A stretch of DNA of 64,000 bases. Source: Galaxea fascicularis. Taxonomy: Eukaryota; Cnidaria; Anthozoa; Scleractinia; Euphylliidae. Under the pieces are notes generated by a model. That model made no database searches. It was not told where the DNA came from and saw only the letters and a list, made by a program, of their open reading frames with translations. A program made the translations under genes and the position numbers. Numbering within the stretch: position 1 is the stretch's first letter; each line of letters starts with the position of its first letter. Shown here in pieces: positions 1-64,000 of the stretch. The stretch spans positions 17,887,675 to 17,951,674 of the forward strand of contig OX419347.1 of assembly GCA_948470475.1 (NCBI GenBank), read 5' to 3'.

Positions 1-819
1 CGAGAACGCCACAAAACAACAGGCTTAATGAGCAAAACAAATTACTCTGCACATGCGTTTTACACTTTTGTACATTTCTCTGCTGTCCTCTGCCAAACAA
101 CAACGCAGAGTGACCAAATTTTACATTTTCTCGAGAATGTTCAAGTGAATGATAGCCAACTGTTTAAACTCTTCTTTCTTTTTCCTTATTTTGAATCAGT
201 GTATATTGACTAACTTCCTGGAGATTTTGTCAGCATTTTCCACGTTGAACAAATTGGAATGAGCACGAAAGAGTTACAAAAACCAGAGGTGATGTTTTTT
301 AATGACGTTTTCGTTGACATCGCCGTTGTCTCTTTACGCGAACGTAGCTCACTGGTTGGTGCCTGGAGATGAATTTCTGCCAAAAATATGAGCAGAGACT
401 ATGCTTAAAGAGCACTATTGCCACCTTTCATTAAAGCCCACTGCTGCTAATCACAGCCAGTGTATAAAAATGACGGGGGAGCTCGTCGAAAATTTTCAGT
501 GAAAAGCGCCCCCAAAAGGTACCAGAATCTCGATTAGTGGGCGTGGCTCCCCACAATTTTAAACAACCACCACTGTTAATGGGGAAGCAAAAATTAAAAC
601 ACCAAATTAACCAACATTGACAAGTTTCTACATCTGTTAGGACGGTTCACCTTAGCCAATTACCCTCAAAGGTACCGTGACAACTCTAGCGGTGGTAATT
701 TTAGGTTAAAGTGCCCTCAGCGGCAGCAACCATCGATTTTTCCCCTTAAAAGGTACGACGATCACCCCTGTCCTTTTTATAGAGAGTTGTCTCTCCCCCC
801 CTGCCCCGCGGGCATATAT
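1..819. other. Non-coding left edge
   Basis: No supportable exon seen. The short open frames at 28-213 and 706-927 have no recognisable domain and no convincing splice context. The sequence looks like intergenic or repeat-derived DNA. The missing first exon of the downstream peroxidase-radical enzyme gene could lie here or further left, but I could not identify it. Confidence 0.4.
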
Positions 820-1445
820 AGTAATAATAATGATAATAATAATAATAATAATCTTATATAGCGCTGTATCTCTACTGAACCAACTGCGCTTTACAACAGT
901 GAGTGATAAGGAGAAACTAAGTAACATAAAGAAGTCTTAAATCACCTAATACTTAATGATTCTTACAATTCGAAGTAATTTTTAAAAAGATGTGTCTTAA
1001 GACTGGATTTAGAAGATTCTGCTGACTTGCAACGTTTTATACTTAACGGGGGGGGGGGGGGGGGGGGTATTCCACAGTTTTGGAGCAATAAAGGAGGAAG
1101 CTCGCTCCCCATAAGTTTTAAGATGGCAGCGGGGTTGTACATAGTTCTTTATCAGATGAAGGTAATGTCCTTAATGGTCTATAGTGAATTAAAAGGACAC
1201 TAAGGGTGGCGCTAGTTGATTAAGACATTTAAAAGTCATTAGTAAAATTTTAAAATGAATACGTTCATGGGTAACCAATGCAGATCTCTTAGCACAGGTG
1301 TAATATGCTCGTGTTTACGTGAGCCTTTTAGAAGTCGGGCTGCTGAATTCTGGATATACTGGAGTTTTCGAACTTGATCCAGCCTAAGACCTGAGAGTAG
1401 TACATTATAGTGATCAATCTTGAAGTTTGTCACCCAATTTACCAT
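820..1445 (-). mobile_element. CR1/L2-like LINE 3' end, truncated
   Basis: On the minus strand, 1445 down to about 1239 encodes the end of a non-LTR reverse transcriptase. The readable pattern YNVLLSGL, LQYIQNSAARLL, HEHITPVLRDLHWLP is the typical C-terminal end of CR1/L2-type RTs. Further along the same strand, an AGCGCTATATAAGATTATTATT-like tail at about 820-870 matches the (ATT)n end of another LINE fragment at 56463-56757, so both belong to one family. A run of about 19 G on the plus strand (1050-1068) lies inside the element's 3' part. The copy is 5' truncated and not capable of movement. It sits immediately upstream of the first visible exon of the DyP-GRE gene. Confidence 0.75.
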
Positions 1446-1465
1446 GTTTCTGCTCTTTCTGTAAG

Positions 1466-4400
1466 GAAATCGTGGAAGACAGTGTCCTTAAGAAAGCACA
1501 ACGTGGTTTATTCTTCGGTAAACCGAAGTTTGGCATTTTCGTTACCGCCTGGTATAAGGAAGATCTGTCTCCGGATAACCCTGAAGTACATAAAGGGATT
1601 CTGGAAGCCGTTTGTGACGTCATCAAATACGCCCTTGATCTGGAGAAAGCTGAAGGAAGTGGTAAACATTCACCCTCTTATTGTCATTTCTGTTTAGTTT
1701 TGAGATCTGAACATGTACTCTTACAATCGTTTGCGAACGAAAGCCGACGTTTTGCTCAAAAGCTTTCATTTGACTTTTGTTGCACATGTACAGGATTTCA
1801 TTCACAGCACTCAAAAAAGATTGGAACGTCCTTGTACGGAAGCACCACAGGAGTAATACTCGGAAACGTTTATGTAAATGGTCACACTTAAGGATGTCAT
1901 CAACAGACTCAAAAGTAGAACCAGCTTGTGCAGCATAATAAACAAGTATAACCACAGAAAAGTAGTGCTCAGTAGCTTTTGTTTGAATGGTCACACTTAA
2001 TCCGTAGGATTTCACCCACAGATTCAAAAGTTAGAACAACTTTGTACATCAGTTGTTCATGATAAACAGCACCACAGGAAATGGCTGCTCAGTAGCTTTT
2101 GTTTGAATGGCCATACTTTAGGATTGTTTTAGTCATGATATACTGAAACAGTGAGATAATAGACGGAGGATTTTGAATTAATTTAATCCCGTCAGCAATT
2201 ACGATTTTCGCGTTTTCTCGGAATTAAATACCACTTGCTATCTCGAGTTCGAGTAGCCAACCAGAGAGCGCGAAAAACGCAATCCACTGTTTTAATATGA
2301 TACTAAATTCGTAGCCTCAATTATCTGTTATCTCTACTCAGGATCGCGCACAAGAGCCATTGTCGCTTTTAACCCAAACCAATGGAGTAAGTGGTACAAA
2401 GATGACCCCAAGCTAGCAAATCTGGAACTGCGAACTGGAAAACAGCTCGTTGAAGACTCTCAGAAATTCCTGGACACCGGAGGAGATGTGTACTTCCTTC
2501 TTAAGTCCGACGTACAGGGCGAGCTCGAAAAGGTGCTGGACAAGATTAAGGAGAAAATGAATCCTTTTTGTCACAATTTCGATGTGACAAAATCGCAACC
2601 CCCAAGCAAGGTACGGAACTACCAACACTAATTGTTTCGGTTGGTATTTTATAAGGGACGATTATCCTATGCTTTTCATCATGCGACTCGTGTGAACAGC
2701 CACTTTAATTTCTTTACAAATCAAGTTATGAAGGGAGTGGTTGGAACGGAGTGGAGGAGGACGTTGACTAAAAAGGTGGTGTTAGCGTTGTGTCTGCCTC
2801 ATTGAATCCCGTCCGACACACAAAACACATACTCTAAAAAGTTAGATAAGACTTGCTTCGCTCGTAGAAACAGATCTTGTGTTAAAAAATTTAAAACCGA
2901 AAAAACAAAAATTGCAGCAGTAAGCCATAGACAACACGATAAAACACAAGAAGAGAAATTCGCGCCATTGTTACCAAACAGGAGGAAATAAGTAAACGCA
3001 AATCACGATAGGTTCTAGTTTTCACACCCCAATGATGAAAATATTGCAGCACGTAGAATCGATACTTGACATAAACTAAGGTAATATCGCATCAGAAAAG
3101 CAAGACTATAGCAAACGTTAATAAAAACTGATTCTTCTTATAATCACAAGTAAAACACACCCCAAGGTCCATATTTCCAAGCCTAGTTTGGAGGCAAATT
3201 TACATAGTAAATCCCTCCCAACTTGAGGAAAATATGTTGCACTGAGGCTCTCTTTTACTAAATGAATCAAAGGCGCGCAGTTTGTATTGTCTGGCTCAGT
3301 CATAGGGTCGAAATAAAAGCAAATACCTTTGTGTCTGGGCGAAATCGTCAGCCAGTAGGGGGTTGAATGTGATTTTAAATAACAAGAGTCCCTTTTTCTC
3401 TTCATTCTAGCGGATCCTCCAAAATTCGTTTACTGACGGAGTTGCAAATCCTTGCGATACTGAGGGCATAAAGAGTTACATTGTGAAGAACGAAGGTGCA
3501 TTGTCGGGCTACCCCGGGTCAACATACCTATTGTCTCAAAAGTTTCAGTTTAACTGGACAGTTCTGGGGCAAATGGATAAGGTAGGAAAATTGATGCAAA
3601 CATTTAATTCGCGGATTCTCCTTGGTGTTTGGTATAACAGTAACTTTTGACGCTTGTAACATTGACAAATACAGAAACTGTCGTTGCTTTCAATGAAGGA
3701 TAATGATAATGATGACGATGATGATGATGATTTTGATGGTGGTCAGTGGACTTGTTTGGAACATAAGTTTATAAACGAACTACCTCAATTTATTACTGTT
3801 TGATTTATATTGCATTGTTTTCTTGCGGTTTCTGCTTTCTCTGCGTACAACTTCTTTCGTTCCAACTTCAACAAACAATCCCACAACCACTTGCGAGACT
3901 AATCACGTTTCAAAAGGGAGCTATTTGAACTCCCCCCCCCCTACCCTTCACTCGTACCCTCGTACCCTGAGTACGTCCTCACTTGACCTGCGATAAGGCG
4001 TTCTTTCTTTCTTTCTTTGCCTTTCTCGTTCAGCTTACTCCCCACTCCTCCCCCGTACCCTTATAGAATAAGCCATCGAGGATTGGTTATAGATTCTTAT
4101 TCGTCTCCCATAGATTCAGAAAGAAGACATGATCGGAAGAAAATCTGGCACCGACACGTTCATTCCTCACACGGACAAGCGTGCTCATATCACATGCGTG
4201 CACGTGGTGAAAGACGTTACGCCCTTGAACGTTCTGTTGCGCCATCCACGAATTTTTCGCGTGTCCATGCCTTATGGCCACGTAAAGGATGAACCCTCAA
4301 AAGAAGAAGGTCTGATGTATCTTCACATGTGCAACACGACGGAGGTTTTTAAGACTATTCTGAGGAACATCGCTGGTAATGACAAGGAATCTAAGATGGG

Positions 4401-4508
4401 GGAGGTTACGGTTGACAAGTTGATCAGTGCCGTTCAGCCTCTCCAGGGAACCTTTTGGTATGTTCCAAGCGCTGAGGAATTGAAGCTGCCTACTTTGAAG
4501 GAACGAAG
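1466..4508 (+). other. DyP peroxidase module of the fusion (exons 1-4)
   Basis: The order of motifs follows P-type DyPs. An opening ferredoxin-like half contains RAIVAFNPNQWSKW (residues about 69-82). Then comes the distal haem-pocket loop SFTDGVANP with Asp164 (family GFxDGxxNP; the first Gly is Ser here), then GSTYLLSQKFQFNW, corresponding to the GGSY...QKY strand. MIGRKSGT follows (family IGR.K), with AHI at His237 as the expected proximal haem ligand. IFRVSMPYG holds the expected distal Arg261, and GTFWYVPS corresponds to the closing GT.FF.P strand. Asp, Arg and His are therefore all present, so a working haem site is plausible. The extreme N-terminus is not visible, so targeting cannot be judged. 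The family assignment rests on remembered motifs, not on a search. Confidence 0.88.
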
Positions 4509-7500
4509 GTATAAATAGCTGCTTTGACTTTGGCATTTTTTGATCATCTCTGCAGTATGTTTTAAAGAAGTACTTGTATTTGATTGAGTAAGCCATCACT
4601 GAGACTTACGCTAATCTTATCAATTGTCGTGCCTGAAACAACTTTCAACTTTCATGTCTCAAAGCAGCCCATTCTTTATTTCTTTCTTTTCTTTCTTTTT
4701 TTTTTTTTCAGATTTGAAATCCTGGACTTTTGGAATCTCCGCAGTCCGAATAATGACTACCTTTTCTACAATCAGAAAGAGTACCTATACCGCATGACGA
4801 CTGGTGGGTACGCCCCAGGGGACCCCCCAAGTGATCGTGTCCTTGGGCTGCTGGGTTATGCCTTCCTACAGTGGAATGATCAGTGGTTTAAGCGCAGGGA
4901 AATGCCAAAATTTCCACATCTCTTAAAGAGTGTTAAAGAGAAACGGAGACTTACTTTAGACGGAGCTTCTATAATGATCCGTAAAGGATGGGCTACGAAG
5001 GTGCAAGACGTTTATTATTCTGTTAGCCCTTGAAGACGCCTGAGCGAAATATTTTAATGTTAACAGCGTTTTAACGGCGCGTTCTATTCCGTATTAGTAT
5101 TAATCTACTGGCGTTCTATCACGAATGCCGGTCTCTGATTGGCTATGCTACTCGCTATCTATTATGAGATAGATAGTGAGTAGCGTTTGTCAACAAAGTG
5201 GTGGCCGCCGGCTTCTTTGCGTTTTCAAGTGCACGTGTCTACGGGGAGAATTTAGATAATTTACTTGTTTAGTTTTGAATGACTAGTAGATTTATTCTAA
5301 AACAATTCATTGTTTCTCTCGATTTCTATGCGTGATAGAAATCTCGAGCTCATAATCTAATTGTTAAATAGGGATATGCATTCTCTTGCAAATGTTATGG
5401 CGGGAAAATCGTGCGCGGCCCGCTAGCTTGCCCGCGACGTGGCACCGGAAGTCAAGTTCAGACACTCGGTCCAGACTATTCTGTGCACTCCGCTGAGGTC
5501 TCCTCCGCTAAGACCATTCTGTTTTTAAAATACATGTTGCTTTGGAAAACCATATTTGGCGCATTATGTAATTCCTAACCCGGGATATTGTTGTAGGTCA
5601 CTTTGGGGAGGTTCCTTACCACAAACAAGGCAAACAAGCTGGAAGATCCAACCTTCTTTGGCCGCAGAGCTGATGTATTCAGCATTCATCCTGATGAGTT
5701 GATTGTAGGCAGAATGCCTCCGTGTTTTTCCTTGGGTCTCGGCAAGCGTGTGATGCCATACCTACGTGAGGATGAGCAGATGCCTGCTTTCATGAAAGGC
5801 CTCAGCGAAGCCGCAGGAATGGGTCATGTGATACCAGACTACGAGACCTTACTGCAGAAAGGTTGGGCCAAGATCAATTTTATCTCCATGCTTACAAGAC
5901 CCTTTGTGCACTTGTAATTTTGTTTGTTTGTTTTTGTAACCAAATGAGACTCTTCTTGAAGCCTTCACATGGATCAAAAAGCAACACAACAAATAAAGCC
6001 TCGAGACACGAAAAATAACGATAACTCTGGAAGTTAAGCTTGATGGAATTGGATTCTGTTTGCACCAAGACTATTTGTTGGTTATTTTGAGACAATCAAA
6101 GGAAAAGTCATTACACTGTCTTGGTTTTGCTCTTCATGTATTATCATTGAATTTACGAAGCTTATTTTTGTAAGGATAACTGTCGTAACTTGGTAACGAT
6201 GATTTTTGCTATAGGCTTAGCAAAGATGAAACAAGAGATGAACGCTAACATGGGAGAAACGACGGAGCAACGCGAGTTTGTGGCCTCCTGCATGCTGGCT
6301 TTGGATGGAGTTCAAAAGTACATTAGGAACTTCGGATTCTTGGCAGGATACCTGGCTCAGAACAGACAACTGGCCTTTTCTGATGCTCACAGGGAAAACT
6401 TAAAGAAGGTAAAAGTTGCTTGTCTATCAATACTTCATTTAGCAGGGAGACGCTATGGACAATAATTCTCAAATTAAAATTTAGTAAGTAATACGCTAAC
6501 TAAAACATTTAAGCAGAGAATGTCTTGTGTTTTGAAACCAAGGGTATCCTAGAGAAGTTTAAATACTCTGTAGCATTGATAGAACCTTATTTACACACTC
6601 GCTGTCTTTTCAGATTGAGGCCAGAATGAACAAGATCGCCACCGATCGCCCAGAAACATTTATTGAAGCAGTTCAGTTGCTGTTCTCCTTTCATTGTTGT
6701 CTGCATCTATCAGGGGAACCAGTGTCAATTGGCCGAATGGATCAGCTTCTGGAACCGTTCCTCCAAGGGACATCCCACGTGGAGGCACAGGAAATTATTG
6801 ATTGCCTGTTTGTGAAGCTCTGTGAGCACGTACACGTCAACACCCGACTGCTGAATGATTTAGGGGCCTGGGGCACGACTGCTGTGCCTTATGCCAGCAC
6901 TGGAATGTTTCCTAATGGAGATACCATCAACCAATGGGTACAACAGGTAGGGACACTTAGTGTGGTATAAAATACGATGTGTACAGTCTTATCGTTCTGT
7001 GTGATTGTTGAGATCTTGCCCTTCGACCGAGTCTGTGTCATGTTGGTTTGTAATTGCCATTTTTATTTGGGAAAGCGCAAAACTACTTGGTATCCCCTGG
7101 TTACAAGAATTACAAATCAAGATCCCGCAAATTGAAGCTTACAATCTCCACAGTCCCACGGAACTGTAAACAGTCTGCACAACAGAAGGTATGATACTGT
7201 CGTTTATTTGGAAAATGAATAATTTGGCCGGCAAAAATCTTCTAATGCAGTAAATCGAGGAAATGTGTGCAGCGCTGTGTGAAGTAATAACCAGACTGGG
7301 TGCGACATTTCTCACTTTCTGTTACAAGTATCGAGTATCTAATGTCTAATTTAGGAATAAGGAGAATTCTTTCTTTGACCCTTAACGTCACAAAGGTGAC
7401 CCCCATCTAACTTCTCCTTATCGTATCACTGGTTTGTCAAGCTTACAAGGCATGAGAATACAGGAAATGATCACCGGGGATCACCTGATTTACGTTTATA

Positions 7501-10500
7501 CAAATTCTCCCTACATGTAACATAAGAAACATATGACAGCTGTAAGTCGAATTCAAATGTTGATATCAAAGATTAAAAGGTTTAAACGTAGATACTCAAT
7601 GTAAGCAGCTGCTATTACTTTTTATCAGCTTTTTTTTGTTTTTCGTCTTCAGGTCACTGTGGGTGGTTACAAGGCCAATGATGCCAGAGATCCAGAGGAT
7701 GGATGTAACGCCATTACAATCATGTGTCTGAAGGCCTCGCGCAGACTGCCACTGAATGCTCCCTGCCTGTCCCTGAGAATGCACAAAAACATGCCCCAAG
7801 AGGTCCTTAATATCATTTGTTCCTAATGTAACAAATGTGCGTCTTTTAATTGTGTAGTCATCATTGTTTGACATCTGTTACAATTTCATGATGATCACAA
7901 TAATAATTTGTAAGGATGACACTGAGGAGAAGAAGGTGGTTGAGGATGAGGATACGAAACGATACGATACGATAATAACTGGAAACGTACGATTTACCAG
8001 AAATGAAACTTCTAACCACGCCCCTTATCCAAAAAAATATACTTTTGTAATTTCATTTTTATTAATGAGTCATCGTCTAGGCTAGGCAAAAGCTGATTCT
8101 AATCTTCAATTGTCAAACTTACCTTGTTCTACTTAGGTTCTTCAAGAGGCAGCTAAGGCCATCCTCAGTGGCGGGGCCCATCCTGTCCTTCTGAATGATT
8201 GCCACTTGATAGAGGGCCTCATGGAAGCTGCGACGCCCGATTTACCAGTCAGCCTGAAAAGTGCGCGAAACTATTCTTGTGATGGCTGTTATGAGCCCAT
8301 CTTCCCAGGGGAAACTGATTTCTCCTTAGCATACGTGGCTTTATTGCAAATTCTGGAAATGACAATCAATCATGGATCTACTTACGCGATGGCTGGCCCA
8401 GCTTACTTGGAAGGGGCACCACAGTCGTTCCCTACACCGCCCGCAGAGGAGATCATTAGCTTTGAACAGGTTTGGTGCAAGCGTTCATTTTTAACGTGAA
8501 GATAGTAACTGTGTGGGAAAAAGCTTTGATGTTGAGCGTCAGGGTCAAAACACAGTTGAGAGAGCAATGAAATATTTATCTTAGAAAATACTTTCCTTAA
8601 CCTTAAAAAAGACAATGTGTCGTAAAGTACGGAGAGAGCAGTCAGATTTCGCTTTTTAGTGTAGTGGGGCGTTCATCTTCATTGTATGTGAATTAGACGA
8701 ATTTCTGCAGAAGTCGTACCGGCAGTCTGATAGAGTAAATAAATGAACAGTGGGTTTGGCAACTCGCGATTTTTTTTCACCATAACAAGAAGAGTTTAGC
8801 AACCACTTCGGGCTCCCATTTTCAAAGAATGTAGCGTTTTGTGCCTAGTACATAATCCAGTCGCTCATAACGTCAAATTTCTCCCGCGAGTCGGAGGTTC
8901 GAAAATGGCGTTTGAAAAAACGACGACCTGGCTACTGACACTCAACTTTCGCGGTCATTTTCAACCAGTAATTTCGGTAATTTAAGCTGATAAATACCTC
9001 TCTATAGTACTGTGTTTTCACATTGCCTCTTTTCTTTCCCCCCATTTAGCTAAAGGAGATTTTCGCACTCCATCTGCGCGTGCGCACAGAGTATAACATT
9101 TTCGGCCTTCTCCTCAACTATGGCAACATTGTGGAGTTCTGTCCCAGCCCTTTACTCTCCTCGGTCATCCGTGGTTGTCAAGAAACTAAGCGTGACATTT
9201 ACGATGGAGGTGCTAACTATACAATGATTGGGGTGCAGTTCATCTCTTTTGCCAACACCGTAGACGCCCTGTACGCGATCAAAAGGCTGTGTTTTGACCA
9301 CGATTCAGCTGTCTTTTCCTTGTCTGAGATGGTTCGTTGTCTCAAGTGCGACTGGGGATACAACATGCAAGAGCCCTTCCATGACGAACTCGCAGGCTCA
9401 ACACGTGGCCAGCGGCTGTCTGACACGTACAAGGAGGCGCGGGAGAGAGCGATGTTGCTGCCCAAATTTGGAACCAGTGAAGGCGCAGAAAATTCGGATA
9501 TTCAGGATATCACCAGGTTAGACTCGAAAGGCTGAGATTCCTTTTGTCCCTTTCATGCTCAGCCGTAATTTCTTATTGTTGAGAGGTCAATGATAGAGGT
9601 GTCTCGCAAGCCTTTACGTGCACATTAATATCAACAGCGTTTAGAGTTCCATGTTTATGATTTATGATTTCCGGCACTGCAGCAACAGGTAATCGGTAAC
9701 CCACTTAGACTTTTTGTCTCAAAGACCTTCACTTTCTTTATAGCTGGTTGGCTGAGCAAGTCACAAATGTGACCAAGAAAGTTGCCCGCGATGCCCCGGC
9801 TGGACAACCGCTGAGAGGACTCATTGACGGTTTGAAGAAGAAATACTCGGTTCCTGAAGCACCATGGGATGTGTTATTACCCACAGGCTCAGGGACATTT
9901 GAAGGATACGTCGGGTGGGGACAGTCATGCGCAGCATCTGCTGACGGGAGACGGGCAGGCACACCTATTGCCTCAGATTTAAGTGCCTCCATAACTCCAT
10001 TCGACAAACCCGCCACAGCTAAGAGCTCTGACGTCTACAAGTAAGTTTAGGTTCTTTCTGCAGGTACCGGAGCACAAACGACATAAAACAAATGAAACAA
10101 AAGACAGAACATAAAAGAACGCCAAATAAAGACTAATCCCAAGTGAACAAAATACAATGCTTTCCGGTTCCTGCAGAAAGACCTAAACATTAACCCTATA
10201 AACCGTAAGATAAAACTTTAAATTCTCATTTGTTATCTCTACACATTTCCTATAGAAATAGTGGGAAGAAGTTGTCAAAATATCAAGCAAATCTTGTGTG
10301 ATCCTGTCGAGACCACTCCATTTTATAACTGGTTGATATTACAAAGAGAAACTTGATGCTGATCACTCATAGGGTTTAAGGGTTAAGTGAGGGACCAAAT
10401 TTAAACGCCTTAAAACGCCTGAATCGTGTTATCAGAACACTGATATTTTTTGACAAACGTGTAACAGATTTCTTTTTCACCTGACCTTTTGTGACGTTGA

Positions 10501-11563
10501 CTTTCAAGATTTTTCAGTCTCAGTCCAAAGCCATCTTCTTGTCGACGTTGGAAATGATTCTTTTTTAAATGTAATTTAGGTCTTTGCAGTCCTGGGACAT
10601 GCGGTCCATCAACGTTGGATTCGCCAACGGTGCCGAGGTTGGTTTGAAGATCGCGGAAAACTTTAAAGAAAGCGACGTGGTGGCCTTGCTGAAGAATTAT
10701 GCCGACGGAAATGGGATCGGTGGAAACATTTTGACAAGTACGTTAAAAACTGCCGTGTGAAGGGGAAGGGGGGATTTTTACTCCTCCCCCCTCCGCCCCC
10801 TACCCTCTCCACCCTTCACAAAGGGATGAACGGGGTAGGCGTTGTGTAATTTTTCCATTCAAGGTAGTCTTCGCTCAACTTATTTTATTTTATTCTGTTT
10901 TTACTGAAATTTATTTCAATGACCATTAGACAATAAGGCTCTGTCTTACCAGTTAACGTCCTCCTTGGAAGTTCTTTCATAGAGACTTGGAGTGATTCCA
11001 ACTCAACCCCTAAGCCGCAAATTCTACAGTCTCCTCCCGCCCACATAATAACGAAAATGGGTCATGAAGCGGATATTTCCCTTTAGTCCTTATTCACTCA
11101 AAAACCAAAATGTACAAACGGCTGAAACTTCTTGGTTACAATTAACAGGAACAGTTATTTCTTATTACTTTCTTAACTGTCATATTCAACTGCTTATCGG
11201 TAGGAATCTTTCAAGCCAGACCGTTCGCTTTTGTAATACCGAAAATATAAATGTAATGATGAATGAATGAATAAATAAATGAGATCCAGATTAAAATCAA
11301 GCAACTTTAAAGTTTTTTTTTTTTTTTGTAAGCCCTTTTTTTATATTGCTTCAAGTGCTATGTTTATAATTTCAATGTTTATAATTTCATTTCTTATTGT
11401 AGTCATCTGCGCTGACCCGGACACATTTGCCAATGCTCAGAAGAACCCGGAGAAGTACGATCTGATTCGAGTACGCACAGGGGGCTGGAACGAATTTTAC
11501 ATCACCTTTTTCACTGCTCACCAGAAGCACATGGAGAGGAGAATCTATTACCACGTATCATGA
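1466..11563 (+). CDS. DyP-type peroxidase / glycyl radical enzyme fusion (5' partial)
   Basis: Fourteen exons are visible: 1466-1661, 2342-2610, 3411-3581, 4114-4508, 4712-5000, 5597-5861, 6215-6408, 6614-6946, 7653-7802, 8137-8469, 9050-9516, 9744-10040, 10580-10737 and 11403-11563. Every junction has AG/GT borders and matching phase, and the total is 3678 bases, giving 1225 residues plus TGA. Residues 1-344 form a P-type (YfeX-like) dye-decolourising peroxidase; about 345-1225 form a pyruvate formate-lyase-like glycyl radical enzyme that ends with the radical glycine loop. A haem peroxidase uses H2O2 to oxidise substrates; glycyl radical enzymes make a thiyl radical at an active-site Cys to cleave or dehydrate substrates, usually without oxygen. 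The reaction of this fusion is unknown. The start codon is missing: the first visible exon has a good polypyrimidine acceptor, so an upstream exon should exist. Thirteen introns argue against bacterial contamination. Numbering counts from the first visible codon. Confidence 0.9.
1755..2130. repeat. Dispersed ~110 bp minisatellite, intron copy
   Basis: About three diverged units lie in intron 1 of the DyP-GRE gene. Each contains GGTCACACTTAAGGAT, a CACAGACTCAAAAGTTAGAAC segment, CACCACAGGA and CTCAGTAGCTTTTGTTTGAA. The same unit recurs at 16810-17230, 45690-46145 and 48888-48965. Confidence 0.75.
7385..7525. repeat. Dispersed repeat, copy 1 (intron 8 of DyP-GRE)
   Basis: This stretch shares an ordered set of words (CTACTCCTTA-like, GTTTGTCAAG, TACAAGGCATGAGAATACA, AAATTCTCC.CACATGTA) with 62278-62410. 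It is non-coding. Confidence 0.7.
10041..10195. repeat. Intron inverted repeat
   Basis: In intron 12, GTTTAGGTTCTTTCTGCAGG near 10046-10066 is matched in inverse by CCTGCAGAAAGACCTAAAC near 10172-10190, with about 100 bases between. It could fold in the transcript. No function is implied. Confidence 0.6.
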
Positions 11564-12059
11564 GGTACTGCACGGACCGCTTGGGCTTTTGGGTGACCCG
11601 GCTGCTTCTCCGCCGCTGAGAAAAAAATGTCTGAATATCTTACTTGGTGCACAATTAAAATTCAGATAATAGTAAACACGAATTTCACGTTGTTTTGAGC
11701 CTCTTCATCAAAGCGAGGCTAGCGTACACTTATTATGAGAATAAGTATCATTCACTTGCTAATGAAATAAATTTGCACATGAAAAACTTTGCGCGTCTAC
11801 TTTCTTTAAAAAAGGTGAACTAAATTCGGAAATAGCCTTTACCTATTCATATTGTTATTCATTTTGTAAGATTTAGGGCTCAAAGCATAAATTAGAAAAT
11901 CGCTTGTTGAGAAAAAGGAAACTTGTTCTGTCGATTTCCTGTATGAACGTCTCCTTGAAGTTAGTGTTCTTATTGCACTGTTAGAATGGACCTTAAATAG
12001 TAAGATAGTTGAATAGTTGGGCAATAAATAAAACTTTAAGAGTTCAGCGTTTGCTTGTT
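11564..12059 (+). other. 3' UTR of DyP-GRE gene
   Basis: No coding signal follows the TGA at 11561-11563. A canonical AATAAA lies at 11766-11771, about 200 bases after the stop, and further AATAAA words occur near 12023. The transcript probably ends in this stretch. Confidence 0.5.
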
Positions 12060-12800
12060 GGATATTTCATTTCAATGGTTGCACTTAAGGATCTCATCGA
12101 CCTAATGTTTCGTTGAGCCTTTTTGAGAGTTTCGATTAATTTTTTTCTGTTTTCTTCACTTATCTTGTTAAGTGGAACAGAAAACTGTATCATTGGGAAT
12201 CGTTAAAACTTAGTATATCACTAGAAAGTTAAATTATATTTGGTTGTAAAGGGTTGTTCTTTTCACTGTGCACCCTTCGTAATCAGTGGCAAATGAAAGT
12301 GAGACACTAAGTAAGTTAGTCTTTCATTGAAGCCCAAAAACGTCCGAGAGAATGTTTTCCAGTCTAAAACGAAGCTTGCCAATTCATCGTTTGTTTTCAA
12401 GAATTTCGTTTTTAGTATTAAGGATTACTGGGCTTTATCACGGAGTTTGTCTCTTGGCAACTGGCAAAATGCTAAGTAGATATTAAGATTAAGTTTTTGA
12501 AATCGTAAATGCACAGTGTGATGACTAAGCACGTCGTTGCTTTTGGAAGTTACTCGTTTTGCAAGTAAAGTTTGTTTAATCATGTCAAATCTTCCCATGT
12601 TCAGTTAATCCATCATTGCATTGGTCAAAGTTAAGTATGAGTTAAAGCTTTCAATTTATTCTAATAAAATCCTTCTTTGATGTTTTTGCCAAAGTTTTAC
12701 TTTTCTAGAGGGCTTTTCAATGCTATACAATTTTCCCGCCAAAAAACTTAAAAAACACTACAATTTTTCCGCCAAAAAATACGGGTGCTCAAAATACGCA
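12060..12800. repeat. ~0.75 kb dispersed repeat, copy 1
   Basis: Colinear with 19850-20690. Shared blocks in order include CTTAAGGATCTC, GTTGTTCTTTTCACT, GAGACACTAAGTAA, TTCCAGTC.AAA.C.AAGCT, GGGCTTTATCACG and finally TTTTCCCGCCAAAAAACTTA with ATACGCATGCGCC. The copies are diverged and neither holds an open frame of note. Confidence 0.75.
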
Positions 12801-13843
12801 TGCGCCAGAAAATGTCTTCTTTTATTAACTTAAGGTGGTTCGAAACAGTTTTAGTTTTCCCGAGACAAGTTCTACAAATTAATTTCTAAATTCTGTTTAA
12901 GGGTTCATCTTATCATTATGAAATTTGCCACAGAATAAATGAAATATCATAGGTCCATTACATATTTATTTCTGAAAACCCGTTACCATGGCAACCATTT
13001 GACGCATTCAGTTGAGTCCCTAAAGTTGACATCTTTTATCTTATTTAAAAAACAGGTCGGTGAAATCTTCTCAATTATATGTTACCCAGAATGACATTCA
13101 AAATATTTCAGTTTGAAAAAATTCTGTTGGGTACATTAAGAATAAAACTACTTTTTGACTATTGCTTTCTTAATTTTGTTCCTACCGACAGAATTTTTTA
13201 AAAGTCGGAGTATATAAGCAACCAATTAATCTTAGTTGTTACCGAAAAAATGATTAATTATACCAAGGGAAAGCGGAAATATAAGCGACTGAAGTTACGA
13301 AACTTCAACAATTTCGAGTTGACAAGATTAGCATTTGAGCATGCACGACACGCGTGCTTTTACTTTTTATAGATATGGCGTGTGTTGCTTACGCGCGCAC
13401 GCGCTCGGCTAAAAACCCTTTCAAGCTTCCTTAAACAATTTTTAGTGGTGATTTTCACGAAAAAAAATAATTCAAAGTTTATCACCAGCTGTTCGCCCTG
13501 GAGACGTCCCCTCCCTCCTGCACAGTACATAGTTCCTAGCTACGGTTCAGGAAAATTGTACAGCTGATTGCTGAGAAGTTGCTTTATTGTGACAGGATTA
13601 AACGATTCTAATCTCTGTTGATCTGCTCTGCATTCATCTTTTGTCGCGTGTTTAAATTTACTCGTTTTATTGGGGTAGGTTTTATGTTTGGGCTTCCAGA
13701 TCAGTGTACGTTTTTGGGGTTATAACGAGGATTTTGTTGTATCGATGTTCTGTTCCATACAATTTGCCCACAACTTTGGCCAGGCTGAACAATATTGCTC
13801 GTTACTGCCAAGGACTTCATCATACACAGGTTCGTTAATGACG
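12801..13843. other. Non-coding, repeat-like
   Basis: AT-rich, no supportable exon. The ORF at 13382-13567 has no features of a gene. Confidence 0.4.
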
Positions 13844-13872
13844 AAAAGCTGACGCCCGAAACGTCAGCTTTT
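13844..13872. repeat. Perfect 11 bp hairpin
   Basis: AAAAGCTGACG at 13844-13854 and CGTCAGCTTTT at 13862-13872 form an 11 bp perfect stem around the 7-base loop CCCGAAA. Such ...CCGAAACGTC... hairpins recur in retroelement-derived DNA of invertebrates. I cannot name the parent element. Confidence 0.7.
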
Positions 13873-14514
13873 AGAATCCCTGTACGGTGGTCAACTAACA
13901 TATCAAGTCCGTTGATAAAACGAAATTTTTGTCGGTACAACTCCCCATCCGACGCAGCACTACAGTTTCTTATGAAATTAGCCCCTTTATTCCTTTTTCA
14001 ACGCAGGAAAAAATTCTGCGTCTGTTACAATTTTTTATGTGATTTCCAGTTTTCCCGATATCCTTGTACGGGACTGACATTTCTTCATTTGAATTGCAAA
14101 TGTATTTTATTATTATTCACACTGATCTATCACCTTCCTCGTGCGACAAGAACAGAAATCCAACATGGCTTCTTGCCAGCTACCAGCTTGTTCTTTCAAC
14201 TAAATGTTCATGTTACGCGTTGAATTATCGACGTTTCTACCTGATACTGCAATATCGAAGATTTCTGCGGGGAAAGCCATCGCTCCATCAGCCGTTAATC
14301 AAGCTGGACGCACGTGCTGACACGGTAATAGTCATGAAGTTGGTCATGTGGTTTCTTCGTTTCTTGGCAAGGTAATTATCAAATATTTACCTTAATAAAG
14401 ATGGTCACAGTATTCGTATAGTGTTTTGCCAAATAGTATTGTATTTCTTTAAAAATTTGTGATTCGAGAAAGTATAATTCCCTCTCTAGTTGTTAACTTA
14501 GACAGTAATGTGGT

Positions 14515-14715
14515 ATCCGGTCGTATCGCTACAGCAGTCGGTCGTTTCGCTACGAGGTTGTTTCGCCACAACAAATAACAAATCTCGTTCTAAACCTTAC
14601 TTTGCCTGCAAAAATAGCTTAGGTGTTGTGTGCACCACAGTGTTTGTGTTCCGTAAAATATTAAATTAAAATCGATCAATTAAACTGTAGTGTGGCGAAA
14701 TGACCGATAACCTTT
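14515..14715. mobile_element. Possible small MITE
   Basis: GGTATCCGGTCGTATCGCTAC at the left is approximately inverted at the right end, where the complement reads GGTTATCGGTCATTTCGCCAC. The interior has more TCGTTTCGCTAC-type words. No clear target duplication is visible, so this is weak. Confidence 0.35.
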
Positions 14716-14758
14716 ATCACTTGTCATGATTTTAACACCAGCCTGTTTTTTCCAACAG

Positions 14759-15455
14759 AAAATCTAGGACAAGCCTTTCTGTCTTCACAAGGATTTAAAG
14801 AGGAGTCATCAAAGATAACCCAAAGAATGAGAGGAACAACACTTGATGTAAGTTAAAATTCCGATTTCTCTCTGCCCTGTATCAATACAAAGATCAACAA
14901 CAACAACTTCGTTAAAATTTAAGGTGGCTCACATCATTTTCCTCACTTTTACTTTGGTGGATCATAACTACCCATCTTTATTACAGATAACCTTTATAAA
15001 GGCATCAAACAAATGCCCAAACATTTGTAACCAATTTATAAAGCATTTTCGACATAACAGGTCACCATAGCAACACTATTATTATTTTTGCTTGAAGTGA
15101 CAACAACTTAAAACGAGATCCATGATCCATCAAAGTAGAAAAGCTGCAAAGTGCTGAAAAAAGGGAAGATTTAGTAACTGACTTGTTATAAACCAATTAT
15201 TCCTTTTAAGTGTTTAAGGTGCATACAGGCATTAATGTTTCCAGCCGATTATAACTTGGGGTGAAACCTAAAACATTAAATCTAGTTTATTGCAACAGTT
15301 TTGTGTTAGTTGAACTCAATTTATTTCATTTTTACAGGCTGGAAAATGGCGCTACTGCTCTGGAAAAGAGAGTGACAAAAGAACAAGGAAAGGACAAGGA
15401 AAGGACAAGGAAAAAGAACAAGGAAAGGACAAGGAAAGGGACCGCTGGACATCTC
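14759..15455 (+). CDS. Two linked orphan exons, Lys-rich hypothetical protein
   Basis: Exon 14759-14847 (after a CAACAG acceptor, ending before GTAAGT) reads NLGQAFLSSQGFKEESSKIT... and ends in phase 0. Exon 15338-15455 (after TTTTTACAG) continues in frame with AGKWRYCSGKESDK, followed by a run built from GKDKE/KERTRKG-like units, and ends before GTATGT in phase 1. The first exon needs a preceding exon ending in phase 1; the ATG at 14334 with a donor after 14371 has the wrong phase, so no start is assigned. A third exon after 15714 is phase-compatible but short and unconvincing. I do not recognise the family. The Lys/Asp/Glu repeat comes from a direct repeat of AAGGAAAGGAC in the DNA, so a chance open frame is possible. 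Confidence 0.3.
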
Positions 15456-15995
15456 GTATGTTTTGTAATTAAGTTAGGTTACTTAGCATTTACACGGAAA
15501 TGGGTGCACATGAAAAGAACTTCGCTTTTTCACTTTTCCTGACTATTTTTTTCTTTGTTTTCTTGTGATTTCCTACGTCATTTTCGGTTCGAGGCAAACG
15601 TGAGAAAACAGTGTTTATTCTGTTCGGCCAAAACTCCAATTTTTTTTTATTCCATTCATATGTGGATTCCAAACGGTCAAATTTTGATAAGGAATTTTCT
15701 TTTTTGTGATAGTATTGTTAACCATATGGTTCTTAAAGTACCGAAAATACAACCAGGGTGTATTCCGGCTTCAACTCAAATCGAGTCCACCACCAGCAAG
15801 GTCTTAGAGACTTTGCAAAAATTTCAAAATAGTCTTACTAACCTCGCTCAGGATAACATATTCTTTAGAATTTTTGTCTTAAAAACGAGGTTAGTGAGGC
15901 TATTTTCAATATGAACAAAAGAATAATTTAAAGATAGCCATTTTTGCAAAGGGTCTATGCAAGAGTGTGAGCTTCATAAGAAAATTAAAACCAAA
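15456..15995. other. No supportable gene
   Basis: AT-rich stretch. Open frames at 15490-15672 (minus) and 15555-15914 (plus) show no domain or splice support. Confidence 0.35.
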
Positions 15996-15999
15996 TTAA

Positions 16000-16766
16000 A
16001 GTGTATATGACACGAAATATTTTATTAGCTTATTAGGAAGAGCTTTCAAAATGATGAAGAATGATGTGTATTTTATTGTAATTGCATTCCTGGTCGCTGA
16101 GTTATTCAAGATTTTGGTTATGCAAATTAGAGGACTTGTGACGTCACAAGGCGGACACAAAATGAAGTAAAAATAAAAAAAAATGGAATATCTCACAAGA
16201 ATTTTTCTGTATAGAGCTGAAACTTTTTACAGTTGTTATACTCATTACGAAGTTCCATGATATGGTCCACTGTGACATTTCCATCCAACACAATAGCTCC
16301 TGTCCCTCTCCATCCAAAGGATAAAATCTGGGTTTCCCTCCACAAGAAGTGCTATTTGCTCTTGATGTTCATTCAGTGGGTGATAGCGAATATGGAAATT
16401 ACACAGCACAATTATAAGAAAGTCTGTTAGGCTCTGGAGCAACAAATACGGCATTTTTCATTTTAGGAAGGTAGAGGTCTGGTAACGAGCATGTTGCTAT
16501 GGTGACATCATAACCACTATCACAATGTGCAGATCTGGCAGCACATCAACCCTGCAAACTCAATATTTGTACAGATATTCCATATTATGTGATTTTACTT
16601 AATTTTATGTCCACCTTGTGACGTCACAAGTCCTCTAATTTGCATAAACCAAAATCTTGAATAACTCATCAGCCAAGAGTGCTATTACAATAAAATAAAC
16701 GCCATTCTTCATCATTTTGAAAGCTCTTCCTAATAAGCTAATAAAATATTTCGTGTCATATACACT
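16000..16766. mobile_element. TTAA-flanked MITE with ~165 bp terminal inverted repeats
   Basis: The left arm (about 16000-16165) and the right arm (about 16603-16766) are inverted copies with roughly 90 percent match by eye. Both include AGTGTATATGACACGAAATA at the tip and GAGGACTTGTGACGTCACAA at the inner end. TTAA flanks both ends (15996-15999 and 16767-16770), which is the target duplication expected of piggyBac-like elements. The 0.43 kb interior has no transposase frame, so it is non-autonomous. Confidence 0.85.
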
Positions 16767-16809
16767 TTAACGACACCTCTGGAAAGATTAAAAACCCTTC
16801 TAGCTTCAT

Positions 16810-17230
16810 GTTAGGATGTCAACAACAGAATCCAAAAAGTTGAACTACCTTGTGTAGCACTTTATAAACCATCACAGGAGAGTATTGCTCAGTAGCTTTC
16901 ATTTGAATGGCTACAGTTAAAGAATTCATCCAAAAACTCCAAAGTTAGGAGTACCATGAAAGTGACGCCGACTAATTTGAGTTAACCATCAGGTAAAAGA
17001 AGTCTTCCTTGACGGATTTCATCCACTGATTCAAAAGACAGCATCAGTTGAGGAAAATTAATGGATGGTCACTATTTAGGATTTTCGCCAACTAAGCGTG
17101 AACCAAATACCTCAAAGCCACTTTGTGCCGGTGACTTTGCAACAAGACAGTATACTGCTCAATAGCTTTTATTTGAATGGTCAAAATTTGCGATATCATT
17201 CACAGTAAAGTCGGACTCTATAATTTTAGT
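16810..17230. repeat. Dispersed ~110 bp minisatellite, intergenic copy
   Basis: Three to four diverged units of the same repeat as in 1755-2130, with GAACTACCTTGTGTAGCA, CATCACAGGA, GCTCAGTAGCTTTCATTTGA and GGTCA/GGCTACAGTTAA words. Confidence 0.7.
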
Positions 17231-18923
17231 TTGAATGACTTTGTGCACACACTTTAAAACCACTTTGCACTCCCTCAAATTGCTTCAATTTTTGAAGATA
17301 TAATCCTAAAGAATGATAGGCGGTGAAGTTAGAGGACATGGAGGTCTTAAAATCGACGTAAGATTCCACGGATTTAAAAAATGCAACCTGATCTGCGATC
17401 AAAGTTTGCAGCCGAAACCGCATTTAGAGTGAACTTTCAAGATCAGATTGCTGTCTGGGATAAATAGAACACAAAGATTGGAACACGTTACCAGAACAAA
17501 ACAACCAAGGATAAAATTGCAAACTTTTTTTTTTCGGCCTTTAGACCTGAACATACGAAAAACATGTTTTCCTGGTAGGAAATTGTCGGTCTTCAATTCT
17601 TCAAAGATTGAGAAACTTAGGACAGAATTTTTCTACAAAACTGATCGCATTGATTATCTCAATTGACAAAATGACATATTCGGGGTAAGTCGTCGAGAAA
17701 TATTTATTTTTCCAGCAATGATCGAAGAAATGGGTTTACCTCATTTGGATCCTTTGGACTAAGGATTGCTATCCACAAAATATCATTTTCGTACAAATTC
17801 TTGTTCATAGGTTATCGTAATTTTATCAAACATATAACACAGACAGCGGTGATAACATAGTGAAGCCACACATTTTTGTAGCAAGAACTCAAAGTTTCGT
17901 ATGCTAAGTAACATACATTTTCAAAAGTAACTGTGATAGGTTTGACAACCATCCTCGGTGTTATTGTTGCAATCCGCTTTTCGTGATCTTTGAAACCTTT
18001 TGCTACAAAATGGTTGCCCCCAAGGCGTCATCAAAAACAACGTCAAGGACGTTTTGAACAGAAACAAGCTGTGCAAACCTGTCACAACAGTGACAAAGAA
18101 AGATAACCTTACCCTGTAACATTACTTAGGTCTTCACTTCACAGCAACTAAGTCATCGAACGTCTGAAATCTTTTGTACACAATTTATACTCGTCAACCT
18201 CACAATTTTATTTCAGAACAAGTCGCATCAAATCCTTGTTTCCATAAAAAGACCACCTGGACCGGTCTCAAATGTCTCATGTCACCTACAAAGTATGTGA
18301 TTGGGATGGCAATGATATCTACATCGGCAAAACAATACGAACACTTCACAAAAAACTGGTCACAGAAGTGACCACACGTCGGCCATTGCTTGTCAAATAA
18401 CATTGCAAATGTAAGGAAACTTTGCTCATTCAAAAACTAAAACCATCGTTGAATGTAAGAGTCAGCAGTGAAATCTAATTCTTTTTCCAATTCTCCAATT
18501 CTCATAATGGTTTCGTTATTTTTCAAAACGAATTCTTTGATAGATCGATACTACCAAAAATTTTCGTTTTTTTCATTGAAAATGCCCAAGGTTACCATAG
18601 GAATACCTACAACCTCTTAAAAACACCGTTAATTTTAGCGTTCTGTGCCTGTAACTCAAACACGACTTCCATGACACTCGTTTTTTATTATTGAATTGCA
18701 ATCAGCATTCATCTATCTCCAAAGTTTAAAAAAATCTGTACTGTAGGTTCAGAGCCACCTTAACTTATCGAAAATCAAAGAATTTGTGTTTAAAAATAAC
18801 GACACCATTTTGAGCCACCGTAATATCGGTTCCAGATGCCCTTATGATTGTCAAAAGCTGTCATTGTTACTTTTAAGAATGATTGTTGCTTAGCATGCGA
18901 AACATCAAGTTTTTGCTATTAAA
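17231..18923. other. No supportable gene
   Basis: No exon with domain or consistent splice context. Overlapping frames on both strands (17226-17666, 18174-18433) look like chance. Confidence 0.35.
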
Positions 18924-18987
18924 ATGCAGGGCTTCATTATGTTTATTACCGCTGTCTGTTTCATATTTTCGGTCATAGCATTTTCAT
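18924..18987 (+). CDS. Candidate signal-peptide first exon
   Basis: ATG at 18924 opens a 21-residue hydrophobic stretch (MQGFIMFITAVCFIFSVIAF) that ends at a TGTAAGTT donor in phase 1. This is the classic form of a secreted-protein first exon, like the Ly6 genes at the right of the window. No phase-compatible downstream exon was identified, so it is either the start of a gene with unrecognised later exons or an orphan. Confidence 0.3.
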
Positions 18988-19849
18988 GTAAGTTATTTTT
19001 GTTTGTTTCGATTACTTACGAGGCAGCCACGACAGCAAACTGGTGAACAGATATTACGAATCTGTTGCTATGAAGCTAAACATGTAATACAATGTTTCAA
19101 AGGTGTGTGTAACGGCGCAAAATACTGAATGGTTCACGGAAGTGTTACCACCTGTCGGCTTTAAGTGTATTTCGTCGAATGACAGAGGCTAAATTAAACT
19201 CGAAAACCCGTGTTAAAAATAGATAAACCATATTTTTATGAAAATTTTCCGGTGTGTTTGCCTCCTTAAGAAAATGACGTGGGGATCAGTAAAAACGCCC
19301 CTTTGGCGGGCATCTTTATTTTGCAAGAACAAAGTCGCACTGTGTTTTGTCGGTGAATATTGCAAAATGAATTTAAGACGATGGCATTCAGTATACAGCT
19401 TTTACTTCCAATATTAAAAAAAATTGACAGAAGACTTGGAGAATTACGGCAACTATGGTAATCTGATGTGCCACTGAATCCTCAAGTTTGAGAAAAAGAA
19501 ATGACTATCAAGCTTGCCACCCAAGACAAATCAAACCAAACCAAACCAAACTTTATTTAGCCACGGAGTCCATTTCACTAAAGAGTGCTCTCCCATGGAG
19601 CCCGTGCATTACAACCACGATTACCAGTACTGGTCTGATTTGAAGAGCTCTTCAGCAACTGTAATGGAACGTCACGGTGAAGGATTAACAGACTCGAGTC
19701 ATTTCTGAACCAGTATACTCAACACTACCAAAGGAAAACGCTGCTTGTTTAAGTTTCATACGGTTCATTACTCGAACGTTTTCATATTCAAATTCAAATT
19801 CAAATTCAAAATAGACAGCACGACACGAGCGTATCGCTCTATACCTTAA

Positions 19850-20690
19850 TTCGAATGGTGACTCTTAAGGATCTCGTTGATTATAGTGTTTGGTTGAGCT
19901 TTTATTTTCCAAGTTTCGTTTACTTGCCTTGTAAAACTAGAAAGTCAAATTGTTGGTTTATAAGTGAAGCGTACGTTGTTCTTTTCACTCTGTACCCTCC
20001 GTAATTAGCGACAAATGCAAGTGAGACACTAAGTAACGTGGAGTTTTTTATTCAGGGCCAGAAACCTTCCAATTTTTTCCAGTCAAAAGCAAAGCTCGCC
20101 AATTCATTGTTGGTTTTCAAAGTTATTTTCGTTAAAAAAGGGTTAATGGGCTTTATCACGAAGTCTGTCTAAAAACAACTAGCAAGCACAGGTTGGTGGG
20201 AAGAAAATTCTGCCTTTTTAGCACATCATAGCTTTTGGGAATGCAGTTTGTTTAATCATTTCAAACTTTTTCCAATTTTCCGTGATGTAGCCTTTAATCC
20301 GTTAAGTTTTCAAGATTTCTCAAAATCAATATAGTTGATTCAAGCACAAGTGAAGCTTTTCTTAATTTTCGGTGACAAATTTTGATCAAAAGCTGAATTG
20401 TATCCATTTATTTTGTAATCAAATGCAGTTTAACGTTTTTGTCAAATTATTAATCTTCTTATGGGCTGTTCAGTGCAGCACAATTTTCCCGCCAAAAAAC
20501 TTAGAAAAAATACGGGCGCCCAAAATACGCATGCGCCGTTTTTTTTTTTAATTTTTTCAAATTTATTACTGTTCTTATGGGCTGTTCAGTGCAGCACAAT
20601 TTTCCCGCCAAAAAACTTAGAAAAAATACGGGCGCTCAAAATACGCATGCGCCGTTTTTTTTTAATTTTTTCAGACAGTGATATTAAATA
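19850..20690. repeat. ~0.8 kb dispersed repeat, copy 2
   Basis: Colinear, diverged second copy of 12060-12800. Its right end carries a local tandem duplication (see 20461-20690). Confidence 0.75.
20461..20690. repeat. 116 bp tandem duplication
   Basis: Two near-identical units start at 20461 and 20577. Both hold GGGCTGTTCAGTGCAGCACA, TTTTCCCGCCAAAAAACTTA and AAATACGCATGCGCCG followed by a T run. Near-identity means the duplication is recent relative to the parent repeat. Confidence 0.9.
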
Positions 20691-21057
20691 AAAGTGATTC
20701 TTTGCATCCCTTTAAACCCAATAATTGATACACATCATTTTATTAGTTGTATAATCTTTATTTTCTTTCTATCTAAATGTGTAATAAAAATATAACAACA
20801 AGTCTTTCTCAATTACAATTTCTTTTATTGTCTTAATTAGTTAATTGAAAATCGTTGGAAAAAATTTTTCGTATATATACTAAGTCTTTTGGCGGGAAAA
20901 TTTGATGAAATTTGCACAGCGTTTCCCCTGACAACAATTTCCACAACAAAATTAAGAGGGGTACCTTTGAAAATTTTACTGCACAAAAACAATCTAATAT
21001 ATTGCCTTGTAAATGATTGGCAAAAAAAAACCGCCATGCCTTACTACGAATTTACTA

Positions 21058-21525
21058 ACATGATGCAAAATAAAGAAAGCAAAACATTTTTTTATCAATT
21101 TTTGGTGCAGCTGTTGCAGTTAAAGGCCATTTTTATACTACAGACGTATAACGCGACTGGACGACTTTGGGTTAATATATCTTAATGCATCTTTTGTTTC
21201 ATCATTTAATTCGTCCCGTCTACAGACGGGCGTGAGACGCATTATGAGTCTGGACGAAATAAATCGTTTAGTGCGTCCTCATAGACGGGCCAAACGATTT
21301 ACTTCGTACAAATACATAATGTGTCTCTCGCTCGTCTGTAAACGGGACGAATTCAATAACGAACCAAAAGATGCAGTAAAACATGTTTACCCAAAGTTGT
21401 CCACACGCATTATACGTCTGTAATATAAAAACGAGTTTGTCTAGTGCAATTTTGAACTGAAAACTACATAAAGTCCTTAGTTTTAATTTGGAAGATGTTT
21501 CGCCCCTTCTATTTTGCATCATGTA
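21058..21525. repeat. Long palindromic (foldback) element
   Basis: ACATGATGCAAAAT at 21059-21072 is inverted at 21511-21524. Inside, TTTTTATACTACAGACGTAT, TGCATCTTTTG, AATTCGTCCCGT and ACAGACGGGC words on the left are mirrored by their complements on the right about a centre near 21280. The core arms are about 130-150 bp. No clear target duplication was found and there is no transposase. Confidence 0.7.
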
Positions 21526-21989
21526 GCAATCGTTAAATAATTACCATGTACAGTTATCTAAAATACACTGAAGAACTGGTTCTCAAATTGGTGTAGCTAT
21601 AAATATTCGTATGTTTCGGGACCATAGTGATGCAGACCACAACAAACAATGCGAAGCAAAAAGAATTTGGTACAAGTTGAAACGCATCGTTAAACTTGAA
21701 AGAAATTTTAGACCGATTAAACTTTCAGTGAGTTACAACGACAAATGGAAATTGTACGTATTTCAATCCTGTTCTTTGTTGACATTATTTGGAAAGAACT
21801 AATTTGAATTCAATTTCTCGTATTGACAATAACCATTTTGCATATTTTGTCCTTCATAGCTAAAAACAAATCATTTCGGTTTGTCGAAAAGCCTTGCAAT
21901 CAATCATTGATATTTTTTTAGTGACGATATTGTATGGCAAACATTTACTGATCTTCACTGTTTTTCGTACATCCAACAGAAATAAATTG

Positions 21990-22515
21990 TCTCCAAGGCA
22001 TTGAAATGTTTGTAATTAAAGGTGCAAATAACATTGAACGAGTCCAAAATGCTTCTCAACAGTGAGACAACTTTTCGTGTAGACTGAAAGTCGACACACT
22101 TTATGTGTGTTCATGAAATTTTCCAAAACTGGTTAATTTGAAGTTACTGAACATGTCAGCATGAAAATGTTTGTAATTTAAGGTGTGAAAACGGATAGAT
22201 CTTAATTTAATTGCAGTGTTATGCAAATAACTGTGAAACAAATTTTCGCCTTTTCGTCTATTCATCTTCGTATAGACTGAAACGTCGACACACTTATGTG
22301 CTTTCAAAAAATTTTCCAAAACTGGTTGATTTCAAGTTACTGAATATGTCGGCATTGAAATGTTTGTAATTTAGGTTATGAAAACCTGAGATCTTAATTC
22401 AATTGCAGTGTTATGCAAATAACTGTGAAACAAATTTTCGTCTTTTCGTCTATTCATCTTCCTATAGACTGAAACGTAGACACACTTATGTGCTTTCACA
22501 ATACTAGTTAATTTC
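21990..22515. repeat. ~190 bp tandem repeat, 2.5-3 units
   Basis: The words TAGACTGAAA.GTCGACACAC, GAAATTTTCCAAAACTGGTT, GAAATGTTTGTAATTTA and GCAGTGTTATGCAAATAACT recur with a period of about 190 bp. The unit around 22460 is cut short. The leftmost unit is more diverged. Confidence 0.8.
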
Positions 22516-24517
22516 AAATTTCACGTCTTCCTCAGTGTTTGTTGTGGTCATTATGGATTCGTGACAATTTATCACCTTTTTGAACTCCTACCCATGCCCT
22601 TAATACCCTCAGAACCAGACACCACAGTACTTTAGATAACTGTACTAAACTACAAGAGAACAGAACATAACAGAACTATTTGAGGAGTCTCCCTATAACC
22701 AATCATCAGGAGAAATTTTGATTCTAGTTTCTGAAAATATTCCAGCAGGCTTGTCATAAGTACAAAGCTTAAAGTTTGTATTGTTGTTGTGTTTTGAGTT
22801 GAGCTGTTTTTTAACTCACCAGTTGATTAAATTTACTTTTCCGACCACGGTTGGAAAATACACAACGAAACTGTGAAACAAAAACGCCAGTGTTATACCT
22901 GCCAACTGTTTCTGAAACCAAGGCTAGAGATTTTTTATCATTCTGGAAGAGTCAGGATGATTTTTGACGACGGCACGATCATATACGAAGAAGTTCTGAA
23001 TAATTCAGAAGCTTATGCTCTATACTTTCCCTGCGTCTTTCCTTCAAAAGTCAGAGATTTCGGGAAAAGTATCGTCATTTAATACTCATTTTACATGGAA
23101 TTTTCATGATTTTGGAATGTGTGTCAGTCAAGATCAGTTAAGGCTATAATAGCTCAAATTTTTCAACAAGGCGTGAGACTTGGCAGGTATACAATGTTCG
23201 AATTGCAACATCATGAACTTAGTGTGATCATTAAACAACTCTTTCTGTGGGTGTTTTGTCTCGCTGAAATGAGTGGATGAATCATCAGCTGAGGATGGCG
23301 ATCCAAGTAAAGCAAGTAAGCAATATTTTTCTGTAGCCTTGTTTATTATGCTGTTTACGGTGATCACGGATCTGCAAGTCTACCGTGATGAAATCATCAA
23401 AGTGTGACCATTCAAATGAAAGCCAGTGAGGTACTGTTTGTTTGTTTGTTGTGTTTTCCTCTCAAATTCTTGATGCGCCTATTCACTTCTAGAAAAATTG
23501 AAATGAGTGGTGTTGTTTAATATGCACTCTAAAGTTTGATGTTGCTGTTTTTTTTTTCTCTGCGTTATGAAGTTGTTCTTACGAGATTCTAGATAGAAGA
23601 TTGTATCATCTTTCGCCGAAATAATTTGTTTTAGGAATGATCCGTAGTTTTTGCTGTTCAGAGAAAAGTCAATCTTGGGGACAAAACCGTGAAATGCTTT
23701 GACGAAGAAATGAAAACGAAAACAAGAGGTCTTGATCACTGATTAGTTGACTCACTGTGAATGTAAAGAGTTGAACACTAATGTTGAAGTCAAGTGTGAT
23801 CGTTCGAACGAAAAAACCGTTGAGCACAAGCATGACCCGAGTAATACTTTCAATGGTGTTTTTTACGAGGCTCTGGATGAAAGAGTATCGTCTTTCACTG
23901 AGATAATTTGTTCCAGTCCTTGTGCACTTTTGCTCCAGAAGCGATTTGTTTTCAAGAATGATACGCAGTTTTTGCTTTCACAAGACTTTCTATACTGACG
24001 ACTTGAGTTGAACTTTTGGATGAGCAAAGCCGACTAATTGGACAAATTGGCGATGTAAAATTCCTTGCATATAGCCCAAATGGATTTCTAGCCGTTTCTT
24101 TTTAATGAGATCCCCTTCAAATGAGCTGTTGTTCTGTTCTCAACACCCTGTTCAGCGTTAAAGTAGCACTGTACTGCATAATGTCCTCCAATTTACACTG
24201 ATCTTGGAATGTGTAAGCCCCCCAGACAATTAGAACCAATGAGAATTTGACTTGAATTATTAATTTCACTGTTTCTATACTGTTTTCGAAACCACTGAAA
24301 GACAAATCTACACCCAATACAATACTCTCAACCTTGATTTTTCTTCAAATTTCCTTGACAGGAAAACAGTGCTACTTTAAAACTCAACAAAAACTTTGAG
24401 CGATCGCAACCACAGCACTAAGGAAACTTAAATGTTTCATATTTTTACTAACGAAATACAGTCTTTTCTTGGAACTAAGTTAAACTAATGCATACATCCC
24501 TTCCAATACTTTTGCAG
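22516..24517. other. No supportable gene
   Basis: Contains TACCTGCCAA near 22898 and its inverted form TTGGCAGGTAT near 23183, which may bound a degraded inverted-repeat element. The open frames at 22873-23082 and 23747-23998 have no recognisable domain. Confidence 0.35.
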
Positions 24518-24706
24518 ATCAAGAAATTTAAACTGACTTCCAGTCAGAATCCACTAAAACGATGCGATGTTGTGCGATCTATATTGAGTCGAGTGTGCTG
24601 TGATCCGTCGGATTACTCAAAGTTGAAACGGATAAAAGTGATGGACAGTACTTTAGACCCAGAACAGGTTGCAAAATGCTGCCCAGTTTTAGAAGCCCAC
24701 GTCTGA
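24518..24706 (+). CDS. Orphan exon-like frame
   Basis: After a TTTTGCAG acceptor the frame reads IKKFKLTSSQNPLKRCDVVR... with several Cys (RVCCDPSDY, AKCCPVLE) and ends at TGA 24704-24706. Composition looks coding, but I do not recognise the family. Its phase (0) does not fit directly to the signal-peptide exon at 18924. It could be the end of an unseen gene or a remnant. Confidence 0.25.
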   Translation: MKKFKLTSSQNPLKRCDVVRSILSRVCCDPSDYSKLKRIKVMDSTLDPEQVAKCCPVLEAHV

Positions 24707-24949
24707 TAAAGTGGGCAGAACCGATTTGCCTTCAGAGAACTTTGATACTCAAAAACCAATTTAGCGGCAACTCAGTAGTGATATTTTGTTTTGCTTTGTA
24801 TGTAGGAATATCCATCACTTTTATCGAAAATGCCCCAAAGGCGTTAGAATTAATGTACACGATTCTTATCTTTGTGTGGTTTCCGCCATTGTTTTTTGAT
24901 CCATATTGCTTGTGTATCCACTACATTGCTTGTGTATCCACAACATTGC

Positions 24950-24952
<3 letters not shown>

Positions 24953-24988
<36 letters not shown>
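24953..24988. repeat. (TA)n microsatellite
   Basis: About 17 TA units, directly preceded by three copies of a CATTGCTTGTGTATCCA-like word. Confidence 0.95.
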
Positions 24989-24989
<1 letters not shown>

Positions 24990-27040
24990 ACTTCAGATCT
25001 TGTGCAATCCATCTTCCGGTTCTTCACACTCAGCATACAAAACTTCAGTCTGTAAGGACAAAGGAGAGGTATACATTAAGTGACAGTTGTTAAAGGTCTA
25101 CCTGGAACACTTTTAAATGTTCTCATATCTTTCTAATTCCTCGTAAATGTTCTATGTTTCCTAACCTCAATTAAATCTGGCTCATGAAAGCTTAGAGCTA
25201 AGGGTTTTTTTTATACGGTTGCTTCGTATGTAAATTACTAGAGTAAATTGCCAATGGCCCAAAGCAGTCAGTCGTTTGAAGTGCTTGCGGGTACCGAAAT
25301 GTACGGCGTTTCCCTGCTGCAAGTTAAATTGTTCAGAACGCTGCTATGTTTAGCCGTTTTGCCATGATATTTCAAGGAAACGTTGACGGCTTAATATCGC
25401 CATTGGTAGAGACTGAAAGTCAGGACAAATACGAAATATTGTGCACGTGGTAACGGCTTGATTTTGGGCAATTTTGAAAATATCTTATCAGTCATGTTCG
25501 CTCAAAACTCAGCACAAAATCTGTAACTTACCTTCCGTTTGAAACAATAGAAGGATAATAGTAGGGCAAATTGTTTCTTCAGTTCCTCCGTGGTGGACAA
25601 ACAGTCGAAAGCCGCCATAACACAGTTTGACCCTCACTCGGCCATGATGTAAGCAAAATGCGTGGTTTGAAGCAAATGCTAAACATTCCTCATGAATATG
25701 GAAAACAGGCTGTAGCCAATAGCGGGCCATTGTGTCACGAATTTATGCACGGACTTCCTTTACCACTTTCTCCTCTCCCCAGCTTTTTGTTTAGTTTAAT
25801 CTACTGAGTTCAAACGAGAGCTTTTAAAAACTCTCAGGAAAGATTTCCACACGGCCCATACATTAATTATATATGCATCACTGTCATACCAACCCTGTTC
25901 CAAAAACGAATAGAGTTTGAGTCACAAAACCACGCGTAATTAATGTATGGGGCTGTGTCGAAATCTTGCCGTTTTCCACCATCGTAGTAATTTTTTATTG
26001 TATTTGAAAATAAAGCGTCTATTTAGCTCCTTTTGTACGGGGAATCATAAACGTGTCGGTACAAAGAGGGAGATTTAAGTATTGAATAAGAATTCTCTTC
26101 CTGTCCCATAAATCCCCTCATTTTTGGAAAACGGTCGATTTTTTCTCCGAATCACTCTTTTCAAGGTGAGAAGCGTCGGTGTGATTCTCAGAATCGCTCT
26201 TAGCGTCAATTCCTACGCGCGAAGCACGCGAGCGTCACGGCGCCCGTGTGAGGCGAGGGTGTCTCCCCAGACCCACCGCTACGGTTTCAACTTCGGTCCA
26301 GACCTTTTGTTTGACGAGTGCTCGCATTCTTGACCAACGCAAAAATACGACGACTGTTTTGAAGTCCAAAATACGAACAACAGTTTTTTTCCTTCAAGTT
26401 TATTGATCAACGCAAGATTCTTCCTAGTACAATTGTAATAAAAACATGATCGCAATGATGAGTTGTGGACAACCTTTGTGACACTTTGCAGTATAAAAGT
26501 TGTTGAAAACGTTCTCTGGTTAAAAGGTTTTTAAAACCCGGGTTCTCAACCATCTATAACTGAAGGTTTCAATGGGAAACAAGTGATCAAACAGTGATAA
26601 AATTAACTCTAGAATTCCTTCATTTACTCCATTTCTTTCCTTTGAATGTTCATTTCTCTGTTCTCACAACAGCTCCAGCTTCGTTATTTTTGCATATATT
26701 AACTGTCTTCCATTCTTTCAAACAAGGCTCAAAAATCTGCAAAATCCCATTTCCAACAAGATATGACACAAGAATATATTGAAACCTCAGAAATTGATTA
26801 ACGAGCTTAGAACTAGCCTTGCATATCTTCTGCCAACGTTCCTCAATTTAGCCTGCAAAGCGGGCCTGAGCGATGAATGTACTATGCCGCCATCTTGGGT
26901 GATGAAACTGACAGAGGGCTGGGAACGAGGTTGGAGCTGTCTTTGGTTCATTGATATCCATTCCGAAAGTGGAAGTACTCTTGAGTTCTTTCTTATCCAG
27001 GCGACAAAACAATACAAACGACTGATGTTCTTGGTTCAAC
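24989..27040. other. No supportable gene
   Basis: Repeat-like and intergenic DNA. The frame on the minus strand at 25509-25730 (MARYWLQPVFHI...) is open but has no domain I recognise. The last part probably reaches the end of the minus-strand lectin gene's transcript. Confidence 0.35.
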
Positions 27041-27046
27041 TTTATT
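27041..27046 (-). other. Poly(A) signal, lectin gene
   Basis: AATAAA on the minus strand about 590 bases past the TAA at 27638-27640 of the CTLD/LamG gene. This is a plausible 3' end. Confidence 0.45.
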
Positions 27047-27637
27047 TCTAAGATAAATGATTTACACTTTCCTATCACGTTCATCACTGAGCTAATTAGT
27101 AGGTAAGTTTTACGCTGTGCCGCTTGCTTTGGTTGATATTTAAAACCAGGATTTCCTTTCACATTTGCCCACTCCCCTAGGTCACTGCGCACAAAGGTTA
27201 AGAAATCAATTTGGCCAACGTTTGTTACTGCTAGGTCTTCGAATTGAAATAGAAAAAAAATGAAACTGGTAAATTTGATATGAAGTAATACCTATACAGC
27301 TGACTTTGCTCAGCGACACCATTTTAAATGACCGCAAACAAAAACCTTCACTATCAGCTTTTTGTTTCGTACCACCTCCCTCCCCACCCCCCTCATTCAT
27401 GCTGCCTAACATTACACACCCACATCCATAAGCTCATTCAGCCAATCACAGTATTCGCAAATCTGCAAAGTAGAAACCGAAACTATTGTCCTTCTAAAAT
27501 GCATTCGCTATTCTAAAATCTGTCCTACTGTTCATCAGCGTCACGCTGAAAGAAGAAGTACGAAGAGTCACCAGAGATACAAATAACTTGTGAAGTGTTT
27601 TTTGAGGCCGCAAGTAAACCTTTTCTTCCCTCTTGAT

Positions 27638-30580
27638 TTACGTTGTCGACCTCCAGCAAACAAAGGTATTATTTACATCGCAGCGCAAGTTCATCCATTT
27701 TCCTCTATTGATTTGTTCTTCTTTGATCATAACAACACAGTCCTCGTCTGCAGACTGAGGGAGCGGCTGTCCCTGAAGCCAGTTTGTGAATGTCGCCTGG
27801 GCTCTGTTACTCCAAACATAATTTCCCTCAAAGGAAATGTCGTTAAGACCCAACCATACTCCTAATTGGGTGGCCTGTGGTTTCTGGGCTGAAGCAAAGA
27901 CGTACCGACAGAGGAAACAGTTAAAGGATCGAAGTTACCCCTCTTTGATGGGAGTTCCCTTGCTTCTAAGTATAATTCATACCAATCCTATACTAAATCT
28001 GGAATCTTACCGCCCCAATGTGTCGGATGTTTTAACTGGAGAAGAGTTGGTTTTGGGGTTGGGGTTATTTAAGTAAAATCTGTCCATCAGTTGGTAGTTA
28101 AGTAACGTTACATGTACCTGCCGTCTTTTTCTCTCCGTCTCTTCATGTGCCGGTGTGCCCCTCTACCGACTATTATTTGGATTTGCGCGTAAGAGTTACA
28201 ATGGCATTCAGTTTTAAAAATGAATGGTGTCTTTAAAATCGATCCCATGACCCTCCACATCTTTGGTCGGAAAACTCTGTCACTGATCTATGGGGAAAGA
28301 GTTGCTTTTTATCAATTGGCGGTTGAATAGTAAAGGAATATTGATTGAAGTAAACATCCGACGGTAGTATATGCAAAAGAAGCAGGTAGTCAGCTAAAAT
28401 TAATCACTTTGCAAATGCACGAAAACACTCGGGGAATCCGCGTCATTACTACAAGATAAATACTAAAAGCAACACAGTGAGTTTGGCTCTCGCATATTTA
28501 TCTATTGGATTGGTACATACTTAACGCTTCTGTCAGCTGTTTAGCCAAAGATATACCTACCAGCCTCATATTTGATGTCATTGTTGGTCAAAAGTCTTTT
28601 AAACACCTTGAGATTTCTGACGTAGCCATAAAACGTTTCTCCGCTATCTTTTTTGCTTCCCACTTGGTAGTAAAGATGAGAGTTGCTCATAATTTCATAG
28701 CTCGACAAACCGTTATCCGCTGGTTTTCTTGCATCTTCTTGTCCATCAATGAATATTCCTACTACTTTGGTCCCACGTGACTGCAACATGGATCCATACG
28801 TTGAAAGATATTCCGCTGTAAAATTATCACAAATTTGGGGAGTGTCATTTGGAAATTGAATGACCCCCCACAGCTTACCAGTTTTAGTCGCAGAACGCCC
28901 CTCAAAAATAAGTTACACCAGCTACTTTTCCACCTTTTTATCTCAGAATTTCGCACAACCCACCCCCCTTCTTTCTTTGACTCTTTTGTGGCAGCCCCCC
29001 CACCTCAACAAACATTTTTTTTGGCGTGGTTGCACTCCTCCAAAATCCCTCCAGCCCCCCCCCCCCCCCACCCCATCCCATAAAAAATGAACGGTCCCTG
29101 AGTATACTTACAGGGAAACGCAATTGCATGTGTTGCGAGCCTCTCAACACTCGTGGACAATAGAACAAGATCTAACGGCAAAAATGTTCGTTTTGCCACA
29201 TTTCATGTTTCTCGCGAGTTGTTGTCATGGAAAAATTAATCAGTACTCCTACGGAATACATTAATTGCAATGCTCTCGACCAATCAGAATTGAGTACTAT
29301 CGGGGTGGTAATATTCTGTCACGTGTCACCAATATGGACACGTGCTGAATGTTTACAAACATTCAGTTCACTGCCGAAATGAAACAAAAAATTGTAACTT
29401 TGAAAAGTTTTCGTCTCCGTTTTTACTCTGGAGATCTTTTTCTTGCAAACTTACGTGTAAAGGGCTACTACGTGTTGTCCCAACTTGTTTCTAAATTGGA
29501 AATACAGGACCTTCCATTCACCGTGTACCCAAATAGAAAACTGATGAGGCGAAGACCAATCAGCAAACACGTAACCAGCAGTTTTAGCGGGTTCCAGGAC
29601 CTTAAACCAGCACGTGATCGTAAAGGCTGGAAACTGTAGACTGACGGCTGGTGTGTCTGCATAAGAACCATTTCCATCCAGAAACAGAGCTGTTATACCG
29701 TCACCATTGTCATCTCCATAGAAGGCCCCATTTCGCAGGCTATAATTAAAGTTACAAAGTTAGCTTACTGGAAATAACACAAGCGAATAATGCTCTGAAA
29801 AGGAGTTTCGGAAACTATTCGCCTTGTGTACTAAGGCATACATCAGCTTTCTTGTTTCGGCATTTTCCAAAGGGTGCTATTAGAAATCAAAGTAATCAAA
29901 ATTCATCGACATGGTAGCGTCATTTAAGCTCTAAGATAGTTTCACTGTACATGGTACTGGAACACAAGTTCGAGAAAACGTCGGTGGGAAAGAGCCTGGA
30001 TTGGGTGTTGATGTGTGGGAAGGACACAGCTTATAAGGATTATGAAACAAAAACTGAAGGCAAACGAATGCAAAATCCTTCAGCATTAGGGTGAACAAAA
30101 AATACTGGTTAATCGTAACACAATTCTCACAAACATTTACACTTACCATACATGACTTCCGGTTCGCTGCCGTCAAGGAGCCAGCAGCCAATCATGTCAG
30201 CGGTTGCCTTGCATCCTGCAATGTTAAGAGAGAACACTGGAATCCTGACAGTTTCTTTGAACAGAGTTTGCTCACGAATAAAATAAAATGTGCTGGAAAT
30301 GCGTAAATATGGCAACACCTGTACTGTACTGCAAGTAATCAAAGTTGCAAACAGTTTGTAACTGGATGTAATGTATTTTGTACTGTAACAAACATACCAT
30401 TCTCTTTTCTTGCTGGTGGTAGAAGATTCCTGAACACAAATTCATTTAGATCCGAGTCTGAAATGAAGGCTAATTCGGCATCAATGTTCCGACAAAAGAC
30501 TTTTGCCTGTATCCATGTTTTACTGACAGGGAAATACTTGAAGAAGGCACCCACTTGAAAGTACCACTCATCCGGAAAAA
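27638..30580 (-). CDS. C-type lectin domain split by a LamG module (partial, one frameshift)
   Basis: Minus-strand exons in transcript order are 30580-30398, 30215-30147, 29739-29455, 28815-28561 and 27888-27638. The first encodes a CTLD N-terminal half (DEWYF, WIQAKVFCRNIDAELAFI). The next three encode a LamG jelly-roll (IGCWLLDGSEPE; FTITCWFKVLEP; NVWIHVAVTWDQ; GIFIDGQED; YGYVRNLKVFKRLL). The last encodes a CTLD C-terminal half (GVWLGLNDISFEGNYVW, DEDCVV, WMNLRCD, TFVC) and a TAA. Four canonical CTLD cysteines are present across the two halves. The usual sugar/Ca2+ motifs are altered: QPL in place of QPD/EPN, and WMN in place of WND. One short exon between 30147 and 29739 is missing, because phase 1 must change to 2. 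The 28815-28561 exon needs a one-base shift near 28768. The signal-peptide exon was not found. It is likely a secreted or surface adhesion protein. Confidence 0.72.
28760..28775 (-). other. Apparent frameshift inside LamG exon
   Basis: Reading from the splice acceptor, the phase-2 frame gives GISFNVWIHVAVTWDQ, good LamG sequence. About here the good frame changes to KVVGIFIDGQED, which is also good LamG. A single missing base (or two extra) in GGGACCAAAGTAGTAGG explains it. Either the locus is a recent pseudogene or the base is an assembly error. Confidence 0.7.
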
Positions 30581-31992
30581 CTGCAAATGTTACAAAAGTA
30601 CACGACGTAAAACATAAAGTTATGTTTTTGTTTGTTTGTTTTTTTTTGAAACCATTAGGCTTGAATGACGCTCATAATAGCAATAATCCTGAATTATATC
30701 TCGTAGAATTGAATCAGCTCGCATGAAACAAGTTACACAACACCGCGGAAATAATAAAATTATCGAGCGCTTATTTTCGGAATGTTAATATACAAAGAAT
30801 TTACTCAACCATTCAGAATATGTGGACTAAATTCTTGAACGCGAGGGTGACAATACAATTGCAAGCTATTTAAGGGTGTTTCCTGCAGTGATATTTGAGC
30901 GAGCTAGCTGGGTTGAGTCCAAAGTGTGACAGTATAAGGAAGCCAATGAATAATACTCTCCGGTCATGCTGATAATACTTAAATCATTTCTAAATTTCAA
31001 ATATTCGGATGAAAACCACTGCGCAGTGCCGAAACTGATAAACCGTACACTTCATAACTTGATCATTACAAAACGGAGCCAGATAAAAGGTTTCACGTAA
31101 GACGCGGAAACCGCTGGTGAATAAATCTGAATTACCTTAATTTAGGCATAACTATCTTTCATCTTTAAACACACAATTTCCTTTGATCAGCTTGCGGCTG
31201 AAAACATCAAACACAGTTAAAAGGTCATGCGTAGATTCAAGCCTTAAAAAGACTCGTACGTGCTTGTCCTGCAAAACAAGAAATTTTGCATCACCCACAG
31301 TCTCGCAGTTTCCATGGCAACTCACCAATCTGACGGAAGTCGAGGCTTTGTTAAATTCAGAGGTGAATGTGACAGTTTGTCAGTGCGGCTCTTTTAAATG
31401 TTTGAAATATTATTTTCTGTCAGAACTGGGTTTACATCTTTCATCTAGCTTTCACAAGATGGTTTTGAAAAAGGCGTTTATCCCGCGAATAGCAAACGTG
31501 TCGTATATTCCCTGTATTCAATAAATACAGCTGTTTTGTTACAGATTCTTTTGTCTTGTTAACAGACGAAGCTTTAATTTTTATAAGGTTCTAGTTCCAG
31601 TTCTATATTAAAAAAGAGGGATTATTCATACTTTCTTTTCAAAAAGGAAAAGCTCATATGGTTTTTCTAAAAGCTACATGCTGGTGTCTTAGTCCTCGGA
31701 GCGATTTCCTAGACGATAAATTAAAAAAAGAAATTAAGTAAACAGCTGCCTTTTCTAATATAAGTTCGCCTTTTGATGTAAATGTATTAATTTGGCATTT
31801 TCAATTCAAACGAACATTTGAACAATAATATCTTGATAGAGTGTGTTGACTACTCATTAACCGCTGAATAGGCGCGTTATCGGGAACCTTCTGAATATTG
31901 AAAAGATGTTATCTGTTCGCTTGGGATTCATAATGTTAAGGACATGAAAACACCGACAACACAACACGTACTAACTCTTTGTTTGTTTTAAA
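30581..31992. other. Upstream of lectin gene; no supportable exon
   Basis: This should contain the 5' exons and promoter of the minus-strand lectin gene, as the first seen exon starts in phase 1. I could not find a convincing signal-peptide exon. Confidence 0.35.
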
Positions 31993-32283
31993 ATGGTCGA
32001 CCTTGGGTTGTGTGGTCTCGTTTTAAGCGTTTTCCTTTTTATCGCTCCCTCAGCTATTTATCTGAGTTATGGCTGGAGATGTTATGGCAACACGTATCGA
32101 ACTTACTTCTGCTGGTACGTCACCGATGAAATCGCTCTTGTGCTCATAGTTTTTGGATTTGTTTTTCTCGTTTTCGGCATAATAACTTGTGCCTTTACAT
32201 TTGCGGTCTGGCGGTCAACTGTAAACTCCAAGAAGACTGTTGATCACGACGCCAGGGATAATTTGTCTGGTGATTGGGTGTAA
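31993..32283 (+). CDS. Small two-TM membrane protein, hypothetical
   Basis: A single-exon frame of 96 residues starts at an ATG in favourable context (AAAATGG). Two hydrophobic segments are visible, about residues 5-26 and 46-70, with Cys and aromatic residues in the loop between them and a polar, charged tail (STVNSKKTVDHDARDN). The pattern is that of a small membrane protein, possibly half of a tetraspan-like fold. I do not recognise the family. There is no introns-or-neighbour evidence, so a chance frame is not excluded, but two well-formed TM stretches make it more likely than the other short frames nearby. Confidence 0.45.
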   Translation: MVDLGLCGLVLSVFLFIAPSAIYLSYGWRCYGNTYRTYFCWYVTDEIALVLIVFGFVFLVFGIITCAFTFAVWRSTVNSKKTVDHDARDNLSGDWV

Positions 32284-35200
32284 TTGATTTCAGTTGGTCT
32301 TGACACGGAAAAAGTTCAACCTTCGATGCTATTGTCATCATTTTTGTCACGACGAAAACCTGCCCAAAAGTTCAGAGGCGATTAAGCAATACCTATATTT
32401 CATTCGAAAGGTTATAATGCCCTCAAACGGTTGGACAGAATACTTCAATTTTAAGGCGAATAATAATCACTGTGTTTTTCACGTACTGCTGGAGATAACC
32501 AATTTAACCCGACCAAGAATTGGAAACAAAAAAATCATCGATCAAAGCTGTTCATAAGCAACAGGCAAAGATGTTCACGTAAAGAAGGTTGACTAAGTCA
32601 GAGATCCATGGTTCTTGTACGGGTAGTTTTGCTGATAGAGAACGAAACACTTGAAGAAAGTATTGTCTTCCAATCAGGGCAGTTGGAAATGACATGAAAC
32701 GATGCGGCATAGAAACCGAACAAGAAGATGCAAACCGCGAAAGGATGAAAGAGTTAGAGGCGACAATGAAATGCTAGAGTTATATGGTTTTGCACTTTGA
32801 GAGAGTTGTATGGTTTTTGCGAATTGCACTTTCATGTGTAATTCGAGTGAAAAAAGTTCCAATATCAGTTACGTTGTTGTATGCCCTATGTGACTCTTTA
32901 GTAATAATTAACATCCACTCGTGTTATACTGCATATCATAAATAAACCAATCAGATCATAAATAAACCAATATTCTCCATTTTGCGCGAAAATATGCTCG
33001 GATATTTGTGCGAGGGCATTATCTGTTCCGAGAAGCAAACAGTTCGCTCGAGGAAAACTGGGCTTCGAGAAACTGATTATATCCGAGCATCTTTTTAAAG
33101 ACAAATAGAGGCTTTATTATCCTTCAGATATTTTCGCAACTCGCATATCACCAAATATTCCCCAGTTTTAGCTGGAGCATATTCAATCACGTGATGCATT
33201 TAGACCAATCGGGTACGAGCGAAAATATTTGATGGATTATAATCACGAACATCACTAATGTCCCTCAGCTAACATGTTTCGCTGATAATGCACCCCCAGG
33301 CATTAAAACTAAGAACATACGAGCAAACGTTTGAGAGCTGCAACTTGTTGAAGAGAATGGAAACTGAGAACAATTTGATTCGGTGTGTACACAAATCAGG
33401 AGTTCAATTCAGCATCAACCAAAGAGCCGCAAACCCTTGTAACATGCAAATTCGTGTTTGACTATTTAGAGTTAAGCAGCACTAGACTAGAAATAAGCAC
33501 GACTCTCGCGATCGTTTACCATGATTGGAGATATTAACCCCTCTCATCAATGGTTTTTGTTTACCTTCTTTGAAGATCTTTTTCAATAAGCTCAGTTTAG
33601 CTTGAGATTAACAAATCAGAAAAAGAAGAACAAGAGGATATAATTTTAACCTAAAACCATGACATCCTTTAGTTCACTTGCGCAATTCGGCCCCGGGATA
33701 TTATCAATACGATAAAGTTGGATAGTGGTCGCAGAGGTAAATACAATAGAAGACCCTCATCGGGAATTACATTACTGGCCGCCCAATAGTGGGTGGCCGT
33801 TTAATATATAGGTGGCTGCTTAATAAGAGTTCGACTATATGGCCTATTTCTTGCTGTGCAGTTTACAGAACAGTAAAACTCTGTAAAATTACGAAATACC
33901 CAAGAGTGTCCTTTGAAGTCTTTGAAACTAATGTCCTTGAGCAGTCATTTCCCCAGTTACTTCTATACTTGCCTGAGCTTAAACGAAATTAAAATATGTA
34001 TTATTCCAAGCCAAGCCCAGATACCAAGTTGACTGTAAGCGACTTAGAAAGCAGCTACTGAGGGTCAATAACATTGACCAAAAACCTTTGGATCCACACG
34101 AGCACTTCGTTCTTAGGCATACAGTGTATATGAGTACTGCGAAACCTGAAGCATTGGCATTAAAGCTTCAAAGTCATCAGATGACAGACACATCAATCGT
34201 GACGTCATTTGATTGCAAAGCCTCTTAGTCAACACAGCCGCACGGAAACAGATTTATTTCCTTACATTTCTCAGGGATCAATAAGTTCGCGATGTTATTA
34301 AAAAGGGATCTTTCAATCTGTCGCTTTCTTGAGACTGGATAGCAATGCTATTATTTTTGCGGTGCTTCCTTCACAACAGACTCGTTTGATAATAACGGAC
34401 TTTTAACTTATTATACGTTTCAAAGGCAAAACCAAAAACAAGAGGTTATAAAAGTCTTTTTCGTGCTATGTTTAAATATAGGCTGATAAAGAAAAAATGA
34501 AGTGAAAAATCACAACTCCTGTCACTTGCGGACTTGCATGTGACAACCTCTCATTATCGTCATAAAACTGTCACATCTTCTAGCTGACGCCAGAGGCCTA
34601 ATAACTAAGGATACTGTTTAATAAAATTTAAAATTAGTTAAAACAAAATCTAGATTTTGCAGTGTAATAATGCACTCACTGATAAAAGGGCTACGGTATG
34701 CTTTTATTGATGCTTGAGTAGCAAGCAAGTTTTAAATAAAAAAAAGTGACAGTGGATTAGTTTGAATTAAACATAACTTAGATTACGAGACAAAAAGAAA
34801 GTAATGGAGGTTTTTGTCATGACAAAAAGAATAGAATCTCACTTTAAAAGGTACAGTTAAAACTTCTGCCTAAAAAAAAAACCGACAAGCTTAAGGGCGT
34901 TGAGTCTGTAAACTTAGCCTTGCACCACTGGGAAATAATCTTTGAAACCCGCTTAGTTTGCTTGAAAAAGGTTAATGTTTTTGAGACCTGAAGTAAAATC
35001 GTTAAAGCCGGTTTAATCCAACCTCTGCCGTAAATACGATTAACTGGCCTTTGTTATATTAACTCATGTGAACAATAATTAAGATGCCTTTGTGTGCGGC
35101 TATATTGACATCTCTACAGGAATAAAGAAAAATGTCACACAAAAACATTTGTTAAAATATTTGATTTAGTTTCGCCAAAACGCGTCAAGATGAGGCTTTT

Positions 35201-37636
35201 TATGTAAATCTTGAAGGGGTGTTATGTGTAATCCCAAGAAAACGTTGTCATTAAGTAACTATGAAGTGTTTAATACCCAAGTACTTGAGCAGCTGTTAAG
35301 CACCCTTACCGAGTTCATGAACTTGTAATCAAACAGTAAACGCAGAACAGAAAAGAGGTGAGTATAGATATCTCAGTCAATTAATATGACACACGAGTTA
35401 GTTTGTAGTACTTTACATAACATCAATTTCAAAACGTTGGCTCAGTAACGAAATTTTGCTTTTCTAATCTGAAACAAGAAAATTTAACTGTGATTGGTGA
35501 TGCAATTCGTACAGGTAGACTATCTCATGAAAACGGCATCTCCTTCATAGATTTCTCAGTTTTGTAAAGGAATGACTTTGTACCGGAGAAAAAATGGTAT
35601 TTTATCACGAATTCCGATGTAACTCAGCTGAACTTCATTTCCTTTTCTTTGTTATCAATTTGAGGAAAGGATCCGCACTGAATGACTTGCTTGGTAAGAA
35701 GTCGTGTATTTCTTCCTAGGCTCGATTGCGGTCGGTTAAGCTTTCGACGTGCGTACCACGGCAGGACGCTATATAATGATGACCGTTTCTAGTTTTGGGT
35801 ACTGTTTTGAACTACAGTAAATCAACAAGCAACGACAAACATGTTAACGAATTAGCTTCTGAAAGAAGGGTTGTAAAATGGAAACAGCATGCAGGATTAA
35901 TAGTGGTACGAGCACAGGACGTTAAGAGGCCAAAGATTTAATTCTATCGGGATGCTCACATGCTGTTCAAGTTTCCCAGTCATCAGGGACTTCATTAAGA
36001 ACGTGATATCAGTGACAGGAGAAACAAATCGGTTGAAAACTGCTCTTTTACCTTTTGAGTGGTTGAGTCGATTGCTGTGAGTCTTAAAACCTTTCTGGCA
36101 AAGAAGTGGTAGAAAAGTATGCTAGTGAAAAGAGGCCGTGGCGATAAGCACGGTATTAGCACGAAAGCCAGTTAATATGAAAGAACATATATTTATTCGT
36201 ATTCTGCAGGCGAAAAAAATAGAGAGCATGAAATCGCGACTTAAATTGCGGCAAGAAATGGCAGGCATCGCCGATAAGGCAGCTCAGGTTAAAGGAACTT
36301 TCCACTCAAATCTACAGTGCATGCAGTCCAAATGGAGTACACTTTGAAATAGTTTGCGTTTTCAAAGAACAAAACAGGAATTATACAAAGTACCTTAGAC
36401 AAAATGACGTCATTAGCATGATTAACTGGTCTTGTAGGAATACAAAGTCGTGTAATTAGGCCCGGATATCAGATATTAAGACCTACTCCTTACTCATAAA
36501 GTAATTTTAAAAGAATCAGAAAAGCACGTCTTCATTTAAGAACATGAAGCTATCAATTCTCAAGTCCAGAAACGACTGTTTCATATACTAAGAAGTATAA
36601 GAACAATTACTATGTAAAGATGTATCAGACCTATACTTTTCAGTCTTCTCAAGGTTAATTAGTTAATCAAGAAGCCGAACACGTTAGCGAATCTGAAGTC
36701 ATAACGACTAAGTGTGTTTTACGTTGGCGCCAGAAGATCGCCGAGTTGGCTTATTTGTGTGAAGAATATTATACTGCAGATAAATTAAGGCGACTAATTA
36801 TAAAATAACTAACGTTTTAAAAACTTTTCCTTCATATACATTACATTAAAATAAGTAAACATAAAAGACTAATCTAACAAAGTTTTGTCACTCCACAAAC
36901 TTAAGTTTTCATCTCTGCGCAGTTGTAAAACTCGTCTCATTCTCCTCTCAGTTAAACTACTTTCAATTCGAAGTCTGTTATCCCAATTCTGTACTGAGAT
37001 TCAATACTTGGGGTCCAGCTCAAAATGTCGAACTATTGGTCAGACTTGTGCTGCGTGCGCCGACAGATTAACACTGAGTCGGCCGACCTCACGTACTACT
37101 TACTTACCTGGCGCAGTTAAATAGAGTAAAAACAAGGTCATACTACGGTACTGCAAGTAATGTATGAATTATTATAACGTATGTAACTTTAGAGAAAGGG
37201 GCAGGTGGACGTCTAGCTATAGATTGGGCGAATACAAAGGCGAAATCAATCTGGTTTGCAAGCTCATTATTTCATTTTTCTATTCGACTCTGATTTGCCA
37301 TGAAACTCACGGCTAGACGTTGCGGAACCCACGACTGCTTTTCAATTTTGTTTCTATTTTGAAAATTAAGTTCGACGTACTACGTCCAACGTCTGAATTA
37401 ACTGTCGAAATTAATTATTCCGCTCGATTCAAATCGGTATTAAATTCGGCACATTAAAAAAAACACGTTTGAACAGGACCTAACAGCGACGATTCACATG
37501 AAAGCAGTTACGTTCCTACGTTGCTGTTCACTTGTTTCTCGATTAGAAAATAATGAAAACTGAAGAACATTAAAATTGCCGTCGGGGAAGCTTGTATGTG
37601 GCGAAAGTTAAGTCAGTTTGTCCAACTGTTTTGCAG
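32284..37636. other. Long intergenic region
   Basis: No domain-bearing exon seen in 5.3 kb. At about 33735-33840 there is a degraded partial copy of the GGCCGCTTAATAG-type inverted-repeat element found intact at 51543-51704. An exon-like frame at 36210-36347 (AKKIESMKSRLKLRQEMAG...) follows a CTGCAG acceptor but has no partner. The right end holds the promoter and 5' UTR of the GABA-B-type gene; a TTTTGCAG acceptor at 37636 implies a 5' UTR intron. Confidence 0.4.
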
Positions 37637-37644
37637 ATTTGACA

Positions 37645-40600
37645 ATGAAGGAGGTTTATTTTGCTGTCTTCTTCCTCATTGTGTGCGTGAAAGTTGGCCA
37701 AGGAACTAACATCACAAACAGTACAAACGCCAGTATTCCTACAAACAGCAGCATCAACGCTACAACGCCGCTGACCACACTGTACATTGGGGCGTTTTTT
37801 GACCTCGGATCGAAGAGCGGTTATGGAAGCCTGCCAATGGCGGAACAGGCGATAGAAGAGATAAACAATAACACGGATATACTGCCAGGATATCGCCTTC
37901 AGCTAGTGGTCAGTTCAACGCAAGTAAGTCATTGAAATGTGCCAGTGCTTGAATCTGATTCAAGGGGAAGGGAGGGAGGGGGGAAGAAAATTTCTTTTCT
38001 TTTAAGAGCCTGCCTCTCAAAGTTGCTTTTCTTTCTACGGATTTAAATTCTTCAGATGATCACGTTCCCTTTCGGCAATATCGACAATTTTCCTCGCCCA
38101 CTGTTACACAGAACTGATATCAATTTCAACTGACAAATGGAAGCGATTTGCGCTCAGCGTTATCCATAAGTACATCCGTTTGACTTGATATACCTTAAAT
38201 AGGGAAATAGCACCCACCGTCAGTATTTTTTATGCATGTTTTAGAATGTCTGGTAAACTGTACATGTAATTTCTTTTTTGTGTAATTTCTTTGGACACAA
38301 TGTAAAATGCCAAGGGTGCGAGTTCTGATTTCCAAGGAGGTCCGGGATTTTTAACCAACTGTTGCCCTTGCAGGGAAGCTTCGGATTTGGACAGAAAGTT
38401 TTCCAGGAGTTTCTGAGCACGGGACCAACGAAAATTATGTTGTTGGGGCCGGAAGAAGACTCATTAGCGAAGTCAATAGCGGCGTATGCTGGAATTCCTG
38501 AAGTTAGTTTACTACAGGTACACAAACTAGGCAACTGTGCAATCGTGTTAGTGCGATTGGGACCGAACTCAAAAGGAGAACTGATTTCATCTACAGGATA
38601 AAGACTAAAGAGTCACGTCGCAAAACAATAAACCAAATTACAGGGAAATACTACTCGATATGTTTCTTGTGAACTGTAGCTCTGATGAAGGCGGATAGAA
38701 GTCACCGAAAATTTAGAAGACAGAAAACAAATCGGATTAAGAAAACGTTTAAAAAATGAAGTGTGATAGTTTAGACGTTATATTCATCTAGACCTCGAAC
38801 GTTACGCATCTTGTCAGGCAAAGCAAAACGTACCAGAGCTACAAAAAAGTATACTAAACAGCCACATGCACTGTAAGCTTTTCAGATGTACAGAATAAAG
38901 AGTAAAGTAGATCTATTTACGCACTGTTAGATTGAAAATTAGGAGAGTGTGTAGTCAGTTTACTTCATTCGAGTATTAAAAAAACGTTAGAAATCTCAAC
39001 CACAAGGAAGTTGACCAGTGGCTATTTACAAAGCGTAAAGGAGATCAATTCGGGATAACTGAAGATCGACCGTCTCATCAGTAGCTACAAGTGTAGTAGA
39101 ATTCCATACCCGGCGGGTCCAATTTCCTAACGATCAGAGCTGAGTTAATCGAAGCATGGTTAGCGCTAACCCAGGTTAAATACCATGGCAACCTACAGGT
39201 TTTAGTACAACTTAACCAATGGTTAGCGCTAACCATGCCTCGAGCAACTCGGCCCACGCCGAGTTATTCTTACAATATGCTAGACATGGCTAAACTAGTG
39301 GATACTCCTGCTCAATAACACTAGATTTCCATCTACGTATTTAACCTGTTAAAACTCTGTTCGATGATGAGAAAAATGCAAATTAATTGTATTTTACTTT
39401 TTTTCTCCTACAGTTTTCCTATGGAACCAGTGATTTGGAGCTTGCAAACAGACGAGACTTGTATCCAAACTTTTTTCGGACAACAACATCGTTAGCTTCA
39501 CTCGACGCACCGCGAATATCATTTATTAAGGAATATGGCTGGGACGAGGTGGGGATCATTTATGGGGACAGTGTGGCGTATTTAGAGGTGAATATATGTT
39601 TAGAAAGTTCCTGTTTGAGTAAATAGCTCTTTTACTGTTTAGCTAAGTGCATGGATGAGATAGATAACATCGATGGATGGAGATGGACGAGAAGTGATGA
39701 GGGGTAAGATAAAAGAGATGAGGTAAGGGGTAAGATGAGACATCTCAAATGCATAAATTTTCATGTACGTCTGCACAAATAGCGTTATTGTTTTCACAAA
39801 GCCAAGTTTGAGCAGTGGACCAGTAATTACTAGCCAGAACGGACTGGAAATTGCGTGACTGACGATGAACATCCAATGATCAATAGCTTATGATAAGAAA
39901 AAGCAAAACAGTGTGTAAAACACTGGCTTACCTGCCATCCAAACCAAATGAGTCTATTATGTCAGATGGACAAAAACGAAAATTTACACGACGTTGTATC
40001 CTTCAATAGTTCGCAATGTTTCTCGGGTACAGTCCGTGTGTATTACACTGATTGAACCACGCCCTCACAATCTTGAAAGTCTTTTAACTGGGAACCCTCA
40101 CAAGACGATTTGATTGCTTTTCGTCCTCAGTTATCCAATCAGCTAACAACGAGACTGAAACAAAACAATATCAAAGTGTTAGCCGAGGTGCGACTGCAGG
40201 ACAACGATCCTACTAGGGCTATTAGGACTATAAAGGTAAGTAATATTCCAACCAGGCATCACCAGGGGACCATTAGACAGAGCACCAACCGTAAGCGGTG
40301 TTTTCACGAGTTGTTTTTAGACTTGCGATGACCAATCATAAGCTGTTGTGTAATAAACTCCATTCGTGAGAAAGCTCTTTTAATAAGCTCTTTTAATAGG
40401 AGGGAGGGGGGAGGGCGAGTGACAAGTGATTGGCATTTCTCTGTTACGAGAATCTGTTATTGGTTTTCACAAATTACTTCAACAGGACAAAGGGATACAT
40501 GTGATTCTTGGAATGTTTTCCCTGAACGCTGCGGCAAGGAAAATGATCTGCGAGGTACGTGATTCTACAACATTTTTAATAAAATGAGGAGGGGGGTGGG

Positions 40601-43094
40601 GATCTGGCCCCCTTCCCCTCCCCTCTCCCCTTAGAACGCCCTCGATGCAGGGACGAAACTAGCATGCGATAGGGTCGCATTCTGGAGACTAAATGGTCAG
40701 GCAGCTCTATCAGGCACCCTTTGTTTCTCTTTAGTTTCCATCTTGAGTCCATTTCGAAGTTAGCAGGCTAAACTATTGGTACTTTTTTCAGGCTTATCAC
40801 CAGAAGATGTATGGTCCTCATTATGTTTGGATGTTGTTAAACAGCTTTAACAACAATTGGTGGATACCAGAGAAAAATGAAAAGATCACATGCTCTGATG
40901 TGGAAATGAAATGTCAGATACAGAACCATTTCTCCTTTTACTACACCAACATCGTATCTTTTGGAAAACGCTTCTACGATCACGCTAATAAGGTAAAACA
41001 CAGATATCTGATCTACACCCAGTTTTCGATCGAGTGCACGTGTTATAAACGCAAACGAAGAACGAGTTAATATTTCCAGCAATCACAACAATCAAAATAC
41101 GAATCAGGCTTTAAGCTACTTGGCGCGGAAAACGAAAGCAAAAACAAGTTAAGATTCCTTGGGATTTAACGATTGATTCGTGGCAAGAGAACAATAAAGG
41201 GTTCTTGCGACGTTTCCAGATGTGATCACAACAGAAAATTCAGATTAGTAAAAAAAGCGAGACCTTCACTCAGAAAGGTTACCGTCGATTTAGCTAGTTG
41301 TGGTCCACAACAAAATATTTTTGGATGACTATAAGATTAAAATCAAATGATTTTTGCAAGAAAGTATAAGTCACGAAGAGTCATCAGCCGGGGCAAAAGG
41401 AAAATACCTGAAAAAACCCCGACTTTTTGGAGTTGTTATCAGTTGCCACTTCGCCACATAACGAGTTTTTTTCTTGACAGAACGGTTCCCAAATTATTGC
41501 TGACTACAGAGCTAAAGTGGACAACGGCAACGACACATCAAACAGAAGCGGGAATTTCCTGAATGTCTACGATGCAGTTTGGTCAATAGCATTTGTACTG
41601 GATAAATCGAGAGATGAGCTTCTTAAACAGGGAAAGGTCTTGGAAAACGTGACATACGGCGACACAAATGCAACATCTGTGTTTAGGAATAAGGCAAAGG
41701 AGCTGAACTTCGCAACACCAAACACAGGGGTGAGGAAACTGGCGCGATATACAATACCCAATAAGTCGAGAAAACTTCTAAAAGATCATTTTACAACTAA
41801 TCGATCAACGGAGAATGCTACTGCAACACACTACACAGCTACACAAAAGCTTTCACTGGAATGGTCAAACACACACCCAGCCTCAAACGTTAGGGCGACC
41901 GTCGTTGATAGAAACGTGTACTTATGGAGAGTTCCATGTTCTAATCGCTGAAGAAATAGAATTCCCCGCAAAGCTATTAGCAACCAAAGAAACTTGAGAG
42001 AATATCAAACCTTATTCAAACTTTAGAGCGATTTGTGTAATATTGCCTTTCATATTTTGTTTAATATTGGTTTATTACCTGCAAACAAAACTAGAACAAC
42101 AAAAAGAGGAACTACAAAATGGCAATTTGAATAGCTTACCTTATTCAACCTCTCGCCGAAAACTGAAACTATTGGCAACACTGATCTTAATAATCTTTCT
42201 CACGTTATTTACCTTTATTTGCTGCTGTTATATTGTTGTTTACAGATCAGTGTTAGGTATTACGCCAATGGAGATAGGAAAAAGGGGATTGTTTTGAAAC
42301 AACTAGTCATTATAGGTAAGACTTACTGTTCAGTGGAGAGTATTGAAAACAAATCAGTTACACCCATTTTGAAATCACTGGTTATTCTTGCAATCTCATT
42401 GGCTCTCAACAGCGCAATTTATTCCCAAATTGCATTTTTTTTTTGCTCTAAATTACCTCCTGCGCGCTCGTTCGATTTGAAATCACGCGTATGATTTCGG
42501 ACCAAATTACATTCCAACCAGTTCAATTACCATTATGAAACGCTTATTCAGGCATTACCTTTTCCCTTTAGTGGTTGATAAAATAGCAGTGAGAGAGATA
42601 GCGATCTAAGCTTGCTAATTGGTCAAGCCTGGTCTTTGCACTGCAGCGGTTATTCACGAAAGGTGCATGGTTATGACATGCATGCCATATGCATGTGCTC
42701 AAGACATAGTAGTTGCACCAGATCAGCTGCAAATGATTTGTTGTGGTTCTGTTTATTCCTTTACAGACGGCAAGTTTAAGATGGTGGGCGCTGGGAAGTT
42801 CGACGTTGACACCAGCGAACTAACTGCATCCACTGAGATACATTGGTTTGGTGAGCTCGGGCTACTCTCAATAACATCAGTACAATGAACGTTTATCTTG
42901 AGACCAATACGTTATTAAACATGGCCATTGTCACTGCCCCACCTTTTGCATCTTAGCATTCAGCCATTCACCGAACAACCTAACGGTTATCACCACTGCC
43001 ATCATCATTGTTATTAACGTCATCGTCGTCATTATCACTGATCTCTGTCGTCATCGATCACCATCATCATCATCATCATCATCATCACCATCAC

Positions 43095-43125
<31 letters not shown>

Positions 43126-46100
43126 TCTGTCATCATCGTAAACGTCGTCATAATCATTATCGTCATTTCTGAATTGAAGAGTGACTAAATATACTTGTCT
43201 TTTGTTTCTCCTTTATCATTAAATTGGTTCATATATACGTTAAAGCGTTTGGCCCTTATTGTTATTATACTTAGCCAGGAGCCCTCCTGACTAAGCCTTA
43301 TAACTCGGTTTTCCAGTGAATGACCTTGGCATATTTTTACATTGCAGCCGGCACACCTTACACCAAAACAGCAGAAACCTACACTTACCGTACAATTGAC
43401 TGGAACCTCTTTCTTGCCTTGGTCGTTCTTGCATCCTTGGGGATCGTTTACGCTCTCTTCTGCATTTTGACCTTGGTGTTAAACTTCAAGAAAAAGTAAG
43501 TATCATAAAACTCGTTAACACTGTAAGGAAAATAGCGCATGTGAGGCAGACAAATGGACGGGGTTGCAAGGAAAGTATCAATAGCTTGAGCCTGCCCAAT
43601 ACAACCGTGACATTTTTCCAGACACAGAGCGCCATTAACCCTTCCTTTACACAACGAGGCTTTGCCCCGAATGTGAAATACTGTTGAAGAAGGCACCCCC
43701 TACTGTGTATCCTGCGATGGATTTGCACACAATCCAGAGATTAGAGATTAGATTTAATACTTTTGGTCACTCCATGCTGGGTATCCTGTGGAGGGGTAGT
43801 GGAACTCATTGTAATAACCCGATTTGAACTTAACCTACAATAGTTTCAACAAGTTTAGTTCTCGTTTTCCACTCAATATCTTCTCCATGCCTGCAAGACT
43901 CAGTGGAGAAAAAATTGAACGAAACTGCGTTCACAGAGCGATTTTCATTTGAGTGTCGAATGGCAAAACTCGCGTCTCTGTCTCGACAAATAAGAAGCAA
44001 AACCACGCACGCGCGCATTTTCCCGCGCTTTAAGCTTGTCACATGTAATTGCTGCGAACTCTGATTGGCTCACTGCGCTGGTTGCTTCTGCTATTATTGG
44101 TTAGAGTAATTGCTTTGGTTTTACGACACACAATTGAAAAGCGCTATAACATTGAAAAATTGACTCTGATGATGTAATACATTGTCTTTCAGACTCGTCC
44201 AGAACTCTGGTCCAGTGATTAGTATGCTGATAATTATTGGTTGTATTTTGAATTACGTCACCGTCATTCTCTATGGCTTTGACTACTCACACGTGTCGAG
44301 TGATACAGTCACGAGCCTTTGCAGGGTACGTACAACGGATGCGTGTAACATTCATTCCTGTGGAGAAAAAGAAGAGTTGTCAAGACGACAGAAAACAAGA
44401 GAAATATGGAAAAACGGTGTCCTTTCGTGACGACAGGAATTCAGGATTCTCATATACGAGAAGTCGGAGTTTCAAAAAACACGTGCGCGCGTCAGGATAA
44501 AAAGAAGCATATAATTTTCTTCTTTTGTCATGCAAAATACTTTCACAAATTTGCATTCAAAAACCTTTGTATTTTAAATATATTCTTGATTTTATCCCGA
44601 CGCGCGCAAGTGTTTTTTGAAACTCCGACTTCTCGTATCAATGGTCTTTACAGTCTTTTTTCCGCGCACACATTTTTTACGCAACCAAGAGATTCAGATG
44701 ACAATGGCGTGGAGGCCATGCTGGAAAACAGTAATAAAAGAAGCTAAAGAGAAAGTTTTTGTTGACTCTACACTGACAGGACGGTGATAACGCTACATGC
44801 ATACTGTCCATATCCCCAAACATTATCTTAATTCACACCAATAATGTGAACGCATGGTGAACAGCCAACATGATACAACTGGAATACCCATAAACCTCTT
44901 CAGGTCATATTTGAATCTCCATGGCATACTTATAATAAACGTTCATGGTCTGTTTAAACACCCTTTTCTTTCTCTATAGGCTCGCGCCTGGACATTTGCA
45001 ATTGGTTTTACTCTTTCCGTCGGCGGGCTGGCCGCTAAATTGTGGATGGCCTACAGTGTACTCAAAGAACGATTCGTCAGGAGTAGGGTATGGTAAAAAG
45101 CATTAAGTGCACTCTGTTATCTTTCTTGCTGATACTGACAAACTGTAAGAAACGCTGACGTAACCCAGGGCATTAGGCACTCCAATCTTTGTTGTCCAAG
45201 TTTTGTCTCGCACCGAGCCACCACCGGAAGCAGCTATTGTAGGGCAACTCTAACCTTGTAATCCTACTTAATAGATTATTGAGATTCTTAGGTTAAAAAA
45301 ATCAGCGTCAAAACTTTAGTTTAAACTTTCAAAATATTTTCTGCCTTAGAATATTATGATGTTCTGGATGTTGGGAATGCTTTTCTTCTTCTTAATCATT
45401 GACGTCATAATCTTGGCATGCTGGGAAGGCAAAGATCCTTTGCATCGAGCTCTGAAACAAGTGAGGTCCCAACCAGAGTACAGGTGTTTTGAGGTAAGAA
45501 GCAACTATATATGATAACACCGTACAGAGTGCAGCTCAAGGCACAGGTAAATTACTAAAAATCACGTTTTGTAAGGACGTTAAAACGACCATTTCCTTGG
45601 TCAGCACTATTTGGGAGCTGTCATTGGTATTGGTTCACATTCAAGTATACAAGTATTTCATCCACACCAAACGTTAGCATGAACCACCTACATCTTCAAA
45701 GTTGATAATGTAAATTGACTACTGTACAACCACCGTATTTTAGAATCCCTGTACTCCGTTCATAAAATCAAATTTTGTGTTCAACACCCCTACCGACGCA
45801 GCACCACAGTTTGTTTAGACTGAACCACCCCCTTTATTCTAGAATCACATTGAACAGCATAATAAACCGCACCAGAAGAGCTGCTATTCAGTAACCTTCA
45901 TTAGCCATCGAAATGTCATACTTCAGCTATTTTATTCACAGACTCAAAGTTAACTGAAACCACCTTGAACAGAGTAATACTCGAGACCATGGGTAGGCCC
46001 TGGTTTCTTTAACCTATGAGTCTGGATTTCATCTTGACGCAAAGGTTAGAACCACCTTGTCCAGCGTATAAAGAGAGGAACACAACAAGGTACTACTCAA

Positions 46101-49100
46101 GAGCTCCCATTTGAATTGTTACGATAAATCTTTTCAACCGTATATACAAATGTTAAAGCCGCTTTGAACAACACAAACAAAGGCCCATAATTAACTCAGG
46201 CACAAACCTTGCAACTAAGAATTCAGCAAACAAGAATTTCATTTGTAAAACCCTATAAAACTGATTTTTTGCAGCCCATAACCGCTGACACTTTCCGTGC
46301 AGAGATCGAAGTCGTCGAGCATTGCGACTGCGCAGATATGACACTCTGGCTAGTAGTGATCCTTGTGTTCAAATTCATAATTCTCCTTAGCGGTGGATTT
46401 CTCGCCTGGCAAACAAGACGCTTGTACATTCCAGCATTGAATGACACTCAACACTGCGTAGCTTGTATGTTCATTGCGGTGTTGTTTTGTTTGATTGGGT
46501 GTCCTGTTGCTTTCACGACAATCATGTACCCCAGTGCTTATTATGGTGTTATTGGTCTTCTGATAATCATCGCTACAACAATGATTCTTGTGCTTTTGTT
46601 TACGAACAAGGTGAGTCATTGTTTAGGTAACGGCACAAAATAAAGATCACATCTTTTAAATCATTGGTTATAGAAAACAAAAGTGCACTGAAGTCAGACA
46701 CTCAAACGTAGTGACATGAACTGAGCCCGGCTTATTCTTAGAACGCTTAGAAGTAACCTCATCTCCCAGACAATGAACGTCCGAGTCCATATGATTTTGA
46801 TTCATTGAGTGTACCATAATACTTCAGAAAAAACAAAAAAGTACAAAAAAAAAGCGAACCTTCGTCTCTGATAAGGCTTTATCCTTGTTGGTAATGGGCT
46901 GCTCACAAAGCAGGATCTATTATTGCACGTGTTAATAACCGTTTGTTCTTCCTTTCACCAGATTGCACGCCTGAGCTGCAGACGAAAACAAAACAAGACC
47001 TTGAGGATTGGTCAGTCGTCAACAAACAACAATAAGCACGTATGCGCATGCGGTAGACCTTGTGCAAAAGTATTTTCGTTTTGCACATGTTCTGCTGCCT
47101 GCTGTATCTCCTGCTGCTCGTGTTTTCCGTGCTGCAACTTGTATTCCTGCCTTCGGTCGATCTTCTATGGTTCCCATGTCCACCCGACTGAAGACGACGG
47201 AAAGGGGACTAAAGCTGAGTTTTACATCGCTGGTATTCCGCAAGACAAGGACGCACAGATTATCCACCTCAAGAATGAGCTTCGTGAGGTCTGTTTTACC
47301 TCTGTTTAAGAGAAGCGCACTGTAACTCCAGGGTAATGGTTCCTAGTCTGTTCTAGATAGGCCTTTCACCCCGTTCTCATAATCGTTGTGGCAAGGATTA
47401 AAATAATCTGAAAATTTTTCTACCAGTCTGAATTCTCTTGATAAAAGCAAAATTTCCTCTCCATTTATCCTTCAGTTTAATTTTCTTAGAACGAACCCTT
47501 TTCCTTCTGGATAAGGTACCACTTCATCTCGGGATTCAATCATATGTCTTCAACTTTATTCAAACATTCTTTAGATTCCGTTGACGCGCCTGGGTTAGGA
47601 CAGTCGTTTTAACAAAACGGAGGTTTTGGAACCAGGAACATTCGTTTGAGTATATCTCAGAAAATGCTTCCTTTTCCATGTCATTTTTCTTTCTGTTTAG
47701 AAAAACACTCAGCTAAGCAATCTCGGCACCAAACGCACAGTAAAGACCAACTGGACTCAAACTATGGACGAGAGTTTCATTTGGACACATGAGGACCTCG
47801 ATTCTGACAGCTTGTTGAGTGACAGCAACGTGAGTGACGTGGAGAGTGCAGAGGGGTCAGAAGCCAAACAGCGCTTCCGGCGTGCGGCCAACAAATTTAG
47901 AATCTTTAATCAAGCAACCGATTATTCGCATGTGAGAAGCAAGGTAAATGGACCCAATGAATAAACTGAGTCATCCCGGCTTTATCGAAGCTTTGAACAA
48001 TGCAATTCTAATGAAACCAATCCTTGGATACCGGCGACGGACATACGACAGGCGTAAAAGGAATACATTAAATAAAAATTAGTATATCGTCAGTTGGGGC
48101 CAGTCCTATGAGGGTCTGTGAGTCGTGGAATCATTCAAGACGCGCATGCCTGATTGTCACCCAGGATAAATTCTGGTTGTCTAGCATAATAAGGCATGCA
48201 CAACATACAACAAAGTTAGAACTGTTTAGTGGTGCAGTAATTCGTTGGTTGGTTCGTCGATCGGAGGGTCGGTCGCTCAGTCAATTTGGTTGGATGTTTG
48301 GTCGGGCTGGTCGGTTGGTCTATCATTAATTCACTTGTTCGTTCGTTTATTCATTCGTTCATTCATTCAGTTATCTTTCCTATTGTAGGTGAATACAGGG
48401 CTCCGACAAACATCCCTCGCTCCCAGCTCTTCCCAGCTCAGGAGGGGTTCCCGGATATCAGTGCAACCGTCTCCAGACGAAAATGCGAATAAACTTAAAA
48501 CAACACTGGCACAGGTATGAGCTAGTTCACTGATCCGTGGTTAACAGTCTTCCTTTCGTGCAGTCCCTTATTCTATCGTCTCTTAACACAAAATGTCGTT
48601 AAATCGTTTTGTCGCTTTAGTGTTTTTTAACTTTTTTCTCAATAGACCTACAAATACTTAGAAAACATCAATCGCAATTTGTACGTGTGTAGTGTTATCG
48701 ATATGTCTGGATTGCAATTTTGTTCACAGAGAGATCAAGAAATCGCTAAACTGCGTCAAGAGATCGAAGGACTTAAAACCGGGCAACTTATCGTGAAATC
48801 TCCACAGAGATCTTCACAGGAGCAGGTATTATATTTACGCATTTGTTTCCTTTTCTCTTCCTGATGTAAACCATTGAATATCTGATCGTCTGTAGATACT
48901 CAAAAGTTAGAACCACCTTGTGTAATAAAATAAACAGTACCGCAGAACCGCAGAACCGCAGTCCCGTCAATATTGACTAGACGTCCTTAAAACATAAAAA
49001 TGAATGTGCGGTTTTGGGGGAGGAAGGTTAATGTCTTGCGTACGTTTTAACCAAAATTAAATTTTATGAAAGAAGACGCACTTGCCTCAGGTCTGACACC

Positions 49101-50366
49101 ATGCAAAATGCCTCAAGCTTCCAAATGTTTTTCTCCAACGAAGGTGAGAGCAGCCACCGATATGATTCACCCTTACTAACTAGACCTAAGCATGCTCGTA
49201 AATCGTTATTTTCGTAATGTTTGCTGTTTCACAGGATTCGCCCTCGAAAATGCAACAGATTGTTTTGATCAAAACGCCACCAACGCCTATTCCACCAGAA
49301 GAACAGGATGACGGAACCGCAACTGTTCTACTTCCGGTAACTTCTAGTCCGTCTAAGCAAGAAGTATCTTCCGTCATGCGCAAAGACACAACTACCGAGA
49401 AACCTGGAACCGAGAGTAAGACACATGATAGATCAAAGAAGAAATCTTCCCTTGGTCCCTCTGGATCGTGGTTATTAAAGGAACAATCAGAATCGACAGA
49501 GGAAAGAGAAACGACCTCTGAGAAAATCACAGCAAGGAAAAACAGCACGGAAATCGGCAAAACGAGAGAACGTGACAATAACCCTACGACAAACACACCA
49601 AGGAAACATGACAAGGACAGCAACAAAGCCTCCCCTAAAGGAAGAGACGATGCTGCTACGAACAAAAAGGCTTCGTCGGAATCTGCCTGTGGCTCCGGGC
49701 CACAGGGTGGTGATAAAAAAACACCAAGTAAGAAAGACAGCGAAGAGGTGGATCTCCAAGTATCTTTAACACAAGTGAAATTGTCTGAAGCTCTTGCAAA
49801 AAATAAAGAAAATGAAAAAGGGGCTAACGCAGCTACCAACGTTAACGACGCTAAACAAGAGCAAATGCCAGACAAAAATGAAGACAAAGGGACAGGGAAC
49901 CTAAACAAGGGCAGTAAAGAAAAAGAACAAACAAAAGATGAGAATCCCAGAGAAAATGGAAACAGCAACGACGAAATAAAATCAAAGAAGAAATCTGTCC
50001 ATAGAAAGATTTCAAGCTGGCTTTTTGGAGATAATGCAGATGAAGATGCAAAGAAAGCTGACACGGGACAGACTGGTGATAAGGACAGTAAACAAAATGA
50101 AACAGGGAACAATGATCATGGAGGCCAAGAAGTGACATCAAACGAGGAAGAGCAGAAAAACTCCCTGATAAATGAGGCAAATGACAAATTAAGAACAAAC
50201 TCCAACAAGGGTGACGTTAAAGATGAAGCAGCGAGGAAGGATAGAACCACACAAGAAGTCAAAGAACCCCGAGAGGAGGAATTTGATGAATATGGCCATG
50301 AAATAAATAAGAAAATGATCGCTGAAGATGGTGAAGGGGAGGAAGACGACGATTTTGGGGAAGATA

Positions 50367-50400
<34 letters not shown>

Positions 50401-50824
50401 TGATGATGATGATGACAACGATGAAAATGGCGGAAATCGTGAAGGCGCCGCTAAAGCTACCACGGAAAGGAGAGGTTCCAAGAAAGGAAGGGGAAGACGG
50501 AGAAAAGTTACCTATGGAAAGTTAAAATGGAACGCGCAATCAAAAGTTGACACTGGCTCAAGTAGTTATAAGCCAAGGTCAACTGCTGTAAAGATTCCTA
50601 ACTTCAAAAACGACTACTCGCACGTGAAATCGCGACTTTCCGCACTGAATGAAGCACAGACCGTGAACGAGAGCACACCTCAAAGCGACACAACTCCCAG
50701 AAAACGAAGCATTTCAGTCCATAAATCCCCACTACCTGACTATTCCAACATCCGTCCAAGATTGTACAATGGAGCAACCAGGAAACACAACAGTGAAATG
50801 CCGAGCACGATACGAAAACAGTGA
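37645..50824 (+). CDS. GABA-B-type class C G-protein-coupled receptor, 19 exons
   Basis: Exons: 37645-37923 (ATG), 38374-38517, 39414-39587, 40131-40235, 40486-40554, 40792-40992, 41481-41729, 42246-42315, 42767-42850, 43348-43495, 44193-44325, 44980-45087, 45350-45493, 46275-46610, 46962-47288, 47701-47943, 48389-48514, 48730-48825 and 49235-50824 (TGA). All phases agree; the product is 1541 residues. A signal peptide (residues 1-20) and a short N-glycosylation-rich segment precede the Venus flytrap ligand-binding domain to about 455 (MLLGPEEDS; YGWDEVGIIYGD; MFSLNAAARKMICE; YDAVWSIAFVLDKS; ANGDRKKG). There is no cysteine-rich domain before TM1, which separates GABA-B receptors from mGlu receptors. 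Seven TMs lie at about 478-746, with LYGFDYS, ILACWEGKDPL and AWQTRRLYIPALND, typical GABA-B landmarks. A coiled coil follows (QIIHLKNELRE; RDQEIAKLRQEIEGLK), then a very long tail. Ligand identity cannot be read. Confidence 0.93.
39115..39265. repeat. Small inverted-repeat element in receptor intron 2
   Basis: CATGGTTAGCGCTAACC near 39156 and GGTTAGCGCTAACCATG near 39222 are inverted copies, each holding the palindrome GGTTAGCGCTAACC. Flanks GAGCTGAGTTAA and CGAGCAACTCGG are weakly mirrored. A MITE-like remnant. Confidence 0.6.
43055..43135. repeat. (CAT)n microsatellite in receptor intron 9
   Basis: An imperfect run of CAT/CATCAC triplets lies within a broader CAT-rich stretch of about 42980-43160. 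Confidence 0.95.
45690..46145. repeat. Dispersed ~110 bp minisatellite in receptor intron 13
   Basis: Three to four diverged units with AACCACCTTGTCCAGC, TTTCATCTTGACGC, ACTCAAAGTTAAC and CTACTCAAGAGCTCCCATTT words, the same family as 1755-2130 and 16810-17230. Confidence 0.65.
47046..47150 (+). other. Cys-rich cluster after TM7 of the GABA-B-type receptor
   Basis: In exon 15, between the usual basic end of TM7 (RLSCRRKQNKT) and the coiled coil, 13 cysteines fall within about 36 residues (CACGRPC, FCTCSAACC, SCCSCFPCCN). The frame is kept on both sides. It is likely cytoplasmic and could be heavily palmitoylated or bind metal. This is not a normal GABA-B feature that I know of. Confidence 0.8.
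48888..48965. repeat. Dispersed minisatellite fragment in receptor intron 18
   Basis: One partial unit (GATACTCAAAAGTTAGAACC, CTTGTGTAATAAAATAAACA, then GCAGAACC repeated three times). Confidence 0.7.
49235..50824 (+). other. Long charged C-terminal tail of the receptor (exon 19)
   Basis: A 529-residue, single-exon, low-complexity tail rich in Lys, Glu, Asp, Ser, Thr, Asn. A run of about 18 Asp (50370-50418) is encoded by mixed GAC/GAT codons. A basic stretch follows (RRGSKKGRGRRRKV). Two DYS-type motifs at 50612-50637 and 50738-50764 repeat one already present at the end of exon 16. The tail is probably disordered and a scaffold for cytoplasmic partners. Confidence 0.75.
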
Positions 50825-51542
50825 AACAACGAGCAGTTTCATAGCGATCCGGTAAAAAAAACTGTTCCGCGCCGGAAAAACTGCTAAAGCTGATAGGCAA
50901 AGTGCGGATCTTTTTTACTTGTGTTACTAGATCGGTTTCTGGCTTGTTAAAGGAACGTTTGCCAAAGCTAACGTAGTTTGATATAGTAGGATCCTTTAAT
51001 CACACAAAATTGAACGAATGGACTTTCGCTTTCCGTCTTTTAAACCCGGATATCCCAAATCACAGAAATCTGTTTCCGTTTAACTACCATACTTTTTTAA
51101 TAGCCACCGAAATCGATAAAATCTGTTTGGTTTTAACCACAATACTTTTTTGAATAACCACCAAAATCGAAGAAATCTGTTTCGTTTTAACCACCATACG
51201 TTATTTTTTACTAACCACCGAAATTTATTTTTGTCTTACTTTGCTTCTCACCGAAATTACATAAACATATTTGGTACAAGTAATCAAAGTTAAAGCGTTA
51301 AGTTAAAGGCGATACAACAGACAACTGTTCTACAGAGAAACTGCTGCTATTTTATAAAATGTGAAACGAATGATATGCTGTTTTGTAAAATCTCTTGAAA
51401 TTCATTGGTTGAAGATGTTTTTCAACTACAATTATGAACGAGTCTTGTCAGGTATTAGATAAACAAAAACATATTATTATGGCATTTTAGTGGTTGAATT
51501 TGTGTTTCACTAAGCTGATAGAATAGGAAGGTAAACAAAGCG
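50825..51542. other. 3' flank of receptor gene
   Basis: No coding seen. The stretch 51055-51250 contains three to four tandem units of an AAATCTGTTT.GTTTTAACCA word with ACCGAAATC, a local short repeat of about 60 bp. Confidence 0.5.
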
Positions 51543-51704
51543 AGTCGAACCTCTATTAAACGGCCACCCTCTATACGGCGGCTAGTAGTCTAAATCCCAG
51601 TGTCGGTTCTTCTATTGTTTTTTTGCCTCTGATAAGCGGCCAGCCCCCAATAAGCGGACACTTTCCATTTCCCCGAGGGTGGCCGCTTAATAGGGGGTTT
51701 AACT
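51543..51704. mobile_element. GGCCGCTTAATAG-type MITE
   Basis: Left GTCGAACCTCTATTAAACGG plus CCACC is inverted at right as GGTGGCCGCTTAATAGGGG and TTTAAC. This 160 bp element with about 28 bp imperfect inverted ends belongs to a MITE style common in marine invertebrate genomes. A degraded partial copy lies near 33735-33840. Confidence 0.75.
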
Positions 51705-53085
51705 GTATTTACCAGCCTTACAAGCTCTCAGTTGACGGGCTTGAAGGCTCAGTTGATAGGACAGAAGCCTGCAACGGTTTTGCTCAGTGAAGTCGTGGGT
51801 TTTAGACATGACCTGTTAGGCTTTCTGTGTGCATCTATGTGCATAAGTTGCTATGATAACTGCAACGCCCTTGTGGCAAAACCCTTGAAACTGAATTCCC
51901 TCTCGTGAGAAAACAACGAGGACACGCAGTCCTCACCTATATCTAAAATGGGTCATCTTGAAAGAGATTGGCATAGCTCACGAACAAAACAAGTTCGCTC
52001 AGTAGGTCACTGTTTAATTTTGCAAAGCATGCTCTATATAAATCCTTCACCGCGCGCTGTTAGTCGCGTTATCGACCCACGCTCTTCGAATGTTCTCGCG
52101 TCTAAGACAAGTCAGGCTTCAATCCACGTGTACATTCTGTGGAGACTCTCGCAAATGACAGCAGCGGTATTTCACAACCAACAAAATTTAACATCAAACA
52201 AATGCCTAATAAATACAACTGCACATAACTGACAATTCGTAACTCACTTCCAAGTGTCAAACGAAGCAAAGAGTCTGAAGAATGAATAATGGTGGTGAAG
52301 ATACTGATTTCAAATCACAACCTAAAGTTGTTCCATTTTTGAAGTGTTTTCGGCTCCTTTCCGCGTACCTTGATCCGTTTAATACCCATTTAATATATGC
52401 AGCAGGGCAGACCTTAGCCTCGACCTTGGTTTCAACGGCACATTCTCCCAACCTGGGCCACCCTGCGGAAGTAACGTCATCGCGATTTTAGGAATTTTAA
52501 AATTCGTTTCGTTTTGTCAATGAACTGGTCAAAGTCCAAATGACAATTACTCTGTAAAGTCGTCGATGTCTGTCGTGTTTACGGCTACGAACTTATCTAC
52601 GATATTTCAGCCCAAAATCATACAACTCGGGTTGCAACTCCGTGGTAACAGAAGTTTTTGCCCAGCGGCGTCTTGAGGCAATAATCCGTTGTGTATTCCC
52701 ACTCCATGTGTCGTGTGAGCAGTTGATGCATTGGAGAGGGCTTTTTGAACAAGACGCAAGAGAAGTCACTTCCATAATGTGCGTAATGTTCACCCTTCCC
52801 CCCCCCCCCCCTCAACTGAAGGTGCTTTCTTATAGCTTTCTTATAGTGGTATAAAATTCTAGTTTCTATGAATGTTGAAGGGTATGTTTCCAATGGACGA
52901 TATATCTTTCTTTCATGACGTCTAAATGTCGCATATCATGGTGCTCAGCTAATGCGACATGATCGAAGTCAGGCCAGGAAAGTCACAATACAGGGAAACG
53001 ATTGTGAGCTTGGAATCGAAACCATTCTTGCCATTTGAGTAGACGTACATTTAACAGCGACACCAAAGCCTTAAAACAAAATCGA
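51705..53085. other. No supportable gene
   Basis: Short frames on both strands at 51948-52893 lack domains and splice support. Confidence 0.35.
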
Positions 53086-53450
53086 ATTCTGGGAAAGCTT
53101 TAATCCAAAGGTTGTTTCTCGGAAACTTCCTCATAGAATGGAATTGGAACATTGCCCAACCTCGCACCCAGGCCTTCCTCAAACACAAGTTGAATTCTTA
53201 GAAAACTGTAATCCAACCGCTAAAGTTTCTAGATACCATCCGTCGTGCATGTCAACACATACGTGGAAATACAGCATTGCCCAACATTGATCTCCTGACT
53301 TTCTCTAAAAGGAACCCCAGTTTTTAAGAAAAGTGAAAGACAATGGTTGTTACTCAGAAACTTCTCCTTAGAAAGGCATGGGACGATGTACAGCATCATC
53401 AATTACGTGATCTGTCTTTAACAAATCAAAACAATTCCACGAAAACCAGA
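53086..53450. repeat. Local Ly6-cluster repeat, copy 1
   Basis: Words AATCCAAAGGTTGTTTCT, GGAACATTGCCCAACCTC, CACCCAGGCC, CAAACACAAGT, TTAGAAAACTGTAATC and CAGAAACTTCTCCTTAG recur in tandem-like order. The same words recur at 55264-55650 and 58200-58530, always between Ly6-like first exons. Confidence 0.65.
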
Positions 53451-53507
53451 ATACGTTGGCTGATTTTTCTCAGAAACCTCTATTTCGACCGGAATCGCAG
53501 GATTACC

Positions 53508-53765
53508 CGGGGGAGGGGGGGGGGGTATGTGCCTCCCCAAAGGGTATGGTTTTTGAGCCGTTTTGGTCTGAAAACGGGTATAGATTTTGACCATTATGGT
53601 CTTAAATCGGGTATGGTTTTAAAGGGAACAACGAAAGCGTATAAACGTATAAACGGGTGTGGAAAATGGAATGTTTTGGTCTGAAATAGGGTTAGGATTT
53701 GGAGAATCGGGCGGCACACCTCTACCAAGAATTCCGAGGAGTACCCCCCCTCCCCGGGATCACAG
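53508..53765. mobile_element. Poly-G/poly-C-ended MITE
   Basis: Left end GGATTACCCGGGGGAGGGGG is inverted at the right by CCCCCCTCCCCGGGATCAC. The interior has tandem GGGTAT.GTTTT.A words. Ends of this type are common in cnidarian repeats. Confidence 0.65.
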
Positions 53766-53829
53766 ACAAAGCGATATCAATTGACGTCAAACAAAAGGGG
53801 CTATGACGTTACCATGGAAATGAAATGCC

Positions 53830-53932
53830 GCATCTTTGACCTTCTTCTCACAGATCTGGTGTCATTATCGTTTCGTCTGCGTCCACGGAACACGCGCTTC
53901 CCACCATCAACTTTTATTCACTTTGATCGAAG
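53830..53932 (+). promoter_or_regulatory. Conserved 5' block of Ly6-like gene A
   Basis: TTTCGTCTGCG, CACGCGCTTCCCACCATCAA and CTTTGATCGAAGATGG here match the block ending at 62036 before gene B (TTTCGTCTGAGG, ACTTTCCACCATCAAC, CTTTGATGGAAGATGG). Conservation above the ATG in both copies marks a shared 5' UTR or core promoter. No TATA box was recognised. Confidence 0.55.
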
Positions 53933-56900
53933 ATGGATATCGTTAAACTAACGATCATTTTGGTTCTCTACTTTGCTACAGTGAAAGCAGCCGGTAAGTG
54001 TGGTGGCAGTCTATTTCTGGGTGTGACCGTCCGTTTGTACAATTCGCAGTTTAGTCGTTCATCAGGGATTTCAGTAGTTCTTCTTTTTAGGGACTTTAAT
54101 GAGTTTCAGTACATTTCGTTGTGTGTTTTTGTTGTACTAAAAGGCATGAAAGTAGTTGACTTACATTAATAGTTTGAAAAATTAAGTGAGGGAGAAGAAA
54201 ACAAATCTTCGCTCGAAAGCAACGCTCCCGATTTAGAGGTCGTCATTAATTGTTTCAAATCCTTATTCTGTTAGTATATATATACTCTTCTAAAAACGTT
54301 CCAGTGTGCACACTAAATCCCTTTATGCCTGGTTTCCATATGATCGCTACGATCGCCACGATCTTTGCAGTCGCTGCGATCGCGGGAAAAAGAGAGACCA
54401 GTAATCGCTGCGAAAACCAAAATTCAACGATTGATATAATTTGCATGTCTATGGCAAGCCGTCACTGCCAAAAGCCCTTCGAGTTTTAAATCTTGCTCCA
54501 ACTGCCTTTTAACATTGGCGAGTTGCAAATCTTCAATGGTGAGATTAAAAAAGGTATGGGCGAATTTGGTAAAGTGATGGTTGAGTCTTGTTTGGGAAGC
54601 TTCAGTTCTCGCTAGCAAGTTACGATCCATTTCTCGCTAGCGAGTTTTCAATTTTTGACAGCTAGCGAGAAATTGAAAACTCGCTAGCGAGAAACTGAAA
54701 ACTCGCTAGCGAGAAATTGAAAACTCGCTAGCAAGAAACTGAAAACTCGCTAGCGAGAAATTGAAAACTCGCTAGCGAGAAACTGAAAACTCGCTAGCGA
54801 GAAATTGAAAACTCGCTAGCGAGAAATGAAAAACTCGCTAGCGAGAACTGAAGCTTCCCAAACAAGACTCAACCATCTCTTTACTAAATTCGCCCATACC
54901 TTTTCCAATCTCACCATTGAAGATTGGCAACTCGCCAATGTTAAAAGGCGGTTGGACCAAGATTTAAAACTCGAAGGGCTTTTGGCAGTAACGGCTTGCC
55001 ATACATGTCCGTTGAAATAAAGGCCATTTGGGAAAGTTTGATCGCTGCGATCGCCACGATCGTCGAGATAGAAATTTTTCTACCTCAGCGATTGCAGCAA
55101 TCGCAGTCGCTACGATCGCTGCAGTAGCAGACCAAGGCGTTTCCATATGATCGCTACGATCGCTGCGGTGGCTGAACACGTTTCTCGGCGATCGCAGCTA
55201 TTACGGCGATCATATTGAAACCAGGCATTATATAGGCATATATTTTACATCGTTATCGCCGTCTAGAAACTTCAATCCAAAGGTTGTTTCTAAACAGAAG
55301 AAAATGCAAAAATGGTGTATTGGAACGTTGCCCGACCTCCACCCAGGCCTCTCTCAAACACAAGTCCAATTAGAAAACTGTTATCGAGTCGCTGACGTTT
55401 CTCAGAAACGTTTACCAAAGGAACAGCGGAAGTGCAGCCTTATGCAACCTCGATCCCAGGCCTTTCTTAATAAATAACCGGAATTATACATGGATTCACT
55501 TTTGTCAGAAACCACAGCATAGAACTTTGACATAGACGGGACTGGAGCGTTCCTAAACTTCGATTTCAGGTGTTTCTCAAAAGATAAGTCAATTTGCAAG
55601 AATATTATAATCGCATCGGATGTAAAACGCTTCTCATAAACTTGTAGTTAGGCTGGAATTACATTATTGTCTAACCTTGGTTCAACAAGTCGAACTCATT
55701 GAAAACGGCTGTAATGCAATCAGTTGAAGCACCTGTACTACTTACACCGGAATCGGAGCCCCTCCTGGCCTCCAGTGGTAGCAGGACATACCACGTTATG
55801 AAGGTTTCTACGCTGAAAACGAACCTCGTATCTTCGGAAGAAGTATTGAGAGAGTGCCAAAGGTAATTAATGACGGTCAATTTAATATTATAACATTTTC
55901 AATGAGGAGGTTGAAAAGAAATCCTAAACTTCACAGACTTAAAGCCTGTAAGTAGACGCTCACAACAAAGTGACAGAGGATAATTGCTCCCCTCACCTGC
56001 CACGCCCTCCACCACCTATCTCTTTAGATCTCACACGAGATAAGTAACTATTTGTTGTTCTTTCTAAACGTAGGCCCTGGAATGTGTGCAGGCCAATGTT
56101 TAGCCGGTGACCTACAAACATATGAAGCGTGCACTGCCACAGGCAAGAACATGAGTTGCACTGCGTCCCAGTATTCGTTTGGCGTCTCACACTGCTTTGT
56201 AGCTAGAGGAGATTACACCGATTTGAGCGACCAATCTAAAGGCACTGGAGCCATCAATGGATGCATTAATTGTGCGGGTAAGAGTTCAAGCGATACAGTG
56301 CTGAAATATGATGTTTCCATATCAGACATTGCTCTTCTTTTCTTATTCTGTTAAAAATTGTAAACAATACGAAGTACAAAGTAAAGTATTGTTGTTGCTG
56401 TTGTTGTTCGAAATTTAGTTAGGAAATTATCCTGAATCTACAATTGAAAAAAAAAAACTTTAGGGGATCGCGCTTTTTCATCGGCGGCCCCTACCTTATG
56501 GAACAGTCTGCCCCTTCATATCCGCCTTGTGGACAATTTTGAACGTTTTAAATCTGTACTTAAGACGCATCTTTTTAAATTAGCTTTTGATATGTAATGC
56601 TTAATTCTTATGGTCATTTTATTTTTTATTTTAATTATTTATTTTTTTACTCTTTCTTGTTTTTAATAATATTTTTAAGTATCAATTGTTACGCGCTTTT
56701 GATCATATTTGCATGGAAAAGGCGCGTTATAAATTTTTAATTATTATTATTATTATTAATTGACGGGTCGAACAGTAAATCCATTTTCTTTCGTCTTCTT
56801 TTAGACAAGGAAAAAGCTTGCGAACAACTCAAGAAGGCGTTCCGAACGCAGATGAATGTGGATGTCACCTCTTGTGACATTGAATGCTGCACAACCAAAA

Positions 56901-57010
56901 TGTGCAACTCTGGAGTGGACCCACCCACAGCACCAACGGGGCATGGATTCGCAGCCACTGGCAGTCCATTTATTCTCCTTGCCGCCTTTGCAGTCTACGT
57001 TGGTTTCTAG
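53933..57010 (+). CDS. Ly6/uPAR-like GPI-anchored protein A
   Basis: Three exons, 53933-53993, 56074-56277 and 56805-57010, all in phase 1, encode 156 residues. A signal peptide (MDIVKLTIILVLYFATVKAA) is followed by a Cys-rich domain with 12 Cys: GMCAGQC, YEAC, MSC, SHC, NGC, NCA, KAC, TSC, ECC and MCN. The last part, CCTTKMCN, is the CC....CN ending of the Ly6/uPAR three-finger family. A Pro/Thr/Gly linker and a hydrophobic C-terminus (SPFILLAAFAVYVGF) suggest a GPI signal. The product should sit on the outer cell surface or be secreted; ligand unknown. Intron 1 holds the 902 bp foldback element and intron 2 a LINE end. Close paralogue of gene B (62037-63658). Confidence 0.88.
54326..55227. 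mobile_element. 902 bp foldback element, PIF/Harbinger-like TTA target site
   Basis: The ends are inverted: TGCCTGGTTTCCATATGATC at 54326 and GATCATATTGAAACCAGGCA at the right end. TTA flanks both sides (54323-54325, 55228-55230), the three-base duplication typical of PIF/Harbinger elements. Both arms are several hundred bases long and include ATCGCTACGATCGC-type words. Each also holds an inward-mirrored open frame of about 60 residues containing ARTEASQTRLNH and LANVKR. The centre is a 22 bp palindrome array. There is no transposase, so it is non-autonomous. It sits in intron 1 of Ly6-like gene A. Confidence 0.85.
54630..54850. repeat. 22 bp array of the palindrome CTCGCTAGCGAG
   Basis: About nine units, each a perfect 12 bp palindrome CTCGCTAGCGAG separated by AAATTGAAAA or AAACTGAAAA, which mostly alternate. 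It occupies the centre of the foldback element. Confidence 0.95.
55264..55650. repeat. Local Ly6-cluster repeat, copy 2
   Basis: Shares CAATCCAAAGGTTGTTTCTA, GGAACGTTGCCCGACCTC, CACCCAGGCC, CAAACACAAGTC and TTAGAAAACTGTTATCGA with copies at 53086 and 58200. Confidence 0.65.
56463..56757 (+). mobile_element. CR1/L2-like LINE 3' end
   Basis: A 44-residue frame ending at TAA 56595-56597 reads GDRAFSSAAPTLWNSLPLHI and ends FKSVLKTHLFKLAFDM, the typical last residues of CR1/L2-type LINE ORF2. A short 3' UTR with GGCGCGTTATAAATTT and an (ATT)n tail follows. 5' truncated; in intron 2 of Ly6-like gene A, same orientation. Confidence 0.85.
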
Positions 57011-57305
57011 TGCTACAATAGGCGCTTTAAGCCATTTCCAGGGTTCATATAGTACAAGTTTGCGTTTCTCAGGAGTGCCTGTGTTTAGAGTTGCTAAATG
57101 AACAATTCTTGGTGATTTTTATTTTCATGCTAGCATACCAAAAACTAAAGAGCGCCTTTGCATAGTTTGGTATTTTTTTCAATACTTTTTTTAAACAATT
57201 TTAACTCAAATGGTTCTAGAATTGTGTGCACTTGACCCTCCGTAAGAGTTGTTTTAACTGGAACAGACAACGTTTGACTTGGTATTTTAGTAGATTAAAA
57301 GTTAC

Positions 57306-57349
57306 AATAAAACTGATTTGCATGAATGGATCAAGGTAGATAAAATAAA
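57306..57349 (+). other. Poly(A) signals, Ly6-like gene A
   Basis: AATAAA at 57306-57311 and again at 57344-57349. The surrounding 3' UTR (GATTTGCATGA, GGATCAA) matches that of gene B up to its AATAAA at 63924-63929. Confidence 0.6.
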
Positions 57350-58199
57350 ACGCAACTTGTGGTAATAAGTCAAAGTGCGCTTGTGGGTTTGTTTTCCTTC
57401 GAGTATGATTTGCTTTCCGGCTGCCTCTGGGCAGACTGAGCCACTTGTACACCCGAAAAACACTTAAAATCGCAAATTGGAAAGAAAGAAAGGGAGGACG
57501 CAAGATGGGAATCATGGAGCGAAGTAAGGAGAACAGCGGCTGACCAGGGAAGTGGAAATGCTCTGTGAACAGGTAACAGGTAATACGATTCGCTCTCCAT
57601 TGCTAACCAAGGTTATCCAGCTACATTATACCGATATGAAGTTCGAATGCAAGCAGTCTCTTTACATTCAGTGAACTGAGTTTAGCTTCCAAAAATACAT
57701 TTAACCGCGGTGCGCACTCTTTGAGCAGCAAGAGCCATTTCTCAGATCTCCAAAAACTGATCCCGGTGAATCCGAACATATAACACCTCGGGTTGAACTG
57801 CTCATGCCTTGGTTTCAGCCCCATGTTGGATCAGTTCTGTTTTCCTTCCATTTGTATTGTTTGAAGAAATCCGAATACGCTACTGTTTAATAATTTCCTA
57901 TTTTGTTCGACATCATGATAATTGATGTTTAGTGCAAATAACATCAGGGATGTCACTCGGGGACAGTCTCTCTCTCCAGTTGATGTTTTTGTTCTTCAAA
58001 ACAGCTTGGTAGTTCCTCCGGAGTTCTGGATCCACCGGTAAATTTACATCTCGGACACCCTTGATTCGTACGGTCCTCTGTTTTAGCAAAAAGCGCTGAC
58101 GCAATTGCTATGCCAAATCATGCTCCGTGACTCTCTTTTATGCTCCTGACGTCGCCATTTTTGTTTCCATCTTGGTGCCCGAGCTCTCTCGGTTTCAAA
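57350..58199. other. No supportable gene
   Basis: Minus-strand short frames here show no domain. Intergenic. Confidence 0.4.
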
Positions 58200-58530
58200 G
58201 TGGATGTTTCTCGGAATCTACATAGAGCGGTTTTCGAATTTTTCCAAACCTCGAACCAGGCATTTTTCATTCCTAGAAAACTGTGATCTAGTGGCTGGCG
58301 TTTCGCGGAAACACCGGAAAGACTTCCTCAAAGAAAAATTGCCGAGTTCTCAGAAAAGAAAAATACAATAGTTAATGCTACTAGGAAACTTCTCCTAGCA
58401 CTGGATTGTTGCTCAGCCAAATCAATTACCTTATCTTCATTATAAAATCAGAACAATTCCAAGCACAAGCAGAAGCGGTTGGCTGAGGTTTCGTGGAAAC
58501 TTCTACTTAGGCTTCCCTGCTGGCAGAGGT
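58200..58530. repeat. Local Ly6-cluster repeat, copy 3
   Basis: Diverged copy: GGATGTTTCTCGGAATCT, CCAAACCTCGAACCAGGC, TAGAAAACTGTGATC, CAGAAGCGGTTGGCTGAGG. Same family as 53086 and 55264. Confidence 0.6.
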
Positions 58531-58751
58531 CTCTGAAGAGAAACCTCTGCCGGTCCCCGAGGGGTCCTTTCATGTAGCCGCCGACCATATTCGGGGACGT
58601 TTCCGTTAGACAAAATGCTCATGCTCTGTTCCTATTATCTGCTGAAAACCCCCCATTGACATTGTGTCACAATGTCAATGGCGTTTCTGACTGGAAGGAG
58701 AATACACTTTAAAAAGGGTTTGTCAGTTATTAGAGAGAACGCCGGTGTGAA

Positions 58752-58831
58752 GACACACTTTGATTGAGGATTGATCTCGCTAAAACTAACCATCATATTG
58801 GCTGTCTACTTCATTAAAGTCAAAGCAGCTG
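58752..58831 (+). pseudogene. Relic first exon of a third Ly6-like copy
   Basis: TTGATCTCGCTAAAACTAAC, CATCATATTGGCTG and GTCAAAGCAGCTGGTAAG align with the signal-peptide exons of genes A and B, including the conserved donor. The ATG is lost and an extra A in CTAAAACTAAC breaks the frame. No matching exons 2 or 3 were seen between here and gene B. It marks a third tandem copy. Confidence 0.7.
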
Positions 58832-59810
58832 GTAAGCCAACATCATGGAGCAAATAAGATATATAATGTTATGTCAATCATAGGGTTCTGACTCGGCACC
58901 TGGTTCATTGAGAGAACAATAACTGTCAAGTAACTAAACTCAGTAAAACCAGTAGTATCTATTGGAAAATGAAGTAATGCGAGTAAAACGTCTGCACAAG
59001 AAGAGTGGTTTAGGGGCTCTTGTTAACATGTACTTGTCAGATGGTAAATAGCGTGACACCCATCCATGACAGATACGTGACGAGTACGTAATAGTTCCTC
59101 TTTCCCTGATCCGAGGCCGGACGAAATACATCAATTATTTCGAGACAAACATTGTACCCAGATGAAAACCAAACTGAAGGAATCTTTGCCAGGCTCTTAA
59201 AGTTTTTTTTTGTTTTTTCTCGTCTGGAGATGGAAATGGTGCATGTTTTGTCCCCTGCAAACAGGCTCTCCATGTGGGTTATTCGGAAAGATGATCACGT
59301 CGGTCTTCCATTGAATGGTGCGCCGTCATTGTCCCCCCTTTTTTAACGTGCACAATTCGAGAATAAATAGAAGCAAAAATGAAGAGCCTGTTCGCAGGCT
59401 AGTAATTATCTATTCCGGACATTAGCTTGGACTCCATGACCCGGTCAAATCCAATGCACTTCTGCAACCAGGAGGGGGACGTAAGGGTTCGCGGTGATAC
59501 GGTTTCGCGGAAAATTTTATTTTAACCTACGGTATTGCGGTTTTTCAAGACTGAGCGGATTGCGGTAATTTAAAGTTTTAGGACGCGGTAAACGGTGAAA
59601 AAATGCATATGCGGTGCTGCATTTTTACTAAATCACACTCGGATAGTAGTCGTTTCTTTTTTTGTTTTAGTTCACAAGCCAACGCGAGCCAAATGACACT
59701 ATTTGTCTTCCACGCGGTTTACAGTTAATACATGTTTTTGGTATTATTCAATGCTCAAACGTCGGCTCAGATGACTTTGTGGGCTGGGGATCGGATTTCT
59801 TTAGCTGTCC

Positions 59811-61372
59811 ATGAGGTCTCGAGAGACGATGGCGGGAAGCGGGGTTGACCAGACAAAAGAACCAGAAACTATTTTTTATGACGAAGGAAAAGGCGGAGAG
59901 GAGATTCGCAAGAAGGACAAATTTCGTTGCAAGGTCAATAAGAGCGAGAAGTGTCTCGTCAAATTGAGAAAAACAATTTGGTAAGTACTCTTACTACCTT
60001 GTTTAGTCAATTTCAAGTAGGTCGACAAGTCAAAGTCAATATTTATTAACATGGACTGTTAGACATTAATGTAAAAATACTTCAATAGTAATGACCATGA
60101 CCTTACCCGTAATATTTTTTAAATTTCGTGGGATCATCTGATGTAATCCCTGAAACTCCGCTCCCAGCTCGCATTAGGAGGCCTTGCTCGACGTTGCCCA
60201 GCAAAATCTTGCTCGAAAGTCTCGCTCAAACTCGCTCCGCTCGAAAATCGACACAGACAACTCTGTTTTATAAGAGCTTCTAGGTTACGAAATATCAGAG
60301 GTATGTTGTCTCTTTAAGATTACAGACTAAAAGGGATTCATAATGGAAAAGGATCATAAGGTCACGTCAAGGATTATAATTTAAGTGTAAAATCCTTATC
60401 ATTATTAACTTTTCCACAAGTCACGCTAATATCTCCCAGAACGGGTGTGCTCAGTTTCTCAAAGCAATTGGCTGCCTGTACAAAGCGTTTTCTGTACACA
60501 ACAAAGGTGCACGTTACACGGTCAAGTCAACAGAAGAAGCTATTGGCCTTGTAAAGCAATGCAGAGATATGCTTGACGAGAATACCTCCAATATTCAAGG
60601 AGCCACTGGCATCAAAACCACCGTAAATGGACCGCAAGGGCACGTGTCGGCTAGGACAATAGCATTAATTACCATGATGGACAAGGGCCTACAGAGACTG
60701 TACGCTAACCTGGAAAAGTTTAATTACAAGCATACAAATCTGCTGAGCTGTATGATACTAGATGTAGAAAATTGCCACTCCCCTAATCCACTGTCCACCA
60801 TCAGCAAGGGAACATGTCAGTGGCAAAGTACCGCTGGTCATTCGGCGTAGCAATGGAAGAGGCAGTAAAACGGATGACTAGTTGGGCGGCAAGCAGGTGA
60901 TCTTGGTATCCCAAACCTGAGGGATCGTTGCTGCTGTCGCAGGCAGGTTCCGTTCATGAAACCTCTCGCAAGCGTCGATATGTGCTCAGCTGACTGCGAT
61001 GCACTCAGGGACTGGACATCCTCCTACGGTGCTGCGGTAAGACGACACATTGTACGCCAAGAGACCACCATGGCACAACATGGGACATTCCCTGAGTTTA
61101 TGTATCAAAGACAATGCGAAATCGCAGAAGAACCTATATATGTATATATTGCTTTTGTCGAACAGATCAATACAGCAGAAGCTGTAACAGAAAACGAAAT
61201 GGCGGAGGAAGCAGGAGATGAGTTTGGCGAAAGAAGTGACGAAGAAGTCGGCGATGGTCCGGAGGTTTCCACGCTAATACAAGGAGAAATTGGAAGCTCA
61301 GTAACGTTTCTCCACGGAGCAGGAACTCGCTTCCGGAGAGCTCTGCGTTTTAACAATCGTCTGCTCTACTGA
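59811..61372 (+). pseudogene. Decayed repeat-family gene with C-terminal RFNNRLLY
   Basis: An ATG frame at 59811-59979 (MRSRETMAGSGVDQTK...) ends at a GTAAGT donor. Further on, one frame over about 60437-60850 reads NGCAQFLKAIGCLYKAFSVH and QGHVSARTIALITMMDKGLQ. It shifts frame near 60815, hits a stop at 60897, and a last frame resumes at 60956-61372. That frame reads TTMAQHGTFPEFMYQRQCEI, an acidic middle (EEAGDEFGERSDEEVGDG) and FLHGAGTRFRRALRFNNRLLY. The pieces look like one protein broken by frameshifts. The style recalls a multi-copy protein family scattered in cnidarian genomes, but I cannot name it. A two-exon gene with a real intron near 59980-60436 is possible, though phases do not fit simply. 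Confidence 0.5.
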
Positions 61373-61939
61373 CTTCTTCAAATGACTGCGTCAACTTCTA
61401 GCCTTTAGAGACTCCTTATCATGGACTCTAAACGACGTAATTGGACTTACTAGACCTAAGCGCGTCATGTCAAAGTACATGCATAATCCAAGATACTCAG
61501 GGACTGCAGTAAGATCAGTTATGGACCGGATATAATTTAACACTAAAGTACTTTTAGCGTTTGTGTTAATATCAGCGTACACTGCAGGTCATATTTTTAA
61601 TGGTAGAAGGACTTTGCGAAACTTTGTCTAGACAAACTCTCACGTTTTTTAGCGTGAATATGTCGAATTTTTACAGTTCGAAGGGCAAAGTTTGCCGTTC
61701 ACGCTAGCTCGAAAATGGTAGTAAGAGACCTTAGAACAAAAGGAAGGTGATGATGATGCGGTATCACGTGTACCGGTACTGCCTTTTTTCACGGGAAAGA
61801 TAGTCTAAAAAGAAATTGCTCTGTAAAACTGATTCCGTGACATAGCCTTAGTATGGGAGTTGTACGCTCCTAATGATGGGCTCCTGACAATATCCTAAGT
61901 GTTCTGCCAGCACATTCCTCACGTAATGAAGTGCTATAT

Positions 61940-62036
61940 ATCTAACTCGATCCTAAGGCATCTTGCATCATTGTGGTTTCGTCTGAGGCGAACGCGCACT
62001 TTCCACCATCAACGTTTTGACTGCCTTTGATGGAAG
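61940..62036 (+). promoter_or_regulatory. Conserved 5' block of Ly6-like gene B
   Basis: Matches the block before gene A: TTTCGTCTGAGG, ACGCGCACTTTCCACCATCA, CCTTTGATGGAAG. An upstream ATG at 62030 overlaps this block out of frame with the true ATG at 62037 and could dampen translation. Confidence 0.5.
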
Positions 62037-63658
62037 ATGGATCTCGTTAAACTAACCGTCACTTTGGCTGCCTGTTTTGTTACAGTGAAAGCAGCTGGTA
62101 GGTGTCTGTTTATATGAATTTATCCCACTATAATTCATGGTAAAGTTCAGAAAAGTTGTTTATGATCTTAAAAGTAGAGAGAAAACACGGTCACTTTCTT
62201 TCTTTGTAAGCAAGCCAGTTATTGATCATCTTTTAAGACAATATCACAAACTATACCTTCTTTGGATTCCAGTTGCGTTGAATCACCATCCAGCTACTCC
62301 TTACCATATCTGACTAGTTCGTCAAGCCTACAAGGCATGAGAATACAAGAAACGATCATCAACGATCAGTTCAGTTAACCTTTAAACAAATTCTCCCCAC
62401 ATGTACGTTCTAAACGCGAAGGAACAATGAGCTTCTAAACTTGTTTGTAAATATGTCTTTTTTCAGTCTTTAACTGGACCAGTTCGGTACATGGCAGCAG
62501 GCATGTCTGTCATGGGTGGACGCAATCGAAATAGTATTTCTACTATTATTCTTTCGATTGTTAGGTCCTGCAAGGTGCAGTGGCCTATGCCAAGGTACCA
62601 CCCAAGAGTACAACGCGTGCGTTGCCAGAAACGAGACTCAGAGCTGTGCCACTTCTCCGTTAGGTAGCACTCATTGCTTTGTAGCTACAGGAGAGTACAC
62701 TGATTTGTCAGACCAATCGAAAGGCAGTGGAGCTGTAAATGGATGCATTGATCGTGCGGGTAAGAACAAAATTGACCGTAAAATGACTACGAAAACGATG
62801 TTTTCATACCAGACATACGTTATACATGCATTACAACTTTATCGCGAAAGTTTGGATCTTGATATCTCGTATTCTGACGTTTTGACGATATGTTAGAAGA
62901 GATCGAGAATAAAGCAGCCTGTTTTGAAACCTTGCTGTCAGCATAGGCGTACGGGCATTTTTTTTGCCAGGGGGGGCGGTGAACCATTTTCCCAAAAAAA
63001 TTCTTACAAGTTGCCCAAATTTTACGAAACAGTCGAAAGGAAACGAGGGTCATACGATGCACTAACAATGGCCTACATATGAATAAATAAATAATTGGCT
63101 TTGCCCAAATTTCTCTTGCCGCCCAAAAAATCTAGGTTGCCCAAACTTTTGGGGGGGCTGCAGCCCCGCCCCCCCGGCCCGTACGCCTATGGCTGTCAGA
63201 ATGCTTGCTATTTCCTGGCGCCATGACAATTCCGTTTTTGAAGTGCTTCATCATATTCGCAAATTATAATATTTCTTTGACATATTTTTGTCAAAGCTTG
63301 TTGGAAAATTTAAGCACAGGTGTTTCAAGGAGTTCTAAATCTCATATATAAGTTGAGATTTGGTTTACTGAAATCTGGGTTCGAGATTACTCAGTAGATC
63401 AGCATTTGAAGGTTCAAATATTTATCCATTCTCTTTCGTCTTCTTTTAGACAAAGCGAAGGCTTGCGAACGACTCAAACAGGCGCTGCGAGCGTTGCGGA
63501 ACGTGGATGTGACCTCTTGTGCCATTGAATGCTGTACAACCGACGCTGGAGTAGACCCACCCAAACCAACAACCGAACCACCAGCGGGGCAAGGATTCGC
63601 AGCCACTGGCAGTCCATTTGTTCTTCTTGCAGCTTTTGCAGTCTATTTTGGTTTCTAA
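62037..63658 (+). CDS. Ly6/uPAR-like GPI-anchored protein B
   Basis: Three exons, 62037-62097, 62565-62759 and 63450-63658, with phase 1 introns at the same sites as gene A; 154 residues. Signal peptide MDLVKLTVTLAACFVTVKAA; Cys-rich domain; a shared block YTDLSDQSKGSGAVNGC (gene A: YTDLSDQSKGTGAINGC); C-terminal hydrophobic end SPFVLLAAFAVYFGF for a probable GPI anchor. Only 10 Cys remain: gene A's Cys in INCA is Arg (IDRA), and the closing MCN is gone (CCTTDAGVDPP), so the final Cys-Asn of the Ly6 signature is absent. The rest stays open and conserved, so this looks like divergence rather than decay. Intron 2 holds a 250 bp MITE. Confidence 0.87.
62278..62410. repeat. Dispersed repeat, copy 2 (intron 1 of Ly6-like gene B)
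   Basis: Matches 7385-7525 over TACAAGGCATGAGAATACA and AAATTCTCCCCACATGTA. Confidence 0.7.
62942..63191. mobile_element. 250 bp hAT-like MITE with 8 bp target duplication
   Basis: Perfect 15 bp inverted ends (CATAGGCGTACGGGC / GCCCGTACGCCTATG). GCTGTCAG is duplicated at 62934-62941 and 63192-63199, the 8 bp duplication expected of hAT-superfamily insertions. G and C runs lie just inside the ends. No transposase. Confidence 0.92.
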
Positions 63659-63923
63659 AGCTAAAGTTAAGCCATTTCCACGGTCCATATAGAGTACATG
63701 TTTGAGTTTCTCAGGAATGACTGTCTTATGGTTGCTAAATAATCAGCAGTGATTTTTACTTGCTTGTTTGATCGCCAAAAAGTAGAGAGCGGCTTAGCAT
63801 AGTTCAACATTTTTTAGTACGAGTTGTTTCAACTGGAACTGGCGATGTTTGACCAAGTGATTCATTAAATAGAAGTTTAAGTAAGATGGATTTGCATGAG
63901 TAGATCAACGCATGTAGGGTTGA

Positions 63924-63929
63924 AATAAA
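63924..63929 (+). other. Poly(A) signal, Ly6-like gene B
   Basis: AATAAA about 265 bases after the TAA. The flanking sequence is homologous to that of gene A's 3' end. Confidence 0.6.
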
Positions 63930-64000
63930 CTTCAAGTGAATGATTATCACAGTTGTGCAAAGCCTGAAAAATTCAGGACGTCAACGGAATTTTTGAAACA

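Follow-up and report, generated by a model that had tools for sequence, protein, structure and literature searches.

A DyP peroxidase–glycyl radical enzyme fusion predicted in an animal-like genome belongs to a widespread bacterial family

Why would a haem peroxidase that uses peroxide be joined to a glycyl radical enzyme (GRE), and what would it do there? To our knowledge, the GREs described so far depend on radical-SAM enzymes for activation and are damaged by O2. The question is raised by a gene in a 64,000-nucleotide stretch of the Galaxea fascicularis contig OX419347.1 (the window), predicted to encode a DyP peroxidase followed by a GRE. A preliminary description took this layout to be undescribed, but a DyP-B/PFL fusion with a role called “elusive” had already been published for the fungus Chaetomium cochliodes (Zamocky et al. 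2016, PMC5041501), and uniqueness was dropped. According to that paper, the same fusion occurs in other prokaryotes and eukaryotes, a bacterial transfer is proposed for the fungal one, the fungal gene is induced by peroxide, and the fungus that carries it has a putative PFL activase. Compared by description alone, the two proteins share an N-terminal DyP, a C-terminal PFL/glycyl radical part and a eukaryotic host, whereas the window gene sits in an animal-like genome and has 13 introns. What is new here is a widespread bacterial family, a constant linkage of GRE and DyP in the loci assessed, an altered glycine motif and, in most of the bacterial genomes examined, no recognisable activase.

The gene has 14 exons, all introns are GT-AG with phases in agreement, and the spliced frame runs through 1225 residues to a stop codon without a frame break, exactly as first described. 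In an exon-by-exon alignment with uninterrupted bacterial fusions, all 14 exons aligned (the best match of each exon ranging from 0.26 to 0.74 in identity) and the junction of exons 4, 5 and 6 was continuous, upholding the earlier claim of a single protein. The DyP domain ends close to intron 4, and at this place two adjacent genes might have been taken for one; a two-gene arrangement would, however, break at the junction that the alignment spans. Bacterial contamination could likewise be mistaken for an animal gene, but the GT-AG introns with consistent phase argue against both errors, a class C GPCR match lies on the same contig (46191–46640), and no bacterial fusion is closer than 39% identity. 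With the splicing phases, the GPCR match and the junction alignment together, we consider these readings ruled out for practical purposes, leaving them a very slight chance. The GPCR match and the size of the genome (416.6 Mb) also agree with the animal-like nuclear setting proposed at the outset. The splice pattern and the homology confirm a real gene, predicted to encode a single DyP-GRE chain. We looked for a start codon in exon 1, which contains no ATG. In the nearest bacterial sequences the start, placed by a simple Met rule, is 9–21 residues ahead of a Gln shared at position 12; exon 1 supplies 11 of these, so only a few residues would be needed in a 5' exon that was not found.

Table 1 Exons and predicted catalytic codons of the DyP-GRE gene (positions in the window)
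Feature	Position	Strand	Content and remarks
Exon 1	1466..1661	+	Residues 1–65, DyP N-terminal part; start upstream, not found; splice model and homology
Exon 2	2342..2610	+	Residues 66–155, DyP; splice model and bacterial alignment
Exon 3	3411..3581	+	Residues 156–212, DyP, contains Asp164
Exon 4	4114..4508	+	Residues 213–343, DyP, contains His237 and Arg261
Exon 5	4712..5000	+	Residues 344–440, linker and beginning of GRE body; continuous with bacterial fusions
Exon 6	5597..5861	+	Residues 441–528, GRE; splice model and bacterial alignment
Exon 7	6215..6408	+	Residues 529–593, GRE; splice model and bacterial alignment
Exon 8	6614..6946	+	Residues 594–704, GRE; splice model and bacterial alignment
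Exon 9	7653..7802	+	Residues 705–754, GRE; weak donor GTCCTT; best identity 0.74
Exon 10	8137..8469	+	Residues 755–865, GRE active site
Exon 11	9050..9516	+	Residues 866–1020, GRE; splice model and bacterial alignment
Exon 12	9744..10040	+	Residues 1021–1119, GRE; splice model and bacterial alignment
Exon 13	10580..10737	+	Residues 1120–1172, GRE; splice model and bacterial alignment
Exon 14	11403..11563	+	Residues 1173–1225 and stop, glycyl radical loop
Distal Asp164 codon	3435..3437	+	D 23, E 41, H 2 among 66 fused sequences
Proximal haem ligand His237 codon	4186..4188	+	His in 66/66 fused sequences
Distal Arg261 codon	4258..4260	+	Arg in 64/66 fused sequences
Active-site Cys805-Tyr806-Glu807 codons	8287..8295	+	Cys and Glu in 66/66 fused sequences
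Radical-site Gly1200 and Trp1201 codons (RxRxGGW)	11483..11488	+	Motif in 80/80 family sequences

The N-terminal half is predicted to be a P/B-type DyP haem peroxidase. Pfam Dyp_perox_C (PF20628) matched residues 161–333 above its cut-off (E 7e-12, 45.9 bits, cut-off 20), and the NCBIfam profile for Dyp-type peroxidases (TIGR01413) matched below its own (E 5.2e-25, 88.4 bits, cut-off 100.5). The proximal His, distal Asp and distal Arg are all intact and carry the numbers first assigned to them; together with the profile matches they bear out the P-type assignment. The solved P-type DyPs YfeX, DypB and TyrA are without a GRE fusion, unlike the one in the window.

The C-terminal half is predicted to be a complete GRE body, matched by Pfam PFL-like (PF02901) over residues 505–1033 (E 2.8e-89, 300.9 bits, cut-off 24.3), with Cys805 and Gly1200 where they had been placed. 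The domain search proposed in the preliminary description thus recovered PFL-like and Dyp_perox_C above cut-off, but Gly_radical fell below (E 8e-4, 20.3 against 22.2 bits). RxRxGGW stands where RVxGY is expected in all 80 family sequences (the window reads RTGGW) and, since the RVxGY loop is absent, we file the protein as GRE-like rather than as a canonical GRE. An adjacent Cys-Cys pair marks the active site of pyruvate formate-lyase proper; the window protein has GCYE at 804–807 without such a pair, and we take this Cys-X-Glu site to point to an eliminase or dehydratase type. A structure model of a fused relative (Andreprevotia L007) suggests that both the DyP fold and the GRE barrel are present. 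Over the aligned fold the modelled relative is 21–22% identical to glycerol and 1,2-propanediol dehydratases and CutC choline lyase (1r8w, 5i2g, 5fau), from which the DyP-GRE proteins differ in having RxRxGGW instead of RVxGY, a DyP partner and no activase gene seen adjacent. One possible interpretation of the low Gly_radical score is that the GRE body has given up radical catalysis and serves as a scaffold or as an enzyme working without radicals; many carriers belong to genera known as aerobes. Cys805, Glu807 and Gly1200 are nevertheless invariant among the 66 fused sequences, as is RxRxGGW throughout the family, and we regard this interpretation as quite improbable.

The fusion is not confined to one genome. 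The taxonomic survey of proteins with both domains, proposed earlier as a check, brought out a widespread bacterial family to which the window protein belongs. Among 82 loci examined, the GRE was tied to a DyP in all 79 that could be assessed: 68 were fused, and in 11 the DyP was the next gene downstream. These separate DyPs belong to a different subfamily from the fused ones. The window protein was at most 39% identical to any of 65 bacterial fusions and its end branch in the tree was long (1.65), making the old gene transfer suggested at first probable as to its age. In the tree it stood beside Archangium, Saprospiraceae and betaproteobacterial sequences with weak support (84/36), and a topology grouping all fused sequences was not rejected (p-AU 0.366); with this placement, a donor lineage was not assigned. 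In scans for a virus origin, the GRE half had no relative and another query (A3) had one, on seemingly bacterial DNA; such an origin was dropped.

We surveyed activases and PFL-like proteins in 48 bacterial genomes of 80, some of them drafts. In 44 of the 48, neither a PFL-like protein besides the DyP-GRE nor an intact close match to a GRE activase was found; the other four, with a canonical PFL, were the only ones with such a match. PF13353 matched above cut-off in 47/48 genomes, mostly weakly, and TIGR02494 matched at 1e-3 in 39/48. A match in Trinickia (4e-20) was set aside as lying in short broken frames; two at about 1e-10, which by eye resemble another radical-SAM type, were set aside too. 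No activase-like gene was seen among 962 genes at the 82 loci (91 being GRE or DyP); CX3CX2C occurred in four of the 962, two of which resemble radical-SAM proteins, of other types as judged by eye. It is possible that an unrecognised activase is present among the other radical-SAM proteins of the bacterial genomes.

These observations bear on what the DyP may do. The tethered peroxidase might merely clear peroxide near an oxygen-sensitive radical that is formed by a usual radical-SAM enzyme: fusion or coupled neighbours would protect locally, radical-SAM proteins of other kinds were common in the bacterial genomes examined, and in the fungus the fusion gene is reported to be peroxide-induced, in a host with a putative PFL activase (PMC5041501), making a normal activase in eukaryotes possible. 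Against this reading stand the 82 loci without an activase-like gene nearby and the 44 genomes without an intact close match, and the glycine loop differs from that of four outgroups having adjacent activases. In addition, O2 is a known killer of glycyl radicals, and a DyP clears peroxide, not O2. We consider such a protective role unlikely, at roughly one chance in four. Of the two functions first suggested, peroxide removal and the passing on of a substrate or radical, radical transfer is favoured because most bacterial genomes examined have no recognisable GRE activase.

We give about an even chance to the reading that the DyP takes the place of a radical-SAM activase and generates the radical with peroxide. 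H2O2 or a peroxy compound would oxidise the haem of the DyP, giving compound I; from there the oxidising equivalent would travel via conserved Trp residues into the GRE body, and a radical would be formed on Gly1200 and/or Cys805, which would then take hydrogen from a small substrate inside the barrel; in this scheme we infer the radical transfer, peroxide as the trigger and tolerance of air. Class I ribonucleotide reductase, whose beta subunit provides the radical for a Cys in a related barrel, may be a mechanistic analogy, since the Cys radical there is fed by an oxidised metal cofactor located in another part of the complex; that cofactor is di-metal/Tyr, whereas that of DyP-GRE would be haem. 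Some relatives count against haem-driven activation: the DyP frame of Hymenobacter L002 stops ahead of the haem-ligand region, and among the fused sequences the distal Asp is replaced by Glu in 41/66 and by His in two, and Arg261 is absent in two. DyPs oxidise many organic compounds, and with two complete active sites per chain and the modelled relative showing both folds, the DyP might instead oxidise a substrate and channel the intermediate to the GRE body. The GRE would still require an activator, however, and DyP partners of two subfamilies serve a GRE of one, a better fit to a generic supply of oxidant; we find this relay rather improbable.

We also searched the neighbouring genes for a substrate. 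A phosphoesterase-type gene lay within 4 kb at 35/82 loci, but Pfam supported a phosphoesterase identity for just three of the groups, PLD-like, PF04185 and 5'-nucleotidase (24/82 loci); the HAD-like and histidine-phosphatase-like labels were assigned by eye, and DUF2608, also among these groups, is without a stated function. Neighbour families varied between clades, and the co-directional neighbours fell into many Pfam families (53 downstream genes into 37, 40 upstream into 29). With Pfam support at 24 loci, clade-dependent families and counts taken as raw occurrences, phosphoesterases were set aside as a substrate clue.

The wider proposal, a GRE class that a haem peroxidase activates with peroxide, usable by aerobes and taken into an animal genome, is one that we put forward tentatively, at somewhat less than even chance. 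If true, a haem peroxidase switching on a GRE would amount to a novel way of initiating radical chemistry, and the animal copy would put such chemistry in a metazoan. The DyP-GRE family makes the installation of a glycyl or thiyl radical by haem directly testable.

The 14 exons of the DyP haem peroxidase–glycyl radical enzyme (GRE) gene gave, when spliced, 1225 residues and a stop codon, and because all introns were GT-AG and the phases agreed, the continuous, phase-consistent exon set of the preliminary description was borne out; the donor at exon 9, GTCCTT, is weak. A start codon was not found in exon 1 as read from the sequence. The nearest bacterial proteins start 9–21 residues ahead of a Gln shared at position 12 (by a simple Met rule) and exon 1 supplies 11 residues ahead of it, suggesting that what is missing is a short 5′ segment and not a domain. 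The genome holding the window measures 416.6 Mb in 170 contigs and, with the class C GPCR match in the window, looks like that of an animal.

The preliminary description had pointed to profile searches for both parts: in Pfam, Dyp_perox_C (residues 161–333) and PFL-like (505–1033) were above their cut-offs and Gly_radical was below, as was the NCBIfam Dyp-type peroxidase model (E 5.2e-25). By sequence, the closest PDB entry to the DyP half is a TyrA-type DyP, and those closest to the GRE half are glycerol/diol dehydratases. Asp164, His237, Arg261, Cys805 and Gly1200, the residues cited earlier, were each correct in the alignment; the protein of the window differs from a near-constant residue at ten other positions, and no catalytic residue named here is among the ten.

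Among 66 aligned fused proteins, that of the window included, the DyP His and the GRE Cys, Glu and Gly were each invariant, and the DyP Arg was kept in 64. The DyP distal position was Asp in 23, Glu in 41 and His in 2, and the pockets of two loci (L080 and L008) had departed. Trp204, Trp398, Trp402, Trp701, Trp967 and Trp1201 were found in 66/66 and Trp80 in 65/66. The loop of the radical Gly, which a radical-SAM activase must recognise, is altered in the DyP-linked family; RxRxGGW was present in 80/80 GREs including that of the window, and RVxGY in 4/4 outgroups. This count omits three loci with pieces below 600 residues (L002, L067, L078), and the second GRE piece of L002 also has RxRxGGW.

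Plasmids searched with tblastn gave two relatives. On an Asticcacaulis plasmid (L001) a single gene spans both halves, with 36% identity to the protein of the window in the GRE half (E 6e-138) and 26% in the DyP half (E 5e-25); on a Hymenobacter plasmid (L002) the GRE lies in two frames and is followed by a DyP gene whose frame stops ahead of the haem-ligand region. A search with the aligned GRE parts of all three (window, Asticcacaulis, Hymenobacter) found 89 relatives in bacterial and archaeal genomes, and the counts below use the best 80 of the 89. These 80 came from Pseudomonadota, Bacteroidota, Myxococcota, Cyanobacteriota, Actinomycetota, Planctomycetota, Chloroflexota and one Thermodesulfobacteriota MAG. 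Many carrier genera, among them Acinetobacter, Pedobacter, Massilia, Sphingomonas and Ensifer, are regarded as aerobes. One intact frame sits on a contig from a viral collection (L094) that is probably bacterial DNA.

Coordinates of the gene and of features in the window and in other loci
Sequence	Positions	Strand	Feature
Window	1466-11563	+	DyP-GRE gene
Window	46191-46640	+	Frame matching class C GPCR seven-transmembrane domain (7tm_3, E 1.3e-11)
L094 (32.9 kb contig)	4974-8885	+	Intact DyP-GRE frame; transposase-like and acyltransferase-like frames (by eye) adjoin
L001 (Asticcacaulis)	8323-10410		DUF2278 and SUMF1/EgtB-like genes immediately upstream of DyP-GRE
L071	10117-12249		Separate DyP frame extending into HAD-like part (by eye)
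L075	10263-12251		Separate DyP frame extending into HAD-like part (by eye)
L083	5521-8896		Canonical GRE and activase
L084	4521-7896		Canonical GRE and activase

Linkage was surveyed in 82 loci, the best 80 of 89 relatives and the two plasmid loci; three that run into contig ends (L058, L065, L081) were excluded, and a DyP was present in all 79 assessable loci. Both parts lay in one open frame of more than 1100 residues in 65 loci; adding L078, truncated by a contig end, and L055 and L067, whose two parts occupy frames that overlap or are broken, 68 are fused. In the other 11 (L002, L068-L072, L074-L077, L082) the DyP is a gene of its own immediately downstream. The fused DyPs are akin to that of the window (E 2e-40 for L007, 2e-22 for L024), the separate ones are closest to EfeB-type DyPs (L074 vs 6jbn, E 1.3e-29), and similarity between the two kinds was marginal (2e-6 or weaker in six compared). 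Two DyP subfamilies have thus been paired with the GRE, and this points to a functional need. A 45-row tree placed the separate group, weakly supported (81/47), beside the longer fused type; a topology keeping the fused rows in one group was not rejected (p-AU 0.366). Pfam named DyP domains alone in the L071 frame. PLD-like genes recur near fused and separate DyP-GREs (12/82 loci).

An activase was sought in the genomes of 48 of the 80 loci, mostly named isolates, with MAGs and short contigs mostly left out. PF02901 matched once in 43 genomes and twice in G005, all DyP-linked by open frames or loci; G008, G009, G034 and G038 had an extra canonical PFL (E <1e-206) besides the DyP-linked GRE. 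At 1e-3, TIGR02494 had some match in 39 of the 48 genomes but exceeded its cut-off only in G034 and G038. Strong matches, with E 1e-36 or better, numbered four and adjoin the canonical PFL in G008, G009, G034 and G038. The next best (4e-20) is to short, interrupted frames that resemble a PFL activase in Trinickia (G020, locus L091), where the DyP-GRE is the sole PFL-like gene; the remainder were 1e-10 or weaker, and two of these, when inspected, were presumably another radical-SAM protein. PF13353 was above its low cut-off in 47/48 genomes, and matches <1e-20, taken as NrdG-like, occurred in six only (G003, G016, G025, G034, G038, G041). In 40 of the 48 genomes, TIGR02494 and PF13353 gave no close match to an intact activase and no strong one of the NrdG-like kind; since many are drafts and the search was a first look, an unrecognised activator may exist.

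Near the genes, a longest-frame rule called 962 genes in the 82 loci, 91 of them GRE or DyP. CX3CX2C was carried by four; two of these (L016, L077) resemble radical-SAM proteins, by eye of other types. The contrast set was 4 of the 40 plasmid records in which a GRE matched, two of the four nearly identical; a GRE-activating protein adjoins each canonical GRE, and the flanks as listed contain no DyP. Two of these loci, L083 and L084, lie on mobilizable plasmids, one from Acinetobacter towneri and one from Moraxella osloensis, both of genera regarded as aerobes.

The layout had been thought undescribed, but Zamocky et al. 2016 (PMC5041501) already reports a Chaetomium fusion with the DyP N-terminal and the PFL C-terminal, states from a 2014 encyclopedia entry that it is also seen in other prokaryotes and eukaryotes, and calls its role elusive. 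The same paper gives its induction as 3-fold by H2O2 and 18.5-fold by peroxyacetic acid. The legend of the DyP tree there names Deuterostomia and Mollusca, fused or not being unstated in it, so animal DyPs of some kind were already known. Among the papers listed from the literature searched, which mostly lay outside subscription journals, we saw no report of an animal DyP-GRE fusion, no further paper on the fusion and no function for it in print.

Peroxide-oxidised haem in DyPs can oxidise Trp or Tyr at a distance. The simplest account would make the DyP the radical source for the GRE: its peroxide-oxidised haem would be the oxidant that starts radical formation, and transfer could run through the constant Trp residues, which are found in both parts and also beside the radical Gly. 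This reading fits the altered loop of the radical Gly, the failure to recognise an activase in most of the bacterial genomes examined, and also the pairing of the GRE with two DyP subfamilies. The main fact against it is the putative PFL activase that PMC5041501 reports in the same Chaetomium fungus, and its strongest rival is that the DyP guards the GRE. The animal gene is a new member of a layout already described, and the family-wide pattern likely marks a new variant of GRE.
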